DNA from: Candidatus Rifleibacteriota bacterium
Lineage (GTDB): Bacteria; Riflebacteria; Ozemobacteria; Ozemobacterales; Ozemobacteraceae
Length of the DNA: 64,000 nucleotides
Reading direction: 5' to 3'
Assembly: GCA_029565415.1 (NCBI GenBank)
Contig: JAKQOH010000032.1
Span: 1 to 64,000 of the forward strand
Made by a program: the position numbers and the translations under genes. Positions within the stretch are counted from its first letter, which is position 1. The number at the start of each line of letters is the position of its first letter. The notes below the pieces were generated by a model. That model did not search any database. It saw nothing but the letters and a program-made list of their open reading frames with translations, and had not been told where the DNA came from. This document shows positions 1 through 64,000 of this stretch, piece by piece.

Positions 1-357
1 GACAAGGCCGGCAGCTACGCGCTGACGACCCCCACCGGTGACGACCGCCTGATCGCCTCGCTCGACCTGACCGACACCCTCGATGCGATCGCCAACGGAG
101 CCGCTCTCCAGGCCGAACACCGCACGAACGAAGCCCGGATCGCCGTCAGCGACCGCCTTCTCCAGGCCGGGAAGCGCGCCGCCGAGCTGGTCGCGACCGA
201 CCTGCTCACCGGCTCCGGCGCCGCTCTCGAACGACTCTCCGCCACTCCCGGCGCGAACTTCGTCCTCCCGATGGTCCGTGCCCGCATCCAGTTCGAGCGC
301 AGCCACGGCACCCCGCTCCGCGAGGATCTCGCCGCCAGGCTCGAAACGGCCCGCTGA
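1..357 (+). CDS. C-terminal fragment of an unidentified protein
   Basis: The window opens inside this reading frame, which runs in frame 1 to a TGA at 355-357 and gives 118 residues. The fragment is rich in Ala, Leu, Arg and Asp, looks helical, and has no transmembrane segment or metal motif that I can see. A strong hairpin terminator lies 29 bases after the stop, so it is the last gene of its transcript. I do not recognise the family and the N-terminus is outside the window. Confidence 0.6.
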   Translation, partial: DKAGSYALTTPTGDDRLIASLDLTDTLDAIANGAALQAEHRTNEARIAVSDRLLQAGKRAAELVATDLLTGSGAALERLSATPGANFVLPMVRARIQFERSHGTPLREDLAARLETAR

Positions 358-386
358 TCGCGCAAGCGTTCGTTCCATGCTATAAT

Positions 387-412
387 GGACCACCGGTTCG
401 GTGGTCCTTTTT
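387..412 (+). terminator. Rho-independent terminator
   Basis: A perfect 9-bp stem (387-395 with 399-407) closes a 3-base loop and is followed by five T. It ends the transcript of the fragment at 1-357. A consensus -10 hexamer, TATAAT at 381-386 preceded by TGC (an extended -10), directly abuts the stem. The promoter of the following gene therefore seems packed against the terminator; no good -35 is visible. Confidence 0.85.
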
Positions 413-442
413 CCGTACGCACGACTGATGGGGCACGATACG

Positions 443-1690
443 ATGCAGGGAAACACGACACTCAAAAATCTCGCGATCTTCACGGGGTACAGCCATATCG
501 GTAGCTGCCGCGAGTTCCTTTGGATCGCCGGCGATATGATCGGCAACCAGCAGCTTCCCTCGCGGTTCATCATCCGGGGCCTCACGTGCGAATACGACGT
601 CGAGGCGCTGATGATCCGCAAAGATCTCTATCTGCGCACCGATGCGGGCCAGGAGTATATCGTCAACAATTTCCAGATCACCGACATCTCGGATATCGAG
701 AACATTTCGGGAATCGCCGAAAACATGGCCCTCCTGTTCGAGAAGTTCCCCGACATGAAGACGGTGGTCGACGGCGAGCATGTGGCCGTCACCAAGCAGA
801 CCCAGGTGATGGCCTTCAAGGTCGTCTCGAACGTCGTCAACAGCGTCAGGACCGGCCAGAGCATCGAGGCGGCGCCGTCGAAGGAGGTCGCTTCGCACCT
901 CGTCGGCGAGATTCTGGCCTCGCCCGACGCGATCATCAACCTGATCGACATCAAGTCGTTCGACGACTACACCTTCACCCATAACATCAACGTCGCGACG
1001 ATCGCGATCATGATCGGCCATGCGATGGATATGAAGAAGGACGACCTGCACGAACTGGGCACCGGCGCTCTGCTGCACGATGTCGGGAAGCTGAAAGTAT
1101 CGTTGTCGATATTGAACAAGGACGGCAAGCTGACCGACTCGGAATTCGCCGAGATGAAGCGCCACTCGGTGTATGGCTACGAGATCCTCTGCCGCTCGGT
1201 CGATCTCACCGAGCGCTCCCGCCAGGTCGCGCTGCTGCACCATGAGCGGTTCGGCGGAAGCGGCTACCCGAAAGGGCTGAAGGGGCGTGACATCCCGCTG
1301 TTCGCCCGCATCACCACGATCGCCGACGTGTATGACGCGCTGACGACCGACCGGCCCTACCGCGTTTCGATGACCCCCTACGATGCGATCAAGATCGTGA
1401 TGAGCGGCGTCGACAACCAGTTCGATCCCGAGGTGCTCCAGCATTTCATCCGGCGCCTCTCGCTGTATCCCAACGGCAGCCTCGTCAAGCTCAACGACGG
1501 CTCGATCGGCATGGTGCTGCGCGCGAATCGGCAGGCGGTAATGCGGCCCGTCATCAAGATCCTCCGCGACAAGAACGGGGTCCGTCTGAAGCAGCGGCAG
1601 GAGATCGACCTGATGTCGGAAAAGACCCTCTTCATCGCTGGCCCCGCCACGCTCGCCATGCTGAACGTCACCGCGCCTCTCCAGGCCTGA
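443..1690 (+). CDS. HD-GYP domain cyclic-di-GMP phosphodiesterase
   Basis: A 415-residue cytoplasmic protein. The N-terminal ~150 residues form no domain I recognise. The C-terminal half is a complete HD-GYP domain: a first His near residue 180, HDVGK near 212, HHERFGGSGYP near 266-276, then ADVYDAL and DRPYR. All of the signature metal-ligand motifs are present, so it is expected to hydrolyse c-di-GMP. The longest frame begins at a GTG inside the upstream terminator stem, so the real start is later. ATG 443 has GGGG nine bases upstream; ATG 428 is the alternative. A secreted-protein gene follows after 5 bases. Confidence 0.9.
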   Translation: MQGNTTLKNLAIFTGYSHIGSCREFLWIAGDMIGNQQLPSRFIIRGLTCEYDVEALMIRKDLYLRTDAGQEYIVNNFQITDISDIENISGIAENMALLFEKFPDMKTVVDGEHVAVTKQTQVMAFKVVSNVVNSVRTGQSIEAAPSKEVASHLVGEILASPDAIINLIDIKSFDDYTFTHNINVATIAIMIGHAMDMKKDDLHELGTGALLHDVGKLKVSLSILNKDGKLTDSEFAEMKRHSVYGYEILCRSVDLTERSRQVALLHHERFGGSGYPKGLKGRDIPLFARITTIADVYDALTTDRPYRVSMTPYDAIKIVMSGVDNQFDPEVLQHFIRRLSLYPNGSLVKLNDGSIGMVLRANRQAVMRPVIKILRDKNGVRLKQRQEIDLMSEKTLFIAGPATLAMLNVTAPLQA

Positions 1691-1695
1691 CCGAT

Positions 1696-2301
1696 ATGGA
1701 AGCCCTCCTCCGGCGGATCGTCGTCGTTCTCTGCCTGTGTCTCGCGGCCGTCGCCGTCCAGGCGCAGACCGGCACGGAGACGGCATCCCCGATTCCCGAG
1801 ACGGTGTATCCCGAGTCGCTGAACGCGATCGACGAGTTCCTGTCGGACACTCCCGTCGCATCCCAGACACCGGCCCCGGCATCGTCCGGCTGGCTGCCCC
1901 TGCCGCCGGTTTCCCGTCCCATCGTCGTTGAGCCGCCCGAGACCGGGAAAAAGGTCGTTCCCGAGGGAGAGGGTCTCCTGGACGTCGTCATCACGACGGT
2001 TCGCGAGAAGACGCCCCGCCAGATTTCGATCATGCCTTCACGCATCGAGATCTGGACCGGTGACCGGATGATCGCCTCGCTCGAGAACGGGGAGCCCGGC
2101 GTGGAAAACGGCTTCCATCGCCGCGTCTTCCGCTTTCCGCCGATCAGCCTGCCCGCGGGGTACCATTTTCTGACGATTCGCGGCTTTGCCGAAGGATTCG
2201 TCTCCCGGGAACAGAAATGGAAGGGACGCATCATCCAGGTCGGCATCCACGACGGGAAAACCACCACCCTGCATGAACGGCTCCCGATGTTCGTATGGTA
2301 G
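1696..2301 (+). CDS. Secreted protein of unknown function
   Basis: 201 residues with a clear signal peptide: two Arg, then a hydrophobic stretch ending near AVQAQ. A Pro/Thr/Glu-rich linker precedes a compact C-terminal half with alternating hydrophobic residues, which suggests a beta-sandwich such as a PEGA-like or carboxypeptidase-regulatory-like fold; this is inference. No catalytic motif is seen. It starts 5 bases after the HD-GYP gene and its last 7 bases overlap the ECF sigma factor gene, so it is probably cotranscribed with both. Confidence 0.75.
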   Translation: MEALLRRIVVVLCLCLAAVAVQAQTGTETASPIPETVYPESLNAIDEFLSDTPVASQTPAPASSGWLPLPPVSRPIVVEPPETGKKVVPEGEGLLDVVITTVREKTPRQISIMPSRIEIWTGDRMIASLENGEPGVENGFHRRVFRFPPISLPAGYHFLTIRGFAEGFVSREQKWKGRIIQVGIHDGKTTTLHERLPMFVW

Positions 2302-2951
2302 AACAGAATTCTCCCTCTGCAATTCCTGGAACCCGCATGCCCGTCCCAGGGTCTATGACTTCGGGACCGCATGAACAGGATGACGAACGCGAACTTCTCC
2401 AGCGGGCAACTGCAGGGCACCGGCCTTCGTTCGACCGCCTCGCCGGGCGGTATCACGCAGCCGTCTACCGGGTCGCGTACCGGTTCTTCAACTCCCGCGA
2501 CGATGCCGCGGATGCGGCCCAGGAGGTGTTTCTCAAGGCCTGGCGATCGCTGCAGACCTTTCAGGGACGTTCGAGCTTCAAGACCTGGCTCCTCCGGATC
2601 GCCGGCAACACCTGCATCACGCTTTCCCAGGCAAAGGCACGGCAAAAGAAATCCGTGCTCGAATCGATCGTCGACTGGTTCTCCCGGAAGCCGCCCGACG
2701 ACCCGGCGGATCTGGTCGTCGAACAGGAGTATCAGATGGAACTGCGGCAGGCCGTCGAACGGAATCTCGCGCGCCTGCCCGATGTCTACCGGCTTCCCGT
2801 CATTTTGCGTGACGTTGAAGGCTACACGATGGACCAGATCGCCGAAGTTCTCGAAATCCCCGAAGGGACCGTCAAATCCCGCATCAACAGAGGCCGCAGG
2901 ATGATGCAGGAAGCGCTCGAGCCTCTGCTGCGGCACAGGAGCAGGCCATGA
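2295..2951 (+). CDS. ECF-type RNA polymerase sigma factor (sigma-70 family)
   Basis: 218 residues. Sigma region 2 contains AQEVFLKAW, which binds the core enzyme and the -10 element. Region 4 contains LPDVYRLPVILRDVEGYT and EGTVKSRINRGR, the helix-turn-helix for the -35. Regions 1 and 3 are absent, as in ECF sigma factors. The first ~25 residues are unlike the family, so translation may begin at an internal Met (2337 or 2355). The gene overlaps its downstream neighbour as ATGA, and that neighbour has the zinc motif of an anti-sigma factor. Sigma, anti-sigma and Do protease in a row matches the RpoE/AlgU envelope-stress arrangement. Confidence 0.9.
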   Translation: MVEQNSPSAIPGTRMPVPGSMTSGPHEQDDERELLQRATAGHRPSFDRLAGRYHAAVYRVAYRFFNSRDDAADAAQEVFLKAWRSLQTFQGRSSFKTWLLRIAGNTCITLSQAKARQKKSVLESIVDWFSRKPPDDPADLVVEQEYQMELRQAVERNLARLPDVYRLPVILRDVEGYTMDQIAEVLEIPEGTVKSRINRGRRMMQEALEPLLRHRSRP

Positions 2952-3553
2952 AATGCACCCGTCTCGAAGACTGGTATGAACGCAACGGCGACGATCCCGC
3001 CGCCAACGGCTGGCAGGACGTTCTGACGCACGCCCGGGGCTGCCCGGACTGTGCGTTCGCGATGGAAGGCCGGGCACGGCTTCTCGAGACTCTCCGTGAG
3101 CTCCCCGAGCCGGTTCCGCCGGCCGATCTCTCCGCACGGATCTCCCAGTATCTTGATCTCGAGGCAGGGGAGAGCGACGATCCGGACGCGGCGGCAAACC
3201 TGCTCGACGATCTTCTTGGCCGGTGGCTGCGCCCGCTCCAGGTCGTGTTGTCGGCCGCCTGCGTGCTGACCCTGCTGCACATCGTGAGGCCGGGGATATC
3301 GTCGGAACCCGCCGCCATCCGTCCGGACCGGATGCCCGTAACCCTCCGGGCCGAGGCCCCCGCACCCGTCCCGGCCGTTCCCGATGGTGGCCGGCTCCGG
3401 CTGCCCGAAACCCGTGGCCAGGCCCTTGCACGGCTCGATGACGAGGAGATTGCCGCCTTCCTGCGGCGCCTCGACGCGTATCGGCACACGCATCCCGAGA
3501 TCGACGCCCCCCGCTCCGCCTTCCCCTCGGGGATGCTCGCCGTCGACCGGTGA
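2948..3553 (+). CDS. Putative zinc-finger anti-sigma factor, membrane anchored
   Basis: 201 residues. The N-terminal part has the HxxxCxxC motif (HARGCPDC, residues ~28-35) of the zinc anti-sigma (ZAS) fold, with an upstream Cys at residue 3. One transmembrane helix lies near residues 98-118, followed by a Pro/Ala-rich, probably periplasmic tail. It overlaps the ECF sigma gene by 4 bases, which suggests translational coupling and near-stoichiometric production. By analogy it holds the sigma factor at the membrane until envelope stress triggers release. The call rests on the motif, topology and position. Confidence 0.75.
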   Translation: MKCTRLEDWYERNGDDPAANGWQDVLTHARGCPDCAFAMEGRARLLETLRELPEPVPPADLSARISQYLDLEAGESDDPDAAANLLDDLLGRWLRPLQVVLSAACVLTLLHIVRPGISSEPAAIRPDRMPVTLRAEAPAPVPAVPDGGRLRLPETRGQALARLDDEEIAAFLRRLDAYRHTHPEIDAPRSAFPSGMLAVDR

Positions 3554-3576
3554 CATCCATGCCTGGAGAATATTTC

Positions 3577-4980
3577 ATGTATCGTAGTAACTATATAGCA
3601 ATATGCATATTCGTTGTATCGGCTTTTTTCGCCGCAGGGGAGACTCTCCATGCCGGTCCGGCCCAGGAGCTGTTCGGCACGTCCCTGATCGCCGACATCG
3701 CGGCGAAGGTGAGTCCGGCCGTCGTCGCGATCGAGTCGGTCCAGTATGTTCGCCGGCGCGGCTTCGGATCGGGAGATCCGTTGTTCGATCAGTTTTTCGG
3801 GCATTTGTTCGAGGATGATTTTTCGGGGCTGAACAACGTCATTCCCCAGAAGGGGAGCGGATCGGGCGTCATCATCAGCCCCGACGGGCATCTTCTGACG
3901 AACGAGCACGTGATTGCCGGGGCCGACGAGGTGAACGTGAAGCTCGGAGACGGGCGCAAGGTCAAGGCCCGGATCGTCGGCAAGGACGCCCGCAGCGACC
4001 TTGCCGTCCTGAAGATCGACGGCGAGGCGAATCTGCCCTCGGCTCCGATGGGAAACTCGGATGCCTTGCGGGTGGGGGAGTGGGCGATCGCGATCGGGAA
4101 TCCGTTCGGGCTCGGCACCACCGTGACGGCCGGCGTGATCTCTGCGCTCGGCCGGGAACTGGCGATCGATCGCAACCGCTCCTACCGGAACCTGATCCAG
4201 ACCGACGCATCGATCAACCCGGGCAACTCGGGCGGGGCGCTCGTGAATGCGAAGGGAGAGGTGATCGGTATCAACACGGCGATCCTTCCGTATGGGCAGG
4301 GACTCGGCTTCGCGATTCCCGTCTCGTCGGCGCGGGCCATCGTCGGCGATCTGATGGCGTTCGGCAAGGTGAAGAAGATCTACACGGGCATCACTCTCCA
4401 GGAGATCACCCCGCGACTGGCCTCCCACTTGGGGATTCCGGAAAAGGGAGCCTTGGTGACGGGGGTTGCCGAAGGTTCGAACGCCTTCGGACAGGGGATC
4501 TCGCCGGGTGACGTGATCGTTTCGGCTGATGGCAAGCCTGTCGAGTCGATCGAAAAGCTCGAAGACCTGCTCGGCCGGCACCGTGTCGGCGAGACGATCG
4601 AGCTGGGCATTCACCGGAAGGGCGCCGTGACCCCCGTGAACCTCCCTCTGACCGAAATTCCCAGCAGCCGCCCCGCGGGAACGGCGATGGCGAAGAAGAG
4701 CCGCGTCGGCCTCGGCCTTGCCGACCTGACGGAGGCGACCCGCGAGGAGTTCGGCATCCTCGTTTCATCCGGGGTTGTCGTGACGGCGGTCGCCCCCGGC
4801 AGCATCGCCGGGGAGCTGGGACTCGCCCCCGGGGACGTGATCCGGAGCGTGAACCGCACGCCAACCACGAGCGCCGCGGAGCTGGACGTCTTCTTCCGGA
4901 AGATCCCCGCCGGAAGCAGATTTCTGCTCGGTATCGTTCGCGGAACGTCCGGCAGCCTCCTGCTTGTCGAACTTCCGTGA
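3577..4980 (+). CDS. Do-family periplasmic serine protease (DegP/DegQ/MucD-like)
   Basis: 467 residues: signal peptide (1-~27), trypsin-like domain and two PDZ domains (about 265-345 and 375-460). The triad is intact: His ~111 in TNEHVIAG, Asp ~141 in ARSDLAVLKI and Ser ~218 in NPGNSGGALVN. It acts in the periplasm as a protease/chaperone for misfolded envelope proteins. GGAGAA stands 7 bases before ATG 3577, which is preferred over the upstream GTG 3550 and ATG 3559. The first ~20 codons are strikingly AT-rich with several ATA codons, unlike the rest of the gene. It follows the sigma and anti-sigma genes, as mucD does in the algU cluster. Confidence 0.93.
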   Translation: MYRSNYIAICIFVVSAFFAAGETLHAGPAQELFGTSLIADIAAKVSPAVVAIESVQYVRRRGFGSGDPLFDQFFGHLFEDDFSGLNNVIPQKGSGSGVIISPDGHLLTNEHVIAGADEVNVKLGDGRKVKARIVGKDARSDLAVLKIDGEANLPSAPMGNSDALRVGEWAIAIGNPFGLGTTVTAGVISALGRELAIDRNRSYRNLIQTDASINPGNSGGALVNAKGEVIGINTAILPYGQGLGFAIPVSSARAIVGDLMAFGKVKKIYTGITLQEITPRLASHLGIPEKGALVTGVAEGSNAFGQGISPGDVIVSADGKPVESIEKLEDLLGRHRVGETIELGIHRKGAVTPVNLPLTEIPSSRPAGTAMAKKSRVGLGLADLTEATREEFGILVSSGVVVTAVAPGSIAGELGLAPGDVIRSVNRTPTTSAAELDVFFRKIPAGSRFLLGIVRGTSGSLLLVELP

Positions 4981-5008
4981 AGATTTCCAACAATTTTCAC
5001 TCAACCGA

Positions 5009-5037
5009 TTGACCGTTCTCGCCGACCTTGGTAAGGT
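5009..5037 (+). promoter_or_regulatory. Predicted sigma-70 promoter for the PTS IIA gene
   Basis: TTGACC (5009-5014), a 17-base spacer and TAAGGT (5032-5037), with TGG directly before the -10 as an extended element. It lies in the 146-base gap after the Do protease gene, 89 bases before the IIA start codon. It implies that the IIA gene can be transcribed separately from the sigma-protease operon. Confidence 0.55.
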
Positions 5038-5126
5038 AATCTCTCGGTGTGTTGTCAAAGAGCCTGTGTGATTCGCTCACCTTTCATCGCACCCAGTCAT
5101 AGGTGAAACAACCGGAGGAAACCAGG

Positions 5127-5579
5127 ATGCAATTGGCGGATGTGCTGCACGAGAAGATGGTGTTCCTTGATTTCAAGGCCAACGGGAAGGACGAGGCGAT
5201 CGACGCGTTCGTCAAAGCCATCGCCGGTGCGGGCGCGGTCGATGAGCCCGCGGCGCTCAAGAGCGCCTTGCTCGAGCGCGAGAAGCTCGGAACAACCGGC
5301 GTCGGAGGCGGAATCGCCATCCCCCATGCCCGGTGCGGGGCCATCAAGGATCTGTCGGTTGCGTTCTTCCGATCCGCGGACGGCATCAACTTCGGCGCCA
5401 TCGATGGGAAGCCGGTGAACCTCGTGTTCCTGCTGCTCGCCCCGGTCGCATCCGGCGGCCCCTATCTGAAGCTGCTCGCGAAGATCTCGCGGCTCCTGCG
5501 CGGCGACGAGTTCCGCCAGGCCCTGATGGATGCGTCGGGGGCTCCGGCCGTTCTCGACATCATCCGGGAACATGAATGA
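5127..5579 (+). CDS. PTS EIIA-type (PtsN/fructose-specific IIA) domain protein
   Basis: 150 residues forming a single PTS_EIIA_2 domain. The phosphorylatable His is about residue 67 in GIAIPHARC, preceded by the typical E-R-E-x-L-G-T-T-G segment. A stand-alone domain with no IIB or IIC partner nearby points to a regulatory role like PtsN rather than sugar transport. GGAGGAAACCAGG directly precedes ATG 5127, so this start is preferred over GTG 5103. The end overlaps the next gene by 8 bases. Confidence 0.85.
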   Translation: MQLADVLHEKMVFLDFKANGKDEAIDAFVKAIAGAGAVDEPAALKSALLEREKLGTTGVGGGIAIPHARCGAIKDLSVAFFRSADGINFGAIDGKPVNLVFLLLAPVASGGPYLKLLAKISRLLRGDEFRQALMDASGAPAVLDIIREHE

Positions 5580-6087
5580 TTCGTTGAAAACGCCCCGATC
5601 CGCGATCGCGAGGATCGGGGCGTCGTTCTTGGCGGCTCTTTTCCCCGTTCTCCTGCTCGTCGCTTCGGTCCCCGACGGGGTCGCGGCGGCCGAAAAACGC
5701 GGGAAAGCCGATCGCGGCGAGGTCGAGGAGAAGAAGAAGCCGTCGCGCGACAAAGAGAAGGGCGCCGCGACGAAATCCGACGACGACGAGGATGCCGGCG
5801 AGGACCTGTTCCTGCGCGAAGGGAAGGAAAACCAGAAGTTCCTGCCGGATATCTTCCGCTGTCCCGAGTGCGGGTACGAACAGGACGAGCCGGACTCGTG
5901 CCCCGATCATGACGAATCCGTCCTGGTTCTCGTGCGGAGCAAGGGGCAGAACCCGCTCGAGCCGCCGGATGTTGACGGCAACGAAGATATTGTTGTAGAT
6001 ATTCCCCTGACCGGACTGTCCCTCAAAAAGGCGCCCGTCGCCTCGGGAACGGCTGCTCCGGCACCCGTGAAGGCGGGCACGAAGTAA
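5572..6087 (+). CDS. Secreted or anchored protein with a small Cys/His zinc-ribbon-like motif
   Basis: 171 residues. A hydrophobic N-terminal segment (~13-35) acts as signal peptide or anchor. It is followed by a strongly charged Lys/Glu/Asp stretch (~38-85) and a small Cys/His cluster, RCPECGYEQ...SCPDHD (~98-118), that could bind zinc. The last 40 residues are hydrophobic and Pro-rich. ATG 5572 overlaps the end of the IIA gene, so the two are probably translated together. I do not recognise a family. Confidence 0.7.
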   Translation: MNDSLKTPRSAIARIGASFLAALFPVLLLVASVPDGVAAAEKRGKADRGEVEEKKKPSRDKEKGAATKSDDDEDAGEDLFLREGKENQKFLPDIFRCPECGYEQDEPDSCPDHDESVLVLVRSKGQNPLEPPDVDGNEDIVVDIPLTGLSLKKAPVASGTAAPAPVKAGTK

Positions 6088-6194
6088 GGTTTTTCGAGAG
6101 TCCCCGAACGAACCGGCTGCCGTCCCCCGGCGGTCGTCAGGGCGGAAGGCTCTTTTTTTATGTCGGTCGATATAGAATGCACATGGAGGAAGGA

Positions 6195-8111
6195 ATGTCT
6201 CTGAATCTCACCCAGAAAATCATCAAGGAACACCTGGTGTCCGGCGAAATGAAGGCCCAGAGCCCGATCGAGATCCGGATGGACCAGACGCTGACGCAGG
6301 ATGCGACGGGCACGATGGCCTACCTGCAGTTCGAGGCGCTTGGCGTCCCCCGCGCGAAGACGGAACTTTCGGTCAGCTACGTCGACCACAACACGATGCA
6401 GGAAGATTTCAAGAACCCCGACGACCACGCCTTTCTGCAGACGATCGCCGCCAAGCACGGCCTGGTGTTTTCACGGCCGGGCAACGGCATCTGTCACCAG
6501 GTGCATCTGGAGCGGTTCGGCAAGCCCGGCAAAACCCTGCTCGGCTCGGACAGCCACACCCCGACCGGCGGCGGCATCGGCATGCTGGCGATCGGCGCGG
6601 GCGGCCAGGACGTCGCGATGGCGATGGCGGGCTTCCCCTTCAAGCTGAAGATGCCTGCCGTGGTCAACGTCGTTCTGACCGGCAAGCTGAAGCCCTGGGT
6701 CAGCGCGAAGGATGTCATCCTCGAGATCCTGCGCCGCGAGACCGTGAAGGGCGGTGTCGGCTACGTTTACGAGTATTCCGGAAAGGGCCTCGAAAGCCTG
6801 ACGGTGCCCGAACGCGCGACGATCACGAACATGGGCGCCGAGCTGGGCGCGACCACCTCGGTGTTCCCCAGCGACAAGGTGACCAAAGCGTTCCTCGAGG
6901 CCCAGGGCCGCGCCGACGACTGGCAGGAGCTCGGTCCCGACAAGGACGCGACGTATGACCGCACGATCGAGATCGATCTGGGCAAAGTCGAGCCGCTGGC
7001 CGCCTGCCCGCACATGCCCGACAAGGTCAAGCCGGTGCGCGAACTCGAAGGCATGAAGGTCCATCAGGTCATGATCGGAAGCTGCACCAACTCGAGCTAC
7101 ACCGACATGGTCAAGGCCGCGATGATCCTCAAGGGCAAGACCGTCCATCCCGAGTGCTCGCTCGGCATCGCCCCCGGCTCGCGCCAGGTGCTCCGGATGC
7201 TGGCCGACAAGGGCTACCTCGCCGACCTGATCGCTTCGGGCGCCCGCATTCTCGAAAGCGCCTGCGGCCCCTGCATCGGCCAGGGCTTCGCCCCGCCGAC
7301 CAACGGCGTCTCGCTGCGCACCAACAACCGCAACTTCGAAGGCCGCTCGGGAACCACCTCGGGCCAGGTCTTCCTCGTCAGCCCCGAAGTCGCCGCCGTG
7401 GCCGCGATCGAGGGCCGGTTTACCGATCCGCGCAAATACGAGAAGGCCCCGAAAGTCAGCATGCCGAAAAAGTTCACCATCGACGACTCGATGTTCATCT
7501 TTCCGCCGGATCATGGCGAGAAGATCGAGATCGCGCGCGGACCGAACATCGCCCCGCTGCCGCTGCGCGGCGCCATGGACAAGAACCTCACCGGCTCCGT
7601 GCTGATCAAGGTCGGCGACAACATCACCACCGACCACATCATGCCGGCCGGCAAGTATCTGCCTCTGCGCTCGAACGTGCCCGAATACGCCAAGCACGTG
7701 TTCGAGGGCGTCGACAAGGAGTTCTACAAGCGCGCGATGGAGAAAAAGACCGGCTTCATCGTCGGCGGCGAGAATTATGGCCAGGGCAGTTCCCGCGAGC
7801 ACGCGGCCCTCTGCCCGATGTTCCTCGGCGTCAAGGCCGTCGTGGTCAAGAGTTTCGCCCGCATCCACCTCGCGAACCTCGTCAACTTCGGCATCGTGCC
7901 CCTGACCTTCAAGAATCCCGCCGACTACGACAAGATCCAGCTCGGCGACGAGCTCGAGATGGACGTCCACGGCCTGTCGGGCGAACTGGTGATCCGGAAC
8001 AAGACCCGCGGCTTCGACATCCACGTCACCCACACGCTGACCGAACTGGACCGGAAGATCCTCCTCGCGGGCGGCCAGCTCCCCTTCGTGAAACAACAGT
8101 CGCATCGCTGA
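6195..8111 (+). CDS. Aconitate hydratase, Aquifex-type
   Basis: 638 residues; interconverts citrate and isocitrate in the TCA cycle. The [4Fe-4S] ligands are visible: Cys ~297 in GSCTNSSYTD and Cys ~357 and ~360 in ESACGPCIGQG. The C-terminal swivel domain carries GENYGQGSSREHAAL. The length is far below AcnA or AcnB (~870-900) and fits the compact aconitase/homoaconitase branch. GGAGGAAGGA immediately precedes ATG 6195, which is preferred over ATG 6177. A TATAGA -10-like element lies at about 6171. The gene stands alone and ends at a strong terminator. Confidence 0.95.
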   Translation: MSLNLTQKIIKEHLVSGEMKAQSPIEIRMDQTLTQDATGTMAYLQFEALGVPRAKTELSVSYVDHNTMQEDFKNPDDHAFLQTIAAKHGLVFSRPGNGICHQVHLERFGKPGKTLLGSDSHTPTGGGIGMLAIGAGGQDVAMAMAGFPFKLKMPAVVNVVLTGKLKPWVSAKDVILEILRRETVKGGVGYVYEYSGKGLESLTVPERATITNMGAELGATTSVFPSDKVTKAFLEAQGRADDWQELGPDKDATYDRTIEIDLGKVEPLAACPHMPDKVKPVRELEGMKVHQVMIGSCTNSSYTDMVKAAMILKGKTVHPECSLGIAPGSRQVLRMLADKGYLADLIASGARILESACGPCIGQGFAPPTNGVSLRTNNRNFEGRSGTTSGQVFLVSPEVAAVAAIEGRFTDPRKYEKAPKVSMPKKFTIDDSMFIFPPDHGEKIEIARGPNIAPLPLRGAMDKNLTGSVLIKVGDNITTDHIMPAGKYLPLRSNVPEYAKHVFEGVDKEFYKRAMEKKTGFIVGGENYGQGSSREHAALCPMFLGVKAVVVKSFARIHLANLVNFGIVPLTFKNPADYDKIQLGDELEMDVHGLSGELVIRNKTRGFDIHVTHTLTELDRKILLAGGQLPFVKQQSHR

Positions 8112-8151
8112 TTGGTAAATATATAATCAATCATATTGATCATTGAACGGC

Positions 8152-8186
8152 GGGCCGGCGACGTATCGAGTCGCCGGCCCGTTTGT
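8152..8186 (+). terminator. Terminator after the aconitase gene
   Basis: A perfect 12-bp GC-rich stem (8152-8163 with 8171-8182) has a 7-base loop and is followed by TTTGT. It is 40 bases after the aconitase stop codon; the bases between are AT-rich. Confidence 0.8.
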
Positions 8187-8222
8187 ATATGATACGCCGT
8201 ATATATCGGGGGAGATGATGCC

Positions 8223-9020
8223 ATGCTGGTGAACACAAGTGGATATCCGGACGCTCGCTGCTGGAACATCTGGGAGGATGCCACGAAAACCTGGAGCAGC
8301 GTCACGTTTGGAGCGGGCCTCGACCGGCTGATGGCCGGGGCCTGCACGATGCCGCGCGGCGAGGCCGTTTCCGGAGCTCTGGAACGGGCCGGCGGGGTGG
8401 GGGTACCGTTCGGAGGATCGAAGATCCTCTGCGTCGGCCGGAACTACCGCCCGCATGCCGCGGAGCTGGGGAACAAGGTACCGAAGCAGCCGCTCTGGTT
8501 CCTCAAGCCCCCGAGCTCCCTCGCGGCGGCTGGAGAAAGGATACTGCTGCCCAGGGATGCCGGCCGGATCGATTACGAGGGCGAGGCGGCGCTGGTGGTC
8601 GGGAAACGATGTACCGATGTTCCCGAAACCGAGGCACTTTCCTTCATCGCGGGCATCACCCTGGCCCTCGACGTCACGGCCCGGGAGCTCCAGAAGACGG
8701 ATGGCCAGTGGACCCGTGCAAAGGGGTTCGACACGTTCTGCCCGATCGGGCCGGCGATCCTGCCGTTCGGGACGTGGGCCCTCGATACGGAACTCGTCAC
8801 GACGCTGAACGGGGGAGTGGTGCAGCGCGACCGGACCTCGTCGCTCGTCTTTTCGTATGCCGCCCTGATCGCGCACATATCCCGGTGCATGACGCTCGAG
8901 CCGGGCGATCTGATCCTCACCGGCACGCCGGCCGGGGTTGGACCGCTCGCCGAAGGCGACCGCATCAGCGTCGAGTTTCCCGGCCTGATGCGGCTCGCCC
9001 TGACCGTGGACTGCCGGTGA
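8223..9020 (+). CDS. Fumarylacetoacetate hydrolase (FAH) family protein
   Basis: 265 residues with the catalytic FAH domain from about residue 60 to the end. Typical motifs are visible: KILCVGRNYRPHAAEL, WFLKPPSSL, YEGEAALVVG (metal-binding Glu pair), ALDVTARELQ, KGFDTFCPIGP and LILTGTPAGVGPL. The family hydrolyses or decarboxylates 2-oxo/enol acids using a divalent metal; the substrate cannot be read from the sequence. It is a single gene between a terminator and the next promoter. The first ~60 residues match the short N-terminal extension of the YcgM-like branch. Confidence 0.88.
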   Translation: MLVNTSGYPDARCWNIWEDATKTWSSVTFGAGLDRLMAGACTMPRGEAVSGALERAGGVGVPFGGSKILCVGRNYRPHAAELGNKVPKQPLWFLKPPSSLAAAGERILLPRDAGRIDYEGEAALVVGKRCTDVPETEALSFIAGITLALDVTARELQKTDGQWTRAKGFDTFCPIGPAILPFGTWALDTELVTTLNGGVVQRDRTSSLVFSYAALIAHISRCMTLEPGDLILTGTPAGVGPLAEGDRISVEFPGLMRLALTVDCR

Positions 9021-9025
9021 CCGCA

Positions 9026-9054
9026 TTGACAGGCCGGGCGAGGTCTGGTATGGT
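9026..9054 (+). promoter_or_regulatory. Predicted sigma-70 promoter
   Basis: TTGACA (9026-9031), a 17-base spacer and TATGGT (9049-9054), with TGG just before the -10. This is one of the best-matching promoters in the window. It sits 44 bases before the start of the SH3-TPR gene and begins 6 bases after the FAH stop codon. Confidence 0.75.
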
Positions 9055-9097
9055 CTTTCACCATCATTCAGTCGTGATCCGGAAGGAGTTTGGTGCG

Positions 9098-10393
9098 ATG
9101 AAACGATTCATCATCGGCGTTCTCGGAGCCGGTCTGCTGTGCATGCTGCCCGTTGATCTGTCGGCCGCCAGGGCGGGAAAGGTCCGCGGCAGTTATATCA
9201 ACGTCCGCGAGGAGCCGAGCCACTCCTCGAATGTCGTGATGAAGAAGCTTCGCGGCGACTCCTACACCGTCACCTTCGAGGACAAGGGCTGGCTCAAGGT
9301 CGAGTTCTCGGATGGAACCAAGGGCTGGATCTTCAACAGCGTGATCGAGCGTCAGCTCGCAAAGGATGATGAAGCCGAAAAGAAGGCTCCCGCTGCGACG
9401 CCGGAGACCACTCCGACCCCGCCGGCCATCCCTCAGTTCGAACCCGGCCTGAACATGGACCGGTTCAAGGGGAAAACGCCTGAAGATGCAAAAAAGGCCG
9501 ACGAGGCGAAGAAAGCCGACGAAACAAAGAAGGCTGACGAGGCCAAAAAGGCGGATGAGCTGGCGAAGGCCAGCAGCGAATCCAAAGCCGCCGATGAAAA
9601 GAAAAAAGCCGATGAGGCCAAAAAAGCCGACGAGACCAGGAAAGCCGATGCCGACCTGAAAGCCGATGAGGCGAAAAAGGCGGAAGACGCGAAGAAGGCC
9701 GACGAAGCGAAAAAAGCGGAAGAAAAAAAGAAGGCCGACGAGAGAAAAAAGGCCGACGCAAAAAAAAAGGCGGATGATAAAAAGGCCGCCGAAGAGAAGA
9801 AAGCGGATGAGAAGGCTGCCGAAGCCGCTGCTGCCGCCGCGGCAAAACCCCCGGCACCGGCGAAGAAGGAGCTTCCTCCCGCCAAAGCCGTCAGCACCAG
9901 CAAATCCGCATCGGATTATTACCACGAAGCCATCGAGCTGTACGAGAAGAAGCGGTATCAGGAAGCCCTCGATGCCAATCGCGCCGCTCTCGAGCAGGCA
10001 CCGCGCAATGCCGAGATCCTGAACAACATGGGCAACTGCCTGTTCAAGATGGGGAAGATCCAGGATGCGATCTCCAACTGGAAGGAAGCCCTCAAATCCG
10101 CTCCAAAACAGGCCAAGATCTGCAACAACCTCGGGATCGCCTACTACCAGCTCGACGAGAATGATCGCGCGATCGAGTTCTACAAGAAGGCCATCCTGTT
10201 CGAGCCGCAGTTCGCCGACGCCTACTACAACATTGCCTCGGTGTACGGCTTCAAGGGCCAGTTCCGGGATGCCCTCGACAATTACCGCAAGTATCTCGAG
10301 TTCAATCCCGACACGACGATGAAAAAGCTGACCGAAGAGCGCATCGAATACTGTCAGAAGCAGCTCAACACCGTGAAAAAAGACGGGAAGTGA
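9098..10393 (+). CDS. Envelope protein: SH3b domain, Lys/Ala/Asp-rich repeat region, TPR domain
   Basis: 431 residues. Signal peptide (1-~25), then a bacterial SH3 domain (~28-85; GSYINVREEPS, GWLKVEFSDGTKGWIF), typical of cell-wall or envelope binding. Residues ~125-260 are tandem variants of KKADEA, a charged helical spacer probably over 150 angstroms long if it is a single helix. TPR repeats follow (~270-420). The architecture suggests a periplasmic scaffold. The frame is open far upstream, but GGAAGGAG before ATG 9098, the signal peptide and the promoter at 9026-9054 fix the start here. A 17-bp terminator hairpin follows. Confidence 0.85.
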   Translation: MKRFIIGVLGAGLLCMLPVDLSAARAGKVRGSYINVREEPSHSSNVVMKKLRGDSYTVTFEDKGWLKVEFSDGTKGWIFNSVIERQLAKDDEAEKKAPAATPETTPTPPAIPQFEPGLNMDRFKGKTPEDAKKADEAKKADETKKADEAKKADELAKASSESKAADEKKKADEAKKADETRKADADLKADEAKKAEDAKKADEAKKAEEKKKADERKKADAKKKADDKKAAEEKKADEKAAEAAAAAAAKPPAPAKKELPPAKAVSTSKSASDYYHEAIELYEKKRYQEALDANRAALEQAPRNAEILNNMGNCLFKMGKIQDAISNWKEALKSAPKQAKICNNLGIAYYQLDENDRAIEFYKKAILFEPQFADAYYNIASVYGFKGQFRDALDNYRKYLEFNPDTTMKKLTEERIEYCQKQLNTVKKDGK

Positions 10394-10405
10394 CCTGCTC
10401 TCGAA

Positions 10406-10443
10406 ACGAATCGGCCCCGGGTGAAAACCCGGGGCCGATTCGT
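10406..10443. terminator. Bidirectional hairpin between convergent genes
   Basis: A perfect 17-bp stem (10406-10422 with 10427-10443) closes a GAAA tetraloop. It lies between the plus-strand SH3-TPR gene and the minus-strand beta-propeller gene. T-runs are weak on both sides. Confidence 0.75.
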
Positions 10444-10456
10444 ATATGGAGCTATA

Positions 10457-12349
10457 TTATTCTGCGCCTTTTTTGAGACAGAAGATCGATCCCGATTTCG
10501 TGCGCACCAGGATCCCGAACTCCGCGAGAACGATCGACTCCTCGGTCAGCTCACCGCCGACGTGGACGCGCCACTTCTCGTCGAAGCTCTCGCGGTTGAG
10601 ACCGAACACCCAGCCGTCCTGCGTGCCGACATACAGCATCTTCTCGTCGAACACGGGGCCCGCAGCAAACAGATGCTTGGAGAACTCGCGTGCCTTCTCG
10701 AACCGGCCGGTTTCGGCATCGACCTTCCACAGCACGTCCCGATACCCGATGTAGCCGCTGGCGAGATCGACCGCGGCGGGCATCAGCGGCAGTCGGTTTT
10801 CCATCACCATCCGACGCGTCGTGACGCGACCTCCGTCGAGCTGCACCCGGACGTATTCGCCGTTTTCCGAGAGGAAGGCGCACTCGTCCTTCATCACGAC
10901 GGGAGCCGACACCGGATGCCAGTCGGCCCCGCGCGCTTCGTAGATTTTCGTTCCCTTCGCGAGGTCAAACGTGAGCACGGCGCCGGAGATGAAGCCGGCA
11001 TACAGCCGGTCGCCGGAAACGCCGAGCAGCGCGCGCTGGCCTTTTCCCGAGTATTTCGTATCCTTGTGCTGGTATTCCCAGAGCTGTTCGCCGGTATCCG
11101 CCTTGAGGGCGGTGATGCGGGCGTTCTGGCAGGCGAAGACGAGGGTGTTGTTCGCGAAGGCCACATACGGCGATCGCAGGAAATCCTCGGTGAAGTAGCG
11201 GTTGATGCGCTGCGTCGCGTCGATCGACTTGATCCAGAGGAACTGGCCGGTCTTGAGCGAGATGGCGCCCCAGTAGCCGTAATCGAACATCACCAGGACC
11301 AGCCCCGGTGCCACATCTGGCCGGATCAGCATCGGAATGCCGGCATCGGGATTCGCCTCTTCGGGAGGGAGTTCGAGGCCTGGCAGCTTGCCGGGCCAGT
11401 TGCAGGTCCAGCTCGTCGTGAGAAGATCCTTGTCGAAGCAGACGAGTCCCTGCCTGGTCGGAACGAAGGGCTGGTCGGCCTTGATCCAGGCAGGGGCCGG
11501 AATGTATCCCTGTTCCGGTTTCGACCGGATCAGGCTTCCGCCGGAGCCCTTGATCGCTTTCGCGACCGAGGTGTCATAGGTCCAGACGTGCTCGGAGCCA
11601 TACAGCGAGGCGCTCGGGATGCGTGCGAGATACTCCTCGAGCGGCGCATACAGGTCGGTGGATGACCAGAGAACGCGGCTGCCCGCTTCCCCGGCGAATG
11701 CCCCGAACCCGACGTGCAGGCCGAGCATCAGAAGGATGGCGGCGCCATAGCCGAATTTGCGGCCGTCGGCCCACTCGCTGCCGAACAGCACCTCGAAAAA
11801 GTATTTCACGAACAGCGAGAGGAAGAAGTTCAGACAGGTCATCGCGGCGAGGATCAGGGTGATGCCGCCTGACATCAGGATCGGGAAGGGGATGTCCTTC
11901 TTCGACCAGGCTGTTTTCATGATGCCGAGAATTTCGCGCCAGTTGTTCATGAAGGGGGTCCAGAAGTCGCCGAACCAGGCGTAAAAGACGCCCGACACCA
12001 TCATGAAGCCGAACAGCGAGGTGTAGATGATCGAGCGCATCATGAAGTGCATCAGCAGCATCACGACGCCCAGCCCGCCCAGGAAGACATACGACTGGAT
12101 GGTGAAGACCGGGAGGCTCGTGTAGCCGCCCACGAGCTTGCCGAAAAAGAAGCCCTGGAGCAGCACGATGATCGCCAGCGGCATCATCAGAAAGAAGTTC
12201 ACGAATGTGCCGGCGGGTTTGTGTTTCACCGGAGGTTTTGGAGCGGGATTCACGACGGTTTTCACCGGATTCGGATTGACGATCGCCACTTCTTCCATGG
12301 GAAAGCCCCCCTCGATGGTCCATTCAGGATCGACCAGGATGTCATACAA
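10457..12349 (-). CDS. Polytopic membrane protein with a PQQ/WD-like beta-propeller domain
   Basis: 630 residues from the first plausible start. The N-terminal third has five or six hydrophobic helices (~45-225). The rest is built of repeats resembling PQQ-type propeller blades: TALKADTGEQLWEYQH, LWKVDAETGRFEKA, MLYVGTQDGWVFGLNRE. The propeller is probably extracytoplasmic and may bind a ligand or partner protein. No quinoprotein dehydrogenase motif is visible. Two starts compete: ATG 12349 (AGAGG four bases upstream) and ATG 12298 (GAGGGGGG seven bases upstream). It stands alone and faces the GGDEF gene. No family name could be assigned. Confidence 0.75.
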   Translation of the reverse strand: MYDILVDPEWTIEGGFPMEEVAIVNPNPVKTVVNPAPKPPVKHKPAGTFVNFFLMMPLAIIVLLQGFFFGKLVGGYTSLPVFTIQSYVFLGGLGVVMLLMHFMMRSIIYTSLFGFMMVSGVFYAWFGDFWTPFMNNWREILGIMKTAWSKKDIPFPILMSGGITLILAAMTCLNFFLSLFVKYFFEVLFGSEWADGRKFGYGAAILLMLGLHVGFGAFAGEAGSRVLWSSTDLYAPLEEYLARIPSASLYGSEHVWTYDTSVAKAIKGSGGSLIRSKPEQGYIPAPAWIKADQPFVPTRQGLVCFDKDLLTTSWTCNWPGKLPGLELPPEEANPDAGIPMLIRPDVAPGLVLVMFDYGYWGAISLKTGQFLWIKSIDATQRINRYFTEDFLRSPYVAFANNTLVFACQNARITALKADTGEQLWEYQHKDTKYSGKGQRALLGVSGDRLYAGFISGAVLTFDLAKGTKIYEARGADWHPVSAPVVMKDECAFLSENGEYVRVQLDGGRVTTRRMVMENRLPLMPAAVDLASGYIGYRDVLWKVDAETGRFEKAREFSKHLFAAGPVFDEKMLYVGTQDGWVFGLNRESFDEKWRVHVGGELTEESIVLAEFGILVRTKSGSIFCLKKGAE

Positions 12350-12530
12350 CCTCTCTATCGGCAGGTGACACGGTTCTGGTTACGGAAGAGGCCGGCACGA
12401 TTCGAGAATGAACCCGGCCCGCCTCCCGTGCGTCAACATCCGTGGCAGGGCTCCTGAGCTGTGCAACCCCGCTGTCAGTTCCAATGACTCGATGCCAATG
12501 GCCAGGGGTGTCGTGCGGGGGCGAAGAGAT

Positions 12531-12562
12531 TTGACGTTTTTCGGAACATGTCATGGTATACT
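12531..12562 (+). promoter_or_regulatory. Extended -10 promoter for the ATPase-GAF-GGDEF gene
   Basis: TGG-TATACT at 12554-12562 is a clear extended -10. TTGACG at 12531-12536 is 20 bases upstream, longer than the usual 16-18, so the extended -10 may do most of the work. A start codon lies about 70 bases downstream. Confidence 0.5.
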
Positions 12563-12631
12563 GTGGCATCTTGTTGCCGCCACGGACGGGAACCGATCTT
12601 GGAGCGTCCGTGAAATTCAAGGAGGGCGCGC

Positions 12632-14611
12632 GTGCCGTCGATGATCAAACACCTGTTTCTGAAGGTCGCCAACGAGCGGGATTCAGAACTCGAAGCCTGC
12701 GAGTATCTCGAGACGTTCGCGAAGAAGTGCGGATTTCTTCCGGAATCGATCGACGAGATGCGGCTCGCGTTCATCGAGGCGCTGATCAACGCCAAAGAGC
12801 ACGCCCCCAAAGGCCAGCCCGACACGACGCAGGAGATCTACACGGCATTCACGGCCGGGCCGGAAACGCTGACGATCGAGGTGCGCGACTTCGGCTCGGG
12901 GTTCGACCCCGCGACGGTCGAGAAGCCCGACATCAAGAAAAAGCTGAAATCCTCCTACAAGCGCGGCTGGGGTCTCATGCTGATGGAAAAACTGATGGAC
13001 GGCTGCGAGGTCGCCTCGTTCCCGCCTTCGGGCACGCTCATCAAGATGGTGAAGAAGCGGCTCCAGGTCGACCCCCAGGATGTGGGCGACATCGTGCGCG
13101 AACGCAAGCGCATCGAGCGTCTCAAATACATTCTCGGCAGCTTCCTCGACCTGAGCTCCTTCCTCTGCCAGAACCGCGATCTCGAAACCGGTCTTCGCTC
13201 GATGCTGCGCATCATGCTCGGCACCCTGGGCATCTCGCGCGGGGCCATCTTCATTCACGAGCCCGCCAAAGAGCTGATGGTCAGCGGGGTCGACATCAAG
13301 CTGCGCACGCGGGAGCGGCTGCCGAAGTTCAGGATCCCGGCTCAAGCGCTTCAGCAGATGATGCAGCGCGACTCTCTCGAGATCACCGAGCAGCTTCTCG
13401 CCCTGAACCCCGAGATTCCCAACATCTTCTCGAAGGACGAGGTCGCCGGCTGCTACCTGCTCCGCGTCGACAGCGAGGTGCTCGGCATCCTGATGCTCGG
13501 CAACAGCTTCCGCACCGAAGAGAAAGAGTCGTATGACGGCGACATCATGACGACGCTTGCGAGAAATATATCGTCAGCTATCAACACCTTCCGGCTGCTC
13601 GAGCAGCTCAAGGCGACGAACCAGGAACTCGATCAGAACGTCCGGGAACTGGGCGCCGTGCGCGAGGCCAGCCAGACGATCTCCTCCGAGCTCGAGATGG
13701 AGAATCTGCCCTTCACGGTGGAACGCATCTTCGGCAACGTGATGAAGATCGGCAAGTTCTCGCTGTCGGTGCTCGACCCGCACGAGAACCGGTACACGAT
13801 CTGCCAGACGAACCGGCCGCTGCCGCTCGTCCTCGACATGTGGTCGTCCCCGATCTCGCGGTACGTCATCCAGAAGATGGAGCCGTTGTTCGTCCCGGAT
13901 CTCGCCCACGAGAAGCGGTTCCAGTTCTCCCGGGCCTCGACCTATACGTCGAACTCGTTCATCGTGATCCCCATCATCGTCCAGGACGAGGTGCTCGGCC
14001 TGATCAGCATGACCGACCGCACCGACGGCCAGGAGCTGACCGAACGCGACTTCCATCTCGCCCAGCTCCTCAGCGCGCAGCTCGGCATCGCGCTCAAGAA
14101 CGCCAATCTCTACAAGCTCGGCATCTCGGACGGGCTGACGAAATTGTATACGGCACACTATTTCAAGATGCGGCTGTCGCAGGAGATCTCCCGCTCGCGC
14201 CGCGTGAAATCCCCGCTGTCCCTATTGATGCTCGACATGGACAAGTTCGAATCGATCAACGCCGAGTTCGGAGACGAGACGGGGGATGCCGTGCTGTCGC
14301 GCACCGGGGCCCTGATCCGGCGTCAGATCCGGTTCAACGACATCGCCTGCCGCATCGGCGGGGACAAGTTCGCCATCATCCTGTCGGATACCGGCCTCGA
14401 CGGCGCGATGATCGTCGCCGAAAAGCTCCGGACCGCCATTCCCGCGCAGAAGCTGATGCACAAGGCCGTCGAGATCCAGGTCACGGCCAGTATCGGCCTC
14501 GTGTCTTACGACCAGGCGATGAGCCTCGAGCAGTTCGTCGAGGCTGCCGAAAAGCAACTTCAGGACGCCATCGCGAAGGGCGGAAACGTCATCAGCACCC
14601 CGCAGGCCTGA
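12632..14611 (+). CDS. RsbW-like ATPase + GAF + degenerate GGDEF regulatory protein
   Basis: 659 residues, no membrane segment. Residues ~5-145 form an anti-sigma-type HATPase (RsbW/SpoIIAB class): EALINAKEHA (N box), RDFGSGFDP and GWGLMLMEKL. Two GAF-like domains follow (~165-310 and ~345-490). The C-terminus is a GGDEF domain in which the signature is GGDKF (~576-580): the catalytic fourth residue Glu is Lys. The inhibitory I-site RxxD is intact (RFND, 567-570, five residues before the signature). It is therefore probably a c-di-GMP receptor rather than a cyclase. The start is GTG 12632, with AAGGAGGG at optimal distance; ATG 12641 is too far away. Confidence 0.85.
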   Translation: MPSMIKHLFLKVANERDSELEACEYLETFAKKCGFLPESIDEMRLAFIEALINAKEHAPKGQPDTTQEIYTAFTAGPETLTIEVRDFGSGFDPATVEKPDIKKKLKSSYKRGWGLMLMEKLMDGCEVASFPPSGTLIKMVKKRLQVDPQDVGDIVRERKRIERLKYILGSFLDLSSFLCQNRDLETGLRSMLRIMLGTLGISRGAIFIHEPAKELMVSGVDIKLRTRERLPKFRIPAQALQQMMQRDSLEITEQLLALNPEIPNIFSKDEVAGCYLLRVDSEVLGILMLGNSFRTEEKESYDGDIMTTLARNISSAINTFRLLEQLKATNQELDQNVRELGAVREASQTISSELEMENLPFTVERIFGNVMKIGKFSLSVLDPHENRYTICQTNRPLPLVLDMWSSPISRYVIQKMEPLFVPDLAHEKRFQFSRASTYTSNSFIVIPIIVQDEVLGLISMTDRTDGQELTERDFHLAQLLSAQLGIALKNANLYKLGISDGLTKLYTAHYFKMRLSQEISRSRRVKSPLSLLMLDMDKFESINAEFGDETGDAVLSRTGALIRRQIRFNDIACRIGGDKFAIILSDTGLDGAMIVAEKLRTAIPAQKLMHKAVEIQVTASIGLVSYDQAMSLEQFVEAAEKQLQDAIAKGGNVISTPQA

Positions 14612-14627
14612 TTCCGCGTTCGGGGGC

Positions 14628-15992
14628 TCAGAAGCCGCCTGGGAGCGGCACCGTCGCGGTGGCGGGAGGCGGGTAGGTCGGAGGCGTGCCGGGCGGAACC
14701 GGGTTTTCGTGATACTGGAGCATGGCGAGAGGATCGGGGATCCCGGATCCATACTCGGCATCGGCGCCGGTCGGGCCGAGGTCGCGGGAGGTCGCGAGGA
14801 GACAGGGCAACAGCGTTTCGAGATCGGCATCCGGCTTCGACTGGCGGATCTGGGCCCAGAGGCCGGCGAGATGCGCCGCGGCCTGGAGCGTTCCCGAGCC
14901 CTGCTTGAAGGTGTTTCCCGACGCGGGGCCGAGAACGGCGAGGCCGGGTTCCATGTAGTCGGGCTTGTTGACCGGATACCCGTCGACGACGGCCGGACCG
15001 CACCCCGAGAACGAGGCGCGGCTGCGCCACTGGTCGAGCGCCCCGACCGTCACGACGTCGGGCAGTGCAGCCATGCCGGTCACACGGCTGGGGTTGTTGC
15101 CGGCCGGCAGGATCGGCAGGATCCCGGCGGTGCGACATGCGGAAAGGGCGTCACGCACGGCACGGGGGGCGGGGCCCTGGAAATCGACGGCGAACAGAAT
15201 CGCGGCAGGGCGTACCCCGTCGGCAGGTTCGGTCAGCCACTGGATTGCTTCGAGAAGGGCATCGGCATCGATCTTGCCGCGCGGCACGGTGGCGAGCGCG
15301 ATCGACGCTTCCGGAGCGGCGCCGAGGCTCTTCGTCGCGTCGGGCATCCGGCCGGCAAGAATGCCGAGCGGATGCAGCAGCATCAGATCCTCGATGGCAC
15401 GGTCTGAGCGGGCTGGCGGGAGGGATGGGGCACCGAACACGCGCCGGTGAGCGATGCGGCCGGCGATCGCGGTGTGATCGAAGGGGACATCGGGGCCGAC
15501 GACGCCGATCAGGACGCCTTTTCCCGTGAGATTGCGAAGCCGCGCCAGATCCCAGGCGCCGGACATGACGTGGTTCCAGGCCGGCTGGGCTGCGCGGGCG
15601 GAGAGCATTTCATGGGCCACGACCGGCTCGGCGGTGTCGGCGAGGGTTTCGACCTCGACCGAGGGCCATTCGGCAGCGATCTGTGCAACCTCCCCATCCG
15701 AGAGATGGGCGGAGACACCGCGGGCGGCCCAGATCTCGCGGGCTTCGGCATCGAAGGGCTCGACCAGGCGCCGGAGAGCTGCCGAGACCTGGCCCCCCTC
15801 TTCCCGGAGAGCCGCAAGGGCCCGGTCACGTGCGGGAACCCTCGAGACGCGCTCCGAGAGCTGGTTGGAATCGACGGCTTCGCGGGTCGTGAGAAACCGG
15901 AGCGGATCAGCAAAAGCAGGGCCGCCCGAGAGCGACCCTGCCATGGCTGCGATGAGGAAATACGGCAAACGGCTGTGTCTGGAACCTCTCAC
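14628..15992 (-). CDS. Secreted subtilisin-like protein with degenerate catalytic triad
   Basis: 454 residues: signal peptide, ~120-residue N-terminal region, then a peptidase S8 fold. Blocks align without gaps to subtilases, but the triad is broken. The Asp block reads GVVGPDVPFDH with Gly ~166 at the Asp position. The His block is HPLGILAG with His ~207 retained. The oxyanion Asn is kept in PAGNN (~299). The Ser block reads GTLQAAAHLAG with Leu ~369 in place of Ser. It is probably a non-catalytic binding or scaffold protein in the envelope. GTG 15992 has GGAGGG seven bases upstream; ATG 16007 lacks a ribosome site. A Pro-rich tail ends the protein. It lies 56 bases downstream of the secreted protein gene at 16049-16939. 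Confidence 0.8.
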   Translation of the reverse strand: MRGSRHSRLPYFLIAAMAGSLSGGPAFADPLRFLTTREAVDSNQLSERVSRVPARDRALAALREEGGQVSAALRRLVEPFDAEAREIWAARGVSAHLSDGEVAQIAAEWPSVEVETLADTAEPVVAHEMLSARAAQPAWNHVMSGAWDLARLRNLTGKGVLIGVVGPDVPFDHTAIAGRIAHRRVFGAPSLPPARSDRAIEDLMLLHPLGILAGRMPDATKSLGAAPEASIALATVPRGKIDADALLEAIQWLTEPADGVRPAAILFAVDFQGPAPRAVRDALSACRTAGILPILPAGNNPSRVTGMAALPDVVTVGALDQWRSRASFSGCGPAVVDGYPVNKPDYMEPGLAVLGPASGNTFKQGSGTLQAAAHLAGLWAQIRQSKPDADLETLLPCLLATSRDLGPTGADAEYGSGIPDPLAMLQYHENPVPPGTPPTYPPPATATVPLPGGF

Positions 15993-16048
15993 GTGATGTC
16001 CCTCCATTCTCTACAGCTATCGGACAGGGACGGGCCAATCATCCAGAC

Positions 16049-16939
16049 TCAGAGAAGATTTTTCTGCTGAATGCCGGTCACGACTTCTTCGCCGGTCGGT
16101 TCGTTGAGGATCTCGTAGGTCTTGCCGCAGGCTTCCCAGGGGCCGGTGGACCAGCCGGAGGACTTGGCGCGGAGCAGCTCGAACCAGATCTTGTTTACGT
16201 CGAACTTGCGGTTGGTGCGGGTCGTGACGGTCTTGATGACCTGGAAGGAGACCTTGGCGCACAGGATCGGCTGGCCGTTCATGTGCCCTTCGAACTGGTC
16301 ATGCACCTTCAGATCCTTGATGACGCCGCCGGCGGCCATGCCCTTGAGGATGTCGAGCAGGTCGAGGCTGATCGTCAGTTCGGCCTGGAAATTGGTCTGG
16401 ATCGAGTGTTCCTCGGACTGCCAGGTCACGCCCTTGTTCTCGCGCTCGACTTCGCGGCCTTTGCGATACTTGTAGCCGGGCTCGGTGTAGCCGTAGCCGG
16501 GGAAATACTCGCGGAACTGCTCGGGGGTGATCTTCGAGTGGACATCCTGGACGATGTCGGACTTGATCACGCCGAGAACGGCATTGAACGCCATGCGGGC
16601 GGCCGGGTCGAGCGATTTGTAGATCTCGCTCATGACTTCGAGCGACTCGATGCTTTCATCGAACGTGGCCTGGATGAACTTGGCCAGTTCGACGCTCTGC
16701 TTCTTCTGGATCTCGAGCGACTTGTTGTAGGTTTCGAGGTTCGCTTCGGTCGGCTCGTTGACGTAGGCCATGAGCAGATCCGCGGCGAGCCAGTGCTGCC
16801 GGACGAGCTGGAAGCACTTCGTCTGCAGGTCGAAATGCTTGTGTCCCGGGGTGTACCCGTCGAACGCGAACGCGGGCGAAGCCAGGAGGGCGATGACGAG
16901 AACGAACGCCGGCAGGGCAGCCATCAGATACTTGTGCAT
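16049..16939 (-). CDS. Secreted protein of unknown function
   Basis: 296 residues with a signal peptide (HKYLMAALPAFVLVIALL, cleavage after PAFAF). The mature part is hydrophilic and mostly helical in its first half, with aromatic residues and two Cys near the C-terminus. No enzyme motif is recognised. AAGGAG nine bases before ATG 16939 fixes the start and removes an upstream extension of 39 codons. A good promoter lies just upstream. The pseudo-subtilase gene follows, so the two secreted proteins may work together. Confidence 0.8.
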   Translation of the reverse strand: MHKYLMAALPAFVLVIALLASPAFAFDGYTPGHKHFDLQTKCFQLVRQHWLAADLLMAYVNEPTEANLETYNKSLEIQKKQSVELAKFIQATFDESIESLEVMSEIYKSLDPAARMAFNAVLGVIKSDIVQDVHSKITPEQFREYFPGYGYTEPGYKYRKGREVERENKGVTWQSEEHSIQTNFQAELTISLDLLDILKGMAAGGVIKDLKVHDQFEGHMNGQPILCAKVSFQVIKTVTTRTNRKFDVNKIWFELLRAKSSGWSTGPWEACGKTYEILNEPTGEEVVTGIQQKNLL

Positions 16940-16983
16940 GCTCGATACTCCTTGAGAGAACGAATGGGTTGCCGTATAGGTAG

Positions 16984-17012
16984 AATATATCCGGGAATCG
17001 GCATCACGACAA
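16984..17012 (-). promoter_or_regulatory. Predicted promoter of the secreted protein / pseudo-subtilase unit
   Basis: On the minus strand, TTGTCG (17012-17007) is followed by a 17-base spacer and TATATT (16989-16984), 44 bases before ATG 16939. Confidence 0.6.
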
Positions 17013-17125
17013 CGTTTCGGAGAGGTGCAACGCGGGGCGGCCCCGTTCCCGGCCACGGATCAGCTGTTCGGCGGGCGGATCGGGGAAGGTGTTACATGAA
17101 ATATGCAGGTAGGGAGAGGGAGGGG

Positions 17126-19921
17126 TCAGATCACGGCTTCCCACCGGCAGGGAAGTCGGAGCGCGATGCCGCGTGGTCCGACCGGGCTCTCGGCGCGTTC
17201 GAGGCCTGCCCCCGGAAATACCGACCGCAGAAGGCCCGAGAGGCGTTGTACTGCGCTTTTGAGGGCGGCCGGATCGCATTCGGGATCGTAGGGCATTCCC
17301 CAGGCGGCGGCGTACAGGGCTTCGGGGTCGACGGGGTGCGGGTGGGCGAGGATGAGCTGTTCGAGCATCCGGAGAGGAATCGAGCCCGTCTTGAGCTGCG
17401 AGGCGTGGGTCTCGTATCGAATGATGCCGGCGGGCCCGTCGATGACGAGCGTCCCGGCCGGGCGTTCGTCGGTCCATGAAGTATATTGGCTGATATGCAG
17501 CGGAGTCGCCTCGCCCTCTCGGATCAGGGTGACGAACTCGGCCGCCCGGAGGTGAATTGTCTCGAACCGCTTCAGGAGAGCGGCAAGCCGGCGATCACGA
17601 TTCGTGTACCCCTCGAGCAGGTCGGGAGGTGTTTTCCGGATCAGGGCGGCGAGCATGCTGGTTGCTTCGGGGCTGCCGTCCTCTTCGAGTCGTGCGGCAT
17701 ACAGGAACCAGAAGGGATCAAAGCAACCGGTCGCGGGGTACCCCGCCATATCGTCGCGCCAGGCGAGGCCGGAGCATCGCGCGGGATCGAGAAGGCCGCA
17801 GAAGATGCGAAGCTGGACCGACTGGATGCGGCGCGGGGCACGGGCCGCCTCGGCGAGGGCGCGATCGAGATACGAGGCTGTTTCGGGGGAGCCCAGGATC
17901 GAAAGGCAGGAGCCGATCCCGTAGCAGATATCGCCGATCTCGGCGCTCGAGCTTTCGCGCCGGAGCAGCCAATCATATATCGATCTGTATACATCAAGGG
18001 CCTCGACGGTGCGACCGTGGAGGAGAAGGCGCATCGCCCGGAGGGTTTCGACGACGTATTGGATGCGCGTCTCGTCGCTGACCACGTCCGGAAGTCGGTC
18101 CCACCAGGAGTCGGCGGCCCCCGGCTTGCCGAGCAACTCGCAGGTCCATGCGATAAAGGCGGCGGCCTCGTGCATCCCGCCGGGGTGCCTGATGCGTTTC
18201 CGAAGGGCGTATACATCCCGGAAGAGACGAAGGGCTTTCGTCATCTGTCCCATCGCGAGATGCATCTTGCCGAGCGAAAGGGCCGCGACCGAGCCGTTCC
18301 AGTGGTTGCCGAGCATGGCGTGAAGCGAAACGGCACGCGTGAGGAACAGGGCGCCGCGTTTCGGGTTGCCGAGCTCATGCTCGACCAGACCGAGATTGCC
18401 CAGCACCGAGGCCTGGGAATCGCGCATGCCGGCCTCGCGGAACGCGGTCAGAGCCGAGAGATAATACCGGCGGGCAGCTTCGGGACGGCTTCGGATCATC
18501 ATCAGATTGCCGAGGGCGTTGTCCGTGGCTGCGACCCGCCGGGCGTCGCGGATGCTCAGGAAGCACTCGCGGGCCAGCTCGAGTTCGGGCATGGCTTCCA
18601 TCAGCCGGCCGCTGATACGAAGCAGGTTTCCCGTGGCCAGGGCGAGTTCGCCGAAATCCGCCTCGGCACCGTCGAGATCCTCGAACTGGGACTTTCCGCG
18701 GTCGAGGATCGCGATCGCCTCGTCGAACCGGTTCTCCCGGGCTTCGGCGCGGGCGGCCACGACGAAGACGTGGGAAGCAAGCCGGAACTCGGATTCGATG
18801 TACCGTCGGCAGATCATCCGGATCAGGTCGAACCGTGCGGCGCTGAATAGCCTGTAGCCATGCTTCGCGATTCCCTGAAGGACTTCATCGTGCATCCCGA
18901 GGGCGAAGGCGATACGCAAAGCCGGCTCGACGCGATCCGTGGCTGTGCCGCCTAATGCGCGCGTGATCCAGTCACGAACCTCGGGAAGGCGGTCGCCGAA
19001 TACGCCGGGCCGGTTCTCGATGTGGCGGGTCATCATGCGGGGCCAGTAGCGGCCGGCGGCGGGCGGCGTGTCCGTGAAGGAAGCGAGAAACTCCTCGAAC
19101 TCCCGATCACGCAGGCTGGCGACCGTGTTCCGGAACAGTTCGTCGAACCAGCCGGCTGCGCGCGGCGCAGGGTCGTCTCGCAGCGGCAGATACGGCGTCT
19201 GAGCCATCTTCCGGCGTACGGCAGGGTCGTTCCGCAGCGCCATCCAGTCGTTATGAGCGTCAGCCTGCTGGTCCCCGGTGGAAGGAAGAGGTTGTTCGAG
19301 CAGGGAAGCGGGATACCGCACGAAAAACCGTCCGTCCCAGTTCTGAGCGGCCTCGGCGCTGCGCGGGTCGAGGCGCACGGGAGTTCTGGTCAGATCGGCG
19401 GGAGGGAGCTCGGGATGACCGGCCTGACCGGACCAGGCAAGAAGGAAGGCGGAGCGCTTGTAGGCCGTGTCGGAAGTCTGCCGGGCGAGCCGGAGCAGCT
19501 CATCGGGACGGTACGGGGCTTCCGCGAACAGATTGGCGAGGTCGGGAAGGGATGGGGCGTGATCGATGTCGGTAACGAGGTCGACGAGGGTCTGCTCGAT
19601 GGTCGAGACACGTATGCTCTGGTCGCCGATGCTGATCGTCTGGCTCTCGCCCGGCCGGTCGGCTCCATGGGTGACGAAGGTCAGAGGATACCCCGCGAGA
19701 TCGCGGTTGCGTCGGCGTCGGCGGGTCACGACCGTGAACGGGGTCGCGGGGTGATTCCCGACGCCTAGCAGCCCGAGCGCCGTCAGATGCGACACATACT
19801 CGCCGTCGATCTCGATCACCGCCACGAGCTCCCGCAGCGTGTCGCCCGTGAACACGTCGTGCCCTGGGGCCGTCCGTCGGCCCCGGCCCCTCATCTCCGG
19901 CCCTCTCCGCTTCACGTTCAT
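17126..19921 (-). CDS. AbiEi-like domain + TPR + C-terminal winged-helix regulator
   Basis: 931 residues, cytoplasmic. The N-terminus (~20-150) resembles the AbiEi antitoxin/regulator family: EYVSHLTALGLLG, TVVTRRRRRNRDL, STIEQTLVDLVTD. The middle (~330-720) is a long TPR solenoid with many A-x-x-x-G-x-x-x-x-A repeats, as in MalT/SARP-type regulators. The end (~830-931) has the pattern of an OmpR-type winged helix (LRMLEQLILAHPHPV...LYAAAWG...LKSAVQRLSGLLR). No AbiEii toxin is adjacent. It is probably a large signal-integrating transcription factor. ATG 19921 fits the promoter at 19942-19969; ATG 19894 is possible, and starts upstream of the promoter are excluded. Confidence 0.75.
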   Translation of the reverse strand: MNVKRRGPEMRGRGRRTAPGHDVFTGDTLRELVAVIEIDGEYVSHLTALGLLGVGNHPATPFTVVTRRRRRNRDLAGYPLTFVTHGADRPGESQTISIGDQSIRVSTIEQTLVDLVTDIDHAPSLPDLANLFAEAPYRPDELLRLARQTSDTAYKRSAFLLAWSGQAGHPELPPADLTRTPVRLDPRSAEAAQNWDGRFFVRYPASLLEQPLPSTGDQQADAHNDWMALRNDPAVRRKMAQTPYLPLRDDPAPRAAGWFDELFRNTVASLRDREFEEFLASFTDTPPAAGRYWPRMMTRHIENRPGVFGDRLPEVRDWITRALGGTATDRVEPALRIAFALGMHDEVLQGIAKHGYRLFSAARFDLIRMICRRYIESEFRLASHVFVVAARAEARENRFDEAIAILDRGKSQFEDLDGAEADFGELALATGNLLRISGRLMEAMPELELARECFLSIRDARRVAATDNALGNLMMIRSRPEAARRYYLSALTAFREAGMRDSQASVLGNLGLVEHELGNPKRGALFLTRAVSLHAMLGNHWNGSVAALSLGKMHLAMGQMTKALRLFRDVYALRKRIRHPGGMHEAAAFIAWTCELLGKPGAADSWWDRLPDVVSDETRIQYVVETLRAMRLLLHGRTVEALDVYRSIYDWLLRRESSSAEIGDICYGIGSCLSILGSPETASYLDRALAEAARAPRRIQSVQLRIFCGLLDPARCSGLAWRDDMAGYPATGCFDPFWFLYAARLEEDGSPEATSMLAALIRKTPPDLLEGYTNRDRRLAALLKRFETIHLRAAEFVTLIREGEATPLHISQYTSWTDERPAGTLVIDGPAGIIRYETHASQLKTGSIPLRMLEQLILAHPHPVDPEALYAAAWGMPYDPECDPAALKSAVQRLSGLLRSVFPGAGLERAESPVGPRGIALRLPCRWEAVI

Positions 19922-19941
19922 CCTCTCTATTCCTCGTCTCC

Positions 19942-19969
19942 AGTATACCCCACCCGCCAGCCCCTTCAA
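19942..19969 (-). promoter_or_regulatory. Predicted promoter of the AbiEi-TPR-winged-helix gene
   Basis: Minus strand: TTGAAG (19969-19964), a 16-base spacer and TATACT (19947-19942). Transcription would begin near 19935, leaving a leader of about 14 bases before ATG 19921. Confidence 0.6.
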
Positions 19970-20053
19970 AGCGCTCTTCAAACCCATGGCTGCGACGAAT
20001 CGTCGCATCGCCCCACATCGATTATTGGTAATAATACATCGTCCAATATTATG

Positions 20054-20079
20054 TAGGGGCGGGTTTCAAACCCGCCCAG
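20054..20079. repeat. Short palindromic repeat, copy A
   Basis: GTAG followed by a perfect 10-bp stem (20058-20067 with 20069-20078) around one base. It belongs to the same GTAGGGGCGG-type family as the copies at 22385, 37216 and 37322. It lies in the gap between two divergent genes. Confidence 0.7.
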
Positions 20080-20104
20080 GTTGGCACCCATTCCTTTGTG
20101 TTTG

Positions 20105-20113
20105 TGGTAACTT
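20105..20113 (+). promoter_or_regulatory. Extended -10 immediately upstream of a start codon
   Basis: TGG-TAACTT ends at 20113, six bases before ATG 20120. If used, transcription would start at or next to the A of the start codon, giving a leaderless mRNA. A TTGGCA lies 20 bases upstream. Confidence 0.45.
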
Positions 20114-20119
20114 GGAGAC

Positions 20120-21316
20120 ATGCAGAAAACGAGACACGGATTTCAGGCGTTCTTTTTTCTTGCGGCGGCCGTGATCACGGTTCGGAGCCTGGCCGGCTTC
20201 AGCAAAGCGACGATCGAGTCGTGGTGTCCGGGCGGCGGCATCGAGAGTCTTGCGTTCTACCTGAAGAACCAGGCGTTTCTCTGCGCGACATCGGGAATCA
20301 ATCTTCTGCTGTTCCTCGCCCTCGTGGTGGGAACCCTCGTCGCGGGCCGCGCGTTCTGTTCGTGGGTCTGTCCGATCGGCACGATCCATGAGGTTCTCGC
20401 CTGGGCCGGCGGCACCGCCGGCATCCGGAGCGAAACGGTCTGGCGGGGCGGCTGGAAGCACCTGGGGCTGATCCGGTATCCGGTGCTCGTTCTGATTCTC
20501 TGGGCCACGATGACCAACGCGGATCTCATTCTGAGGCCGTTTTGCCCGTATTACGTCGGGCTTGCGGGGCAGGAGCACGAGGTCGCGTGGTGGTCGAAAT
20601 GGCTGATGCTCGGCCTCGCGTTCGGAGCCCTCGCTCTGCCGTTCCTCTGGTGCCGGCTGTTCTGCCCGCTCGGAGCGACGCTGGGCATCCTCCGGAAGGC
20701 ATCACCCGTCGCTCCGACGATCAATCCCGATCGTTGTACAAGCTGCGGATCTTGCAGCGAACAATGTCCGCAGCAGATTCAGGTGCATGAGGTACGTCGC
20801 GTCTGGTCTTCCGACTGCACGTCCTGCCAGGTGTGCACGGATGTCTGCCCGCACCGGGCGATCGCGATGAAGGCCGGATATCGCATTCCCGCGCCGGGAG
20901 CCGTTTCCGACCGGCACAAGAGGTTCGGACTGTCGAAGCGGTTCATTTCCTGGAGTGTCGCGGCGATGATGCTTGCGGGCGTCGTTGCGGCCTGGAATAT
21001 TCCGATGCCGACCTTCTCGAAGAGCTTCGCGCTGTTTGGAAAGACCCCCGCCACGGCCACGGTCGAGATGATCGTCAACGGCCTGCGATGCCGGGGCACG
21101 GCTCTCACGTTCGCCTGGATCCTCGAGCAGGAAGAGGGTGTCCTGTCGGTCGATGCGTTTGTGGCCGAGCATCGTGCCCGGATCGTGTATGACCCGGCAC
21201 GCACCCGCCCTGAAGCGATCAAGGCTCTCATTCAGGATGGTCGCCAGAGCACGGATCGCCGGACGGGCGTGAAAAAGCTCGTGCGGCCGTTCACCGTCGA
21301 GGAGATTCTTCCCTGA
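20120..21316 (+). CDS. NapH/MauN-like membrane ferredoxin with a C-terminal HMA-like domain
   Basis: 398 residues. Membrane helices near ~12-30, 55-80, 115-135, 160-185 and 275-293. Two CxxxCP motifs (CSWVCPIG, CRLFCPLG) typify the NapH/CcoG/RnfC-like polyferredoxin family. Two [4Fe-4S] clusters are predicted from CTSCGSCSEQCP and CTSCQVCTDVCP (~210-255). The last ~90 residues resemble a heavy-metal-associated domain, with NGLRCRGTA where metal-binding HMA domains have CxxC; only one Cys is left. It probably moves electrons across the membrane to an unknown partner. It is flanked by a palindrome and a terminator, so it is monocistronic. Confidence 0.8.
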   Translation: MQKTRHGFQAFFFLAAAVITVRSLAGFSKATIESWCPGGGIESLAFYLKNQAFLCATSGINLLLFLALVVGTLVAGRAFCSWVCPIGTIHEVLAWAGGTAGIRSETVWRGGWKHLGLIRYPVLVLILWATMTNADLILRPFCPYYVGLAGQEHEVAWWSKWLMLGLAFGALALPFLWCRLFCPLGATLGILRKASPVAPTINPDRCTSCGSCSEQCPQQIQVHEVRRVWSSDCTSCQVCTDVCPHRAIAMKAGYRIPAPGAVSDRHKRFGLSKRFISWSVAAMMLAGVVAAWNIPMPTFSKSFALFGKTPATATVEMIVNGLRCRGTALTFAWILEQEEGVLSVDAFVAEHRARIVYDPARTRPEAIKALIQDGRQSTDRRTGVKKLVRPFTVEEILP

Positions 21317-21339
21317 TCTGAAGCCTGCATATTTCATGT

Positions 21340-21373
21340 AACGGCCGGGGTGGGATGCCCCGGTCGTTTTGTT
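21340..21373 (+). terminator. Terminator after the polyferredoxin gene
   Basis: A 10-bp stem (21340-21349 with 21357-21366, one G-T pair) and 7-base loop, then TTTTGTTT. Confidence 0.8.
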
Positions 21374-21466
21374 TCAGAGCAGCCTGTGATCGAATTCGGG
21401 ATGGGGAAGGGGAGAATGGAGCCGTTGCTCCTTGTGGAGAAGGGAGTATTGGAGCATATTCAATGC

Positions 21467-22282
21467 ATGATGCGCATTCGGACCCTCATGTTGCTGCTTG
21501 TTGCGCTGATCGTGCTGCCTGGGCCGGCCGTTCCGGTTCTGGCAGTTCCGTATCAGGCCGGTCCGCATGTGCTCGACCTGGATATCCGGAATGCGACGAT
21601 GCAGTTGATTCCGCATGGAAAGGCGCGCGTCTCGTATGCGAACGGGAAGATCAAGGTGTATGCCTATGCGCGCGGATACCGGTCGGTCAAGGAGACGTTC
21701 GAGGTTGGCAACGTCCAGCCCGGCCTGTTCAAGCGGGATGTGATGCTGCCCGACCCGGTGGTTCAGGTTCTGACGACGGATCTGCAGGACGAGCCGATTT
21801 CCTCTGCCTACATCCAGACGGACCAGTGGGGCGTTGCGGCCGACAAGTTCCGTGTCACGGCGTTCATTCCGCGTCTCGAATGGCCCCTTCCGACGACCGA
21901 GCGCGTTCAGCTCCTGGGCTCATACCTGGGACTTCCCGTGAAATACACCTGTGAGATCGAGCCGGTCGAGGAGTTCTACCGGGTGCGGTTTCTGATCACC
22001 CGCGGCCTTTTGAAGGATTGCGAGTATCAACTCAGCGTCCTGTTCAACACCGAGAAGCCTGCCTCCCCGGCGGTTCGCGCCCGCCTCTGCCGCCTTCTGG
22101 ACCGCCCGAATATCGCCGTCCAGCCGGATCCCGAAACGGAAGAGGCAGCCGAAGCCCTCTGCCATTTCGTTGCTGCCGCCGACGAGCTGACCCCGGCCCT
22201 GGGCGATGCAAACGACCCCGCCCCCCTGGCCAGCCTCACCGCCGCCCGGCGCCGCTTCGACGCCCTCCACGCCCATCCCTGA
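21467..22282 (+). CDS. Secreted protein of unknown function
   Basis: 271 residues with a strong signal peptide (RIRTLMLLLVALIVLPG). The mature part is beta-rich; the first segment (LDLDIRNATMQLIPHGKARV...KVYAYARGYRS) resembles a carboxypeptidase-regulatory/PEGA-like module. Two Cys occur in the middle of the mature domain and one or two in the C-terminal helical part. The open frame extends 39 codons upstream, but the signal peptide and a GGAG about 12 bases before ATG 21467 fix the start here or at 21470. No enzymatic motif. Confidence 0.75.
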   Translation: MMRIRTLMLLLVALIVLPGPAVPVLAVPYQAGPHVLDLDIRNATMQLIPHGKARVSYANGKIKVYAYARGYRSVKETFEVGNVQPGLFKRDVMLPDPVVQVLTTDLQDEPISSAYIQTDQWGVAADKFRVTAFIPRLEWPLPTTERVQLLGSYLGLPVKYTCEIEPVEEFYRVRFLITRGLLKDCEYQLSVLFNTEKPASPAVRARLCRLLDRPNIAVQPDPETEEAAEALCHFVAAADELTPALGDANDPAPLASLTAARRRFDALHAHP

Positions 22283-22384
22283 TCTCGGCCGTCTTCCGTA
22301 TCTGCGTCACCACCACGGCCAAGGTTCAGGACGGTTCGAGACGCATCAGTCTGCGCGAGGTGGGGAATAATCCCGTCATTTCCC

Positions 22385-22412
22385 GTAGGGGCGGTTCGCG
22401 AACCGCCCCTAC
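22385..22412. repeat. Short palindromic repeat, copy B (perfect 28-base palindrome)
   Basis: Two 14-base arms, GTAGGGGCGGTTCG and its exact complement, with no loop. It lies about 100 bases after the stop of the secreted protein gene and upstream of the tRNA promoter. It is the clearest member of the family. Confidence 0.85.
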
Positions 22413-22511
22413 AGCGTCCCGATCATCCCTTTGCCCCGTCGTCTGCGATTCAAAGCCGCCCTTTCGCAAATCTGTTGTAGCGTGCCCTCCATATTTTTTT
22501 CCTTCACCCTC

Positions 22512-22540
22512 TTGCAACCCGAAATAAAGTATGGTAATCT
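22512..22540 (+). promoter_or_regulatory. Promoter of tRNA-Asn
   Basis: TTGCAA (22512-22517), a 17-base spacer and TAATCT (22535-22540), with TGG before the -10. It ends 10 bases before the tRNA, so transcription starts close to the mature 5' end. Confidence 0.75.
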
Positions 22541-22550
22541 AGCGTCACAT

Positions 22551-22623
22551 TCCCAGATAGCTCAGCCGGTAGAGCAGCTGGCTGTTAACCAGCGGGCCGG
22601 GGGTTCGAGTCCCTCTCTGGGAG
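22551..22623 (+). tRNA. tRNA-Asn (anticodon GTT)
   Basis: 73 bases folding as a standard cloverleaf. Acceptor TCCCAGA pairs with TCTGGGA and is followed by discriminator G. The D arm is GCTC...GAGC and the anticodon stem GCTGG/CCAGC encloses CTGTTAA, giving anticodon GTT. The T arm contains TTCGAGT. CCA is not encoded. It has its own promoter and terminator. Confidence 0.97.
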
Positions 22624-22630
22624 CTTGCTG

Positions 22631-22665
22631 AAAGACCCGTCTAATACGCGGGTCTTTCGTTTTTT
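22631..22665 (+). terminator. Terminator of the tRNA transcript
   Basis: A 9-bp stem (22631-22639 with 22649-22657) is followed by a run of six T after CG. Confidence 0.85.
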
Positions 22666-22697
22666 AGCGCCCTTGGATGTTATGAGGCCCTAAGCAG

Positions 22698-22746
22698 AAA
22701 CCCGGGACACCCACACCGAAAATCATGGTGCGTGCCCCGGGTTTTT
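22698..22746. terminator. Second hairpin with T-run
   Basis: AACCCGGG at the left end pairs with CCCGGGTT at the right, with additional CAC/GTG pairing inside and five T after it. It may be a backup terminator. The 363 bases between the tRNA and the next gene (22624-22986) hold only the two hairpins and a small open frame without a ribosome site or protein-like composition. Confidence 0.6.
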
Positions 22747-22986
22747 ATTGAAGGTTCACTTGTCCGGGAGAAGGGCGTGGATCGAGCATGCTTGGCATGC
22801 ATTCCGAAAACGGCGATATCGCGTACGCGTATCCTTTGCGAATGCTCGGAAACTGAACTGCGCCACCTCTTCCGTCAGAATTTCATCTGAAAAGGGGGTG
22901 GATATTATCCCCGTATTTATCTACAGCCAGGATCGACAGCATCATGGCGCTCGATCCAAACACGATGGGCAGGGCCGTACCCCGAA

Positions 22987-23697
22987 TCAGGGGACCGTCG
23001 TCCCGGGGATGCCGGACTCGCTGGGCGTCAGGAACTGCTTCCCGGTTTCCGCGGGGGCATTCGGGGTGCTGGGTTCGGCAGCGGGTTTCGTCGTGTTTCT
23101 GAATTCCTGATTTTCCTGCTTCTGCTGCTGGAAGAACGCCTGGCGTTCGTTCTTGATGCCCGAGAAAAAGTCCTGGATGGCCGTTTTGCGCTGTTCGGGC
23201 GTCATGGACTGGTCAGCGCCGATGCTGCCCATGAACTCGGTGATCTTCTGCTGGCTCTGCTCGTTGAAGGCGACGGTCTCGTCCTGCTGGGCTTCGAAAT
23301 GCGTCGCAATCTCGGACCGCTGCTCGTCGGTCAGCTTGGGGTTGTTGGCCAGGCGCTCTTTCAGCATGGTCATGTTCTCGGCCCGGCGCTCGGTATAGAA
23401 CGCCTTCTTTTCGGCCTGCTGCTGCTGATTGAACTCGTGCATCGCCTGCTTACGCTCTTCAGGGTTCTTGCCCTTCAGCGACTTCTTGTATTCCTTCCGC
23501 TCCGTCTTCTGCTGTTCCTTGAACGCTTTCTTCTCTTCCTTGCGCTCTTTGCGGAACTCGGAACCCTTCGCGCTTTTCCCGGATTTCATGGTCGTGCCGG
23601 ATTTTGATCCGCCGGGGCCTTTTCCGACTTTCGCGAAAAGGGCCGGGCCATTCAGAAGAAGACCTCCCGCCAACACAACGGCCAGAATCGTTCTCAT
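22987..23697 (-). CDS. Secreted, highly charged coiled-coil protein
   Basis: 236 residues. Signal peptide (RTILAVVLAGGLLLNG) followed by a Lys/Glu/Gln-rich region that should form long helices (KKAFKEQQKTERKEYKK, AEKKAFYTERRAENM) and a Pro/Thr-rich tail. Segments such as LTDEQRSEIATHFEAQ and MTPEQRKTAIQDFF look like the LTxxQ motifs of Spy/CpxP-type periplasmic chaperones, so a chaperone-like role is possible; this is a weak inference. GGAGG is five bases before ATG 23697. Promoter at 23745-23774. Confidence 0.75.
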   Translation of the reverse strand: MRTILAVVLAGGLLLNGPALFAKVGKGPGGSKSGTTMKSGKSAKGSEFRKERKEEKKAFKEQQKTERKEYKKSLKGKNPEERKQAMHEFNQQQQAEKKAFYTERRAENMTMLKERLANNPKLTDEQRSEIATHFEAQQDETVAFNEQSQQKITEFMGSIGADQSMTPEQRKTAIQDFFSGIKNERQAFFQQQKQENQEFRNTTKPAAEPSTPNAPAETGKQFLTPSESGIPGTTVP

Positions 23698-23744
23698 CAT
23701 TTCCTCCATCTCTCATAAAAACTCGGGATAATCGACCGCCTTCG

Positions 23745-23774
23745 ATGATACTCCCAAAAATCACGGACTGTAAA
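23745..23774 (-). promoter_or_regulatory. Predicted promoter of the secreted coiled-coil gene
   Basis: Minus strand: TTTACA (23774-23769), an 18-base spacer and TATCAT (23750-23745). The region further upstream (23780-23840) is unusually AT-rich, with TATATATATAG, and could act as an UP-like element. Confidence 0.55.
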
Positions 23775-23882
23775 TTCCCGTATATCGTTTCTACGACCCA
23801 TATTACTATATCTATATATATAGTTAATTACAAAGCCGGATTTTTCATTTGAAGTTCAAGGACTCGAAGGTTCATTGGGGCG

Positions 23883-24932
23883 TCAAACTTGCAGGAGCAG
23901 GGGGTCGGGGGCATCGAGGGAACCGGAAGCGATGTGAGCGGCTTCGCGGCAGCCGGCGTCGCAGGTGAGGGTGTGGCCGCAGCCTCGGCAGGATGAGGGA
24001 AGGAAATTCTTCGTCTGAAATCTCTGCCAGTAGGGGGTCGAGATGGCGGCTGGCAGGTCGTGCCAAACGCCGAGATGAACGGGGGAGTGGTTGCAGGGGC
24101 GCACACGGCCGGCTGGATCAATGGCGAAGAAGTCGACACCGCCGGCGCATCTGGTGCCTACCGTGAGCCGGTCGTACCGCTCCTCTACGAGACACCTGGG
24201 CAGCTCGGTGCCGATCGAGCCGTAGCGGCCGGCTTCAAGGCAGACGGTTTCGGCCGTGCGGAGCATCTGCGAGAGCTGGGAACGGTCGAGGCAGAGGTCC
24301 TGCCTGCCGGTGCCCCGTCCGCCCGGGAGAAAGCGGTTGAGCAGCAACTGCCGGCCGCCGTTCAGGAAGCCCGTCGCGATCGTCTCGAACAGCTCGGGGA
24401 GATTCCGCTGCGTGACGCAGATTCCGACGACGGTGGGAACACCGGCGACATCGAAGGCTCGGAGAGCGGCGAGGGCCTTTTCCCGATCGCCTCCGCCGGT
24501 GTGCTCAGCGTAGGTGTCCAGCCCCGGAAGGCTCACGACGACGGCTCCGAGAAGCTCCCGGACGGATTCGACACGTTCGGGTGTCACCAGGCCGCCGTTG
24601 GTGATTAGCGTCACATAGGGCGGAGCCTCCTCCTGGCCGAGCAGCGTGCCGGAGGGACCGAAGACGGGCTTTCGGACGCGGACACGGCGGAGATGCCGGA
24701 CGATATCGTCGAATCCCTCTTTCAGGAACGGCTCGCCCCCTGACAGGGCAAATCCCGTCACCCCGTGTCCGACGAGGGTGTCGATGCAGGTGATCCAGTC
24801 GCTGGCCGAGAGTTCCGGCTGCCGCTCATATCGTCCGTCGGGGTTGTCCCAGGGGACGGAGCAGAAAACGCACCGGTGATTGCACCGGAACGTCAGCTCC
24901 AGCACGGCGGTACGCGGAACGGACGGGATCAC
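23883..24932 (-). CDS. Radical SAM protein with SPASM-like C-terminus
   Basis: 349 residues. CNHRCVFC (~17-24) is the CxxxCxxC site for the SAM-binding [4Fe-4S] cluster, and FALSGGEPFL is the GGE motif. The C-terminal third has a Cys-rich tail (GTRCAGGVDFFAIDPAGRVRPCNHSP, then CRGCGHTLTCDAGC) as in SPASM domains that bind auxiliary clusters. Relatives modify peptides or proteins, or mature enzymes such as sulfatases. The start is GTG 24932, overlapping the stop of the upstream gene by 4 bases, so it is coupled to the secreted zinc-ribbon protein. The substrate is unknown. Confidence 0.88.
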   Translation of the reverse strand: MIPSVPRTAVLELTFRCNHRCVFCSVPWDNPDGRYERQPELSASDWITCIDTLVGHGVTGFALSGGEPFLKEGFDDIVRHLRRVRVRKPVFGPSGTLLGQEEAPPYVTLITNGGLVTPERVESVRELLGAVVVSLPGLDTYAEHTGGGDREKALAALRAFDVAGVPTVVGICVTQRNLPELFETIATGFLNGGRQLLLNRFLPGGRGTGRQDLCLDRSQLSQMLRTAETVCLEAGRYGSIGTELPRCLVEERYDRLTVGTRCAGGVDFFAIDPAGRVRPCNHSPVHLGVWHDLPAAISTPYWQRFQTKNFLPSSCRGCGHTLTCDAGCREAAHIASGSLDAPDPLLLQV

Positions 24933-25597
24933 TTCGCGGGGCCGGTGAGTCCGAGTTTTTTACGACAATCCTCGCAGAAGAGGCGCGAGGCAATATATTC
25001 GGCGTTTTCGATCACGCGCTTCGGATCGGGGCCGTCATCACCCATCCCTCGGGGGCCGGCATCGAACGAGGTGATCGGATGTGCGACGAACAGCAGCCTG
25101 AGACGGTCTTTCTCGTCCGCGGTCGAAACGGTCCAGGTGAAGGATTTCCCGCACTCCCCGCATTCGGTCGTCAGTTCGATTCCGGGGGTTTTCCCGGCAC
25201 CGCACTTGGAGCAGAGGGGCGAAGCATCGAGATGCACATTCACGGGAAGGTCGGCCAGCGACCGTTTCAGATACGGCACTTCCCGGGAAAGCTCGCCAAG
25301 GCCCCGGTAGGACAACTCGGTGGTGCCGCTGCATGCCTCGCAGACATACGAAACCGATTCGGGCGGCATCGTCATGTCGTAGCACATCGCACTGTGGAAG
25401 GGTACCTTTTCGGGCTCGCGGCGCAACGCCCGCAGGGAGTCGATCAGCGCCTGCCGCTTCGCGTCGTCGGGTTTCGCTTCGGGGGTGGGGGACTCGGCCG
25501 GATTCTTCGCCGGTTGCCCGGCGGCTTCCTGGGCCATGGCCCCCGTGGGCAACACCCCGAGCAGCATCGCCGCCAGCACGTTCTTCAACCTGTCCAT
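24929..25597 (-). CDS. Secreted protein with several CxxC (zinc-ribbon-like) pairs
   Basis: 222 residues with a signal peptide (KNVLAAMLLGVLPTGAMAQ). After a Pro/Ala/Glu linker come CEAC, CSKC, CGEC and CEDC pairs, spaced like two treble-clef or rubredoxin-type sites. These could bind zinc or iron, or be the target of the radical SAM enzyme translated from the overlapping downstream gene. GGAGG lies just upstream of ATG 25597. I do not recognise a named family. Confidence 0.75.
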   Translation of the reverse strand: MDRLKNVLAAMLLGVLPTGAMAQEAAGQPAKNPAESPTPEAKPDDAKRQALIDSLRALRREPEKVPFHSAMCYDMTMPPESVSYVCEACSGTTELSYRGLGELSREVPYLKRSLADLPVNVHLDASPLCSKCGAGKTPGIELTTECGECGKSFTWTVSTADEKDRLRLLFVAHPITSFDAGPRGMGDDGPDPKRVIENAEYIASRLFCEDCRKKLGLTGPAK

Positions 25598-25713
25598 CTT
25601 GCCGCCTCCTTCAACCGCATTCCGGCTCCATGATACCTCAAGACCGATGATGTTCGCCGTTCCTCATGAAAAGGCAACCGATACCTCCTCGAGCTGTGGA
25701 GGGAAGGATTTCG

Positions 25714-25722
25714 TGGTATAAT
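25714..25722 (+). promoter_or_regulatory. Extended -10 element (TGG-TATAAT)
   Basis: A consensus TATAAT at 25717-25722 preceded by TGG; no convincing -35. It lies 26 bases before ATG 25748 and 50 before ATG 25772 of the YccF-like gene. Confidence 0.55.
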
Positions 25723-25771
25723 GCAATACTGTGATCTATAGTATCAGATGAACGAATGCGGGGGGGCGACG

Positions 25772-26173
25772 ATGGATTCGTGTCTGTTTCTCGTGTTGAG
25801 GCTGGTCTGGTTCGTGTTCATCGGGCTTCCGGTCGGGTGGATGTGTCTCAACGTGGGGTGGTTTTTCATGGTGACGATCCTTGGCATTCCGCTGGGGCTC
25901 TGGATCTTCAACCGCATTCCCATGATCATGACCCTCCAGCCCGACATCGAGGACCGGTACCGACTCGAGTTGGCAGAGAACGAAGTATTTCACGGAACGG
26001 TCGTTCAGCGTTCGCTTCTCCTGCGGATATTGTGGCTGATTCTCGTGGGATGGTGGTTCTCCCTGATCTGGATGAACGTCGCCTACCTGCTGTCGGCCAC
26101 GATCGTCGGCATCCCGCTCGGCTTCTGGATGTTCAACCGCCTCCCGTTGGTCATCTTCCTCACGCGCACCTGA
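25772..26173 (+). CDS. YccF-like inner membrane protein
   Basis: 133 residues with an internal duplication: each half has a hydrophobic pair of helices and ends in GIPLGLWIFNRIP or GIPLGFWMFNRLP. This doubled pattern is typical of the YccF domain family, whose function is unknown. ATG 25772 follows a run of seven G at a suitable distance; ATG 25748 has no ribosome site. Monocistronic by position. Confidence 0.75.
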   Translation: MDSCLFLVLRLVWFVFIGLPVGWMCLNVGWFFMVTILGIPLGLWIFNRIPMIMTLQPDIEDRYRLELAENEVFHGTVVQRSLLLRILWLILVGWWFSLIWMNVAYLLSATIVGIPLGFWMFNRLPLVIFLTRT

Positions 26174-26218
26174 ACGCAGGAACAGAGGCTTGATTTCATG
26201 ACTGCGGCCATGTAGGCT

Positions 26219-26332
26219 GGAAGGGTGGGGCACAGACACACCAGACAGCCGCCCTTCCCGAGAGTCGATCAACCAACCGCACCTGCCACGCCGCGGCATG
26301 ACGCACGCCGCGTTCGACCTGTTCCGTACGGA
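26219..26332 (+). other. Structured leader region upstream of the aldehyde oxidoreductase gene
   Basis: The 191-base gap before the aor gene contains three potential hairpins: a 10-bp stem (26219-26228 with 26249-26258, one G-T pair), a 6-bp GC stem (26292-26297 with 26307-26312) and a 10-base palindrome (26323-26332). I see no match to the known molybdenum/tungsten cofactor riboswitch from memory. It could be a leader RNA or part of a terminator. Confidence 0.35.
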
Positions 26333-26364
26333 CCTCTGAGACGAATTTTTTCAGGAGGATCATC

Positions 26365-28167
26365 ATGGCATACGCGGGAACATACCTTCGGGTCAATCTC
26401 TCGAACGGCACGATCGCGACCGCACCTCTCGATCCCGACCTCGCGCGGCGGTTCCTCGGCGGGCGGGGGCTCGCCACGAAACTGTTCTGTGACGAGGTCG
26501 ATCCGGGCATCGATCCCTTTTCCCCTGACAACAAGCTGATCTTTGCCACCGGCCCGCTGTCGGGCACGACCGCGCCGACCGGCGGCCGGTATATGGTGGT
26601 CACGAAGAGCCCGCTGACCGGCACGATCGCTTCGAGCAACTCTGGCGGTTTTTTCGGCGCCCACCTGAAGTTTGCGGGCTACGATCTGATCGTTTTCGAA
26701 GGGCGGGCCGCAACACCGGTCTATCTCTCGATTCTCGACTCCGGTGTCACTCTCAAAGACGCGACGCCGCTCTGGGGGAAGACCGTTTCGGAAACGACCG
26801 ACGCGCTTGTCGCGGAATCCGGCGTCTCCGATGCGCGCGTGGCCTGTATCGGGCCGGCCGGCGAGAATCTTTGCCTGATGGGAGCCATCATCAACGACAA
26901 AGGGCGTGCAGCAGGCCGTTCCGGTGTCGGAGCCGTGATGGGCAGCAAGAATCTCAAGGCGATCGTGGTCGGCACCGCCAAGAAGCGCCCGGCACCGGCC
27001 GACGAGGCGGCATTCAAGGCCGCGGTCCAGGAAAGCATGAAACGGATCAAGGCCGACCCGGTGACGAGCCAGGGGCTTCCGGCGTTCGGGACGAAAGTGC
27101 TCGACAACATCATCAATTCGAGCGGCATGTATCCCTGCAACAACTTCCAGACGAGCAGCTTTCCGGATGTTGAAGAGGTCTGCGGCGAGGCGCTCGTCGA
27201 AAAAGGCTACCTGAAGCGCAAGAAAGGCTGCTTCGGCTGTCCCATCGCGTGCGGCCGGGATGTGACGCTTCCCAACGGCATGAAAGGCGAGGGGCCGGAA
27301 TACGAATCCGGATGGAGTTTCGGCGCCCTGTGCGGTGTGAACGACCTCATCGCGATCACGGAAGCGAACTTCCTGTGCAACGAGATGGGCCTCGACACCA
27401 TCTCGATGGGTGTCACCCTGGCCGCCGCGATGGAGCTGCGCGAAAAGGGCCTCATCGGGAAAGACGAACTTGGCAAGGGGCCTGATCTGAAATTCGGCAG
27501 CTCCGAAGCCATTCTTTTCTACACCCGCGCCACGGCCTTCAAACAAGGCTTCGGAGCCAAGCTCGCCCAAGGCTCCTGGCGGCTCGCGAACGGGTATGGC
27601 CACCCAGAACTCTCGATGTCGGTGAAAAAGCAGGAGCTTCCGGCCTACGATCCGCGCGGCGTGCAGGGCCAGGGGCTCGCCTTCGCGACCTCGAACCGCG
27701 GCGGCTGCCATGTGCGGGCATACCTGATCGCCCTCGAAGTATTGTCCCACCCGCAGCCAGCGGACCCGCAGGAGATCCTGAGCAAGCCCACATGGGTCAA
27801 GGCGTTCCAGGATCTGACCGCCGTCATCGACTCGGCCGGCATGTGCCTCTTCACCTCGTTTGCCCTCGGAATGCCCGAATACACGGCGCTGATCAATGCC
27901 GCGACGGGATGGCACAGCACGCCCGAACAGATGATGGCCATCGGCGAGCGTATCTGGAATCTGGAACGCCAGTTCAATCTCCGTGCCGGCCTGACAGCCG
28001 CCGACGACACCCTTCCGCCGCGCCTGCTCGAGGTGCCGATCGCCGAAGGGCCGAACAAGGGGCGGGTCGTCCGCCTGTCGGAACTTCTGCCGGCGTATTA
28101 CCGCGTCCGGGGCTGGGGGAACGACGGGGTTCCGACCCCGGAAAAGCTTACGGAACTCGGCCTGTAA
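26365..28167 (+). CDS. aor: Aldehyde:ferredoxin oxidoreductase (tungsten-type)
   Basis: 600 residues, the usual size for the family. It oxidises aldehydes to carboxylic acids with ferredoxin, using a tungsto-bispterin cofactor and one [4Fe-4S] cluster. Cluster ligands are visible: Cys ~289, ~292 and ~296 in CFGCPIACGR and Cys ~494 in DSAGMCLF, almost the same positions as in the Pyrococcus furiosus enzyme. AGGAGG stands before ATG 26365. The two genes downstream encode a MoaD-like sulfur carrier and its activating enzyme, as in known aor operons. No ferredoxin-like or flavin subunit gene is present here. Confidence 0.94.
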   Translation: MAYAGTYLRVNLSNGTIATAPLDPDLARRFLGGRGLATKLFCDEVDPGIDPFSPDNKLIFATGPLSGTTAPTGGRYMVVTKSPLTGTIASSNSGGFFGAHLKFAGYDLIVFEGRAATPVYLSILDSGVTLKDATPLWGKTVSETTDALVAESGVSDARVACIGPAGENLCLMGAIINDKGRAAGRSGVGAVMGSKNLKAIVVGTAKKRPAPADEAAFKAAVQESMKRIKADPVTSQGLPAFGTKVLDNIINSSGMYPCNNFQTSSFPDVEEVCGEALVEKGYLKRKKGCFGCPIACGRDVTLPNGMKGEGPEYESGWSFGALCGVNDLIAITEANFLCNEMGLDTISMGVTLAAAMELREKGLIGKDELGKGPDLKFGSSEAILFYTRATAFKQGFGAKLAQGSWRLANGYGHPELSMSVKKQELPAYDPRGVQGQGLAFATSNRGGCHVRAYLIALEVLSHPQPADPQEILSKPTWVKAFQDLTAVIDSAGMCLFTSFALGMPEYTALINAATGWHSTPEQMMAIGERIWNLERQFNLRAGLTAADDTLPPRLLEVPIAEGPNKGRVVRLSELLPAYYRVRGWGNDGVPTPEKLTELGL

Positions 28168-28182
28168 CGATCATTCACGTCC

Positions 28183-28464
28183 ATGATCATTCGTGTCCGG
28201 CTGTTTTCCCTGCTGCGGTCGAACTACGGCCGGTCCGTCGTCGATGTGGAGACGGACCGGCCGCTTTCCCTTCGTGAGCTCATCAGCGAGGTCACGGCGC
28301 GTACCGGCCCCGGTCTCACCGACGCTCTCATCGAGGGGGAGAAGATCCGCAAGGGAACGATCCTTCTCGTCGACGGGCGCAATGTGCTTCATGGCGATGG
28401 ACTTGCCACGATGGTCGACGGGGCGAAGGATATCTGTTTTTTTCCCCCGTCCGGAGGCGGCTGA
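28183..28464 (+). CDS. MoaD/ThiS-like sulfur carrier protein
   Basis: 93 residues with a ubiquitin-like beta-grasp pattern and the diagnostic C-terminal Gly-Gly (FFPPSGGG), the site that is adenylated and thiocarboxylated to supply sulfur for the pterin dithiolene. It is 15 bases after aor and overlaps the thiF-like gene by one base (TGATG), so the three are one operon. The role is probably tungstopterin assembly for the aldehyde oxidoreductase. Confidence 0.88.
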   Translation: MIIRVRLFSLLRSNYGRSVVDVETDRPLSLRELISEVTARTGPGLTDALIEGEKIRKGTILLVDGRNVLHGDGLATMVDGAKDICFFPPSGGG

Positions 28465-29153
28465 TGGATCGGTATGATCGGCATCGTCCGTTGTTCGGGG
28501 AAGCGGCGTTCGCACGTCTCCGCCGGAGCCGTATTCTCGTCGCCGGCGCGGGGGGGCTCGGCTCGACCGTGCTCCAATTGCTTGCCCGGGGAGGATTCGG
28601 AGAAATATATATCTATGACGATGCCGTCGTGGATCCACCCGATCTGAATCGGCAGCTCCTCTATGGCACCCGGCATCTCGGCAGAGGAAAAGCCGAGGCT
28701 GCCCGGGAGGTGCTTGGCGAGATCAATCCGGACGTATTCATCCACGGGGTTCCCGAACGGATAACGGCGTCAACCGTCCTGCCGGAGGTCGATCTCGTCG
28801 TCGATGCCCTCGACACGTTCGAGGCGCGTTTCGTTCTCGACGATCTCTGTCACGAGCGCAAGATCCCCTGGATCCATGGCGGCGTATCGGATTTCTTCGG
28901 CCAGGTGACGACGTTCGTTCCGGGCGTCACACAGCGATTCCGCGAACTCTTCGGCAGTGTGGCCCAGACCGATGTTCCCGGGACTTCCCGCACCATCTAT
29001 CCGCCCGTCGTGACCGCCGTCGCCTCGGTCATCGCATCCGAGGCGTTCAAACTGGCAAGCGGTGCAGACGGCGAGCTTCTCATCGGGAAGCTGCTGACAA
29101 TCGATCTGCGTCTGAACTCGATCGATTGGATCGAACTGGCTCCGGCGCGCTGA
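28464..29153 (+). CDS. ThiF/MoeB-family adenylyltransferase (E1-like)
   Basis: 229 residues. The nucleotide-binding loop GAGGLGS (~29-35), the DLNRQLLYG segment and DALDTFEARF identify the E1-like fold. It should adenylate the Gly-Gly end of the neighbouring MoaD-like protein. It lacks the zinc CxxC pairs of MoeB: the region that should hold the first reads VTQRFRELF. A catalytic Cys is also not evident. This reduced form seems normal for aor-linked family members but is unverified. It ends tail-to-tail with a histidine kinase gene with no bases between the stops. Confidence 0.87.
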   Translation: MDRYDRHRPLFGEAAFARLRRSRILVAGAGGLGSTVLQLLARGGFGEIYIYDDAVVDPPDLNRQLLYGTRHLGRGKAEAAREVLGEINPDVFIHGVPERITASTVLPEVDLVVDALDTFEARFVLDDLCHERKIPWIHGGVSDFFGQVTTFVPGVTQRFRELFGSVAQTDVPGTSRTIYPPVVTAVASVIASEAFKLASGADGELLIGKLLTIDLRLNSIDWIELAPAR

Positions 29154-31166
29154 TCAGCGCAGATGGTCGAGGACGCGGCGCACGGCGACGGCGAGATCGC
29201 GGCGGGTGAAGGGTTTGCCGAGAAAGTCGCGGAAACCGCATTCCGCAGCTTGTTTCGCGACCTGGGAGGTCGCCGTCCCCGAGCAGAGGATCATCGGCGT
29301 GGGAATATTCAGGCGGCGCATCTCGACGGCGAGATCGAAGCCGGTCATGCGGGGCATCGCGAGATCCGTGATGATGAGATCGATGCTGCCGGGATGGTCG
29401 CGGATCACCTGGAGGGCGTCTTCGGCGCTTCCTGAGGTTTCGACGGTGTATCCAAGCTGCGGGAGGATCTCCCGGACGAGGGCGGTCAGGCCCGGTTCGT
29501 CATCGATGAACAGGATGCGCTCGGTGCCGGTGGGCAGTTTCTCTTCGACGTTGGCACCGGATTTTTCGGCCGGCATATCCATTTGGGGGAGATACACGTC
29601 GAAGATCGAGCCTTTTCCGATCTCGGACGAGACATCGATGGCCCCATTGTGGCTGCGCACGATGCCATGGGAAACGGAAAGGCCAAGCCCGGTACCTTCG
29701 CCCTCGGCTTTCGTCGTGAAGTAGGGGTCGAAGATCTTTGCCAGCACCTCGGGGGACATGCCGCAGCCGGTGTCCCGGATCGTGAGTTTCACGTAATCGC
29801 CCGGGGCGAGACCCGGAATCGATTTTGCGACGAGAGGCGTCAGCGTTTCGCGGGTCAGCGTGATCTCGAGGAGGCCGCCCTTGTCGCGCATTGCATGGAA
29901 TGCGTTGGTGCAAAGGTTCATGACGACCTGGTGGATCTGTGTCGGATCGGCAAGCGCGACGCAGTCGCGGTTGATCTTCTGACGGATCTCGATCGTCGCG
30001 GGCAGGGTGGAGCGAAGGAGCGAGACCACCTCTTCGATCACGAGGTGCACGGCAAGGTGGACGCGCTCCTGCTCGGACTGTCGGCTGAACGCCAGGATCT
30101 TCGCCACAAGATGTTTCGCCCGGAGGGCGGCCGGCATGATTTTCGCGATGTGTTTCGCGGCATCTCCCGTGGGATCGACGGCGTGCTGCGCCAGTTCGGC
30201 GAAGCCCATCACCGCGGCCAGAATGTTGTTGAAGTCGTGGGCGATTCCGCCCGCGAGGGTCGCGATCGCCTCCATCTTCTGGGCCTGCCGGAGTTTCGCT
30301 TCCATGCGGACCTGCTCCGAGGCATCCTCGAAGGTGATGATCTGATCGCCGTTCGCAAGGAACGAGGGATGGTATCTGACCTGTTTCAGCGCGCCATCGC
30401 GGCACCGGATGCGCACCATCCAACTGTCGGGCAGGCGGTCGCGGTCGGCTTCACCAGCCTGGCGCCACCGCTCAGCGATCTCCTCGCGCTCCCGGGAATC
30501 GACCAGCGCCTTCTCACGCCACGCCTGGATCGTCGGCATGTCCGCCGCCTCATACCCGAACAACTGGACGAACCGGGGATTGATATACCGGAACATCCCT
30601 TCGCGATCGACCAGAACCACCCCGAGGGGAAGCTCGTCGACAAGGTGCTGGAAGCGCTTCCGTTCCTCGATGAGTGCCTGTGAGGCCTGTTCGGCCTCGA
30701 GCATCTTCTGCTCGAGTTTATGGACGAGCCGCTCATTGTACAACCGAAGAATATCCTCGTCTGCGGCCGGAGCATTCTGCTCACTTCCCTTCGCGGACTG
30801 CTTTCCCGAGGTGAAGGCTGCGATCGCGGCAATGATCTCGTCGGGTTCGCAGGGCTTGCGGATGAAACGGTCCGCTCCGATCTGGAGAGCGAGTTTTTCG
30901 TCCTGGGCGCTGGTATATGTCGCCGTATAGAATATGAACGGGATGCCGCTCAGAGCCGCGTCGGCCTTGACCTTGCGACAGAACTGGAAGCCGTCCATCA
31001 CGGGCATCAGGATGTCACTGATGATGAGATCGAACCGTGCCTCCTTCAGCTTCTCGAGGGCGCGAACCCCGTTCGAAACACTCTCGACGGTGTAGCCATT
31101 GCCCCGGAGCAGCACCTCGAGCATGTACCGTCCATCTTCCCGGTCATCCAGGACGAGAATATTCAT
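29154..31166 (-). CDS. Hybrid sensor histidine kinase (REC-PAS-HisKA-HATPase-REC)
   Basis: 670 residues, soluble. An N-terminal receiver (1-~120, phospho-Asp in ISDILMPVMDG) is followed by a coiled coil (~140-175), a PAS domain (~175-290), the HisKA H-box GGIAHDFNNILAAVMG, and an HATPase with DTGCGMSP and GTGLGLS. A C-terminal receiver (~550-670) contains ITDLAMPRMTG. The H-box family is the one common in soluble hybrid kinases. GAGGAG precedes ATG 31166. It is 12 bases downstream of a single-receiver gene and of a second kinase; the three appear to form a phosphorelay operon. Confidence 0.92.
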   Translation of the reverse strand: MNILVLDDREDGRYMLEVLLRGNGYTVESVSNGVRALEKLKEARFDLIISDILMPVMDGFQFCRKVKADAALSGIPFIFYTATYTSAQDEKLALQIGADRFIRKPCEPDEIIAAIAAFTSGKQSAKGSEQNAPAADEDILRLYNERLVHKLEQKMLEAEQASQALIEERKRFQHLVDELPLGVVLVDREGMFRYINPRFVQLFGYEAADMPTIQAWREKALVDSREREEIAERWRQAGEADRDRLPDSWMVRIRCRDGALKQVRYHPSFLANGDQIITFEDASEQVRMEAKLRQAQKMEAIATLAGGIAHDFNNILAAVMGFAELAQHAVDPTGDAAKHIAKIMPAALRAKHLVAKILAFSRQSEQERVHLAVHLVIEEVVSLLRSTLPATIEIRQKINRDCVALADPTQIHQVVMNLCTNAFHAMRDKGGLLEITLTRETLTPLVAKSIPGLAPGDYVKLTIRDTGCGMSPEVLAKIFDPYFTTKAEGEGTGLGLSVSHGIVRSHNGAIDVSSEIGKGSIFDVYLPQMDMPAEKSGANVEEKLPTGTERILFIDDEPGLTALVREILPQLGYTVETSGSAEDALQVIRDHPGSIDLIITDLAMPRMTGFDLAVEMRRLNIPTPMILCSGTATSQVAKQAAECGFRDFLGKPFTRRDLAVAVRRVLDHLR

Positions 31167-31178
31167 GGGTTACTCCTC

Positions 31179-31556
31179 TCATTGGCGGCCGCCGGGCAGG
31201 AACGCGGCAATCTCGCTCACGAACGTGGCCGGATCGATCGGTTTTTCGATGTATCCGGTGGCCCCGGCGGCCAGAATCCTCTCTCGGTCGCCGACCATCG
31301 CACACGAGGTCACGGCGATGATCGGCACGTTTTTCACGCTCGGCAGGCGTTTCAGTTCCGCTGCCACGGCATATCCATCCATCTCGGGCAATTGTATATC
31401 CAATAGTATTGCATCCGGAACGAGTTCGGCGGCTTTTCGAAGTCCTTCGCGGCCGTCGATGGCCTCGTGGATCACAAAACCGTGCTTTTCGAGCAGGAAC
31501 CGCATCATGTACATGTTCTGTTCGTTGTCTTCGATGATCAGCAGCGTTGCGGACAT
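31179..31556 (-). CDS. Single-domain response regulator (DivK/CheY-like receiver)
   Basis: 125 residues, only a receiver domain. Acidic pocket IEDNEQN at the N-terminus, phospho-Asp in LLDIQLPEMDG (~54), a Ser/Thr switch (AVTSCAM) and Lys in IEKPID (~105). With no output domain it probably passes phosphate between the two kinases encoded on either side, or acts by protein contact. AAGGAGG precedes ATG 31556. It overlaps the upstream kinase gene by 19 bases. Confidence 0.92.
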   Translation of the reverse strand: MSATLLIIEDNEQNMYMMRFLLEKHGFVIHEAIDGREGLRKAAELVPDAILLDIQLPEMDGYAVAAELKRLPSVKNVPIIAVTSCAMVGDRERILAAGATGYIEKPIDPATFVSEIAAFLPGGRQ

Positions 31557-33766
31557 GATTCCTCCTTGGGTTCCCGGGGAAGGGTGACCGTGAAGGCGCT
31601 GCCCTTTCCGTGCTCGCTCGCGACGGCGATCGTTCCGCCCATGATGTCGAGAAGACGTTTGGTGATCGAGAGACCGAGGCCGGTTCCCTCGTATTTGCGT
31701 GTCGTGCCCATATCCGACTGGAAAAACGGCTGGAAGATTTTCTTCAGCTCATCGGTCCGGATCCCGATCCCCGTGTCGGTGACGGTGACGCGCAGCCGCT
31801 CGCCGGCTTCCGGTGCGCACTCGACCAGCACCTGGCCGTGATCCGAGTATTTCACGGCATTGTTCACGAGATTGAGCAGGATCTGCTCGAACCGGAACGG
31901 ATCGGTGTACAGGTCGATCCCGTCTGCGGCAAGGCGCGTCTGCAACGCGATGCCTTTGCGTTCGGCCTCGGGCAGAACCATCCGGACGATTTTCTCGACC
32001 GACTCTTTCGGAGACACATGCGACCTGGCCAGTTTCAACTGGCCCGCCTCGATTTTCGACAGGTCGAGCACGTCGTTGATCAGCGCCAGAAGATGCCGGG
32101 AACTGGTCTGCACCATTTTCAGTTGTTTCCGTTGCTCGGTGGTCAGCGGGCCGGCCAGTTCCTGGAGGATGATGCCGGTGAAGCCGATGATCGAATTGAG
32201 GGGCGTGCGGAGCTCGTGGGACATCGTCGCCAGGAAGGCGGATTTGATGCGATCGGCCTCCTGTGCCCGCCCCAGAGCCTCCCGGAGTTCGGTGGTACGC
32301 TGCTCTACGCGCTGCTCGAGGTGTTCGGTGTGCCTTTTCACCTCGCCGTACAGCCGTGCGTTCTCGATACTGAGCGCCAGCGGGCCACATATATCACGCA
32401 CGATCGTTCGCACGATGGGCTCGAGACGGGTCATCGACCGGGAGAAGAGACAGAGCACGCCGACCGTGTCGTTCCCGGCCCTGAGGGGGAATCCGGCGAA
32501 CAGCGTGATTCCGCCGTTCCGGAATGCCTCCCGTGAGACGAGCGGATGATCCGATGCATGGTGTTCCACGATGTAGGGCTCGGTTCCCTCGGCCGCGATG
32601 CCGATGAGTCCTTCCCCGAGCCGGAGAGGATTGCCGCTCAGGGACTCGGCAAGACCCGGCGGAGGATTGACGCAGGCACGGACCTCGAGGATGGCATGCT
32701 CGCGGTTCATCAGACACAAAACACCGGCATCCATGGTAGAAAGCCCGAGAACCCCCTTGATGGCGGTGTCGATGATCGCGTCGAGATCGAGCTGGGTGGT
32801 CGTCGAGCGCAGCAGCCGGTCGATCGCGACAAGGTGGTCATTCGACTGCTTCAGCTCGGCGGTGCGGAGGCGAACCTGGCGACGCAGATACATGCTTCCA
32901 AGCATGCTCAGAAGGAGCCCGGCAACGGCGATACCGACGGCAGGAGCCACCCAGCGCGGCATGCGGATGGGCGTTTCCTCGTTCGCCCACCGTCTCATCG
33001 AACGGTGATAGATCGAGCCGGGATCTGCCTTGAGGGACTTCAGGTGGGCATCGATCGCAGAGAGCAGGTCGCGGTTTCGGCCGGCCTGCGCGGCGAAGAA
33101 CAGCGCCGAGGGCTGGAACAGCACCGCCGTGTCTTCGAGGCCGTAGGAGCGAAAGTGTGTTTTGCCATACAGGCTGTTGGAGATCGCCGCATCCGTCTCA
33201 CCACGGGCAACGGCCTCGAACACCTTCTCGTAATTGGGCATGGGAACGATCGTCGGCTTCAGATCGAAGCCGATCGCGAGCTGTTCGAACGCCTGCTGCT
33301 GGATCGAGTCCTCGAGCACCGAGAGACGACGCGATTTGAGATCGAGGATCGATTTGATGCCGGCGCCCGGCCGGGCATAGACCTGGCCCCACGACGACAT
33401 GACCGGCTCGCGATGAAACATATACAATTTCTCGCGGTCGGGACTGATCGCGACATCCGGCATCAGGTCGATCTCACCGCTGGCAAGACGCCGGAGCCCC
33501 TCGACCCAACTGCCCGGAACGAACTCGAGGCTCAAGGACTCACGCCTGGCTATCTCCTGGATCAGATCGACGAAAATGCCCGCCGGCGCCCCCGCTTCGG
33601 TGGAAAACACCTTCGGTTCGTTCTGATAGATGCCTATCCGCACGAGCCGCGGCTCGGCGCAAAGCCGGGATGCGACAGGCAACAACATCAGGGCGATCGA
33701 CGAAAGCAACAGCGCTTTCGAATATCGCATTATATACATCAATAAATATGTAATAATAGCGGACAT
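31538..33766 (-). CDS. Membrane histidine kinase with periplasmic solute-binding sensor and GAF
   Basis: 742 residues. Signal/anchor (~14-37), a bacterial extracellular solute-binding (SBP_bac_3) domain (~40-260) that would bind an amino acid-like ligand, a transmembrane helix (~272-290), a coiled coil, a GAF domain (~325-470), HisKA (SHELRTPLNSIIGF) and HATPase (DTGIGI, GTGLGLS). No receiver is attached; the next gene supplies one. ATG 33766 with AGAGG upstream fits the strong promoter at 33799-33827. The first 15 codons are AT-rich. Confidence 0.92.
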   Translation of the reverse strand: MSAIITYLLMYIMRYSKALLLSSIALMLLPVASRLCAEPRLVRIGIYQNEPKVFSTEAGAPAGIFVDLIQEIARRESLSLEFVPGSWVEGLRRLASGEIDLMPDVAISPDREKLYMFHREPVMSSWGQVYARPGAGIKSILDLKSRRLSVLEDSIQQQAFEQLAIGFDLKPTIVPMPNYEKVFEAVARGETDAAISNSLYGKTHFRSYGLEDTAVLFQPSALFFAAQAGRNRDLLSAIDAHLKSLKADPGSIYHRSMRRWANEETPIRMPRWVAPAVGIAVAGLLLSMLGSMYLRRQVRLRTAELKQSNDHLVAIDRLLRSTTTQLDLDAIIDTAIKGVLGLSTMDAGVLCLMNREHAILEVRACVNPPPGLAESLSGNPLRLGEGLIGIAAEGTEPYIVEHHASDHPLVSREAFRNGGITLFAGFPLRAGNDTVGVLCLFSRSMTRLEPIVRTIVRDICGPLALSIENARLYGEVKRHTEHLEQRVEQRTTELREALGRAQEADRIKSAFLATMSHELRTPLNSIIGFTGIILQELAGPLTTEQRKQLKMVQTSSRHLLALINDVLDLSKIEAGQLKLARSHVSPKESVEKIVRMVLPEAERKGIALQTRLAADGIDLYTDPFRFEQILLNLVNNAVKYSDHGQVLVECAPEAGERLRVTVTDTGIGIRTDELKKIFQPFFQSDMGTTRKYEGTGLGLSITKRLLDIMGGTIAVASEHGKGSAFTVTLPREPKEESCPQRC

Positions 33767-33798
33767 GGATCCTCTCGGGATACTGCTCTATTTTTTCC

Positions 33799-33827
33799 AA
33801 TATACTCTCGGGGAGGCGAACTGTCAA
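33799..33827 (-). promoter_or_regulatory. Strong predicted promoter of the histidine kinase operon
   Basis: Minus strand: a perfect TTGACA (33827-33822), a 17-base spacer and TATATT (33804-33799). The leader to ATG 33766 is about 26 bases. It would drive the two kinases and the receiver. Confidence 0.8.
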
Positions 33828-33849
33828 CGCGCCCGTCCGGGCCGTATAC

Positions 33850-34917
33850 TCACCAGCCCCAGAGATACCGGAGAAATCCGCGAGGGGGGGTAGGGACGGG
33901 AACGCCGTTCTCGAACCGGCATCGACGTGGCTCCGGGGCCGCGATGCCGATGATCAGGCCGCGCGTCTCCGTCGCGAGCGCGGTGCGGAGCTGGCGCCCC
34001 CACCAGAGATACGCGAGGCTGCCTTCGGGCACCGTGATTTCCTGACGGTCGGTGATCCCTTCCCGCATGGCCCAGTCTGGAACATACGGCGCGCCCAACG
34101 AGACCAGGGGTCGCGTATGCGTTGCCACGAGCGGCTCCCCATTGCGAGTGATCCTGCCGGACTCTATCCGAAGGGTGTCGCCGGGCATTCCCAGGACGCG
34201 CTCGCAGATCGTCGTGCTGAACTGGACGAGATCCCCGTTCCGGAAGCCGCCGATGGGGGTTTCCCGGATGACGATCCGGTCCCCGGGGGCGAGGAGCGGG
34301 ATCCAGAACCCCTGGCCGTAGATCGTGACCTGGTTGGGAAACACGTTCAAATACCGGTTGGAAATGTGAGAGATGAGAGAAAACTGAGCCGTGATGGTGA
34401 CGAGTATGAGAAAGGTCGCCGCATTCCGGTGCATCGTTCCTCCAGAACCGGGGCGAAGCCGACCTCCCAGGGTCCAGACATGCATGTGCATGAGGCCGAG
34501 GAAGATGCCGAACACCAGCATGTGACGGTTGATCCCGTCGGCAACTCCCTCGTCGTGAAGCGTGGAGAATCCGACCAGGAAGGCGATGGTCGCGGCAGCG
34601 GCCACCAGACCGATGAGCCATCTTCCCAGATAGAGATACCCGGTTCCGGGAATCAGCACTGAAAGCCAGAGTTCCGGGGAGGCAACATACCGTTCGAGGG
34701 TTTCGGTGAAGCGGCTCCAGGGCGCCCCCTGCCTGCGCAGATACCGGTCGACACGGACGGCAGCTTCGTTCAGCCGGATCGTGGCATCGGTACGGAGATC
34801 TCGCTGCGATGCGCGGGGTGGCATGGTCCCGCCGAAGCCCCCTGCGACCGGGGCCTGGCAGTTCGGACACCGCGCCGCGATTTCGGGCAGCGTCTGGCCG
34901 CATTCAGGGCATTGCAT
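33850..34917 (-). CDS. Zinc-ribbon membrane protein with degenerate signal-peptidase-like domain
   Basis: 355 residues. N-terminal zinc ribbon (CPECGQTL...CPNCQAP, 3-20), helices near ~83-92, 98-118, 131-150 and 166-184, then a domain that follows signal peptidase I (S26): GFWIPLLAPGDRIVI, GGFRNGDLVQF, ERVLGMPGDTLRI and a G-x-I-x-x-NG-like turn. The catalytic Ser of SMxP is Phe ~204 and the catalytic Lys of KRxxGxPGD is Glu ~239, so cleavage is not expected. The function is unknown; binding of signal peptides or other tails is possible. It is 15 bases downstream of the phospholipase-D-like gene. Confidence 0.78.
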   Translation of the reverse strand: MQCPECGQTLPEIAARCPNCQAPVAGGFGGTMPPRASQRDLRTDATIRLNEAAVRVDRYLRRQGAPWSRFTETLERYVASPELWLSVLIPGTGYLYLGRWLIGLVAAAATIAFLVGFSTLHDEGVADGINRHMLVFGIFLGLMHMHVWTLGGRLRPGSGGTMHRNAATFLILVTITAQFSLISHISNRYLNVFPNQVTIYGQGFWIPLLAPGDRIVIRETPIGGFRNGDLVQFSTTICERVLGMPGDTLRIESGRITRNGEPLVATHTRPLVSLGAPYVPDWAMREGITDRQEITVPEGSLAYLWWGRQLRTALATETRGLIIGIAAPEPRRCRFENGVPVPTPPRGFLRYLWGW

Positions 34918-34932
34918 GGGGCAGGGGGATCC

Positions 34933-37068
34933 TCAGAAGATCCATTTGAAAAGATTGTAGATGTCCATCACGGCACGCTCCTTGAACGTGTCGCGCCAGG
35001 CATCGAGGTCGGCGGTCGTCACCTTGCGGGCACGGGCCAGATCCCGGCGAAGAACGGTCTCGAAGGCCCGAGCGACGCGGCGATCCTCGATCGACAGGAC
35101 GTCTTCCGAGTCGCAGGCGTGGCTGCGGGAGTTGACGTTGTAGGCGCCGACCGTCGCGGCCATACCGTCGAACCAGCTCACCTTCGAATGGAGCGTCTGT
35201 GCGCCGCGCCATTCGTAGATCTCGGCGCCTGCCTTCATCACGTCTTCGTAGTTCGCCCGACCGGCGATGCCGGCCTGGGGATGGTTGTTGCTCTCGACGG
35301 AGTTGGTAAGGATCTTCACCTTGACGCCGCGCCGGCAGGCCGACACGATCGCGTTCTTCAGGGTCGGTGTCGGGATGAAGTAGGCGCTCTCGAAAATGAC
35401 TTCCCCGGACGAGCGGTTCATATACTCGATGAACAGATCGAGAATGTCGTCGTCGTCGGAGCGTGCCGGGAATGTCTTCAGGAACCGGACGCGCACGTTC
35501 TCGTAGGTCGGGGGCTCCTCGAAGTAGATCGGCAGCGGTCCGGGAATCAGCTTCGAGCGGTCGGGAAGGATCGGCAGTTTTTCGTCCTTGTCCTTTACCT
35601 CCGCGGTTTTCGGGGCCCCCGTCTCGGCGCGTTCGTCGATGACAAGGCGCTCCCAGTTGTTCTCGAACAGTTCGCCGATCTCATCGACGACCGGCCCGGT
35701 GACCATCACGTCGGTGTCGCGCCAGCCGAACTCCTCGATTTCGCCCTTGGCATACTCGGTGGCCATGTTCATGCCGCCGACGATGGCGACGCCCTCATCG
35801 ACGATCAGCATTTTCTGGTGGGAGCGGAAGTTGGCTTTCAGCGCGTGCCGCAGGAGCGGATTGTTGATCAGCACCCGAACCCCGCCGTTCTGCATGCGGC
35901 GGATGATGCCCTTGCGACGGGAGAAGGCGAACGCGTCGTCGACGATGACGCGCACATCGACGCCTTCTTTCACGCGCCCGATGAGGAGATCGGCCATCTT
36001 GTTGCCGATTTCGTCGTCGTTCCAGAGCAGGGTCTGGATGCAGATCGTGGATTTCGCGGTTTCGACCAGCTCGAACCGCTTCGCGAAACTCGAGCGGCCG
36101 TTCACGAGGAGGGTGACGGTGTTGGCGGGAATCAGACACGAGGCGGTTCTCTCGTCGATCGTCCCTTTTTCATAGGTGTCGGCGACGACGGCTTCATACT
36201 CATCGAGCAGGAGGCGGAGCCGGCGGGCTTCGATCCGGCGGCCCCCGTCGGTCACGAGCCACTTGGTCCAGCGAGCCGCCTTGACGGGAAAGGCGAGCCA
36301 CGAGGTTTTGGAACTGGCTGTCCAGGCCGAAATCGAGGCGAGACGTTTCGCGTCGAAAGCTTTCCGCTGGGTGCCGATCTTGTGTTCGAGATCATACTGT
36401 TTCACGCGTGCAGCAGCCTGGCGACGGACCTCGGGATCGCGGGTCGTCGCGGCCAGTTCGGCCAGGGGCTTCTTCGCCTCTTCGGCCGATCCGGTGCTTT
36501 CCATGAGCAGTTCAGCCAACTCCCAGGTCGCCTCGACCTTCAGGCGGCTTTCGAACACCCCTTTGATGAAGGACCGGAGCTGGGTGAGCAGACCTGTCGG
36601 ATTCGCTTTACGTTCGGGACCGTACAGCTTCACGAGCAGGTTTTCAAAGGCCTGGCGTTCGGAAGACAGGCGACGTTTCGAGGCGGCGGCAGTGTCGCCG
36701 TCCTGGTCGGATGCGGGCTCCCCGGATCCCGGGAGTTCGGCGTCGTTGGCAATGGTATCAGAGCCGGAAGGCATCACGGCCGCGTCGGCGATCGAACCGC
36801 CCCGGACGGCGCGCTCGTATTCCGCCTGGGCCGAGCGAAGCTCGGCGGCGAGTTTTTCGACCTTGTCGGAGGCGAGCCGCTGGCGCACGGCATCGGAGTA
36901 TTCTTTATATATCGCGATGTATCTGTCGTGCGCCGCCTGGACATCGTTCGGGGAGGGGGCGGCGAAGGCGGGGGTGCAGAACACCGATGCCGCGAACATG
37001 CCTGCCGCGAGCAGAAGTTCGAGACGGTTCCTGGATTCGGGCCGGGACCGGAACATGTTCCTCTTCAC
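34933..37068 (-). CDS. Phospholipase D / cardiolipin synthase-like secreted protein
   Basis: 711 residues. Signal peptide (~15-40), a helical, charged N-terminal half, then two PLD catalytic domains with intact HKD motifs: HQKMLIVD (~413) and HSKVSWFD (~627), each followed by a Gly/Asn-rich strand. Such pairs cleave or transfer phosphatidyl groups; here the enzyme would act outside the cytoplasm. The extra ~300-residue N-terminal region is not part of classical cardiolipin synthases. GTG 37068 has GGAGG eight bases upstream; ATG 37056 is the alternative. Promoter at 37129-37157; the signal-peptidase-like gene follows. Confidence 0.88.
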   Translation of the reverse strand: MKRNMFRSRPESRNRLELLLAAGMFAASVFCTPAFAAPSPNDVQAAHDRYIAIYKEYSDAVRQRLASDKVEKLAAELRSAQAEYERAVRGGSIADAAVMPSGSDTIANDAELPGSGEPASDQDGDTAAASKRRLSSERQAFENLLVKLYGPERKANPTGLLTQLRSFIKGVFESRLKVEATWELAELLMESTGSAEEAKKPLAELAATTRDPEVRRQAAARVKQYDLEHKIGTQRKAFDAKRLASISAWTASSKTSWLAFPVKAARWTKWLVTDGGRRIEARRLRLLLDEYEAVVADTYEKGTIDERTASCLIPANTVTLLVNGRSSFAKRFELVETAKSTICIQTLLWNDDEIGNKMADLLIGRVKEGVDVRVIVDDAFAFSRRKGIIRRMQNGGVRVLINNPLLRHALKANFRSHQKMLIVDEGVAIVGGMNMATEYAKGEIEEFGWRDTDVMVTGPVVDEIGELFENNWERLVIDERAETGAPKTAEVKDKDEKLPILPDRSKLIPGPLPIYFEEPPTYENVRVRFLKTFPARSDDDDILDLFIEYMNRSSGEVIFESAYFIPTPTLKNAIVSACRRGVKVKILTNSVESNNHPQAGIAGRANYEDVMKAGAEIYEWRGAQTLHSKVSWFDGMAATVGAYNVNSRSHACDSEDVLSIEDRRVARAFETVLRRDLARARKVTTADLDAWRDTFKERAVMDIYNLFKWIF

Positions 37069-37128
37069 GCCACACACCTCCGACGAAAATGAAGCAAAAA
37101 ACCGTGGTGAGCGAGCACCACATTTCGA

Positions 37129-37157
37129 ATTATACGGACGGTACCAAAAAACGCAAA
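37129..37157 (-). promoter_or_regulatory. Predicted promoter of the phospholipase-D-like operon
   Basis: Minus strand: consensus TATAAT (37134-37129) with TTTGCG 17 bases upstream (37157-37152). The -35 match is weak. The start codon is about 60 bases downstream. Confidence 0.5.
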
Positions 37158-37215
37158 TCACCCATGACACGGTGAATAGGGAACGGGTCGCCAGAATGAG
37201 GAAGGAAGCGTTGCA

Positions 37216-37245
37216 ACGTGGGCGGATCACGATCCGCCCCTACGT
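37216..37245. repeat. Short palindromic repeat, copy C
   Basis: A perfect 9-bp stem (37220-37228 with 37231-37239) lies inside ACGT ends. Read on the minus strand it begins GTAGGGGCGGATC, like the other copies. It is upstream of the phospholipase-D-like operon. Confidence 0.7.
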
Positions 37246-37321
37246 CATGAAGAGGAAACGATGAATTCAGGGCAGATCGACCGGGTTAGGGTACGTCGAC
37301 GATGGCCGAACCCCGATGGGT

Positions 37322-37344
37322 GTAGTGGCGCATCGCGATGCGCC
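37322..37344. repeat. Short palindromic repeat, copy D (variant)
   Basis: GTAGT followed by an 18-base perfect palindrome, GGCGCATCGCGATGCGCC (37327-37344). It stands 14 bases after the end of the dynamin-like gene, 77 bases from copy C. The stem may help terminate the ClpB-dynamin transcript. Confidence 0.65.
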
Positions 37345-37357
37345 GGGGGATGCCACA

Positions 37358-39145
37358 TCAGGTGCCGGCGGCCATGAAGGCGTTGATTTTTTTGCGGAGG
37401 GGCTCGAGCTCTGCGCGCACGGCGTTGATGTCGAAGGAGCGTTCCGAGGTGAGGGTGCGGACCTGGGACCGGATCTCGGTCTGCACCATGTCGACCCGCT
37501 GGATGAGGGACTGGCGGATGAAGTCGACGGCATACTCGACTTCGAGGCCGACCTTGTCGACGAGATCGTTTTTCATCTCGAGAAGCGTCTCCTCGCTGAC
37601 GGTCGCATGCTGGAAGAACTCTTTCACCGAGCGCTTGTTGGCGATGACCTGGGAAGCAAAGTAGGCGGCACCGGCGAACATGCCGACCGAGACCCCGAAA
37701 AAGATTGCGGCCAGATAGGCGAAGCTGAGGGACGAGACGATCTTGCCCGGTACATCGCTCAGGTCATACTGGATACTGAGGCTGCGCTGCTCGACGAACC
37801 GCTTGTCGTCGAGAACGGCATCGAACGACTGGCCGAGTTCGGCATACAACTGGTCGAGCGTGCATTTCATGCGCGTCGTTATATATTCATAGAGTTCTTT
37901 CAGCCGCGTGTTGACGACGAGGGGGTCGCGCTGGAGGCGGTTGAGGGCGGTCAGGTCGCCGATCGCCCTGCCGATCTGGTCATGAAAGGTCTGCTTGAGG
38001 TCGTTTTCGGCGGCGGAAATTTTCCCTTCGGCTTGTCGGAGTGTCGTGCGCAGCTTTTCGAGCAGACCGGCATTTTCCTTCAGGCGAGCCGAGACGGCGG
38101 ATTTTCCGATGGTGTCCGCCTCGAGTCGTTCTTCCAGGGCATGCTCGATACGCAGGATGCCGCGCCGGAGGTAATGGTGAAGCATCGCCTCGATCTCGAC
38201 CTCGCGCCGCTTTCCGCAGATCTCCTGGATTCGGTGCCAGAGGCGCCGGTTCGCGTCGCAGAAACTGCCGGCAGGCTTCCGGCCGGGATCGAATCCGATG
38301 CTGCGGGAGCGGGCCGGGCCGTCGACGGGGGCCTTCTCCCTCGCGCAGACGGGAAACACCTCGACGTCCAGAACGGGCACATAGAGGGTCTGCCCGAGCC
38401 GGGCGTTGATTTTATCGTAAGATGTATTCAACGCGGCGACGAGAGAGCGCCGGATCTCGGCGACGAGGGCGTCCCTCTCCTCCGCTTCGACCTCGTCGAT
38501 ACGGTTCACGACGAAAACGAGCTTCTTGAGATCGTTCGCGAGCAGCCGCTCCTCGAGGAAGAGACGTTCGGATTCCGAGAAGGGTTTGAGGGCCGAGATG
38601 ACGAAGATCACCACGTCCGCTGTCGGTATGAGCCCATACACGATCTCGGCGCGGGATTTCGCGATGTCGTTGATGCCGGGGGTGTCGATGACCGTCAGGC
38701 CGGCCGGCATGGCCGGGTGGGACATCCGGACGAGCTCGATCCGGTCGATGTTCTCGGGATCCGTCAGGAGCTTGGCGAAGGACTCCCAGTCGAAGGAGCC
38801 GCCGGGTATTCCATAGCCTGGCGTATGCGACTTGCCCGGCTCGATCCGGATCGGGTCCTTCGTACCCATCGGCTTGACATGGACGTTGAACGGGCCGGGC
38901 TCGAGGATCGTGACGAGGCTCGTGGTCGGTGTGACACCGGTTGGAAGCAGATCTTCGCCGAGCATCGAGTTGATCAGCGAGGATTTTCCCGCATTGAACT
39001 CGCCGACGACGAGCACGTGCGGACTTCTCCCGATGCGGTTGAGCAGCAACTGGTGATCGCCGATATCGAGCAGCATACGGCCCGCGATCGCCTTGAGAGG
39101 GGGAACGAGCTCGAGAAACCGTTCTGACGCTTTATTCTCTGTCAT
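37358..39145 (-). CDS. Bacterial dynamin-like GTPase
   Basis: 595 residues. GTPase motifs: G1 GEFNAGKSS (~48-56), G2 Thr in TPTTS, G3 DTPG, G4 NRID in place of TKxD. A helical stalk (~330-595) is interrupted by a hydrophobic paddle segment (AYLAAIFFGVSVGMFAGAAY, ~490-510), as in bacterial dynamin-like proteins that bend or fuse membranes. ATG 39145 lies inside the end of the ClpB-like gene (14-base overlap), so the two are translationally coupled. The upstream open frame extension is within that gene and is not used. Confidence 0.9.
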   Translation of the reverse strand: MTENKASERFLELVPPLKAIAGRMLLDIGDHQLLLNRIGRSPHVLVVGEFNAGKSSLINSMLGEDLLPTGVTPTTSLVTILEPGPFNVHVKPMGTKDPIRIEPGKSHTPGYGIPGGSFDWESFAKLLTDPENIDRIELVRMSHPAMPAGLTVIDTPGINDIAKSRAEIVYGLIPTADVVIFVISALKPFSESERLFLEERLLANDLKKLVFVVNRIDEVEAEERDALVAEIRRSLVAALNTSYDKINARLGQTLYVPVLDVEVFPVCAREKAPVDGPARSRSIGFDPGRKPAGSFCDANRRLWHRIQEICGKRREVEIEAMLHHYLRRGILRIEHALEERLEADTIGKSAVSARLKENAGLLEKLRTTLRQAEGKISAAENDLKQTFHDQIGRAIGDLTALNRLQRDPLVVNTRLKELYEYITTRMKCTLDQLYAELGQSFDAVLDDKRFVEQRSLSIQYDLSDVPGKIVSSLSFAYLAAIFFGVSVGMFAGAAYFASQVIANKRSVKEFFQHATVSEETLLEMKNDLVDKVGLEVEYAVDFIRQSLIQRVDMVQTEIRSQVRTLTSERSFDINAVRAELEPLRKKINAFMAAGT

Positions 39146-41024
39146 AGCATTTCTTGAGGACGAATGCATCCTCCTCAACCTCCACCTTGACCCGGTCATG
39201 GGCCGACACCGTGCGATCGAGCACGGCTTCGGCAATGAGTTCCTCGAACTTCATGACGATGCGGCGCATCGGGCGGGCCCCGAACTGGGGGTCGAACCCC
39301 TTCCCGACGGCCAGGGCGGCGGCAGCATCCGAAACCGTGTACGTGATCTGCTTCTGTTCCAGGATACGGGCGGCGCTTTCGGCCGCGAGTTTTTCGAAGA
39401 TGCGCTTCAATTCATCCTTCGTGAACGGGGTGAAGGGAATGATGCTTTCGATGCGGTTGATGATTTCGGGCCGAACCTTCCGCTTCAGCTCCTCGAGCAC
39501 CTTCGCCTGGATCGTCTCGAACTTCTTCTCGAAATCGTGCTGTTCGAGGCCGGCGTAATACTGGGTGCCGACGTTGCTGGTGATGATGACCAGAGCTTCC
39601 CGAAAGCTGGCCGTGTTTCCCTTCATATCCTTCACGTAGCCCTCGTCGAGCATCTGCAGAAAGATGTCGAACAGCTTTGGATCGGCTTTTTCGATCTCGT
39701 CGAACAGGACGACGGAGAAGGGGTTCTTGTTCATCAGCTTCACGAGCAGGCCGTCCTCGTCGCTGCCGACATAGCCCGGGGGCGAGCCCACGAGACGCGC
39801 CATCGTGTGGTCGTCGTAGAACTCGGACATGTCGAACCGGATCAGGCGGCGCTCGTCACCGAAGAACTCGGCCGCGATCGTCTTCGCTGTCTCTGTCTTG
39901 CCGGTTCCGGAGGGGCCGAGAAACAGGAAGCTGCCGATCGGTTTGCCGGGCTTTCTGATGCCGGCTCCCAACATCTTGAAGGCAGAGAGAATCGCATCCT
40001 TCGTACGTTTCTGGCCGATGATCTTCGTCTCGAAAGCCCGGGTGAGGGCCCCGATGCGCCGGGCGACCTCGTCGAGCTGGCGGTCGCCGACCACGGCGCC
40101 CGTACGCCGCGAGAGCACGTTCGAGACGTCTTCCGAGGTCAGGGCGGTATCGAAAAACGCGGTTTTTTCGCCGTCCCACTCGTCGAGAGCCTGTTCGAGG
40201 CGATCGATTTCGCCTTTTCCGATGGAGGCGATTTCGCGGGCGAGGACGCCGTCGAGCGCGGTGAGATCGCGGCGCAGCCGGTCTTTCCCCTCGCTGAATC
40301 GCTTTTCGGCGATCGCTTCCTTCATGAGATCGATCGCCTTGTCGGGAAAGAAGCGGTCGCGGATGTACTGATCCGAGAGTTTGATGATGGTGTCGATCGT
40401 CCGGTCGGGGACGACAACGCGGTACCGTGAGCCGATTTTTTTCCCGAGGCGGGTGAGAAGTGTCTTCAGTTCTGCTTCTGGCGGCTCCCCGATCGCGATG
40501 CGGATGAACCGGCGGGCGAGGGCCGGATCGTTTTCCTCGATCCAGCGTTTGAACTCCTGTTCGGTCGTGGCGCCGATCACCTGGAAATCGCCGCGCGCGA
40601 GGAACGGCTTGAGGTAGTTGGCGAAGTCAAAGCCGCCTGTCGAGTTGGTGCGGGTGAGCAGATGCAGCTCATCGATGAAGAGGATCGTGTCCTTCGAGGA
40701 CTGGAGCTCCTCGATGACTTTCTGGACGCGCTCTTCGAGCATGCCGCGGTAGATCGTGCCGCTGGCGATTGAGGCGAAATCGAGCTGGAACAGGCGCTTC
40801 CCTTTCAGTTTGTCGGGAACCCTGCCCGCCACGATCTCCTGAGCGAACCCCTCGACGATGCAGGTCTTGCCGACGCCGGGCGGACCGATCAGGACGGGAT
40901 TGCTCTTTCCCTCGAGGGTCAGGGCGTCGCACATGCGTCGGATCTCTGCGGCACGGCCGATCAGGGGCTCGAGAGCTCCCATTGCGGCGAGCGCCGTCAG
41001 ATCCCGACCGAATTCTTCGAGCAT
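39132..41024 (-). CDS. ClpB/ClpA-like double AAA+ ATPase without N-domain
   Basis: 630 residues with two AAA+ modules. D1: Walker A GPPGVGKT (~47-54), Walker B ILFIDELH and pore loop TIYRGM. D2: Walker A GPSGTGKT, Walker B VVLFDEIEKA and pore loop SPPGYVG. The C-terminal D2-small domain has FDPQFGARPMRR. The Clp N-domain is missing and the linker between modules is far shorter than the ClpB middle domain; no ClpP-binding IGF/L loop is obvious. It should unfold or remodel protein assemblies; the coupled dynamin-like GTPase is the obvious candidate partner. GAGGAG before ATG 41024 fixes the start. Confidence 0.9.
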   Translation of the reverse strand: MLEEFGRDLTALAAMGALEPLIGRAAEIRRMCDALTLEGKSNPVLIGPPGVGKTCIVEGFAQEIVAGRVPDKLKGKRLFQLDFASIASGTIYRGMLEERVQKVIEELQSSKDTILFIDELHLLTRTNSTGGFDFANYLKPFLARGDFQVIGATTEQEFKRWIEENDPALARRFIRIAIGEPPEAELKTLLTRLGKKIGSRYRVVVPDRTIDTIIKLSDQYIRDRFFPDKAIDLMKEAIAEKRFSEGKDRLRRDLTALDGVLAREIASIGKGEIDRLEQALDEWDGEKTAFFDTALTSEDVSNVLSRRTGAVVGDRQLDEVARRIGALTRAFETKIIGQKRTKDAILSAFKMLGAGIRKPGKPIGSFLFLGPSGTGKTETAKTIAAEFFGDERRLIRFDMSEFYDDHTMARLVGSPPGYVGSDEDGLLVKLMNKNPFSVVLFDEIEKADPKLFDIFLQMLDEGYVKDMKGNTASFREALVIITSNVGTQYYAGLEQHDFEKKFETIQAKVLEELKRKVRPEIINRIESIIPFTPFTKDELKRIFEKLAAESAARILEQKQITYTVSDAAAALAVGKGFDPQFGARPMRRIVMKFEELIAEAVLDRTVSAHDRVKVEVEEDAFVLKKCYDRE

Positions 41025-41178
41025 GCGAAGATCTCCTCTCAACCGGGTTATACCCCGATGGTAACACAACGAACCGAACCGTTGAACCGGCATCGGAATA
41101 GCGATGATCGAACGAAACGTGCTTTATCAGACGGAGGATTTTTTATGGTACCCCCTGCACAACCCTTCGTTCGGCGAG

Positions 41179-41184
41179 TATAAT
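41179..41184 (+). promoter_or_regulatory. -10 element of the endonuclease gene
   Basis: Consensus TATAAT, 29 bases before ATG 41214. No good -35 or TG extension; followed by GGTGGG. Confidence 0.45.
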
Positions 41185-41213
41185 GGTGGGACATCATCAA
41201 CGGGGGATACACA

Positions 41214-42137
41214 ATGCAAAAGCGTTCATGGTGCCTTACAACCGCTCTGGCAGCCGTTCTAGCCACCTCGTGTTACGCAGCCACACCCGCCGCCGTTTCC
41301 CCGGCCGACACGCAGGCGCGCGTTCATACCGAAACGCTGCGTTTGCTGGAGTCGGTCGAGCAGGCGCATCCCGATATGCTTCCCCAGACCGTCAAGATCC
41401 GCGAACGGGTGGATTACCTGTATCGTCAGACGAAATCCGCCGACGAACGCCAGGAAGAGGTCGTGCCGCTTCTCGAACGTGCCGAAAAGCAGGCATCGAA
41501 GCGCCGCCGGTACCGCCGCGGGGAAGATCCGTTCGCTGGGCTTGGCACGTTGAGCGACAAAGCTCTGGTCAGCGAGTTGAACAAGCGCATTTCCGACAAT
41601 CTTCCCCTCGAGTATTCGGCATCGCGCCGTATCGTGTTCCTCACCCTCGACAACCGTGAAGGGTATGTCGAGTGCGTATACACTGGTCGCACCGAACACC
41701 TTACCCAGATGCCCAACAACACCGACATGAACATCGAACACAGTTGGCCGCAGAGTCTCGGCGCGACCGGCGTTGCCAAAGCCGATCTGCATCACCTGTT
41801 CCCCACCGACAGCAAAGCGAACGGCACCCGCGGCAGCCTTCCGTTCGGACCGGTCAGCAATCCCAACTGGGCCGAGGGCGGCAGCAAGTGCGACGGGGAC
41901 ACCTTCGAAGTCCGGCCGGCCAGCCGTGGCAATATCGCCCGCGCCCAGTTCTACTTCTCGGTGCGGTATGGAAAAGAGATTCCGAACCAGGTCGAGTCGG
42001 TGCTGCGTGAATGGCACAAGTCCGATCCGGTCGATGCCGTCGAACTCGAACGCAACGGCAAGATCGAAGGCATCCAGCACAACCGCAACCCCTTCGTCGA
42101 TCATCCCGAGTTCGTCGAGAAGATCAAGGATTTCTGA
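41214..42137 (+). CDS. Secreted endonuclease I family nuclease (EndA/NucM-like)
   Basis: 307 residues. Signal peptide with Cys 20 (LATSCYA), which could be a lipobox-like site. The nuclease core (~140-300) carries NIEHSWPQS, ADLHHLFPTD, RGNIARAQFYFSVRY and GIQHNRNPFVDHPEFVEKI, the usual metal and catalytic residues of the Endonuclease_1 family. It degrades DNA in the periplasm or outside the cell, probably for nutrient scavenging or defence against free DNA. The gene has its own promoter and a 12-bp terminator. Confidence 0.92.
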   Translation: MQKRSWCLTTALAAVLATSCYAATPAAVSPADTQARVHTETLRLLESVEQAHPDMLPQTVKIRERVDYLYRQTKSADERQEEVVPLLERAEKQASKRRRYRRGEDPFAGLGTLSDKALVSELNKRISDNLPLEYSASRRIVFLTLDNREGYVECVYTGRTEHLTQMPNNTDMNIEHSWPQSLGATGVAKADLHHLFPTDSKANGTRGSLPFGPVSNPNWAEGGSKCDGDTFEVRPASRGNIARAQFYFSVRYGKEIPNQVESVLREWHKSDPVDAVELERNGKIEGIQHNRNPFVDHPEFVEKIKDF

Positions 42138-42163
42138 TCCTTCCCCGATTCCCGGAACAAACC

Positions 42164-42197
42164 GGCGGAGAGCCTGAACAAGGTTCTCCGCCTTTTT
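42164..42197 (+). terminator. Terminator after the endonuclease gene
   Basis: A 12-bp stem (42164-42175 with 42181-42192, one G-T pair), loop GAACA, then five T. Confidence 0.85.
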
Positions 42198-42238
42198 CTT
42201 GCGTGGATTTCACGAAACTGGTTTGACCATGGGCCGTC

Positions 42239-42247
42239 TGGTATACT
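42239..42247 (+). promoter_or_regulatory. Extended -10 of the dnaE operon
   Basis: TGG-TATACT, ending 15 bases before ATG 42263, so the leader would be about 9 bases. A TTGACC is present but only 13 bases from the -10, so the -35 is uncertain. Confidence 0.5.
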
Positions 42248-42262
42248 GTGAGTTCGACGACC

Positions 42263-45200
42263 ATGTACCATACGAATTTCGTTCACCTTCACGTCCACAG
42301 CCATTACAGCATCCTGGACGGGGCAGCATCGGTCAAATCGATCATCGATGCCGCCCGGCGGTTCCGCATGCCCGCGATCGCGATCACGGATCACGGCAAC
42401 ATGTTCGCGGCGATCGATTTCTACCTGGCGGCTCTGAAGAAAGGCGTGAAGCCGATTCTGGGCTTCGAGGCCTACCTGACGCCAGGCAGCCGGTTCGAGA
42501 AGGATAAAGACCGCAACCGCTCCCCGCTGCATCACCTGGTGCTTCTTGCGAAGAACCAGACGGGGTACAAGAACATCGTCAAACTCTCGTCGCTGGGGTA
42601 CACCGAAGGTTTTTACTACAAGCCCCGCATCGACTGGGACCTCCTCGAGAAGTATCACGACGGGATCATCGCCCTCGGCGCCTGTCTTCAGGGCGAGGTG
42701 CCGTGGAAGCTGAACCATGGCGACGAGGAAGGTGCGCGCAAGGCCGTCCGGCGGTATCAGGACGTGTTCGGCCGCGACAACTTCTATCTCGAGATCCAGA
42801 ACCACGGGCTTTCGGAGCAGATCGACGTGCTGCCGAAGATCGTCTCGGTCGCGCGCGGCTGCGAAGTGCCGATCGTGGCGACGAACGACAGCCATTACGT
42901 CGGAGCTGACGACTGGGAAGCTCACGACGTGCTTCTCTGCCTCCAGACCCAGACGAAGATGACCGATCCGTCGCGGTTCCGGTTCGGCACGCACGAGTTC
43001 TACCTGAAGTCGCCCCAGGCGATGAGCGAACTGTTCCGCGAGTTTCCCGACGCGATCACGAACACGCTGCGCGTCGCCGAGCGGTGCAATGTACAACTCG
43101 CTCTTGGGAAGTCGATCCTGCCGCATTTCCCGATCCCGGAAGGGAAGACCTCGGAAAGCTATCTCGAGGAGCTGTGCCGCGCGGCGATTCCGCGACGGTA
43201 CCCCGAGTCGGAGCGGGAAGTGGCGGAAAAGCGGCTCGATTACGAGTTGAGCGTCATCCGGCGGATGGGGTTCTGCGACTACTTCCTGATCGTCTGGGAT
43301 TTCATCGACCAGGCGCGGAAGATGGGCGTTCCGGTCGGACCGGGGCGCGGTTCGGCGGCGGGCTCGATCGTGGCGTATCTGCTGTGGATCACGGATCTGG
43401 ACCCGATCAGGTATGCGCTGCTGTTCGAACGGTTTCTGAACCCCGACCGTATCAGCATGCCCGATATCGACATCGATTTTTCCGACGAAGGCCGGCAGAA
43501 GGTCATCGATTTCGTCGTCGAGAAGTATGGCCGGGAAAAGGTCTCCCAGATCATCACGTTCAACCAGATGCTCGCGAAGCAGGCGATCCGCGGGGTGGGG
43601 CGGGTGTTCGAGATGCCGCTTCCCGAGGTGGACCGGATCGCGAAGATGGTTCCCGAAAAGCCCGGCACGCACCTGAACAAGGTTCTGAACGAGGTTCCCG
43701 AGCTGAAGGAAGCGCTCGAGAACGGTTCCGAAGCCGAGAAGCGGCTGCTGAAGGTCGCGAAGACGGTCGACGGGGTGGTGAGCCACACCGGGATCCACGC
43801 GGCAGGCGTCGTGATCTCGCGCGATCCGCTCGACGACATCGTTCCGATGTTCAAGGACAAGTCGAACGAAATCGTGACGCAGTATGAGAAAAACGCGATC
43901 GAGAAGATCGGGCTGCTGAAGATGGACTTCCTCGGCCTGAAGACGCTTTCCGTCATCCAGCGGGCGCTCGATTACATCAAGGCTGCGCGGGGCATCGACG
44001 TCGACCTGACGGTCCGGACCTTCGACGACCAGGCAACGTATGACCTGCTGTGCCGGGGGTTCACGAAGGGCGTGTTCCAGCTCGAATCCGACGGGATGCG
44101 CAATCTGATCCTGAAGCTCAAACCGAGCGTGTTCGAGGATATCATCGCGCTTCTGGCGATGTACCGGCCCGGCCCGCTCGGTTCAGGCATGGTGGATGAC
44201 TTCGTCGAGTGCAAGCACGGCCGCAAGAAGATCGCGTATCCGCACCCGGACCTCGAGCCGATTCTGAAAGACACGTATGGCGTCTTCCTGTACCAGGAGC
44301 AGTGCATGCTCACGGCGAGCGTGATGGGCGGCTTCACCATGGGGCAAGCCGACCAGCTCCGCAAGGCGATGGCCAAAAAAATAACGGAAGAAATGGAACG
44401 GCTCGGCAAACTGTTCGTCGAGGGTGCCGTCAAGAAGGGGATCGACCAGGCGCTTGCGCAGTCGGTGTTCGACCAGATGGCGAGTTTCGGCGAATACGGG
44501 TTCAACAAGTCGCACTCGGCCGCCTACGCGGTCGTCACCTATAACACGGCATATCTGAAGGCGCATTATCCGACCGAGTTCATGGCGGCGGTTCTCTCGT
44601 CCGAACTCAACGACACGGATAAAATAGCAGAATATATAGACGAATGCGAGGAGATGGAGATCGGGATCCTGCCGCCCGACATCAACCGCAGCAGCGTTCT
44701 GTACACCGTCGAACCCGAGGGGATCCGGTACGGCCTGTCGGCGATCAAGGGCGTCGGAACGGGGGCGGTCGAGGGGCTGGTCGAGGCGCGCACGAGCGGC
44801 GGTCCGTTCAAGAGTCTGAGCGATCTGACCCGGCGGGTCGACACGAAGCTGCTCAACAGCCGCGTCCTCGAGTCGCTGATCAAGGCCGGAGCGATGGATA
44901 CGTATGGCCTGCGGCGCAGCCAGTTGCTCGCCATGGTCGGAGACGCGCTCAAGAGCGGCCAGAAGGTTCAGAAGGACAAATCGACCGGTCAGGCGACGTT
45001 CTTCGACCTGCTCGGAACCGAAGCGAGCGACGTTCTCGAGGCCGAGGCGCCGCCGCCCGACATTCCCGAGATGGGGGAGCGGGAGCGGCTTGCCGCCGAG
45101 AAGGAGGCGCTGGGCTTTTATCTGTCGGGCGATCCGTTCTCGGAAGTCGCGCCGATCGGCCGTCTGTTTTCGACCAGGCGGATCGACCAGTTCGAGACGG

Positions 45201-45781
45201 CCGCCGATGGCGGGGTGTACCGGATCGCGGCGATGCTGAACGGGGTCAAGCGCATCACGACGCAGAAGGGCGACATCATGGCCTTCCTTTCGATGGAAGC
45301 CGACAACGCGACGCTCGACGTGACGCTGTTCCCCAAGCTCTATGCCGAGGTGTCGAAACAGCTCGTGCTCGAAGAACCGCTGTTCATGGTCGTGCGCAGC
45401 GAGCTCAAAGGCGAGGAGATCAAGGTCAACGCCGAGCAGGTGCTGACCCTGGCCGACCTCAACCGCGAAGGGGGCGCTTCCCTCGTCTTCACGATTCCGG
45501 CCCAGGCGGCGAACCGGGCGACCTACGATCGGCTGCTGAAGCTGCTTCGCGGAAGTCCCGGCGTGCTGCCCTTCAAGCTACGCGTGATGACCCCGGAACG
45601 CGACTGCGTGACGATCCAGCCCCGCGCGCCGTTCCGTGTCGCCCTCACCCCCGCGCTGATCAAGGGCTGGGAGGAAATCTGCGGGAAACACAGCGTCTCG
45701 GCCGAGTTCCACGGGATCAGCGAAGGCCGCAGAAACAACGGAAAGAACGGAGCCTGGCGGCAGAAACAGGCCGCGGGCTGA
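42263..45781 (+). CDS. dnaE: DNA polymerase III alpha subunit
   Basis: 1172 residues, full length for DnaE1. PHP domain with HLHVHSHYS (~8) and ITDHGN. The polymerase core has GPGRGSAAGSIVAYLL, DIDIDFSDEGR (catalytic Asp), a long palm/fingers region with GYRPGPLGSG-type sequence MYRPGPLGSG and EYGFNKSHSAAYA. Then come the HhH region, an OB domain and a C-terminal part. It is the replicative polymerase. ATG 42263 is chosen; the frame is open to GTG 42248, but that lies next to the -10. It leads a plus-strand run of genes to 52452. Confidence 0.97.
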   Translation: MYHTNFVHLHVHSHYSILDGAASVKSIIDAARRFRMPAIAITDHGNMFAAIDFYLAALKKGVKPILGFEAYLTPGSRFEKDKDRNRSPLHHLVLLAKNQTGYKNIVKLSSLGYTEGFYYKPRIDWDLLEKYHDGIIALGACLQGEVPWKLNHGDEEGARKAVRRYQDVFGRDNFYLEIQNHGLSEQIDVLPKIVSVARGCEVPIVATNDSHYVGADDWEAHDVLLCLQTQTKMTDPSRFRFGTHEFYLKSPQAMSELFREFPDAITNTLRVAERCNVQLALGKSILPHFPIPEGKTSESYLEELCRAAIPRRYPESEREVAEKRLDYELSVIRRMGFCDYFLIVWDFIDQARKMGVPVGPGRGSAAGSIVAYLLWITDLDPIRYALLFERFLNPDRISMPDIDIDFSDEGRQKVIDFVVEKYGREKVSQIITFNQMLAKQAIRGVGRVFEMPLPEVDRIAKMVPEKPGTHLNKVLNEVPELKEALENGSEAEKRLLKVAKTVDGVVSHTGIHAAGVVISRDPLDDIVPMFKDKSNEIVTQYEKNAIEKIGLLKMDFLGLKTLSVIQRALDYIKAARGIDVDLTVRTFDDQATYDLLCRGFTKGVFQLESDGMRNLILKLKPSVFEDIIALLAMYRPGPLGSGMVDDFVECKHGRKKIAYPHPDLEPILKDTYGVFLYQEQCMLTASVMGGFTMGQADQLRKAMAKKITEEMERLGKLFVEGAVKKGIDQALAQSVFDQMASFGEYGFNKSHSAAYAVVTYNTAYLKAHYPTEFMAAVLSSELNDTDKIAEYIDECEEMEIGILPPDINRSSVLYTVEPEGIRYGLSAIKGVGTGAVEGLVEARTSGGPFKSLSDLTRRVDTKLLNSRVLESLIKAGAMDTYGLRRSQLLAMVGDALKSGQKVQKDKSTGQATFFDLLGTEASDVLEAEAPPPDIPEMGERERLAAEKEALGFYLSGDPFSEVAPIGRLFSTRRIDQFETAADGGVYRIAAMLNGVKRITTQKGDIMAFLSMEADNATLDVTLFPKLYAEVSKQLVLEEPLFMVVRSELKGEEIKVNAEQVLTLADLNREGGASLVFTIPAQAANRATYDRLLKLLRGSPGVLPFKLRVMTPERDCVTIQPRAPFRVALTPALIKGWEEICGKHSVSAEFHGISEGRRNNGKNGAWRQKQAAG

Positions 45782-45815
45782 TATCGAGAGCATCTCGTCA
45801 GAGGAAACAACCTTC

Positions 45816-48644
45816 ATGGGTTCATCGGGAAGAAGCGTGCTGGTCCGTCCGGGTCTTTTCCTGGCCGTCGTTGTCCTTCTGCTGCTCCCTTCGGCCGCGG
45901 CAGCCATCGAGCTCGACGACGTCTACCGCATGAGCGGCTCGTTCCGCGTCTGCGTCGAGGACGGCCTGCGGGTCTACTTCCCCGAACCCTGCACCGCCGT
46001 CATGCCCCGCATCATGGCCACCCTGCGCCGCGTGCGCGACCGGGTGATGGCGCGATACGCCGACCAGTCGCGGTTCGAGGTGTCGGTCATCCTCATCGAT
46101 CACGACGACCGCGAAGGCAGCTTTTCGGACCCCAAGTTCGACACCGTCACGATCTCGCTGACCGAGGAGATCGGCGCCCTGAGCACGCGGGGCTACTCGT
46201 TCGAGGACCGGTTCGCCCTGCGGCTGTCGAACATCCTCCTTCTCCGTGCCCTCGGCCCGGCAAAGATCGCCCTGAAGCGCCGGCTCGGCATCCTGTCGAT
46301 GCCGCCCTGGTTCCTCGAGGGACTGGCGCTGTACAACGCGTTTCCGCTCGACGCCCTGCATGTCAGCCGGCTGTATGACATGGCCCGCAGCAACCGTCTC
46401 TACTCGATGGACGATCTCTCGCTGATCAACAGCCGGGACGACCTTGTGCGCGAAGAGATGACCTTCCAGGCCCACGCGATGATGCAGTTCCTGCACAGCC
46501 GTTCCCGGCCGGATGCCGGGTATCGTCTCCTGAAGCGAATCGCCCAGAAGCCCATCCGGTTCGACGAGTTGTTCCGACAGGAATTCGGCCTCACGCTGAA
46601 GGACGCCTTCCGCGAGTTTTCGTCCTTCGTCCAGGCCGAGTGCCGTCGCACCGACTGTCGCGACCGCAAGGCCGGGGTTTCGGCAGGGGATTTCGGCGGC
46701 GGCCGGTTCTACCAGGGGCTGCGCCACTCACCCGCCGACGGGAGCTGGGTCTGGGTCAGTTCGGCCAACCGCCGCGAGGAAACCTACGATCTGTGGCGTC
46801 TTCCCCCGGGTGCGAAAGGGGCGCGCGGAAACGCCCGCACCATCCTCCGGAACGTTCATCCGTCACTGCTCGTCGACCGTGAATCCGGCATGATATATAT
46901 CGGTAAGTATTACGTCAACACGGCGCGCCAGCGGCGGCTCGAGTTGTGGTGTGTCCCGCCGCAAGGGAAGCCCCGGCCCTTCGTGCGCGAAGCCGGCAGC
47001 TTCCGGCCGCTGAGCATCGAGGGCGGCCGGCTCTGGTATCTGAACGTCACGCGTGGTCTGACGTTCGTCAAATCGGTTTCCCTCGGCGAAGAACCCGTTC
47101 CCCGGACCGAGTTCGCCTTTCCGCCGTATCTGCGGCCTCTCGATGTGGCGGTCGACGCGCGCAGGGGCGAGCTGTTGTATGTCGTCCAGGATGGTATCCG
47201 CCGGCAACTGGTGAGCCTCCCCCTCCCGGAGCCCGGCGCAACGATTTCCTCCGAGCCGGGACTTTCCGGTGGCCGCATTCTTCATGCGGCGGACGGGATG
47301 ATCCGGTATCCCACCGTCGCGGGGAGTGACATCCTGTTCTGCGCCGAGATCGAGAACCGGACCCTCCAGCTCCACCGCATCGCGGGCGGGGCTTCGGCAG
47401 CCGTGCGGCTCACGCAGGTTCCCGGCGGCGTCTGGGATTACACGCTCGCAAGCGATGGACACCCACTCGTCGTGACGCTCCAGGATGGCGGCTTCCGCCC
47501 CGTGCTCGCGGATCTAGCCTCGCCGCTGGCACGTCCTGCAACGACCACCCCTTCGTTGTTCGACAATCCCGCGTTCACCGCCAGCGGGGCTGTCTGCATC
47601 CCGTCCGATACGGGGACGATCAAAAGCGTCCCCTATACTCCCGAGTATCGCAGCTCGTTCTGGCTGCCGAAAATCAGTCGCGATGACCAGGGAGCCGTGT
47701 TCGGGATCTACAGCTACCGCTCTGACCGGCTCGATCGTGACCGGATCGAGTTTTCCCCGACCTATGGGTTCAAGAGCCGGAAATGGGGCTACACGGGCGG
47801 ATATCAGCACCGGTTCGGGCTGTTCCGGGTGAACACGGCCGTGGAGGATCGCGTCATCCGGAAGAGTTATCTGTCGAACTCGTATTACGAGCGCGTCCGG
47901 TCTCAGGATTTCAGCTTCGGGTACCCGTTCAGCCTTTCGACCTCCATCACGGCCGGCGTCAACCTGACGCACCGCGGCATCGCCGAGTATCCCGACAAGG
48001 GCGAAGTTCCGAGCGTCGGCCGCGATCACTCCCTGTACGGCACCGTGTATCACCGCGCCATCCGGACCGAGCCGTTCTGGCAGATATTCCCGCGCAAGGG
48101 CCGCGAAGTCACGGCATCCTGGCGCCGGGGCACCTCGATGGCCGCCGGAGAGCTCATTTACGACTCGTTCGGCGTGCGGTGGAACGAGTTCGTGCCGCTC
48201 GGCCGTTCGGGATGGGTTGCGTCGCTGCGTGGCTGGTTCGCCGAAGACGACAAGGAAAACGAGATCCGGCGGCCCGACGATCTGAACCTCGGCGGGAGCG
48301 ATTTCCTGCGCGGGTATGCTGGCTCGGTGCGGTATGGCGACTCGCTGCGTGCCGCCTCGGTGCATCTGGGGCGAACACTTCCGCTATCGTTCCCCTGGCT
48401 TCGCGCCTGGGTCCAGAAGGAGATCATCGTCGGCGAAGCATTCTGGGAGATGGGCGATGTGCGCACCCAGGGGCGCCCGTTCCGGTATCTGTATGATCAC
48501 GGCTTCGAGTTGCGGTCGCGCTGGCTGCTTCTGCGGCGCATTCCCCTGACGTTCCGGACGGGGATTGCCTGGCCGCATGACGGCGGAACAAGCCACTCGT
48601 ATGTGGCGTTCGACATCACGACCCTGAGCGGGCTCGTGCAGTAA
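45816..48644 (+). CDS. Outer-membrane protein: degenerate peptidase-like domain, beta-propeller, beta-barrel
   Basis: 942 residues. Signal peptide (~10-30). Residues ~40-280 resemble the gluzincin (peptidase MA) layout, with MPPWFLEGLALYNA as the conserved P-x-W-x-x-E-G-x-A segment. The place of the zinc HExxH reads LSNILLLRAL, so catalysis is unlikely. Residues ~300-590 have TolB-like propeller repeats. The last ~330 residues alternate amphipathic strands rich in Tyr/Trp/Arg and Gly with a conserved FLRGYAGSVRYGD turn, as in surface-antigen/BamA-type barrels. A C-terminal strand ends in LVQ. It could be an outer-membrane anchored binding protein. Confidence 0.75.
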   Translation: MGSSGRSVLVRPGLFLAVVVLLLLPSAAAAIELDDVYRMSGSFRVCVEDGLRVYFPEPCTAVMPRIMATLRRVRDRVMARYADQSRFEVSVILIDHDDREGSFSDPKFDTVTISLTEEIGALSTRGYSFEDRFALRLSNILLLRALGPAKIALKRRLGILSMPPWFLEGLALYNAFPLDALHVSRLYDMARSNRLYSMDDLSLINSRDDLVREEMTFQAHAMMQFLHSRSRPDAGYRLLKRIAQKPIRFDELFRQEFGLTLKDAFREFSSFVQAECRRTDCRDRKAGVSAGDFGGGRFYQGLRHSPADGSWVWVSSANRREETYDLWRLPPGAKGARGNARTILRNVHPSLLVDRESGMIYIGKYYVNTARQRRLELWCVPPQGKPRPFVREAGSFRPLSIEGGRLWYLNVTRGLTFVKSVSLGEEPVPRTEFAFPPYLRPLDVAVDARRGELLYVVQDGIRRQLVSLPLPEPGATISSEPGLSGGRILHAADGMIRYPTVAGSDILFCAEIENRTLQLHRIAGGASAAVRLTQVPGGVWDYTLASDGHPLVVTLQDGGFRPVLADLASPLARPATTTPSLFDNPAFTASGAVCIPSDTGTIKSVPYTPEYRSSFWLPKISRDDQGAVFGIYSYRSDRLDRDRIEFSPTYGFKSRKWGYTGGYQHRFGLFRVNTAVEDRVIRKSYLSNSYYERVRSQDFSFGYPFSLSTSITAGVNLTHRGIAEYPDKGEVPSVGRDHSLYGTVYHRAIRTEPFWQIFPRKGREVTASWRRGTSMAAGELIYDSFGVRWNEFVPLGRSGWVASLRGWFAEDDKENEIRRPDDLNLGGSDFLRGYAGSVRYGDSLRAASVHLGRTLPLSFPWLRAWVQKEIIVGEAFWEMGDVRTQGRPFRYLYDHGFELRSRWLLLRRIPLTFRTGIAWPHDGGTSHSYVAFDITTLSGLVQ

Positions 48645-48653
48645 CCCGCGCAG

Positions 48654-48962
48654 ATGCCAGTCAGATCCCTCATTTCATCCGCCGTCGCCGTGATGCTGGC
48701 AATCGGAGCGGTTCTGCTCGTCCGCATCGAAACGATGGCATCCCACAACGCGGTTCTGGATCTCGCCGTCGGGGTGACGACTCTGCGGACGGCTTGTTTC
48801 CTGCTGCTTCCGATCGTTTCGTTCGGCGTCTACACCGGCATCCAGGATTTCCGAAGCCATCAGGGAAGCCGCGTGCAGAATGCCATCGGCGCCATCGTCG
48901 GCATGGGGCTTCTCATCGGAACCCTCTACCTGCTGAGCGTGTTTTTGACGTATCCTCTCTGA
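48654..48962 (+). CDS. Small integral membrane protein
   Basis: 102 residues with three predicted helices (~8-25, 45-62 and 80-100) joined by short charged loops. It begins 9 bases after the barrel gene and ends 7 bases before the next, so it is part of the run. No family recognised. Confidence 0.65.
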   Translation: MPVRSLISSAVAVMLAIGAVLLVRIETMASHNAVLDLAVGVTTLRTACFLLLPIVSFGVYTGIQDFRSHQGSRVQNAIGAIVGMGLLIGTLYLLSVFLTYPL

Positions 48963-48969
48963 AAGCACC

Positions 48970-49908
48970 ATGAAGATCACCGCCGCACGCGTCACGCACA
49001 TCTTCTGTATCGTCGTTCTCCTGCTCGTCTCTCCCTGCCGGCCCCTTCTCGCGCAGGAGTGGAAACGGTCGGTGCGCGGCCTGTTCGGCGAGATCTCCCA
49101 GGCCGTCAGCAGCCAGGATGTCGGTTCGCTTCCGGCCGGCATTCACGCCGTGCACCGGTCGGGCATCTCGGGCATCGTCATCGAGCCGGGCATGGCCGAG
49201 GTTTTCCCGCATGCCTGGAACGGGGCGCCCGGCCTTCTCGACCGGTATCGCGAGGCAGCCGTTGCCGATCGGGGGCTCGTCGCGGCGATCAATGGCACTT
49301 TTTTCGGAACCCAGGGGGTCCTCGGTCAGCTCGTGATCGGGCGGAAGCGGCCGCGCGGCATCCGGCAGATGCCGGCCTCGTTCAGCCGTTGTTTCCTCGC
49401 GCTCCTTTCGGGAACCGGAGGCTCGCGCTGGGTTCTCGGCGAGACCGCGGTGCACGGCGACACCCTCTGCCAGCCCGAATTCTTCACCACGAGTCGGTTC
49501 AACCGTCCCATCCAGGAAGGCGAGCGGCTCGAGCACCTTCTCGGCGGCGGCGGCTGGATCGTCCGGGACGGCCGGGACGTGCACATGGAGGCCTACGGCC
49601 GTCAGAAGTTCCGGTTCCGGAAAGCTGACCAGGACTCACGCCATACGATCGTTGCGATGGATCGACAGAACCGTTTGTATCTGCTCATTGCAGAAACGGG
49701 AAGCAATCTCGAACGCGTTTCATCGCTCCTGCGGGACCCGACCGCCTTTGATTCGATAACGGATGCTATCTTTTTTGACGGCGGTTCCTCCTCGGTGTTG
49801 ATCGCGAACGGCCAGTATCTCGTTGCGCCGCTGTATCTCGTCGACAAGGCTCGGTATTCGGCCCTGTTCGTGCGGGTTCCGGCACCTGACGGGAGCGTGA
49901 CGCCATGA
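48970..49908 (+). CDS. Secreted phosphodiester glycosidase-like (NAGPA domain) protein
   Basis: 312 residues. Signal peptide (~8-28). Core motifs: VAAINGTFFG, LGGGGWIVRDG, HTIVAMDRQNRLYLLIAE and ITDAIFFDGGSSSVLIANG, matching the NAGPA/exopolysaccharide biosynthesis family whose members cleave or modify sugar phosphodiesters or peptidoglycan-linked sugars. It acts outside the cytoplasm. The stop overlaps the ygiQ start as ATGA. Confidence 0.85.
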   Translation: MKITAARVTHIFCIVVLLLVSPCRPLLAQEWKRSVRGLFGEISQAVSSQDVGSLPAGIHAVHRSGISGIVIEPGMAEVFPHAWNGAPGLLDRYREAAVADRGLVAAINGTFFGTQGVLGQLVIGRKRPRGIRQMPASFSRCFLALLSGTGGSRWVLGETAVHGDTLCQPEFFTTSRFNRPIQEGERLEHLLGGGGWIVRDGRDVHMEAYGRQKFRFRKADQDSRHTIVAMDRQNRLYLLIAETGSNLERVSSLLRDPTAFDSITDAIFFDGGSSSVLIANGQYLVAPLYLVDKARYSALFVRVPAPDGSVTP

Positions 49909-51644
49909 GCTGGTTCCGGTTTCCGCCGCTTCACGCCCTCGGGAAAACCGATCTCCAGGGGTGTCAGGGGTCCTACGACGTCGTTCTGATCAGCGGGGAT
50001 GCGTATGTCGATCATCCCTCGTTCCCGGCAGCGGCCGTGGCGCGACGGCTCGAAGCGCTCGGCGCGAGCGTTGCCGTCATCGCCCAGCCCGACTGGCGCT
50101 CCCTCGACGACTTCCGGGTCTTCGGCCGACCGAACCTGTTCTTCGGGGTGACGGCGGGGGCGATGGACAGCATGGTGTCGAACTACACCTCGATGAAGAT
50201 GCCCCGGCGCGAAGACCGCCTCTCGCCCGGCGGTCACACCGGGCTCCGGCCGAAGCGCGCCGTGCAGATCTACACCCAGCGGCTTCGCGAGGCGTTTCCC
50301 GGCATTCCCATCGTCCTGGGCGGGATCGAGGCGTCGCTTCGCCGGTTCGCCCATTACGATTTCTGGGAAGACCGGATCCGGGACCCGATCCTGATGGACG
50401 CGCCTGCCTCGCTGCTGGTGTACGGCATGGCCGAGTCGGTGCTGGCCGGCGTTCTCGACTGGTACCGGTCGGAGCGCAGCCGCGAAAAGGGCGCCTGGCC
50501 GACGATTCCCCAGACCTGCATCCGCGTTCCGCATGGCACCTGGCGCGAGCGCGTCACCGGCAACGTCGTGGAGCTTCCCACACCGGACGAGTGCCGTCGC
50601 GAACCGCGTCGGTTCATGGAATTGTCGGTGCATCTCGACACGGCCGTCCGGCCCGCCGCGCCGATCCTTGTCCAGCCACACCCGAAAGGGGATATCCTCT
50701 GTTTTCCGCCGTCGAAAGCCGACTGGCTGGCGGAGCCGGGACTGCTCGATCATCTCCGGTTCAACCGGCTGACCCACCCGCTGTATGAGGAGCCCGTTCC
50801 CGGGCTCGAACCGGTCCAGTTCTCGGTCGTCTCGCATCGCGGCTGCCTCGGGGCGTGTGCCTTCTGCGCCCTCGCAGCCCACCAGGGCCGGTCAATCCGG
50901 TCACGTTCCCCCGAGGCCATTCTCGAGGAGATCCGTTCGTTTCCCGACCACCCGATGTTCCGGGGCACGGTTCCCGATGTCGGCGGCCCGTCAGTCAACA
51001 TGTACGGCTGGGACTGCCGTCGCGGAGGATGCGACACGGGGCTGTGCACCCATCCGAAGCGTTGTCCTCAGATCACCGGTGGTCTCCAGGCCCTCGCCGA
51101 TCTGCTGAAAAGGGCCCGCGAGCTCCCCGGCATCAAGCACGTATTCCTCGGATCGGGGCTCCGGTATGACCTGATCCGGAACGACGACTGGCCGGCATTC
51201 CAGGAGATCATCCGACACCACATCTCGGGCCAGCTGAAGGTCGCCCCCGAGCATGTCGATCGCGACGTCCTGCGCCTGATGCGGAAAGGAGCCGACGCGG
51301 ATTTTGCCGGTTTCGTCCGGCGATTTTCCGATGCGTCATCCCAGGCTGGTCTTCGGTTGTATCTTGTGCCCTATTTCATGACCGCCTTCCCGGGGTCTGC
51401 CGGCAAAGATCGATCGATCGCCGAGTTCGTCCGGCTCCACCGGCTCGCCCACGAGCAGATCCAGGAGTTCACCCCGACCCCCGCGACGATCGGCACCGCG
51501 ATGTACGCGACGGGGATCGATCCCGAAGGCCGGCCGGTCGCCGTGACACGTGGGGCGCTCGACCGAAGCACCGGCCGGCGCGCGATCCAGTCGGATGCGA
51601 CCAGGAAACCCCCAGCCGGGCGCGGCGATGACCGCAAACGCTGA
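49905..51644 (+). CDS. ygiQ: YgiQ family radical SAM protein
   Basis: 579 residues, shorter than E. coli YgiQ (~740) because the C-terminal extension is missing. Markers: VVLISGDAYVDHPSF, GGIEASLRRFAHYDFW, and the radical SAM site SHRGCLGACAFCALAAHQG (CxxxCxxC). A second Cys cluster is GCDTGLCTHPKRCPQ. Family function is unknown. A 4-base overlap with the glycosidase gene and a 17-base overlap with the next gene show tight coupling. Confidence 0.92.
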   Translation: MSWFRFPPLHALGKTDLQGCQGSYDVVLISGDAYVDHPSFPAAAVARRLEALGASVAVIAQPDWRSLDDFRVFGRPNLFFGVTAGAMDSMVSNYTSMKMPRREDRLSPGGHTGLRPKRAVQIYTQRLREAFPGIPIVLGGIEASLRRFAHYDFWEDRIRDPILMDAPASLLVYGMAESVLAGVLDWYRSERSREKGAWPTIPQTCIRVPHGTWRERVTGNVVELPTPDECRREPRRFMELSVHLDTAVRPAAPILVQPHPKGDILCFPPSKADWLAEPGLLDHLRFNRLTHPLYEEPVPGLEPVQFSVVSHRGCLGACAFCALAAHQGRSIRSRSPEAILEEIRSFPDHPMFRGTVPDVGGPSVNMYGWDCRRGGCDTGLCTHPKRCPQITGGLQALADLLKRARELPGIKHVFLGSGLRYDLIRNDDWPAFQEIIRHHISGQLKVAPEHVDRDVLRLMRKGADADFAGFVRRFSDASSQAGLRLYLVPYFMTAFPGSAGKDRSIAEFVRLHRLAHEQIQEFTPTPATIGTAMYATGIDPEGRPVAVTRGALDRSTGRRAIQSDATRKPPAGRGDDRKR

Positions 51645-52452
51645 TCCTTCCGGCGCTCTTCTCACCTTCCTGCGGCAGCACGAAGCCTCGTTCAACGAGG
51701 AACTGCATCTTCTCCTGACGGGCCGCAAGCGCGTCGAATGCCACCCGGCAGACGGGCCGGAGCGAGGGCACGGCTGGGTGGTCACCTGGGCAGATGCGAC
51801 TGCGGGCGAATGGCATCTGGCCCATCCCTTCGGGACGCCGGACGCCTATCTCCCGGATCTCCCGCTTCTCCCGAGGGACCCGGCACTTCAGCTTCTCGTG
51901 CCGGTTTCCGCCGCCGCCGCGGCGTGCTCGGCGCATGGGTTGTCGATCGCCGAGAACCTGATCTGGTTCCGCGATACGGGACGCGACGCCAGCCCAGAAA
52001 CGGCCTGCCGGCACGCACCGCCGCTTCCAGATCTCGAGCTGGTTCAGCGATGGGAAACGGCGGACGGGGCTCCCGCGACATCCGGGCCCGGGAATTATAT
52101 GGCACTCTATTTCAGGGAGTCGGCTTCGATCGTCGCCCTGGTCAAATGCATCCATCTGACGCCCGGCACGGCCGAGGTGTATATCGAGACCGCCCCGCAT
52201 CGGAGAGGCCGGGGGCTGGGGACGGCGATTCTGCGCGAAATGCTGCGTCGGCTGCGCGGCCAGGGCTTGACGATGATCTATGTCGTGAGCGGCGAGAACA
52301 CGGCATCCCTCGCGCTGGCACGAAAGGCCGGTCTTGCCCCCTTCCAGACCCTGAGCCGGATTCCCCTGGTCCCGGCCCGCGCGGGGAGCGATGGGGTTCG
52401 ACGATCCCGTCACGAGATCATTGACGGACAGTCCCCGGACGGCCTAGAATGA
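51628..52452 (+). CDS. GNAT family N-acetyltransferase
   Basis: 274 residues. The C-terminal ~110 residues carry the acetyl-CoA loop RRGRGLGTAILREMLR (R-x-x-G-x-G/A) and a following strand-helix (YVVSGENTASLALARKAGL). The N-terminal 150 residues are not typical GNAT sequence. ATG 51628 overlaps the end of ygiQ; upstream in-frame starts would lie deeper inside it. The substrate is unknown. The promoter of the next gene lies within the last 32 bases. Confidence 0.83.
   Translation: MTANADPSGALLTFLRQHEASFNEELHLLLTGRKRVECHPADGPERGHGWVVTWADATAGEWHLAHPFGTPDAYLPDLPLLPRDPALQLLVPVSAAAAACSAHGLSIAENLIWFRDTGRDASPETACRHAPPLPDLELVQRWETADGAPATSGPGNYMALYFRESASIVALVKCIHLTPGTAEVYIETAPHRRGRGLGTAILREMLRRLRGQGLTMIYVVSGENTASLALARKAGLAPFQTLSRIPLVPARAGSDGVRRSRHEIIDGQSPDGLE
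52421..52450 (+). promoter_or_regulatory. Predicted promoter of the mannose nucleotide gene
   Basis: TTGACG (52421-52426), an 18-base spacer and TAGAAT (52445-52450). It lies inside the end of the GNAT gene, 70 bases before ATG 52520. Confidence 0.65.
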
Positions 52453-52519
52453 TGTTTCGGACAAACCACAGAGAGATACGACAACGATCAGGAATGGATG
52501 GAAAGGGAGAAGACGACCG

Positions 52520-55033
52520 ATGAATGCCGTGATCATGGCCGGTGGGTTTGGAACGCGCCTGCGACCGATTACCTGTAATATTCCCAAGCCGATGGTTCCT
52601 CTGGCGAACATGCCGATGATGGAGCACATCGTCAACCTGCTGAAGAAGTATGATCTGAAGCAGATCGTCTCGGTTCTGTATTTCCAGCCCGAGGTGATCA
52701 CCAAGCATTTCGGCGACGGATCGGATTTCGGCATCAAGATGGATTACGTGATGGCCACCGCCGATTTCGGCACAGCCGGCAGCATCAAGAACTCGGAAGA
52801 TCACCTCAAGGGGAAGCGGTTCATCATCATCTCGGGCGACGTTCTGACGGATTTCGATCTGTCGGCGGCGATCCGGTTCCACGAAGAGCGGAAATCGATG
52901 GCGACGATCGTGCTGACACGGGTCGCGAACCCCCTCGAATACGGCGTCGTGATCACGGCGAATGACGGCAAGATCGAGCGGTTCCTCGAGAAGCCGAGCT
53001 GGGGCGAGGTGTTTTCGGACACGATCAATACCGGCATCTATATTCTCGAGCCCGAGATCTTCGAGCATATTCCCGCCAAAACCGAGTTCGATTTCAGCAA
53101 GAATCTGTTCCCGCTGATGCTGAAGGAGAAGCTGCCCCTGTACGGCTACATCGCCGAGGGCTACTGGAAAGACATCGGCGACATCAACGAGTACCGGCTG
53201 GCACACCGCGACGTGCTGAACGGCAACGTCCACGTGCAGATCCCCGGCGAACGGCTGAACGTGATCGGCCGCGACGTGTGGGTCGGGGCGAACACGAAGA
53301 TGGGCAAACGCGTCAACCTCAAGGGCGGCGTCATCATCGGGGCCAACTGCACGATCGAGGACGGCGTCGAACTCGAGAACTGCATCATCGGCGACGGCTG
53401 CACCGTGAAGGGCGGAGCACGCATTTTCGACTCCGTCATCTGGGAGCAGGTCTACGTCGGCAACAAGGCGCATATCACCGAGAACATCATCGGCTCCAAC
53501 ACGCAGGTGCGCGACGGCGCGACGCTCGAAAGCGGCGTCGTCATCAGCGAGGAGTGCCGCATCGGCGAGCATTCGACGGTGCGCAGCAACGTCAAGATCT
53601 GGCCCCGCAAGGTGGTCGAGGACGGCTCGACGGTGTTCAGCAGCATCGTCTGGAGCGACAAGTGGACCAAGAGCCTGTTCTCCAACTACGGCATCTCGGG
53701 CCTGGGCAATCTCGAAATCACCCCCGAACTGGCCTCGAAGGTCGGCGCGGCGTTCGGCAGCACGCTGCCCAAGGGCGCGAGCGTCAACTGTTCCCGCAAC
53801 AGCCACAAGATCTGCCGCATCATCAACCGTGCGCTGATCTGCGGCATCACCTCGTCTGGCGTGAACGTGGCCGATCTGCGCGTGATGCCGAGCCCCGTGG
53901 CGCGGTTCAAGCCGTCGGCGTTCCGGCGGGCGGGCGGGCTCCATGTCGGGTTGTCGGCCAGCGACCCCAACCAGATCGAAATCCGCATTTTTGACGCGGA
54001 GGGCCGCGAGCTCGCCCCGTCGAGCCAGAAGTCGATCGAGCGGCTGTTCAACCGCGAGGATTTCCGGCGCGTCTCGATGAACGACGTCGGGGATATCGTG
54101 TTCCCGCCCCGCGTCTCGGAGTTCTACAGCAACGAGCTGTTGAACAACGTCGACGCCGAAGTAATCAGGAAGCGCGCCCTGAAAGTCGTGGTCGACTTCG
54201 CGTTCAGCGGTGCCAGCGGGATCTTCTCGTCGTTCCTCGGCAAGCTGGGCTGTGAAGTGATCGCCCTCAACGCGTTCCAGGACGAGGAAAAGGTGCACAA
54301 GGCGAGCACCAACGTGCGTGCGGCGACCGAGAACGTCTCGTCGATCGTGCGGTCGCTGAATGCCGATGTGGGCCTGCTTCTCGATTCCGAGGCAGAGCAC
54401 ATCACGATCATCGACGACAAGGGCCGCCCGATGCTCGGGGAAACGGCGCTCGTGACCTGGGTCAAGCTGATCTTCGGCCGCACCCCGAACGCCCGGATCG
54501 CCGTTCCCGTCTCCTCGACCAACGCGATCGATGCGCTCGCTTCACAGAGCGGCGGCACGGTGATCCGCACGAAGACGAACGTGCGCGCGCTGATGACAGC
54601 GGCCGTCTCGGATAACGTCTCGTTCTGCGGCAACGGCGAAGGGGGCACGATCTTCCCGGCCTTCCAGCCTGTCTTCGACGGTATGATCTCGACGGCGAAG
54701 CTGCTCGAGATCCTCGCCGGGGCCGGCATGCCGCTGTCGAAGGTCGTCGACGAACTGCCGAAGTTCCATACCCGCACGAAGAACATCCCGTGCCCCTGGG
54801 AAGCGAAGGGCAAGGTGATGCGCCAGGCGATGGAATACGCCAAGAACCGCCAGACGCAACTGATCGACGGTGTCAAAGTGCTGCTCGACGACGGCGAGTG
54901 GGTGCTGATCCTGCCCGATCCCGACAAGCCCTTCGTGAACGTCACCGTCGAAGCGGCTTCGGAAAAGCGCGCCGACGATCTGCTGTCGCGCACCGTCAAC
55001 GACGTCGACCACTGGAAGAAAGCCGAGTCCTGA
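52520..55033 (+). CDS. Mannose-1-phosphate guanylyltransferase / phosphomannomutase fusion
   Basis: 837 residues. Nucleotidyltransferase domain (1-~235) with MAGGFGTRLRPIT and FLEKPSW; left-handed beta-helix of hexapeptide repeats (~245-380, e.g. IIGANCTIEDGVELENCIIGD); phosphomannomutase-like domain (~385-837). In the latter the phospho-Ser loop reads NCSRNSHKI and the metal loop, normally DxDGDR, reads LDSEAEHITIIDD, so mutase activity may be altered. Similar fusions occur in cyanobacteria and Deinococcus. It would supply GDP-mannose or a related sugar nucleotide for surface polysaccharides. It is transcribed from its own promoter and ends at a terminator. Confidence 0.9.
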   Translation: MNAVIMAGGFGTRLRPITCNIPKPMVPLANMPMMEHIVNLLKKYDLKQIVSVLYFQPEVITKHFGDGSDFGIKMDYVMATADFGTAGSIKNSEDHLKGKRFIIISGDVLTDFDLSAAIRFHEERKSMATIVLTRVANPLEYGVVITANDGKIERFLEKPSWGEVFSDTINTGIYILEPEIFEHIPAKTEFDFSKNLFPLMLKEKLPLYGYIAEGYWKDIGDINEYRLAHRDVLNGNVHVQIPGERLNVIGRDVWVGANTKMGKRVNLKGGVIIGANCTIEDGVELENCIIGDGCTVKGGARIFDSVIWEQVYVGNKAHITENIIGSNTQVRDGATLESGVVISEECRIGEHSTVRSNVKIWPRKVVEDGSTVFSSIVWSDKWTKSLFSNYGISGLGNLEITPELASKVGAAFGSTLPKGASVNCSRNSHKICRIINRALICGITSSGVNVADLRVMPSPVARFKPSAFRRAGGLHVGLSASDPNQIEIRIFDAEGRELAPSSQKSIERLFNREDFRRVSMNDVGDIVFPPRVSEFYSNELLNNVDAEVIRKRALKVVVDFAFSGASGIFSSFLGKLGCEVIALNAFQDEEKVHKASTNVRAATENVSSIVRSLNADVGLLLDSEAEHITIIDDKGRPMLGETALVTWVKLIFGRTPNARIAVPVSSTNAIDALASQSGGTVIRTKTNVRALMTAAVSDNVSFCGNGEGGTIFPAFQPVFDGMISTAKLLEILAGAGMPLSKVVDELPKFHTRTKNIPCPWEAKGKVMRQAMEYAKNRQTQLIDGVKVLLDDGEWVLILPDPDKPFVNVTVEAASEKRADDLLSRTVNDVDHWKKAES

Positions 55034-55086
55034 TTTCGTCAGCGTTCCAGGTCGAACTTCAGGTTGATTTCAGATTCAGGTGTCAT

Positions 55087-55129
55087 TCACCCCTTGCCGA
55101 TCTCGATCTCATCGGCAAGGGGTGATTTT
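55087..55129. terminator. Terminator between convergent genes
   Basis: A perfect 15-bp stem (55087-55101 with 55111-55125), 9-base loop and TTTT. It separates the mannose gene from the minus-strand secreted-protein cluster. Confidence 0.88.
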
Positions 55130-55131
55130 CA

Positions 55132-55917
55132 TCAGAATTGGTCTTCATCATTGGGAACGGATAACAGGACACCGTCCGTCGGAGCGTCCTCAAATTTTTC
55201 CTTTTTCACATTGGCGCGCCAGACCTTGACGCTCTTTTTGAAAAAGCCTTCCTGCTTGTCATCAAGCCCGATTCCCATGAGTTCATCATCGCGCTTTTCA
55301 TCGAGGTTGGCGCAATGGGAAAAAAACTGGTTTTCCGTGATGGCAGGAAGAAAGAGAACATCCAGAATTTTCAGGATCTCGCTCCCGTCCGCTTTGTGGT
55401 CGACAACTTTCCCGAAGAACACGGTCGTTATCTGATTGTCGGTTCCATAACAATCGATCCCGTATCGTGCGTCAGGGTCAACGGTGCGGCTTTCCTTGAT
55501 GCTCAGGTTCATTCGTTTGCCGATGCTCTCGGGATCCTTCCCCAGGCACTCTTCCCGGGAAACCTTTGCCGTTGCTGTCTCCGGAGGGGGGCTGTCGCGC
55601 GTTTCAATGAAGCCGCCGAACGCCCACCCGTCAACGGTCCCCCTTTTGACGTGAAACCAATGGTTTTTCACGGTTTCGATGGTTTCTTCCGGACCATTCA
55701 GCGACAGAATTTCCACCGTCTCACCAACCGGAAGAGTGGCCAGCTTATTTCCATCTCTGCCTGGTGCATCCCGGATGATCAGGCCTTTTGGAGCGGTGAT
55801 TCTCCCGGTTTTCGAAGCAATGGGTTCAGGCTCGGCGAGCGACGGCTGGAGGCAAAGCCCGAAGGCACAAGCAACGCCCAACGCACACCATCCGGGGAAG
55901 GGGCGATGCGGTTTCAT
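55132..55917 (-). CDS. Secreted SH3-domain protein
   Basis: 261 residues. Signal peptide (~8-28), then a bacterial SH3 module (~40-105: GLIIRDAPGRDGNKLATLPVGETVEIL, HWFHVKRGTVDGWAFGGFI). The C-terminal 130 residues, with three Cys, match no family known to me. It is the last gene of a four-gene minus-strand cluster, joined to the previous one by a 4-base ATGA overlap. Base use is more AT-rich than in the flanking genes. Confidence 0.8.
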   Translation of the reverse strand: MKPHRPFPGWCALGVACAFGLCLQPSLAEPEPIASKTGRITAPKGLIIRDAPGRDGNKLATLPVGETVEILSLNGPEETIETVKNHWFHVKRGTVDGWAFGGFIETRDSPPPETATAKVSREECLGKDPESIGKRMNLSIKESRTVDPDARYGIDCYGTDNQITTVFFGKVVDHKADGSEILKILDVLFLPAITENQFFSHCANLDEKRDDELMGIGLDDKQEGFFKKSVKVWRANVKKEKFEDAPTDGVLLSVPNDEDQF

Positions 55918-56699
55918 TTCGCCTCCTCGTTCACCATGGCTTCGTAGGGTTCAGCATTGATGCCGGCCGCCCTGCAGGCGACGTCGAAGATGATGGCCTG
56001 ACTGTAGAACTGCAGCTTTTCCAGCAATGCCTCCGCATCGATTGCGTTGGCATCCGTTTCATCCCCGTATGCCCGCCACACCTTTTTGATTCGCTTCAGA
56101 AGCGCAATTTTGCCGTCATGATCGAGTGTTTGCCAGTCGAAAATATCGGGCATCATGACGCTCTTCAACTCATCCCTGTCGAGTTTCCCCGGAGTTGCGG
56201 CTTTTTCGGACGGCTTGGACGCATCGGACGTGGCAACGTCAAAGGGATTTTTGTTGGACTCGCAGATCATCGGCCCCGTATTGGGGTCTTCGGTGGGGGA
56301 AACGGCGATGTAGATGGGTCCGCCGGGTTGAGGGGTGTTGTACCGGCACAAAACCCCTTTGTCATTGTCAAAAACGACGGTGATATCTGGCGAAGTGACC
56401 TGGAGCTCCTTGACCTTCTGGTAGGTGATTTGTGGCTGACAAACTGCGTACACGGACGAAACCTTGTTGTCCGTATACTCGAGCATCCCCGCAAGGAGAA
56501 AATCCGGGGAATCAGAAATCTTCCAGCCGTCGAGTTCTCCGGGGGAATCCGGGGTGCCCAGCGCTTTCCAGGCAGCTTCCTTGGAAACCCCCAAAAACCG
56601 GGAATCCGTCCATGTTTTTGCGGAAACAGCTTCACCGATCGTGGTCGAAGTCAGAAAAAGCAGGAGAAACAGAACACTCAGGCAGGTGGTTCGAGACAT
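55914..56699 (-). CDS. Secreted protein of unknown function
   Basis: 261 residues with a signal peptide (CLSVLFLLLFLTSTTIG). The first half of the mature protein contains a WKALGTPDSPGELDGWKISD segment that resembles small BamE-like modules; the second half is helical with four Cys overall. No enzyme motif. Second-last gene of the cluster. Confidence 0.75.
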   Translation of the reverse strand: MSRTTCLSVLFLLLFLTSTTIGEAVSAKTWTDSRFLGVSKEAAWKALGTPDSPGELDGWKISDSPDFLLAGMLEYTDNKVSSVYAVCQPQITYQKVKELQVTSPDITVVFDNDKGVLCRYNTPQPGGPIYIAVSPTEDPNTGPMICESNKNPFDVATSDASKPSEKAATPGKLDRDELKSVMMPDIFDWQTLDHDGKIALLKRIKKVWRAYGDETDANAIDAEALLEKLQFYSQAIIFDVACRAAGINAEPYEAMVNEEAK

Positions 56700-56714
56700 C
56701 GAAGAATTCTCCGA

Positions 56715-57275
56715 CTAGTTCGATTTCAGGGGCACGATGTTGAACGAATAGACGGTATCTTCGTTCTCGCCGCCTGCACGATGGGTGAACTGCCAGCCGC
56801 GAGCTTCCCACACCATGCTTTTTATGACTTCCTCATCGTTCTTGTCAGCCTTGCCGTTTCCGACATTTTTTTCCAGCCAGGCTTTCAGATCGAGCGTTAC
56901 CGGGCTTTCTCCATCAAGAATGATCTCGGCGAGCTTTCCCTGGGTGTCCCAGTCAAACACCAAGGTGATCGGGGCCGTCTCCAGATCGATCTGGAAATCG
57001 TATTGCAACCGGGTCTTTTCCTCCATCTGCGTGGGTTCACCGAGCAGCTTGGTGAGCCTGCTCTCGAGATCTTCACGCTTGGCATCGGTATCGATCAGAA
57101 CCTCGGTACCCTTCAGTTGCAGGGGAAAGCCGGCCGCATCGTTCAGAGCTACGGCGGGGGATGCCGTTCCCGACGCATTTGCGGTCGCGGGCCCACTGGC
57201 CGTTTCGGCAATGGCCGGAGAAAGAGAAACAAGCAGGAGAGCCAGGAGTATCTTCGCTACGTTCTTGAATTCCAT
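56715..57275 (-). CDS. Secreted protein of unknown function
   Basis: 186 residues. Signal peptide (KILLALLLVSLSPAIAE), an Ala/Thr/Ser-rich linker, and a C-terminal domain of ~130 residues with a mixed alpha/beta pattern. ATG 57275 has GGAGG eight bases upstream, so longer frames upstream are excluded. It starts 172 bases after the gene at 57448-58104; that gap has a small GGGG/CCCC hairpin. Confidence 0.73.
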   Translation of the reverse strand: MEFKNVAKILLALLLVSLSPAIAETASGPATANASGTASPAVALNDAAGFPLQLKGTEVLIDTDAKREDLESRLTKLLGEPTQMEEKTRLQYDFQIDLETAPITLVFDWDTQGKLAEIILDGESPVTLDLKAWLEKNVGNGKADKNDEEVIKSMVWEARGWQFTHRAGGENEDTVYSFNIVPLKSN

Positions 57276-57447
57276 GATGTAATCCTCCATCACATTGTTC
57301 GGTTCAGGATGCCCTGAAACCACGATCTTTTCGATGACAATCCGTCCCAACCGGGCAATCAATTTCAAACGGTGAGTATCCGGGGGTAAACCCCTTTTCG
57401 GGTGGCCTCCTTTTTGACCATGTCGGCGTTTTCGTTTTGCGGGGTTC

Positions 57448-58104
57448 TCAGGTTCCGGGTCGAAATTCTTTCAACTCGCAATCGACGTTGCTGGTGGAGC
57501 CATGGTGCCGATAGGAGTAGCCGGTGAAACCAATGCCGTCGGTATACTTCCATGTGGTCAGATCGGCATTGGTCGAAAAGTTGATCGCGATGTCCTTCGA
57601 ACTGGCCGAGGCCGGCCCCTGGACCTCATAGAGGAATTTCGGGGTTCCGGAAAGGAGCTGCGTCGTTTCCCCATAGGTTCTTCCTTCGATCAATGGGAAT
57701 TCCAGCAACAGATCCCCCTCGGTAATGGAGTCGCTCAAGCTCTCCCCGGCAACGGCTTTATTCCAGACCTCCTCGATCTTTTCGGTATTCTGAATGATAT
57801 ATATTCTCCAGAGTCCGACCTTCACCAAGAGGAAGGGGGAAGGCTTTGCGTCATTCTCGAGAAAGGGAAGGTCGGAGGGAAAACCGGTTCCTTTCGCAAC
57901 GACCAGTTGATCTCCGACCAGCATGGTCGTGATCGTGGTGGTCCAGGTGAGCGTCCTGTTTTGCTCCTTGCCGTCCACATCTCTCGTGAGCCTGGCCTCG
58001 TAGATCCACGTCGTTCCGGTCGCCAGGGGCAGGGAAGATGCATTGTCAGTAGCAAAGGTCGCGATAGGAAACAGGAAGAGCAGAATCATGAGAAGTCGTT
58101 CCAT
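57448..58104 (-). CDS. Secreted protein of unknown function
   Basis: 218 residues with a signal peptide (ERLLMILLFLFPIATF). The mature part begins LPLATGTTWIYEARL, a pattern seen in secreted beta-sandwich proteins of unknown function, and alternates polar and hydrophobic residues through most of its length, suggesting a beta fold. One Cys is near the C-terminus. GGAGA precedes ATG 58104. It is the first gene of the minus-strand cluster and faces the gene at 58426. Confidence 0.73.
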   Translation of the reverse strand: MERLLMILLFLFPIATFATDNASSLPLATGTTWIYEARLTRDVDGKEQNRTLTWTTTITTMLVGDQLVVAKGTGFPSDLPFLENDAKPSPFLLVKVGLWRIYIIQNTEKIEEVWNKAVAGESLSDSITEGDLLLEFPLIEGRTYGETTQLLSGTPKFLYEVQGPASASSKDIAINFSTNADLTTWKYTDGIGFTGYSYRHHGSTSNVDCELKEFRPGT

Positions 58105-58260
58105 ATAAGTTCTCCGGGAGCAGATTCTTCTATGCATGGCGGTATATTGTTTCGCCTTGGATTCTCGCATCGGGAAGCGAAGGGTACCGAGTCCGCAGGG
58201 CGGAATTATATATAATCTGGTTTGAATGTTTGCGCAACCGGAAATCCTGTAAATATCTTG

Positions 58261-58289
58261 TTGGAAATACGGTTCTCGTTTGTTATATT
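58261..58289 (+). promoter_or_regulatory. Predicted promoter of the small secreted protein gene
   Basis: TTGGAA (58261-58266), a 17-base spacer and TATATT (58284-58289) preceded by TGT (extended -10). The 130-base leader contains a hairpin AGCTCC/GGAGCT (58332-58346). The 321-base divergent gap also has TATAAT on the minus strand (58210-58205) for the opposite cluster. Confidence 0.7.
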
Positions 58290-58425
58290 CTGAACTTTAC
58301 AGGAATACTCCTGCGAAAGACGAAAGGGGAGAGCTCCAGCGGAGCTTCGTCATCCATGCGCCCCATGACCGGCTGCCGCAGCCTGCCGGGACGCGTCATT
58401 AGCCTCGAGAAGAAAGGGCAATCTC

Positions 58426-59007
58426 ATGAAAAAAACGGGTACACTCATGCTCCTGGTCTGTTTGTTGGCCTTCTCCGCTCCTGGATTTTCCAGGGAGACG
58501 CAGGAAAAGGGCTCCTCCAAGGAATCAGCGGGCCAATCAGAAACAGAACCTCAGAACATCGATCTGTTCCGGGAGAATCCCATCGATCGGGCGTTCGCCA
58601 AAAGCTTCGCCCAGGCCGATGCGACCCCGGTCATCAATTTCGTGAACGAACAATATCTCGATGCCTGGAAAGCCGAGTTGGAGAATGTGAGCGGGCTCGT
58701 GAAGAAATCCTTCACCCACCCGGAAGACGGAACGAGAGTCGACGCCTACCTTGCCGATTACCGGAGCCTGGGGAAAAAAGCGTTCGACCTGGAGATGCTC
58801 AACTGGATTTCTGACCCCAAGGAATCGATCGCCAGCCGTTCTTTCGGCACCGGCGCCGCGGGTGGAGCCATGCTGGCCGAGGCAACCATCTACAAGCAGG
58901 CTGCCTTGAACCTGATCACCCACTACCAGGCGAATCCCGATCTGAAATACGTGTTTGCCTACAAGGGTTCCGGCCCAAACCTCGAGTCGCTCCGAAAACA
59001 AGAGTAA
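58426..59007 (+). CDS. Secreted helical protein, possibly LprI/DUF1311-like
   Basis: 193 residues. Signal peptide (LMLLVCLLAFSAPG), a low-complexity Ser/Glu linker, then a helical domain. The spacing of YLDAWKAELENV, AFDLEMLNWISDP and ALNLITHY loosely resembles the lysozyme-inhibitor LprI N-terminal fold; this is a weak inference, and the Cys pair of that family is absent. It faces the four-gene minus-strand cluster across a shared promoter region and shares its AT-richer composition. Confidence 0.7.
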   Translation: MKKTGTLMLLVCLLAFSAPGFSRETQEKGSSKESAGQSETEPQNIDLFRENPIDRAFAKSFAQADATPVINFVNEQYLDAWKAELENVSGLVKKSFTHPEDGTRVDAYLADYRSLGKKAFDLEMLNWISDPKESIASRSFGTGAAGGAMLAEATIYKQAALNLITHYQANPDLKYVFAYKGSGPNLESLRKQE

Positions 59008-59021
59008 GAACGGCAGAAATG

Positions 59022-59068
59022 AACATCGCCCCCGTCCGTTGATCCGGGCGGGGGCGATGTTTTCGTTT
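59022..59068. terminator. Terminator between convergent genes
   Basis: A stem of at least 13 perfect pairs (59022-59034 with 59049-59061), extended to about 17 with a G-T pair, followed by TTTCGTTT. Confidence 0.85.
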
Positions 59069-59083
59069 GTCGGACGATATCGT

Positions 59084-60268
59084 TCAGGCGGTCATGGATT
59101 TGCGGAACTTTTCGAGCCGGGGCCGGATGGCCTCGATGGTCTCGACGGATTGCGTGAGGGCGAACCGGACATATCCCTCGCCGTGGGGGCCGAAGCCGGT
59201 CCCCGGAGTGGTGACGATGCCGGTTTCCTCCATCAGCTTCATCGTGAAGCCCTCCGACGTGATGCCGTCGGGGCAGTGGGCCCAGACGTAGAAGGCGCCG
59301 CGGGGCTGCTGGTAGCGGATGCCGCACTCGTCGAGAATCGTCACCATCGTGTCGCGCCGTTTGCGGTAGGTCTCCTGGAGCCGCTCGAGATGAGCATCGA
59401 CCCGGGCGAGGCCGGAGACACAGGCGAGCTGGATGGCATCGAACACGCCGGAATCGACGTTGGTCTTCAGCTTGAGCAGACCGGCGATCAGGGCGGGATT
59501 GCCGACGGCGAAGCCGATGCGCCAGCCGGTCATGTTGAAGATCTTGCTGAACGAGTGGAACTCGATCGCGACATCCTTCGCGCCCGGAATCGAGAGAATG
59601 CTGCGCCGGTCGCGCGGATCGTAGGTGAGCTCGGCGTAGGCGGCATCCGAGACGATGATGACTTCGTGCTTGCGGGCCCACTCGACGATGGCGGCGAGGT
59701 CGCTCTCCGAGGCGACGGCGCCGGTCGGGTTGTTGGGATAATTGATATACAGCGTCTTCGCCCGACGCGCAATCGCATCCGGGACGCGGCTCAGATCGGG
59801 CAGAAACCCGTTTTTCGCGAGAAGCGGCAGGATATGCGCTTCCCCGCCGGCGAACTCGGTCGTGGTCTTGTAGACGGGATAGGCCGGGTCGGGCACGAGC
59901 GCCACGTCGTTCTCGTCGATGAACGCCCAGGCGAAATGCGCCAGGCCTTCCTTCGAGCCGATCAGGGCCATCACCTCGGTGCGCGGGTCGGCCTGGACGC
60001 CGAACCGGTCGTGCATGTAGCGGGCGACGGCCTCGCGGAACCGGATGTCGCCCTCATAGGCGGGGTATTTCTGGTTGGCGTTGTCGCGCATCGCGCGGTT
60101 CATCGCCTCGACGACGAAGTCGGGGGTCGGGAGGTCGGGATCACCGATGCCGAAGTTGAGCAGTTTCGTGCCCGCCGCGGCCAGTTCCCGCTTCTTGTCG
60201 TCGATGCGTTTGAACACATACGGGGGCAGTTCGAGAATCCGCTGCGCCGGTTTCATCTTGGTGGTCAT
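59084..60268 (-). CDS. dapL: LL-diaminopimelate aminotransferase
   Basis: 394 residues. Class I/II PLP aminotransferase with the hallmark DapL sequence: LPPYVFKRID, FGIGDPDLPTP, YPAYEGDIRFREAVA, ALIGSKEGLAHF, NYPNNPTGA, and the PLP Lys in FHSFSKIFNMTGWR. It converts tetrahydrodipicolinate to LL-diaminopimelate in one step, for lysine and peptidoglycan. The frame extends upstream, but AAGGAG before ATG 60268 fixes the start. It is downstream of the amidohydrolase and secreted protein genes by 40 bases. Confidence 0.93.
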   Translation of the reverse strand: MTTKMKPAQRILELPPYVFKRIDDKKRELAAAGTKLLNFGIGDPDLPTPDFVVEAMNRAMRDNANQKYPAYEGDIRFREAVARYMHDRFGVQADPRTEVMALIGSKEGLAHFAWAFIDENDVALVPDPAYPVYKTTTEFAGGEAHILPLLAKNGFLPDLSRVPDAIARRAKTLYINYPNNPTGAVASESDLAAIVEWARKHEVIIVSDAAYAELTYDPRDRRSILSIPGAKDVAIEFHSFSKIFNMTGWRIGFAVGNPALIAGLLKLKTNVDSGVFDAIQLACVSGLARVDAHLERLQETYRKRRDTMVTILDECGIRYQQPRGAFYVWAHCPDGITSEGFTMKLMEETGIVTTPGTGFGPHGEGYVRFALTQSVETIEAIRPRLEKFRKSMTA

Positions 60269-60308
60269 GGAGAACTCCTTGATATATATCTCTTTATACG
60301 GATAACGT

Positions 60309-61031
60309 TCAGGGTGTGACGGTCTCCGAAGCATCGGCGGGAACATGGCTCGCATCGACGGGCGGCTTGACCGGCTCGGATGCGGCCGGCACCTGGACCT
60401 CGGGGGAGGTGAGGGGAATCTGCGCGTCGGGGCTCGGCTGGGCAAGCGGCGGCTGGTCGGCGGCGGGGGGCTCCACGGGGGCAGGGGGAGGGCTGAGGTG
60501 ATCATCGGGAGCGATCTGCGGCGTAGTCGGAACCCCGGTGGCGCGGCTGCGCAGGGCCTCGAACTGGAGCTTGGTGAACTGGAGGAACTCGGGAATGTCG
60601 TCGGCGTCGAAACGGATATAGTTGAGCTGCCAGGGGCCGTCGGAGGCTGCCCGGTAGAAGGTGAGCTCCCATGCGACGGGCATGCGGGGATGGAACGTCA
60701 GGAAATGGGTGACGAAGTACCGGTCGGTGCGGGCGACGGGCCGGTGGCCGACGAATTCATGGCCGGCCGGCGTTCCCAGCTTCGTTTTCAGGTTGGTCAC
60801 ATCCGAGATGAAGGCATCCTGTGCCTCGACCTTGAGCGGGAAGATCTCGAACAGCCGCTTCATCGCCGTCTGCGTGTCGGACTTCTCGAGCTTGTCGAAA
60901 AAGTCGTTGGCGATCGCCAGGACTTCGTTCAGGGCAGGGGAGGAGTCGTGGACGAGCGCATTCTGCGCCAGGACCGGAGCTAAACCGAGAAGAACGAGGA
61001 CGAGAGCCGCGAGCAGGGAGTGACGGATCAT
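60309..61031 (-). CDS. Secreted protein with Pro-rich tail
   Basis: 240 residues: signal peptide (HSLLAALVLVLLGLAPVLAQ), a domain of ~140 residues (helical start, then FVTHFLTFHP, WELTFYRAASDGPWQL) suggestive of an NTF2-like or SnoaL-like fold, and a Pro/Ala-rich tail of ~70 residues. The start overlaps the stop of the amidohydrolase gene by 4 bases. Function unknown. Confidence 0.75.
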   Translation of the reverse strand: MIRHSLLAALVLVLLGLAPVLAQNALVHDSSPALNEVLAIANDFFDKLEKSDTQTAMKRLFEIFPLKVEAQDAFISDVTNLKTKLGTPAGHEFVGHRPVARTDRYFVTHFLTFHPRMPVAWELTFYRAASDGPWQLNYIRFDADDIPEFLQFTKLQFEALRSRATGVPTTPQIAPDDHLSPPPAPVEPPAADQPPLAQPSPDAQIPLTSPEVQVPAASEPVKPPVDASHVPADASETVTP

Positions 61032-62557
61032 GGTTTTTCCTCTCGTGATGCGTAATTCGCCTCTTCGCCAGCGACGAAGGTGCGTTCGACCCGGATATTT
61101 TTCAGGGTGCCGGGTGCGACGGCAAAGGGATCGAGGGGGAGGCAGACGAAGTCGGCGTGGAAGCCGGGAGCGAGGAAGCCGCGTTCCGGGGCGGATTCGG
61201 CGTACCGGTGCGGCTCGACGATGAAGGCGTGGAGAGCTTCGTTCAGGGAGAGGCGCTCGGATGGGGTGGGGTGATTGACGAAGCCGTGAATGCCCAGGAA
61301 CGGATCTACCGGCGTGACGGGGCTGTCCGAACCTCCGGCAATGCGCAGGCCGGCCCGCAGCACGGACCGGAAAGGATTCGTGCGGGCTGCGCGGCTTCCG
61401 AGACGGAGGGCATACATGCCGGAATCGCCTCCCCAGAACACTTCAAAGGCGGGCTGCATCGAGATCAGGAGGTTTGCCTCTTTTGCCCGGCGGATCGCGT
61501 CGGGGGTGGGCAGTTCGAAATGCTCGATGCGGTGGGCAACCGGGGCGGTGAACAGATCCCGGTGTCGCAGATGGGCATCGGCAAGCGAGGCGATCGCGCG
61601 ATCGCCGATGGCATGCATGGCGAGTTGCATCCGGTGTTCGGAACAGAGGCGGATCAGCCGTTCGATATTGGCGGTGTCGCGGTAGATGACGCCTCTCGAG
61701 CCGGCCTCGTCAGCGTAGGGTTCGGAAAGCGCCGCCGTGCGCGAGCCGAACGAGCCGTCGATGAACAGACAGCCGCCGAGGCGGGGCCAACCGCTCGCGC
61801 GTGCGAGAGAGGGGTCATCCGACTGATGGTAGAGCGTGCCGCCGAACCCGGGCCGGGCGAGGAACCCGGCGATCATCGTCACATCGTCGTTCGTGGCGCT
61901 CCAGCCGCCCTCGAGGGCGTGCACCCGGGTGACACCGGCGTCGAGGCAGAACCGACGGGCTTTTTCGAGAGCCAGCAGCTTCATCTCGCGCGGAAGATCG
62001 GCCATCGCGAGGGATGCCAGTCCATTGTAGGCATCCTTGATGAATCGGCCGTTCTCCGGCTTCCAGTCCGGGTTTTGCTGGGCAGCCCAGCGCACCGTCG
62101 CGGTGCTCGGAATCGCCGAATGCAGGTCGATGCGCGAGAGCCAGAGCCTGCGCGGCCCGACGATCGCGTCGAGCTCGTCAATGGTGGGCAGGCGGCGTTC
62201 CCGGAGCTGCGTCTCGTCGAGATTCCAGCCGAGAATCCAGTCGTAGGCGTGGGTTTTGGCGAAGGCGTCGAGGGTCTCGAACACGTCCGCCAGGGATCGG
62301 CACCGGTCGAAGCAGCAGCCGACGAGGGTCAGCCCCGTCTGCATGAAATGCACGTGCGCGTCGGCGAAGGCGGGCAGCACCACGGAGCCGTGCAGATCGA
62401 CCCGCTCGAGGCCCGCGTATTCCGGAGAACGTTCGAGGCCAAACCCCCGGGCGACGACGCGGCCGGCATCGACGGCGAAGGAGTCGAAGGCGGAAGGAGC
62501 ATAGTCGGGGCCATCGCGGCCGTCGGCATGAATGAAGAGGCGGGGCTGGCAGGCCAT
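61028..62557 (-). CDS. YtcJ-like metal-dependent amidohydrolase
   Basis: 509 residues. First metal site HVHF in DAHVHFMQTG; further His in AMHAIGDRAI and VAHRIEHFELP; Asp in GGSDSPVTPVDP. The order and spacing match the YtcJ/amidohydrolase_3 family. No signal peptide: it is cytoplasmic. The substrate is unknown. ATG 62557 is 5 bases after the preceding gene on the minus strand; no strong ribosome site, so coupling to that gene is likely. Confidence 0.88.
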   Translation of the reverse strand: MACQPRLFIHADGRDGPDYAPSAFDSFAVDAGRVVARGFGLERSPEYAGLERVDLHGSVVLPAFADAHVHFMQTGLTLVGCCFDRCRSLADVFETLDAFAKTHAYDWILGWNLDETQLRERRLPTIDELDAIVGPRRLWLSRIDLHSAIPSTATVRWAAQQNPDWKPENGRFIKDAYNGLASLAMADLPREMKLLALEKARRFCLDAGVTRVHALEGGWSATNDDVTMIAGFLARPGFGGTLYHQSDDPSLARASGWPRLGGCLFIDGSFGSRTAALSEPYADEAGSRGVIYRDTANIERLIRLCSEHRMQLAMHAIGDRAIASLADAHLRHRDLFTAPVAHRIEHFELPTPDAIRRAKEANLLISMQPAFEVFWGGDSGMYALRLGSRAARTNPFRSVLRAGLRIAGGSDSPVTPVDPFLGIHGFVNHPTPSERLSLNEALHAFIVEPHRYAESAPERGFLAPGFHADFVCLPLDPFAVAPGTLKNIRVERTFVAGEEANYASREEKP

Positions 62558-62562
62558 CCGGG

Positions 62563-62898
62563 TCAGGGGAAGACTTCGTCCCAGGCGGTTTTCAGGCGCC
62601 AGAGCGACGCGGCGACCCATTTTGCGGGAGGCAGGATGAGGCCGGCCACCAGATCGAGAAGCCGCGACAGACGGGTGAGGCGAAAAACCCACCAGAGAAT
62701 GACGAATGCGGCAGCGGCGGTTCCGGCGAGGGCCGTGTAGAAGAACCAGACACCACGCTTCGCGGCGGGGCGGCAGAAGGGATCGAGGCGGCACGGGGAC
62801 GCCTCGTTCCCGAGAACGCGGCAGGCGACCTGCGCAGGCGCCGCATGGGAAACGGGACGGCCGGAGCACTCCCGGTTGAGACGATCGAGCCTGACCAT
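62563..62898 (-). CDS. Small membrane protein with Cys-containing N-terminus
   Basis: 111 residues. The first 45 residues contain four Cys and many Arg; a hydrophobic helix follows (~49-70) and a second amphipathic stretch (~78-100). ATG 62898 lies six bases after a good -10 hexamer, so the mRNA may be leaderless. No family recognised. Confidence 0.6.
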   Translation of the reverse strand: MVRLDRLNRECSGRPVSHAAPAQVACRVLGNEASPCRLDPFCRPAAKRGVWFFYTALAGTAAAAFVILWWVFRLTRLSRLLDLVAGLILPPAKWVAASLWRLKTAWDEVFP

Positions 62899-62904
62899 GC
62901 CGCC

Positions 62905-62933
62905 ACTATACCAAGAACCCACGTTCGACACAA
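62905..62933 (-). promoter_or_regulatory. Predicted promoter giving a leaderless mRNA
   Basis: Minus strand: TTGTGT (62933-62928), a 17-base spacer ending in TGG, and TATAGT (62910-62905). Only six bases separate it from ATG 62898, so transcription should start at the A of the start codon. It drives the small membrane protein, amidohydrolase, secreted protein and perhaps dapL. Confidence 0.65.
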
Positions 62934-63028
62934 GCCAACCACGCAATCACCTTCCCATCTGCGTCATCTGCAATATCTGCGGATCGTATTCCGAGACGGA
63001 AATTTTTGAATGTGTGCACGACGGGGCG

Positions 63029-63037
63029 TGGTATACT
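63029..63037 (+). promoter_or_regulatory. Extended -10 of the OPT transporter gene
   Basis: TGG-TATACT; TTGAAT is 20 bases upstream (63006-63011). The leader to ATG 63132 is about 90 bases. Confidence 0.5.
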
Positions 63038-63131
63038 CGCTCGGACAAGCGTGGCCCGTTTTCGAGGCACACGAAATCCACGAGGCAACAAGCCCCAGGC
63101 GTTGGCTCAGGGAGGAAGGGAACCGTCATTC

Positions 63132-64000
63132 ATGGATACCACTCACGAGAAAAAACTGACCCCCGAAGAAATCGAGATGAACTGGTACAAAAACGTGTAT
63201 CAGGGCGATCACATGCCGCAGCTGACGATCCGGGCCGTTCTGATGGGCTCGCTGCTCGGCGGCTTCATGTCGCTCTCGAATCTGTACGTCGGTCTCAAGA
63301 CGGGGTGGGGGCTGGGCGTGGCGATCACGGCCTGCATCCTCAGCTTCGCGATCTACAAGTCGCTGATGGCCGTGTTCCCGAAATGGTTCCCGACCGACAT
63401 GACGATTCTCGAAAACAACTGCATGCAGTCGACGGCCAGCTCGGCCGGCTACTCGACGGGCGGCACGATGGTCTCGGCGATCGCCGCGTATCTGCTCGTC
63501 ACGGGTCACCACATGCCCTGGACGGTGCTCGCGCTGTGGACCTTCTTCCTCGCCGCGCTGGGCGTTTTCATGGCGATCCCGATGAAACGGCAGATGATCA
63601 ACATCGAGCAGCTCAAGTTCCCCAGCGGCATCGCCGCCGCCGAGACGCTCAAGAGCCTTCACGCCGCCGGCCAGGATGCGGTGGACAAGGCCCGCTCCCT
63701 GGGAATCGCGGCCACGCTCGGCGCGATCATCGCCTGGCTGCGTGATGCCGCGCTGCCTGCCGCGCTCGCGATTCCGGCGCATGCGCACATTCCCGGCAAG
63801 ATCCTCGGGCTGCCGTTCCTGAAATGGACGATCGGGTTCGAGATGAGCGCGATCATGATCGCCGCCGGCTCGATCATGGGCTTCAAGATCGCATGGTCGC
63901 TGCTTCTCGGCGCCCTCATCAACTACGGGTTCCTCGCGCCCGCCATGGTGAACGCCGGGGCGATCGACACGATCAATACGAGCCTGCCGGTTCTGATGCC
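63132..64000 (+). CDS. OPT family oligopeptide transporter, N-terminal part
   Basis: 289 codons to the window edge, still open. Hydrophobic helices near ~35-55, 65-85, 115-135, 140-160, 200-225, 240-260 and 260-285. Family-like segments include LTIRAVLMGSLLGGFMSLSNLYVGLKTGWG, written here only in part as LTIRAVLMGSLLGG, and LKFPSGIAAAETLKSL. It imports peptides or metal-chelate complexes at the inner membrane. The gene is truncated by the window, not by mutation. Confidence 0.9.
   Translation, partial: MDTTHEKKLTPEEIEMNWYKNVYQGDHMPQLTIRAVLMGSLLGGFMSLSNLYVGLKTGWGLGVAITACILSFAIYKSLMAVFPKWFPTDMTILENNCMQSTASSAGYSTGGTMVSAIAAYLLVTGHHMPWTVLALWTFFLAALGVFMAIPMKRQMINIEQLKFPSGIAAAETLKSLHAAGQDAVDKARSLGIAATLGAIIAWLRDAALPAALAIPAHAHIPGKILGLPFLKWTIGFEMSAIMIAAGSIMGFKIAWSLLLGALINYGFLAPAMVNAGAIDTINTSLPVLM

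What the first reader, a model, noticed from the sequence alone, without database searches (positions are those of the whole stretch)
37358..41024. Translationally coupled ClpB-like AAA+ ATPase and dynamin-like GTPase
The dynamin start codon lies 14 bases inside the ClpB-like gene. The AAA+ protein lacks the N-domain, has a very short middle linker and no obvious ClpP loop, so it looks like a dedicated disassembly motor. Pairing a dynamin-family GTPase with a Clp-type remodeler suggests a membrane-remodelling or membrane-protection machine not described in textbooks. A palindrome and a separate promoter mark the boundary to the phospholipase-D-like operon, which may or may not be part of the same function.
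Basis: partly seen in the sequence, partly recalled or inferred. Interest (0 to 1): 0.75.

Follow-up and report, generated by a model that had tools for sequence, protein, structure and literature searches.

The report
Mitofusin-like dynamin with dedicated unfoldase motor
In one lineage of uncultured bacteria, a membrane-shaping protein that resembles the one that fuses mitochondria is encoded as a unit with its own ATP-driven protein-pulling motor, which may take used membrane-protein assemblies apart so that they can work again.

Summary
The pair is real and conserved. A 630-residue two-ring Clp-type AAA+ protein without N-domain (AAA) overlaps by 14 nt a 595-residue dynamin (DYN). The organism belongs to Ca. 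Riflebacteria, near Ozemobacteraceae. The window and 7 of 7 related loci have AAA then DYN, spaced -14 to +17 nt, down to 60% / 45% identity and in changing neighbourhoods. In 39 genomes of the phylum both orthologues occur in the same 7 and in no other; one scan of species genomes found no full-length copy outside Riflebacteria. AAA is no misread ClpB: all 7 genomes also carry a ClpB-sized protein with Clp_N. It keeps both ATPase sites and pore loops but lacks a standard ClpP-docking tripeptide. DYN is predicted to fold like mitofusin/Fzo1 and BDLP, with a hydrophobic hairpin. A second dynamin (DYN2) occurs full-length in exactly the same 7 of 24 genomes of the order; in one genome AAA, DYN, DYN2 and a 1,209-residue dynamin stand in a row. 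Best explanation: AAA is a dedicated motor that disassembles DYN assemblies at the membrane, as proposed for Cdc48 on Fzo1. No interaction is shown. The palindromes beside it look like repeats. New variant of a known kind.

The parts
39132..41024 (-). AAA: N-domain-less two-ring Clp-type AAA+ ATPase, 630 aa, start ATG at 41024
37358..39145 (-). DYN: mitofusin/BDLP-like dynamin GTPase, 595 aa, start ATG at 39145
39132..39145 (-). 14-nt overlap of the AAA end and the DYN start
40743..40751 (-). AAA first-ring pore loop YRG (residues 92-94), 16 of 16 family members
   Evidence: coordinates computed by hand from residue numbers
40143..40289 (-). shortened middle insert of AAA, about residues 246-294, predicted two-helix hairpin
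39765..39776 (-). AAA second-ring pore loop GYVG (residues 417-420); GY[IVL]G in 16 of 16
39540..39557 (-). Y-A-G-L-E-Q at the place of the ClpP-docking loop (residues 490-495)
38978..39007 (-). DYN G1 motif VGEFNAGKSS (residues 47-56)
37628..37750 (-). conserved hydrophobic hairpin of DYN (residues 466-506), presumed membrane paddle or TM hairpin
   Evidence: (pLDDT under 50 there)
37322..37344 (+). palindromic repeat-like unit downstream of DYN; not taken as part of the machine
37220..37243 (-). second palindromic unit of the same kind
37103..37122 (-). terminator-like stem followed by a T run, between DYN and the phospholipase-D-like gene
   Evidence: 7 such sites found in the region, 4.2 expected

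Best explanation
AAA and DYN form one machine. DYN is a fusion- or tethering-type dynamin: it puts a hydrophobic hairpin into the membrane and assembles with itself, and perhaps with DYN2 and DYN3, in a GTP-dependent way. AAA is its dedicated motor: a hexamer that engages an exposed part of DYN, or of the assembled DYN complex, and pulls it through two pore-loop rings. Because it has no standard ClpP dock, this takes the assembly apart rather than degrading it, freeing dynamin for another cycle, much as Cdc48 is proposed to resolve Fzo1 clusters and NSF recycles SNAREs. Coupled translation makes motor and substrate together. Shown: the pair, its conservation, close spacing and co-occurrence, intact ATPase and GTPase motifs, predicted folds, missing N-domain. 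Inferred: hexamer formation, that DYN is the substrate, that the outcome is disassembly, and that the site is the cell envelope.
Against: No interaction, localisation or phenotype is known. Operon neighbours need not be enzyme and substrate. No AAA-DYN fusion was found among 29 hits. No AAA lies near the 7 more distant dynamin loci. Two genomes inside the clade, G012 and G016, lack the pair. All co-occurrence comes from one clade, so the genomes are not independent. The hairpin part of the DYN model has pLDDT under 50 and pTM is 0.58; global TM-scores to BDLP are only 0.28-0.31, so the overall arrangement is not matched. The G-L at the loop is invariant, so weak ClpP docking is not excluded. 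In 6 of the 7 genomes DYN2 is not beside the pair.
Confidence: 0.5

Rival explanations
1. AAA and DYN serve the same envelope process but AAA acts on other membrane proteins (a quality-control extractor like Msp1), DYN acting beside it.
For: Co-expression and co-occurrence fit this equally. In G001, G002, G003 and G005 M23-family peptidases lie downstream of the DYN3 gene, so the dynamin set sits near envelope genes.
Against: The close spacing with this one dynamin in the window and 7 of 7 loci, while other neighbours change, argues for a more direct link.
Confidence: 0.22
2. AAA feeds DYN to ClpP: regulated proteolysis of the dynamin by an N-domain-less ClpC derivative.
For: Full-length ClpP matches in all 7 pair genomes; the next relatives by sequence are mostly ClpC-type and the top four structure matches are ClpC chains from ClpC-ClpP complexes or a model of one (ClpB and ClpA follow closely); [ASQ]-G-L stands near the docking loop in 16 of 16.
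Against: The standard hydrophobic first residue is missing in 16 of 16, while 10 of 11 ClpA/ClpC-type control rows have [ILV]-G-[FLY]. Loop length does not decide: 33 residues here, 32 in two ClpBs, but also 33 in a ClpA-type row with the motif.
Confidence: 0.12
3. An anti-phage system combining an Eleos-like dynamin with a Dodola-like Clp ATPase.
For: PADLOC: DYN hits LeoA (79.3 bits), AAA hits PDC-M37B (121.1) and DolB (101.7). Bacterial dynamin defence systems exist, and Dodola and PDC-M37 are treated as duplicates (PMC11811056, passages).
Against: The AAA matches to these two families cover only the second ATPase ring. The NCBIfam LeoA-family cut-off is missed (21.8 of 325 bits). Occurrence follows the host tree with two gaps and is not scattered. 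No defence partner among the two downstream neighbours scanned beyond weak DrmC- and MkoC-type hits of the phospholipase-D-like protein.
Confidence: 0.08
4. Two housekeeping genes that are merely co-transcribed; AAA is a general chaperone of this clade.
For: No single-piece full-length ClpC-like match other than AAA is listed for the order, so AAA could fill in for ClpC; no interaction is shown.
Against: A ClpB-sized protein with Clp_N in 7 of 7 pair genomes already covers disaggregation, and AAA lacks the N-domain and a long M-domain. The pair stays together while neighbours change.
Confidence: 0.08

Closest known systems
Cdc48/p97 acting on the mitofusin Fzo1 (yeast, mammals)
   Same: An AAA+ motor acting on a mitofusin-fold dynamin; proposed to resolve its clusters after fusion (PMC6861704, PMC7555132, passages read)
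   Different: Here the motor is Clp-type and encoded with the dynamin; no ubiquitin step is known; action on DYN is not shown
BDLP (Nostoc) and other bacterial dynamin-like proteins (IniA, SynDLP, Campylobacter DLP1/2)
   Same: GTPase, helical trunk, hydrophobic tip; fold matches
   Different: About 12-18% identity in the structural alignments; my searches list no paper on a dedicated Clp-type partner
ClpC / ClpB / ClpA (Hsp100)
   Same: Both AAA+ rings, pore loops, D2-small domain; about 40-46% identity over the rings with ClpC- and ClpB-type rows
   Different: No Clp_N, short middle hairpin, no standard ClpP-docking motif, linked to a dynamin; separate branch, support 1.000, among 29 rows
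MAPL/MUL1 (BAM/GIDE domain ligase of mitochondria)
   Same: In 3 of 7 genomes a BAM/GIDE membrane protein follows DYN directly; MAPL promotes Mfn degradation (PMC4457424, passages)
   Different: No RING match; not beside the pair in the window and the 4 other genomes; GIDE proteins also occur in 5 pair-less genomes of the order
Eleos and Dodola anti-phage systems
   Same: A dynamin (Eleos), and a ClpB-like ATPase (Dodola, recalled)
   Different: Curated LeoA cut-off and LeoBC partner not met where tested; clade-bound occurrence

Membership tests
ClpB disaggregase | two AAA+ rings with Walker A/B and pore loops | tested here: met
ClpB disaggregase | N-terminal Clp_N domain | tested here: not met
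ClpB disaggregase | long coiled-coil M-domain | tested here: not met
   56-57 residues against 135 in two ClpBs
ClpB disaggregase | NCBIfam TIGR03346 cut-off | tested here: not met
   565.7 of 1232.1 bits
ClpC | Clp_N domain | tested here: not met
ClpC | ClpP-docking tripeptide [ILV]-G-[FL] (motif recalled) | tested here: not met
   0 of 16; [ASQ]-G-L instead
ClpC | placement in a ClpC clade | tested here: inconclusive
   AAA family is its own clade, support 1.000, outside the nine sampled ClpC-type rows; long branch, few references
Dynamin superfamily | Dynamin_N GTPase with G1, G3, G4 | tested here: met
   PF00350 89.9 bits against 27; G1 21 of 23, G3 23 of 23, G4 N..D 23 of 23
Mitofusin/BDLP-type dynamins | helical neck/trunk fold with GTPase | tested here: met
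   (predicted model, pTM 0.58; global TM-scores low)
Mitofusin/BDLP-type dynamins | membrane paddle or TM hairpin | tested here: inconclusive
   hydrophobic, conserved hairpin but pLDDT under 50
Mitofusin/BDLP-type dynamins | membrane fusion or tubulation activity | not testable with these tools
   needs biochemistry
Eleos defence system | LeoA-family dynamin at curated cut-off | tested here: not met
   NF041922 21.8 of 325 bits
Eleos defence system | LeoBC partner gene adjacent | tested here: not met
   AAA and the two downstream neighbours give no LeoBC hit; DYN itself hits LeoBC at 39.0 bits, and in L004 the next gene DYN2 at 34.4 bits
Dodola defence system | DolA partner gene | tested here: inconclusive
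   no DolA hit in the four window proteins scanned; the divergent gene upstream of AAA was not scanned with PADLOC
Cdc48-Fzo1 (works like) | AAA+ motor acts on the mitofusin-type dynamin | not testable with these tools
   no complex could be modelled or assayed

The most novel reading that the evidence does not exclude
A bacterial counterpart of the Cdc48-mitofusin cycle, hard-wired in one operon: a fusion-type dynamin whose used complexes are pulled apart by a dedicated, N-domain-less, non-proteolytic Clp motor, with a second and third dynamin as partners and, in one subclade, a BAM/GIDE membrane protein of the kind that regulates mitofusins in mitochondria. It would show that motor-assisted recycling of fusion dynamins exists in bacteria without ubiquitin.
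Probability: 0.3. Interest if true: 0.85.

Novelty: new variant of a known kind. Interest (0 to 1): 0.62.

Why it matters
Bacterial dynamins are widespread, but how their assemblies are reset is unclear (recalled). An operon that gives a mitofusin-like dynamin its own AAA+ motor makes the question directly testable with two purified proteins. It would also bear on whether AAA+ recycling of fusion dynamins is a eukaryotic invention or a general solution.

Tried and rejected
Ordinary ClpB with misread boundaries: rejected. Link to the phospholipase-D-like operon: judged unlikely; no match to that gene in the held flanks of 7 of 7 related loci, and L001 has the signal-peptidase-like gene directly after DYN. 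Palindromes as operon boundary: judged unlikely, since similar units recur at 22385-22412. The supporting pattern (4 matches at 3 places, 0 of 100 shuffles with as many) was drawn up after all three places had been seen, so its odds are flattering; the earlier, narrower patterns gave 2 matches each, reached by 3 of 100 shuffles. Sigma-70 promoter for the downstream operon: not found (consensus scan only). AAA-DYN fusion proteins: none with a Clp Pfam domain among 29 hits (7,996 candidates scored). Pair outside Riflebacteria: no AAA in 7 distant dynamin loci, flanks up to 10 kb but shorter for several. Plasmids: 10 records with a DYN match, all partial, and 1,668 with a Clp match, 60 of them listed; none of the 10 is among those 60, and adjacency was not examined further. 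Phage records: Clp matches of 41% or less in the 10 rows shown of 168. A survey over many phyla was not made: match tables are cut, so it would not have been exhaustive. Control rows: 'ClpA_G001' was read in a wrong frame by my script and 'ClpX_G005' is a single-ring protein; both were left out of the tree, and the 10 of 11 count excludes them and the two ClpBs. The Clp names of the unnamed-genome rows are mine, from length and motifs; of the four database rows called ClpC only P0198 is so named by a source in the listing. My spacing script missed L006; its value comes. Gene calls are mechanical and partly wrong (for example L087 around DYN3, L003 after DYN). PDB look-up of the GIDE protein found nothing. 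Not in print: (open-licence PMC full text only) list no paper whose title or abstract start concerns a bacterial dynamin with a dedicated Clp-type motor; one search gave one defence survey, of which passages were read. Searches served the organism, Cdc48/Fzo1 and GIDE.
Full report
What is there. On the - strand, AAA (41024..39132, 630 aa) and DYN (39145..37358, 595 aa) share 14 nt. AAA matches AAA, AAA_lid_9, AAA_2 and ClpB_D2-small; DYN matches Dynamin_N. The closest named relatives are from Ca. Riflebacteria / Ozemobacteraceae, so the window comes from that group; no whole genome is held for it.

Conservation. The protein database gives a cliff for each gene. DYN has 23 members including itself at 45-100% identity over 96% or more of its length, then 36% over 40% (best 120 of 2,660 listed). 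AAA has 15 further full-length members at 60-96% and one fragment, then others at 43% or less (best 120 of 7,998 listed). Longest-contig lengths coincide for 10 of 15 AAA clusters with a DYN cluster, which links them indirectly. One scan of the collection of 84,980 species' genomes gave 14 loci: 7 Riflebacteria loci with near full-length DYN (46-77%) and 7 others with the GTPase part only. AAA lies directly upstream in 7 of 7 of the former and was not found in 7 of 7 of the latter. Spacing in the window and the 7 loci is -14, -14, -8, -8, -8, -1, +2 and +17 nt. Neighbours differ: upstream an endonuclease I gene (window, L001), one shared open frame (L002, L003, L005), an M48 peptidase family (L004, L006) or another gene (L007); downstream a phospholipase-D-like gene (window), signal-peptidase-like (L001), GIDE protein (L002, L003, L005), DYN2 (L004), or an oppositely oriented frame (L006, L007).

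Distribution. Of 39 genomes of the phylum, 7 hold full-length DYN and the same 7 hold the AAA orthologue (60-86%); the other 32 have neither. 11 of the 32 have weaker, partial dynamin matches, and all 39 have some Clp match. All 7 are among the 24 genomes of the order. In a DnaE tree, 15 pair-less genomes are split with support 1.000 from a side with the window, the 7 pair genomes and two pair-less genomes, G012 and G016; branching within that side is partly weak (0.314, 0.754). Those two are small (2.8 and 2.7 Mb) and G016 also lacks a good ClpP match, so they may be incomplete; completeness is not given. The pattern is clade-bound, not scattered. AAA and DYN distances correlate (11 pairs, r = 0.90, 0 of 5000 permutations), as expected for joint inheritance.

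Partners. In L004 (G004) DYN is followed on the same strand by DYN2 (590 aa, 20 nt on) and DYN3 (1,209 aa, 330 nt on), both with Dynamin_N. Full-length DYN2 (over 540 of 592 residues) occurs in exactly the 7 pair genomes of the order; of the other 17, G020, G021 and G024 have partial matches and 14 none. Only in G004 is it beside the pair. A frame of 983-1,229 aa with a dynamin domain lies in 5 of 7 (G001-G005). In G001 and G005 DYN2 overlaps DYN3 by 4 nt, and M23-family proteins lie downstream of DYN3 on the same strand in G001, G002, G003 and G005 (M23 confirmed for one protein each of G001, G003 and G005, for G002 by similarity; the G002 DYN3 frame was hidden by a wrong gene call and is placed). 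In G002, G003 and G005 a 271-272-aa GIDE-domain membrane protein follows DYN by 27-29 nt; six other GIDE-bearing genomes of the order carry it elsewhere, five of them without the pair. MAPL, the mitochondrial BAM-RING protein, promotes Mfn degradation, and prokaryotic BAM proteins lack RING (PMC4457424, passages). This is a suggestive parallel, not evidence of function.

How it may work. Cdc48 clears ubiquitylated Fzo1 from fusion sites after membrane merging, proposed as an analogue of NSF (PMC6861704 and PMC7555132, passages). An N-domain-less threading motor without a standard ClpP dock, coupled to a mitofusin-like dynamin, fits the same role without ubiquitin: substrate choice would come from direct contact. 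That DYN is the substrate is inference (about 0.5). Rivals are listed. The defence reading is weak: the PDC-M37B and DolB hits of AAA cover one ring, dynamin hits are shared by DYN, DYN2 and DYN3, the curated LeoA cut-off is missed, and occurrence follows the host clade.

Verdict. A real, conserved, lineage-specific module that my searches of open full text did not find described; mechanism plausible, untested.

Noticed in passing
window 22385-22412, 37220-37243, 37322-37344: Short palindromic units, about GTAGGGGCG-N10-CGCC, at 3 places in the window (pattern drawn up after seeing them)
   Followed up: partly
L004 8082-17526 (G004): Four genes in a row: AAA, DYN, DYN2, DYN3, one motor and three dynamins
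   Followed up: partly
L005 11877-12695, L002 6514-7332, L003 12047-12859: BAM/GIDE-domain membrane protein directly after DYN in three genomes
   Followed up: partly
L086 1-6566, L088 1721-9802, L090 2-8264: DYN3 (with DYN2 before it in L086 and L088) followed by M23 peptidase-family proteins with SH3 domains, hinting at an envelope role
   Followed up: partly
L008, L010-L014: Six loci, five titled as myxobacterial or deltaproteobacterial and one as 'bacterium' only (L011), with two dynamin-like stretches about 3.3-3.4 kb apart (7.7 kb in L011), the second in a frame of about 1,000-1,100 aa; no AAA match there
   Followed up: no
P0130 and P0256 (database proteins): An AAA family member and a 1,098-aa DYN3-like dynamin have the same longest contig length (35,980), suggesting a second clustered case
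   Followed up: no
order of G005, 24 genomes: No single-piece full-length ClpC-like match apart from AAA listed for the 24, while 6 of 15 other genomes of the phylum have one
   Followed up: no
L002, L003, L005, upstream of AAA: A shared open frame upstream of AAA in three genomes; the L005 member has no Pfam match
   Followed up: no
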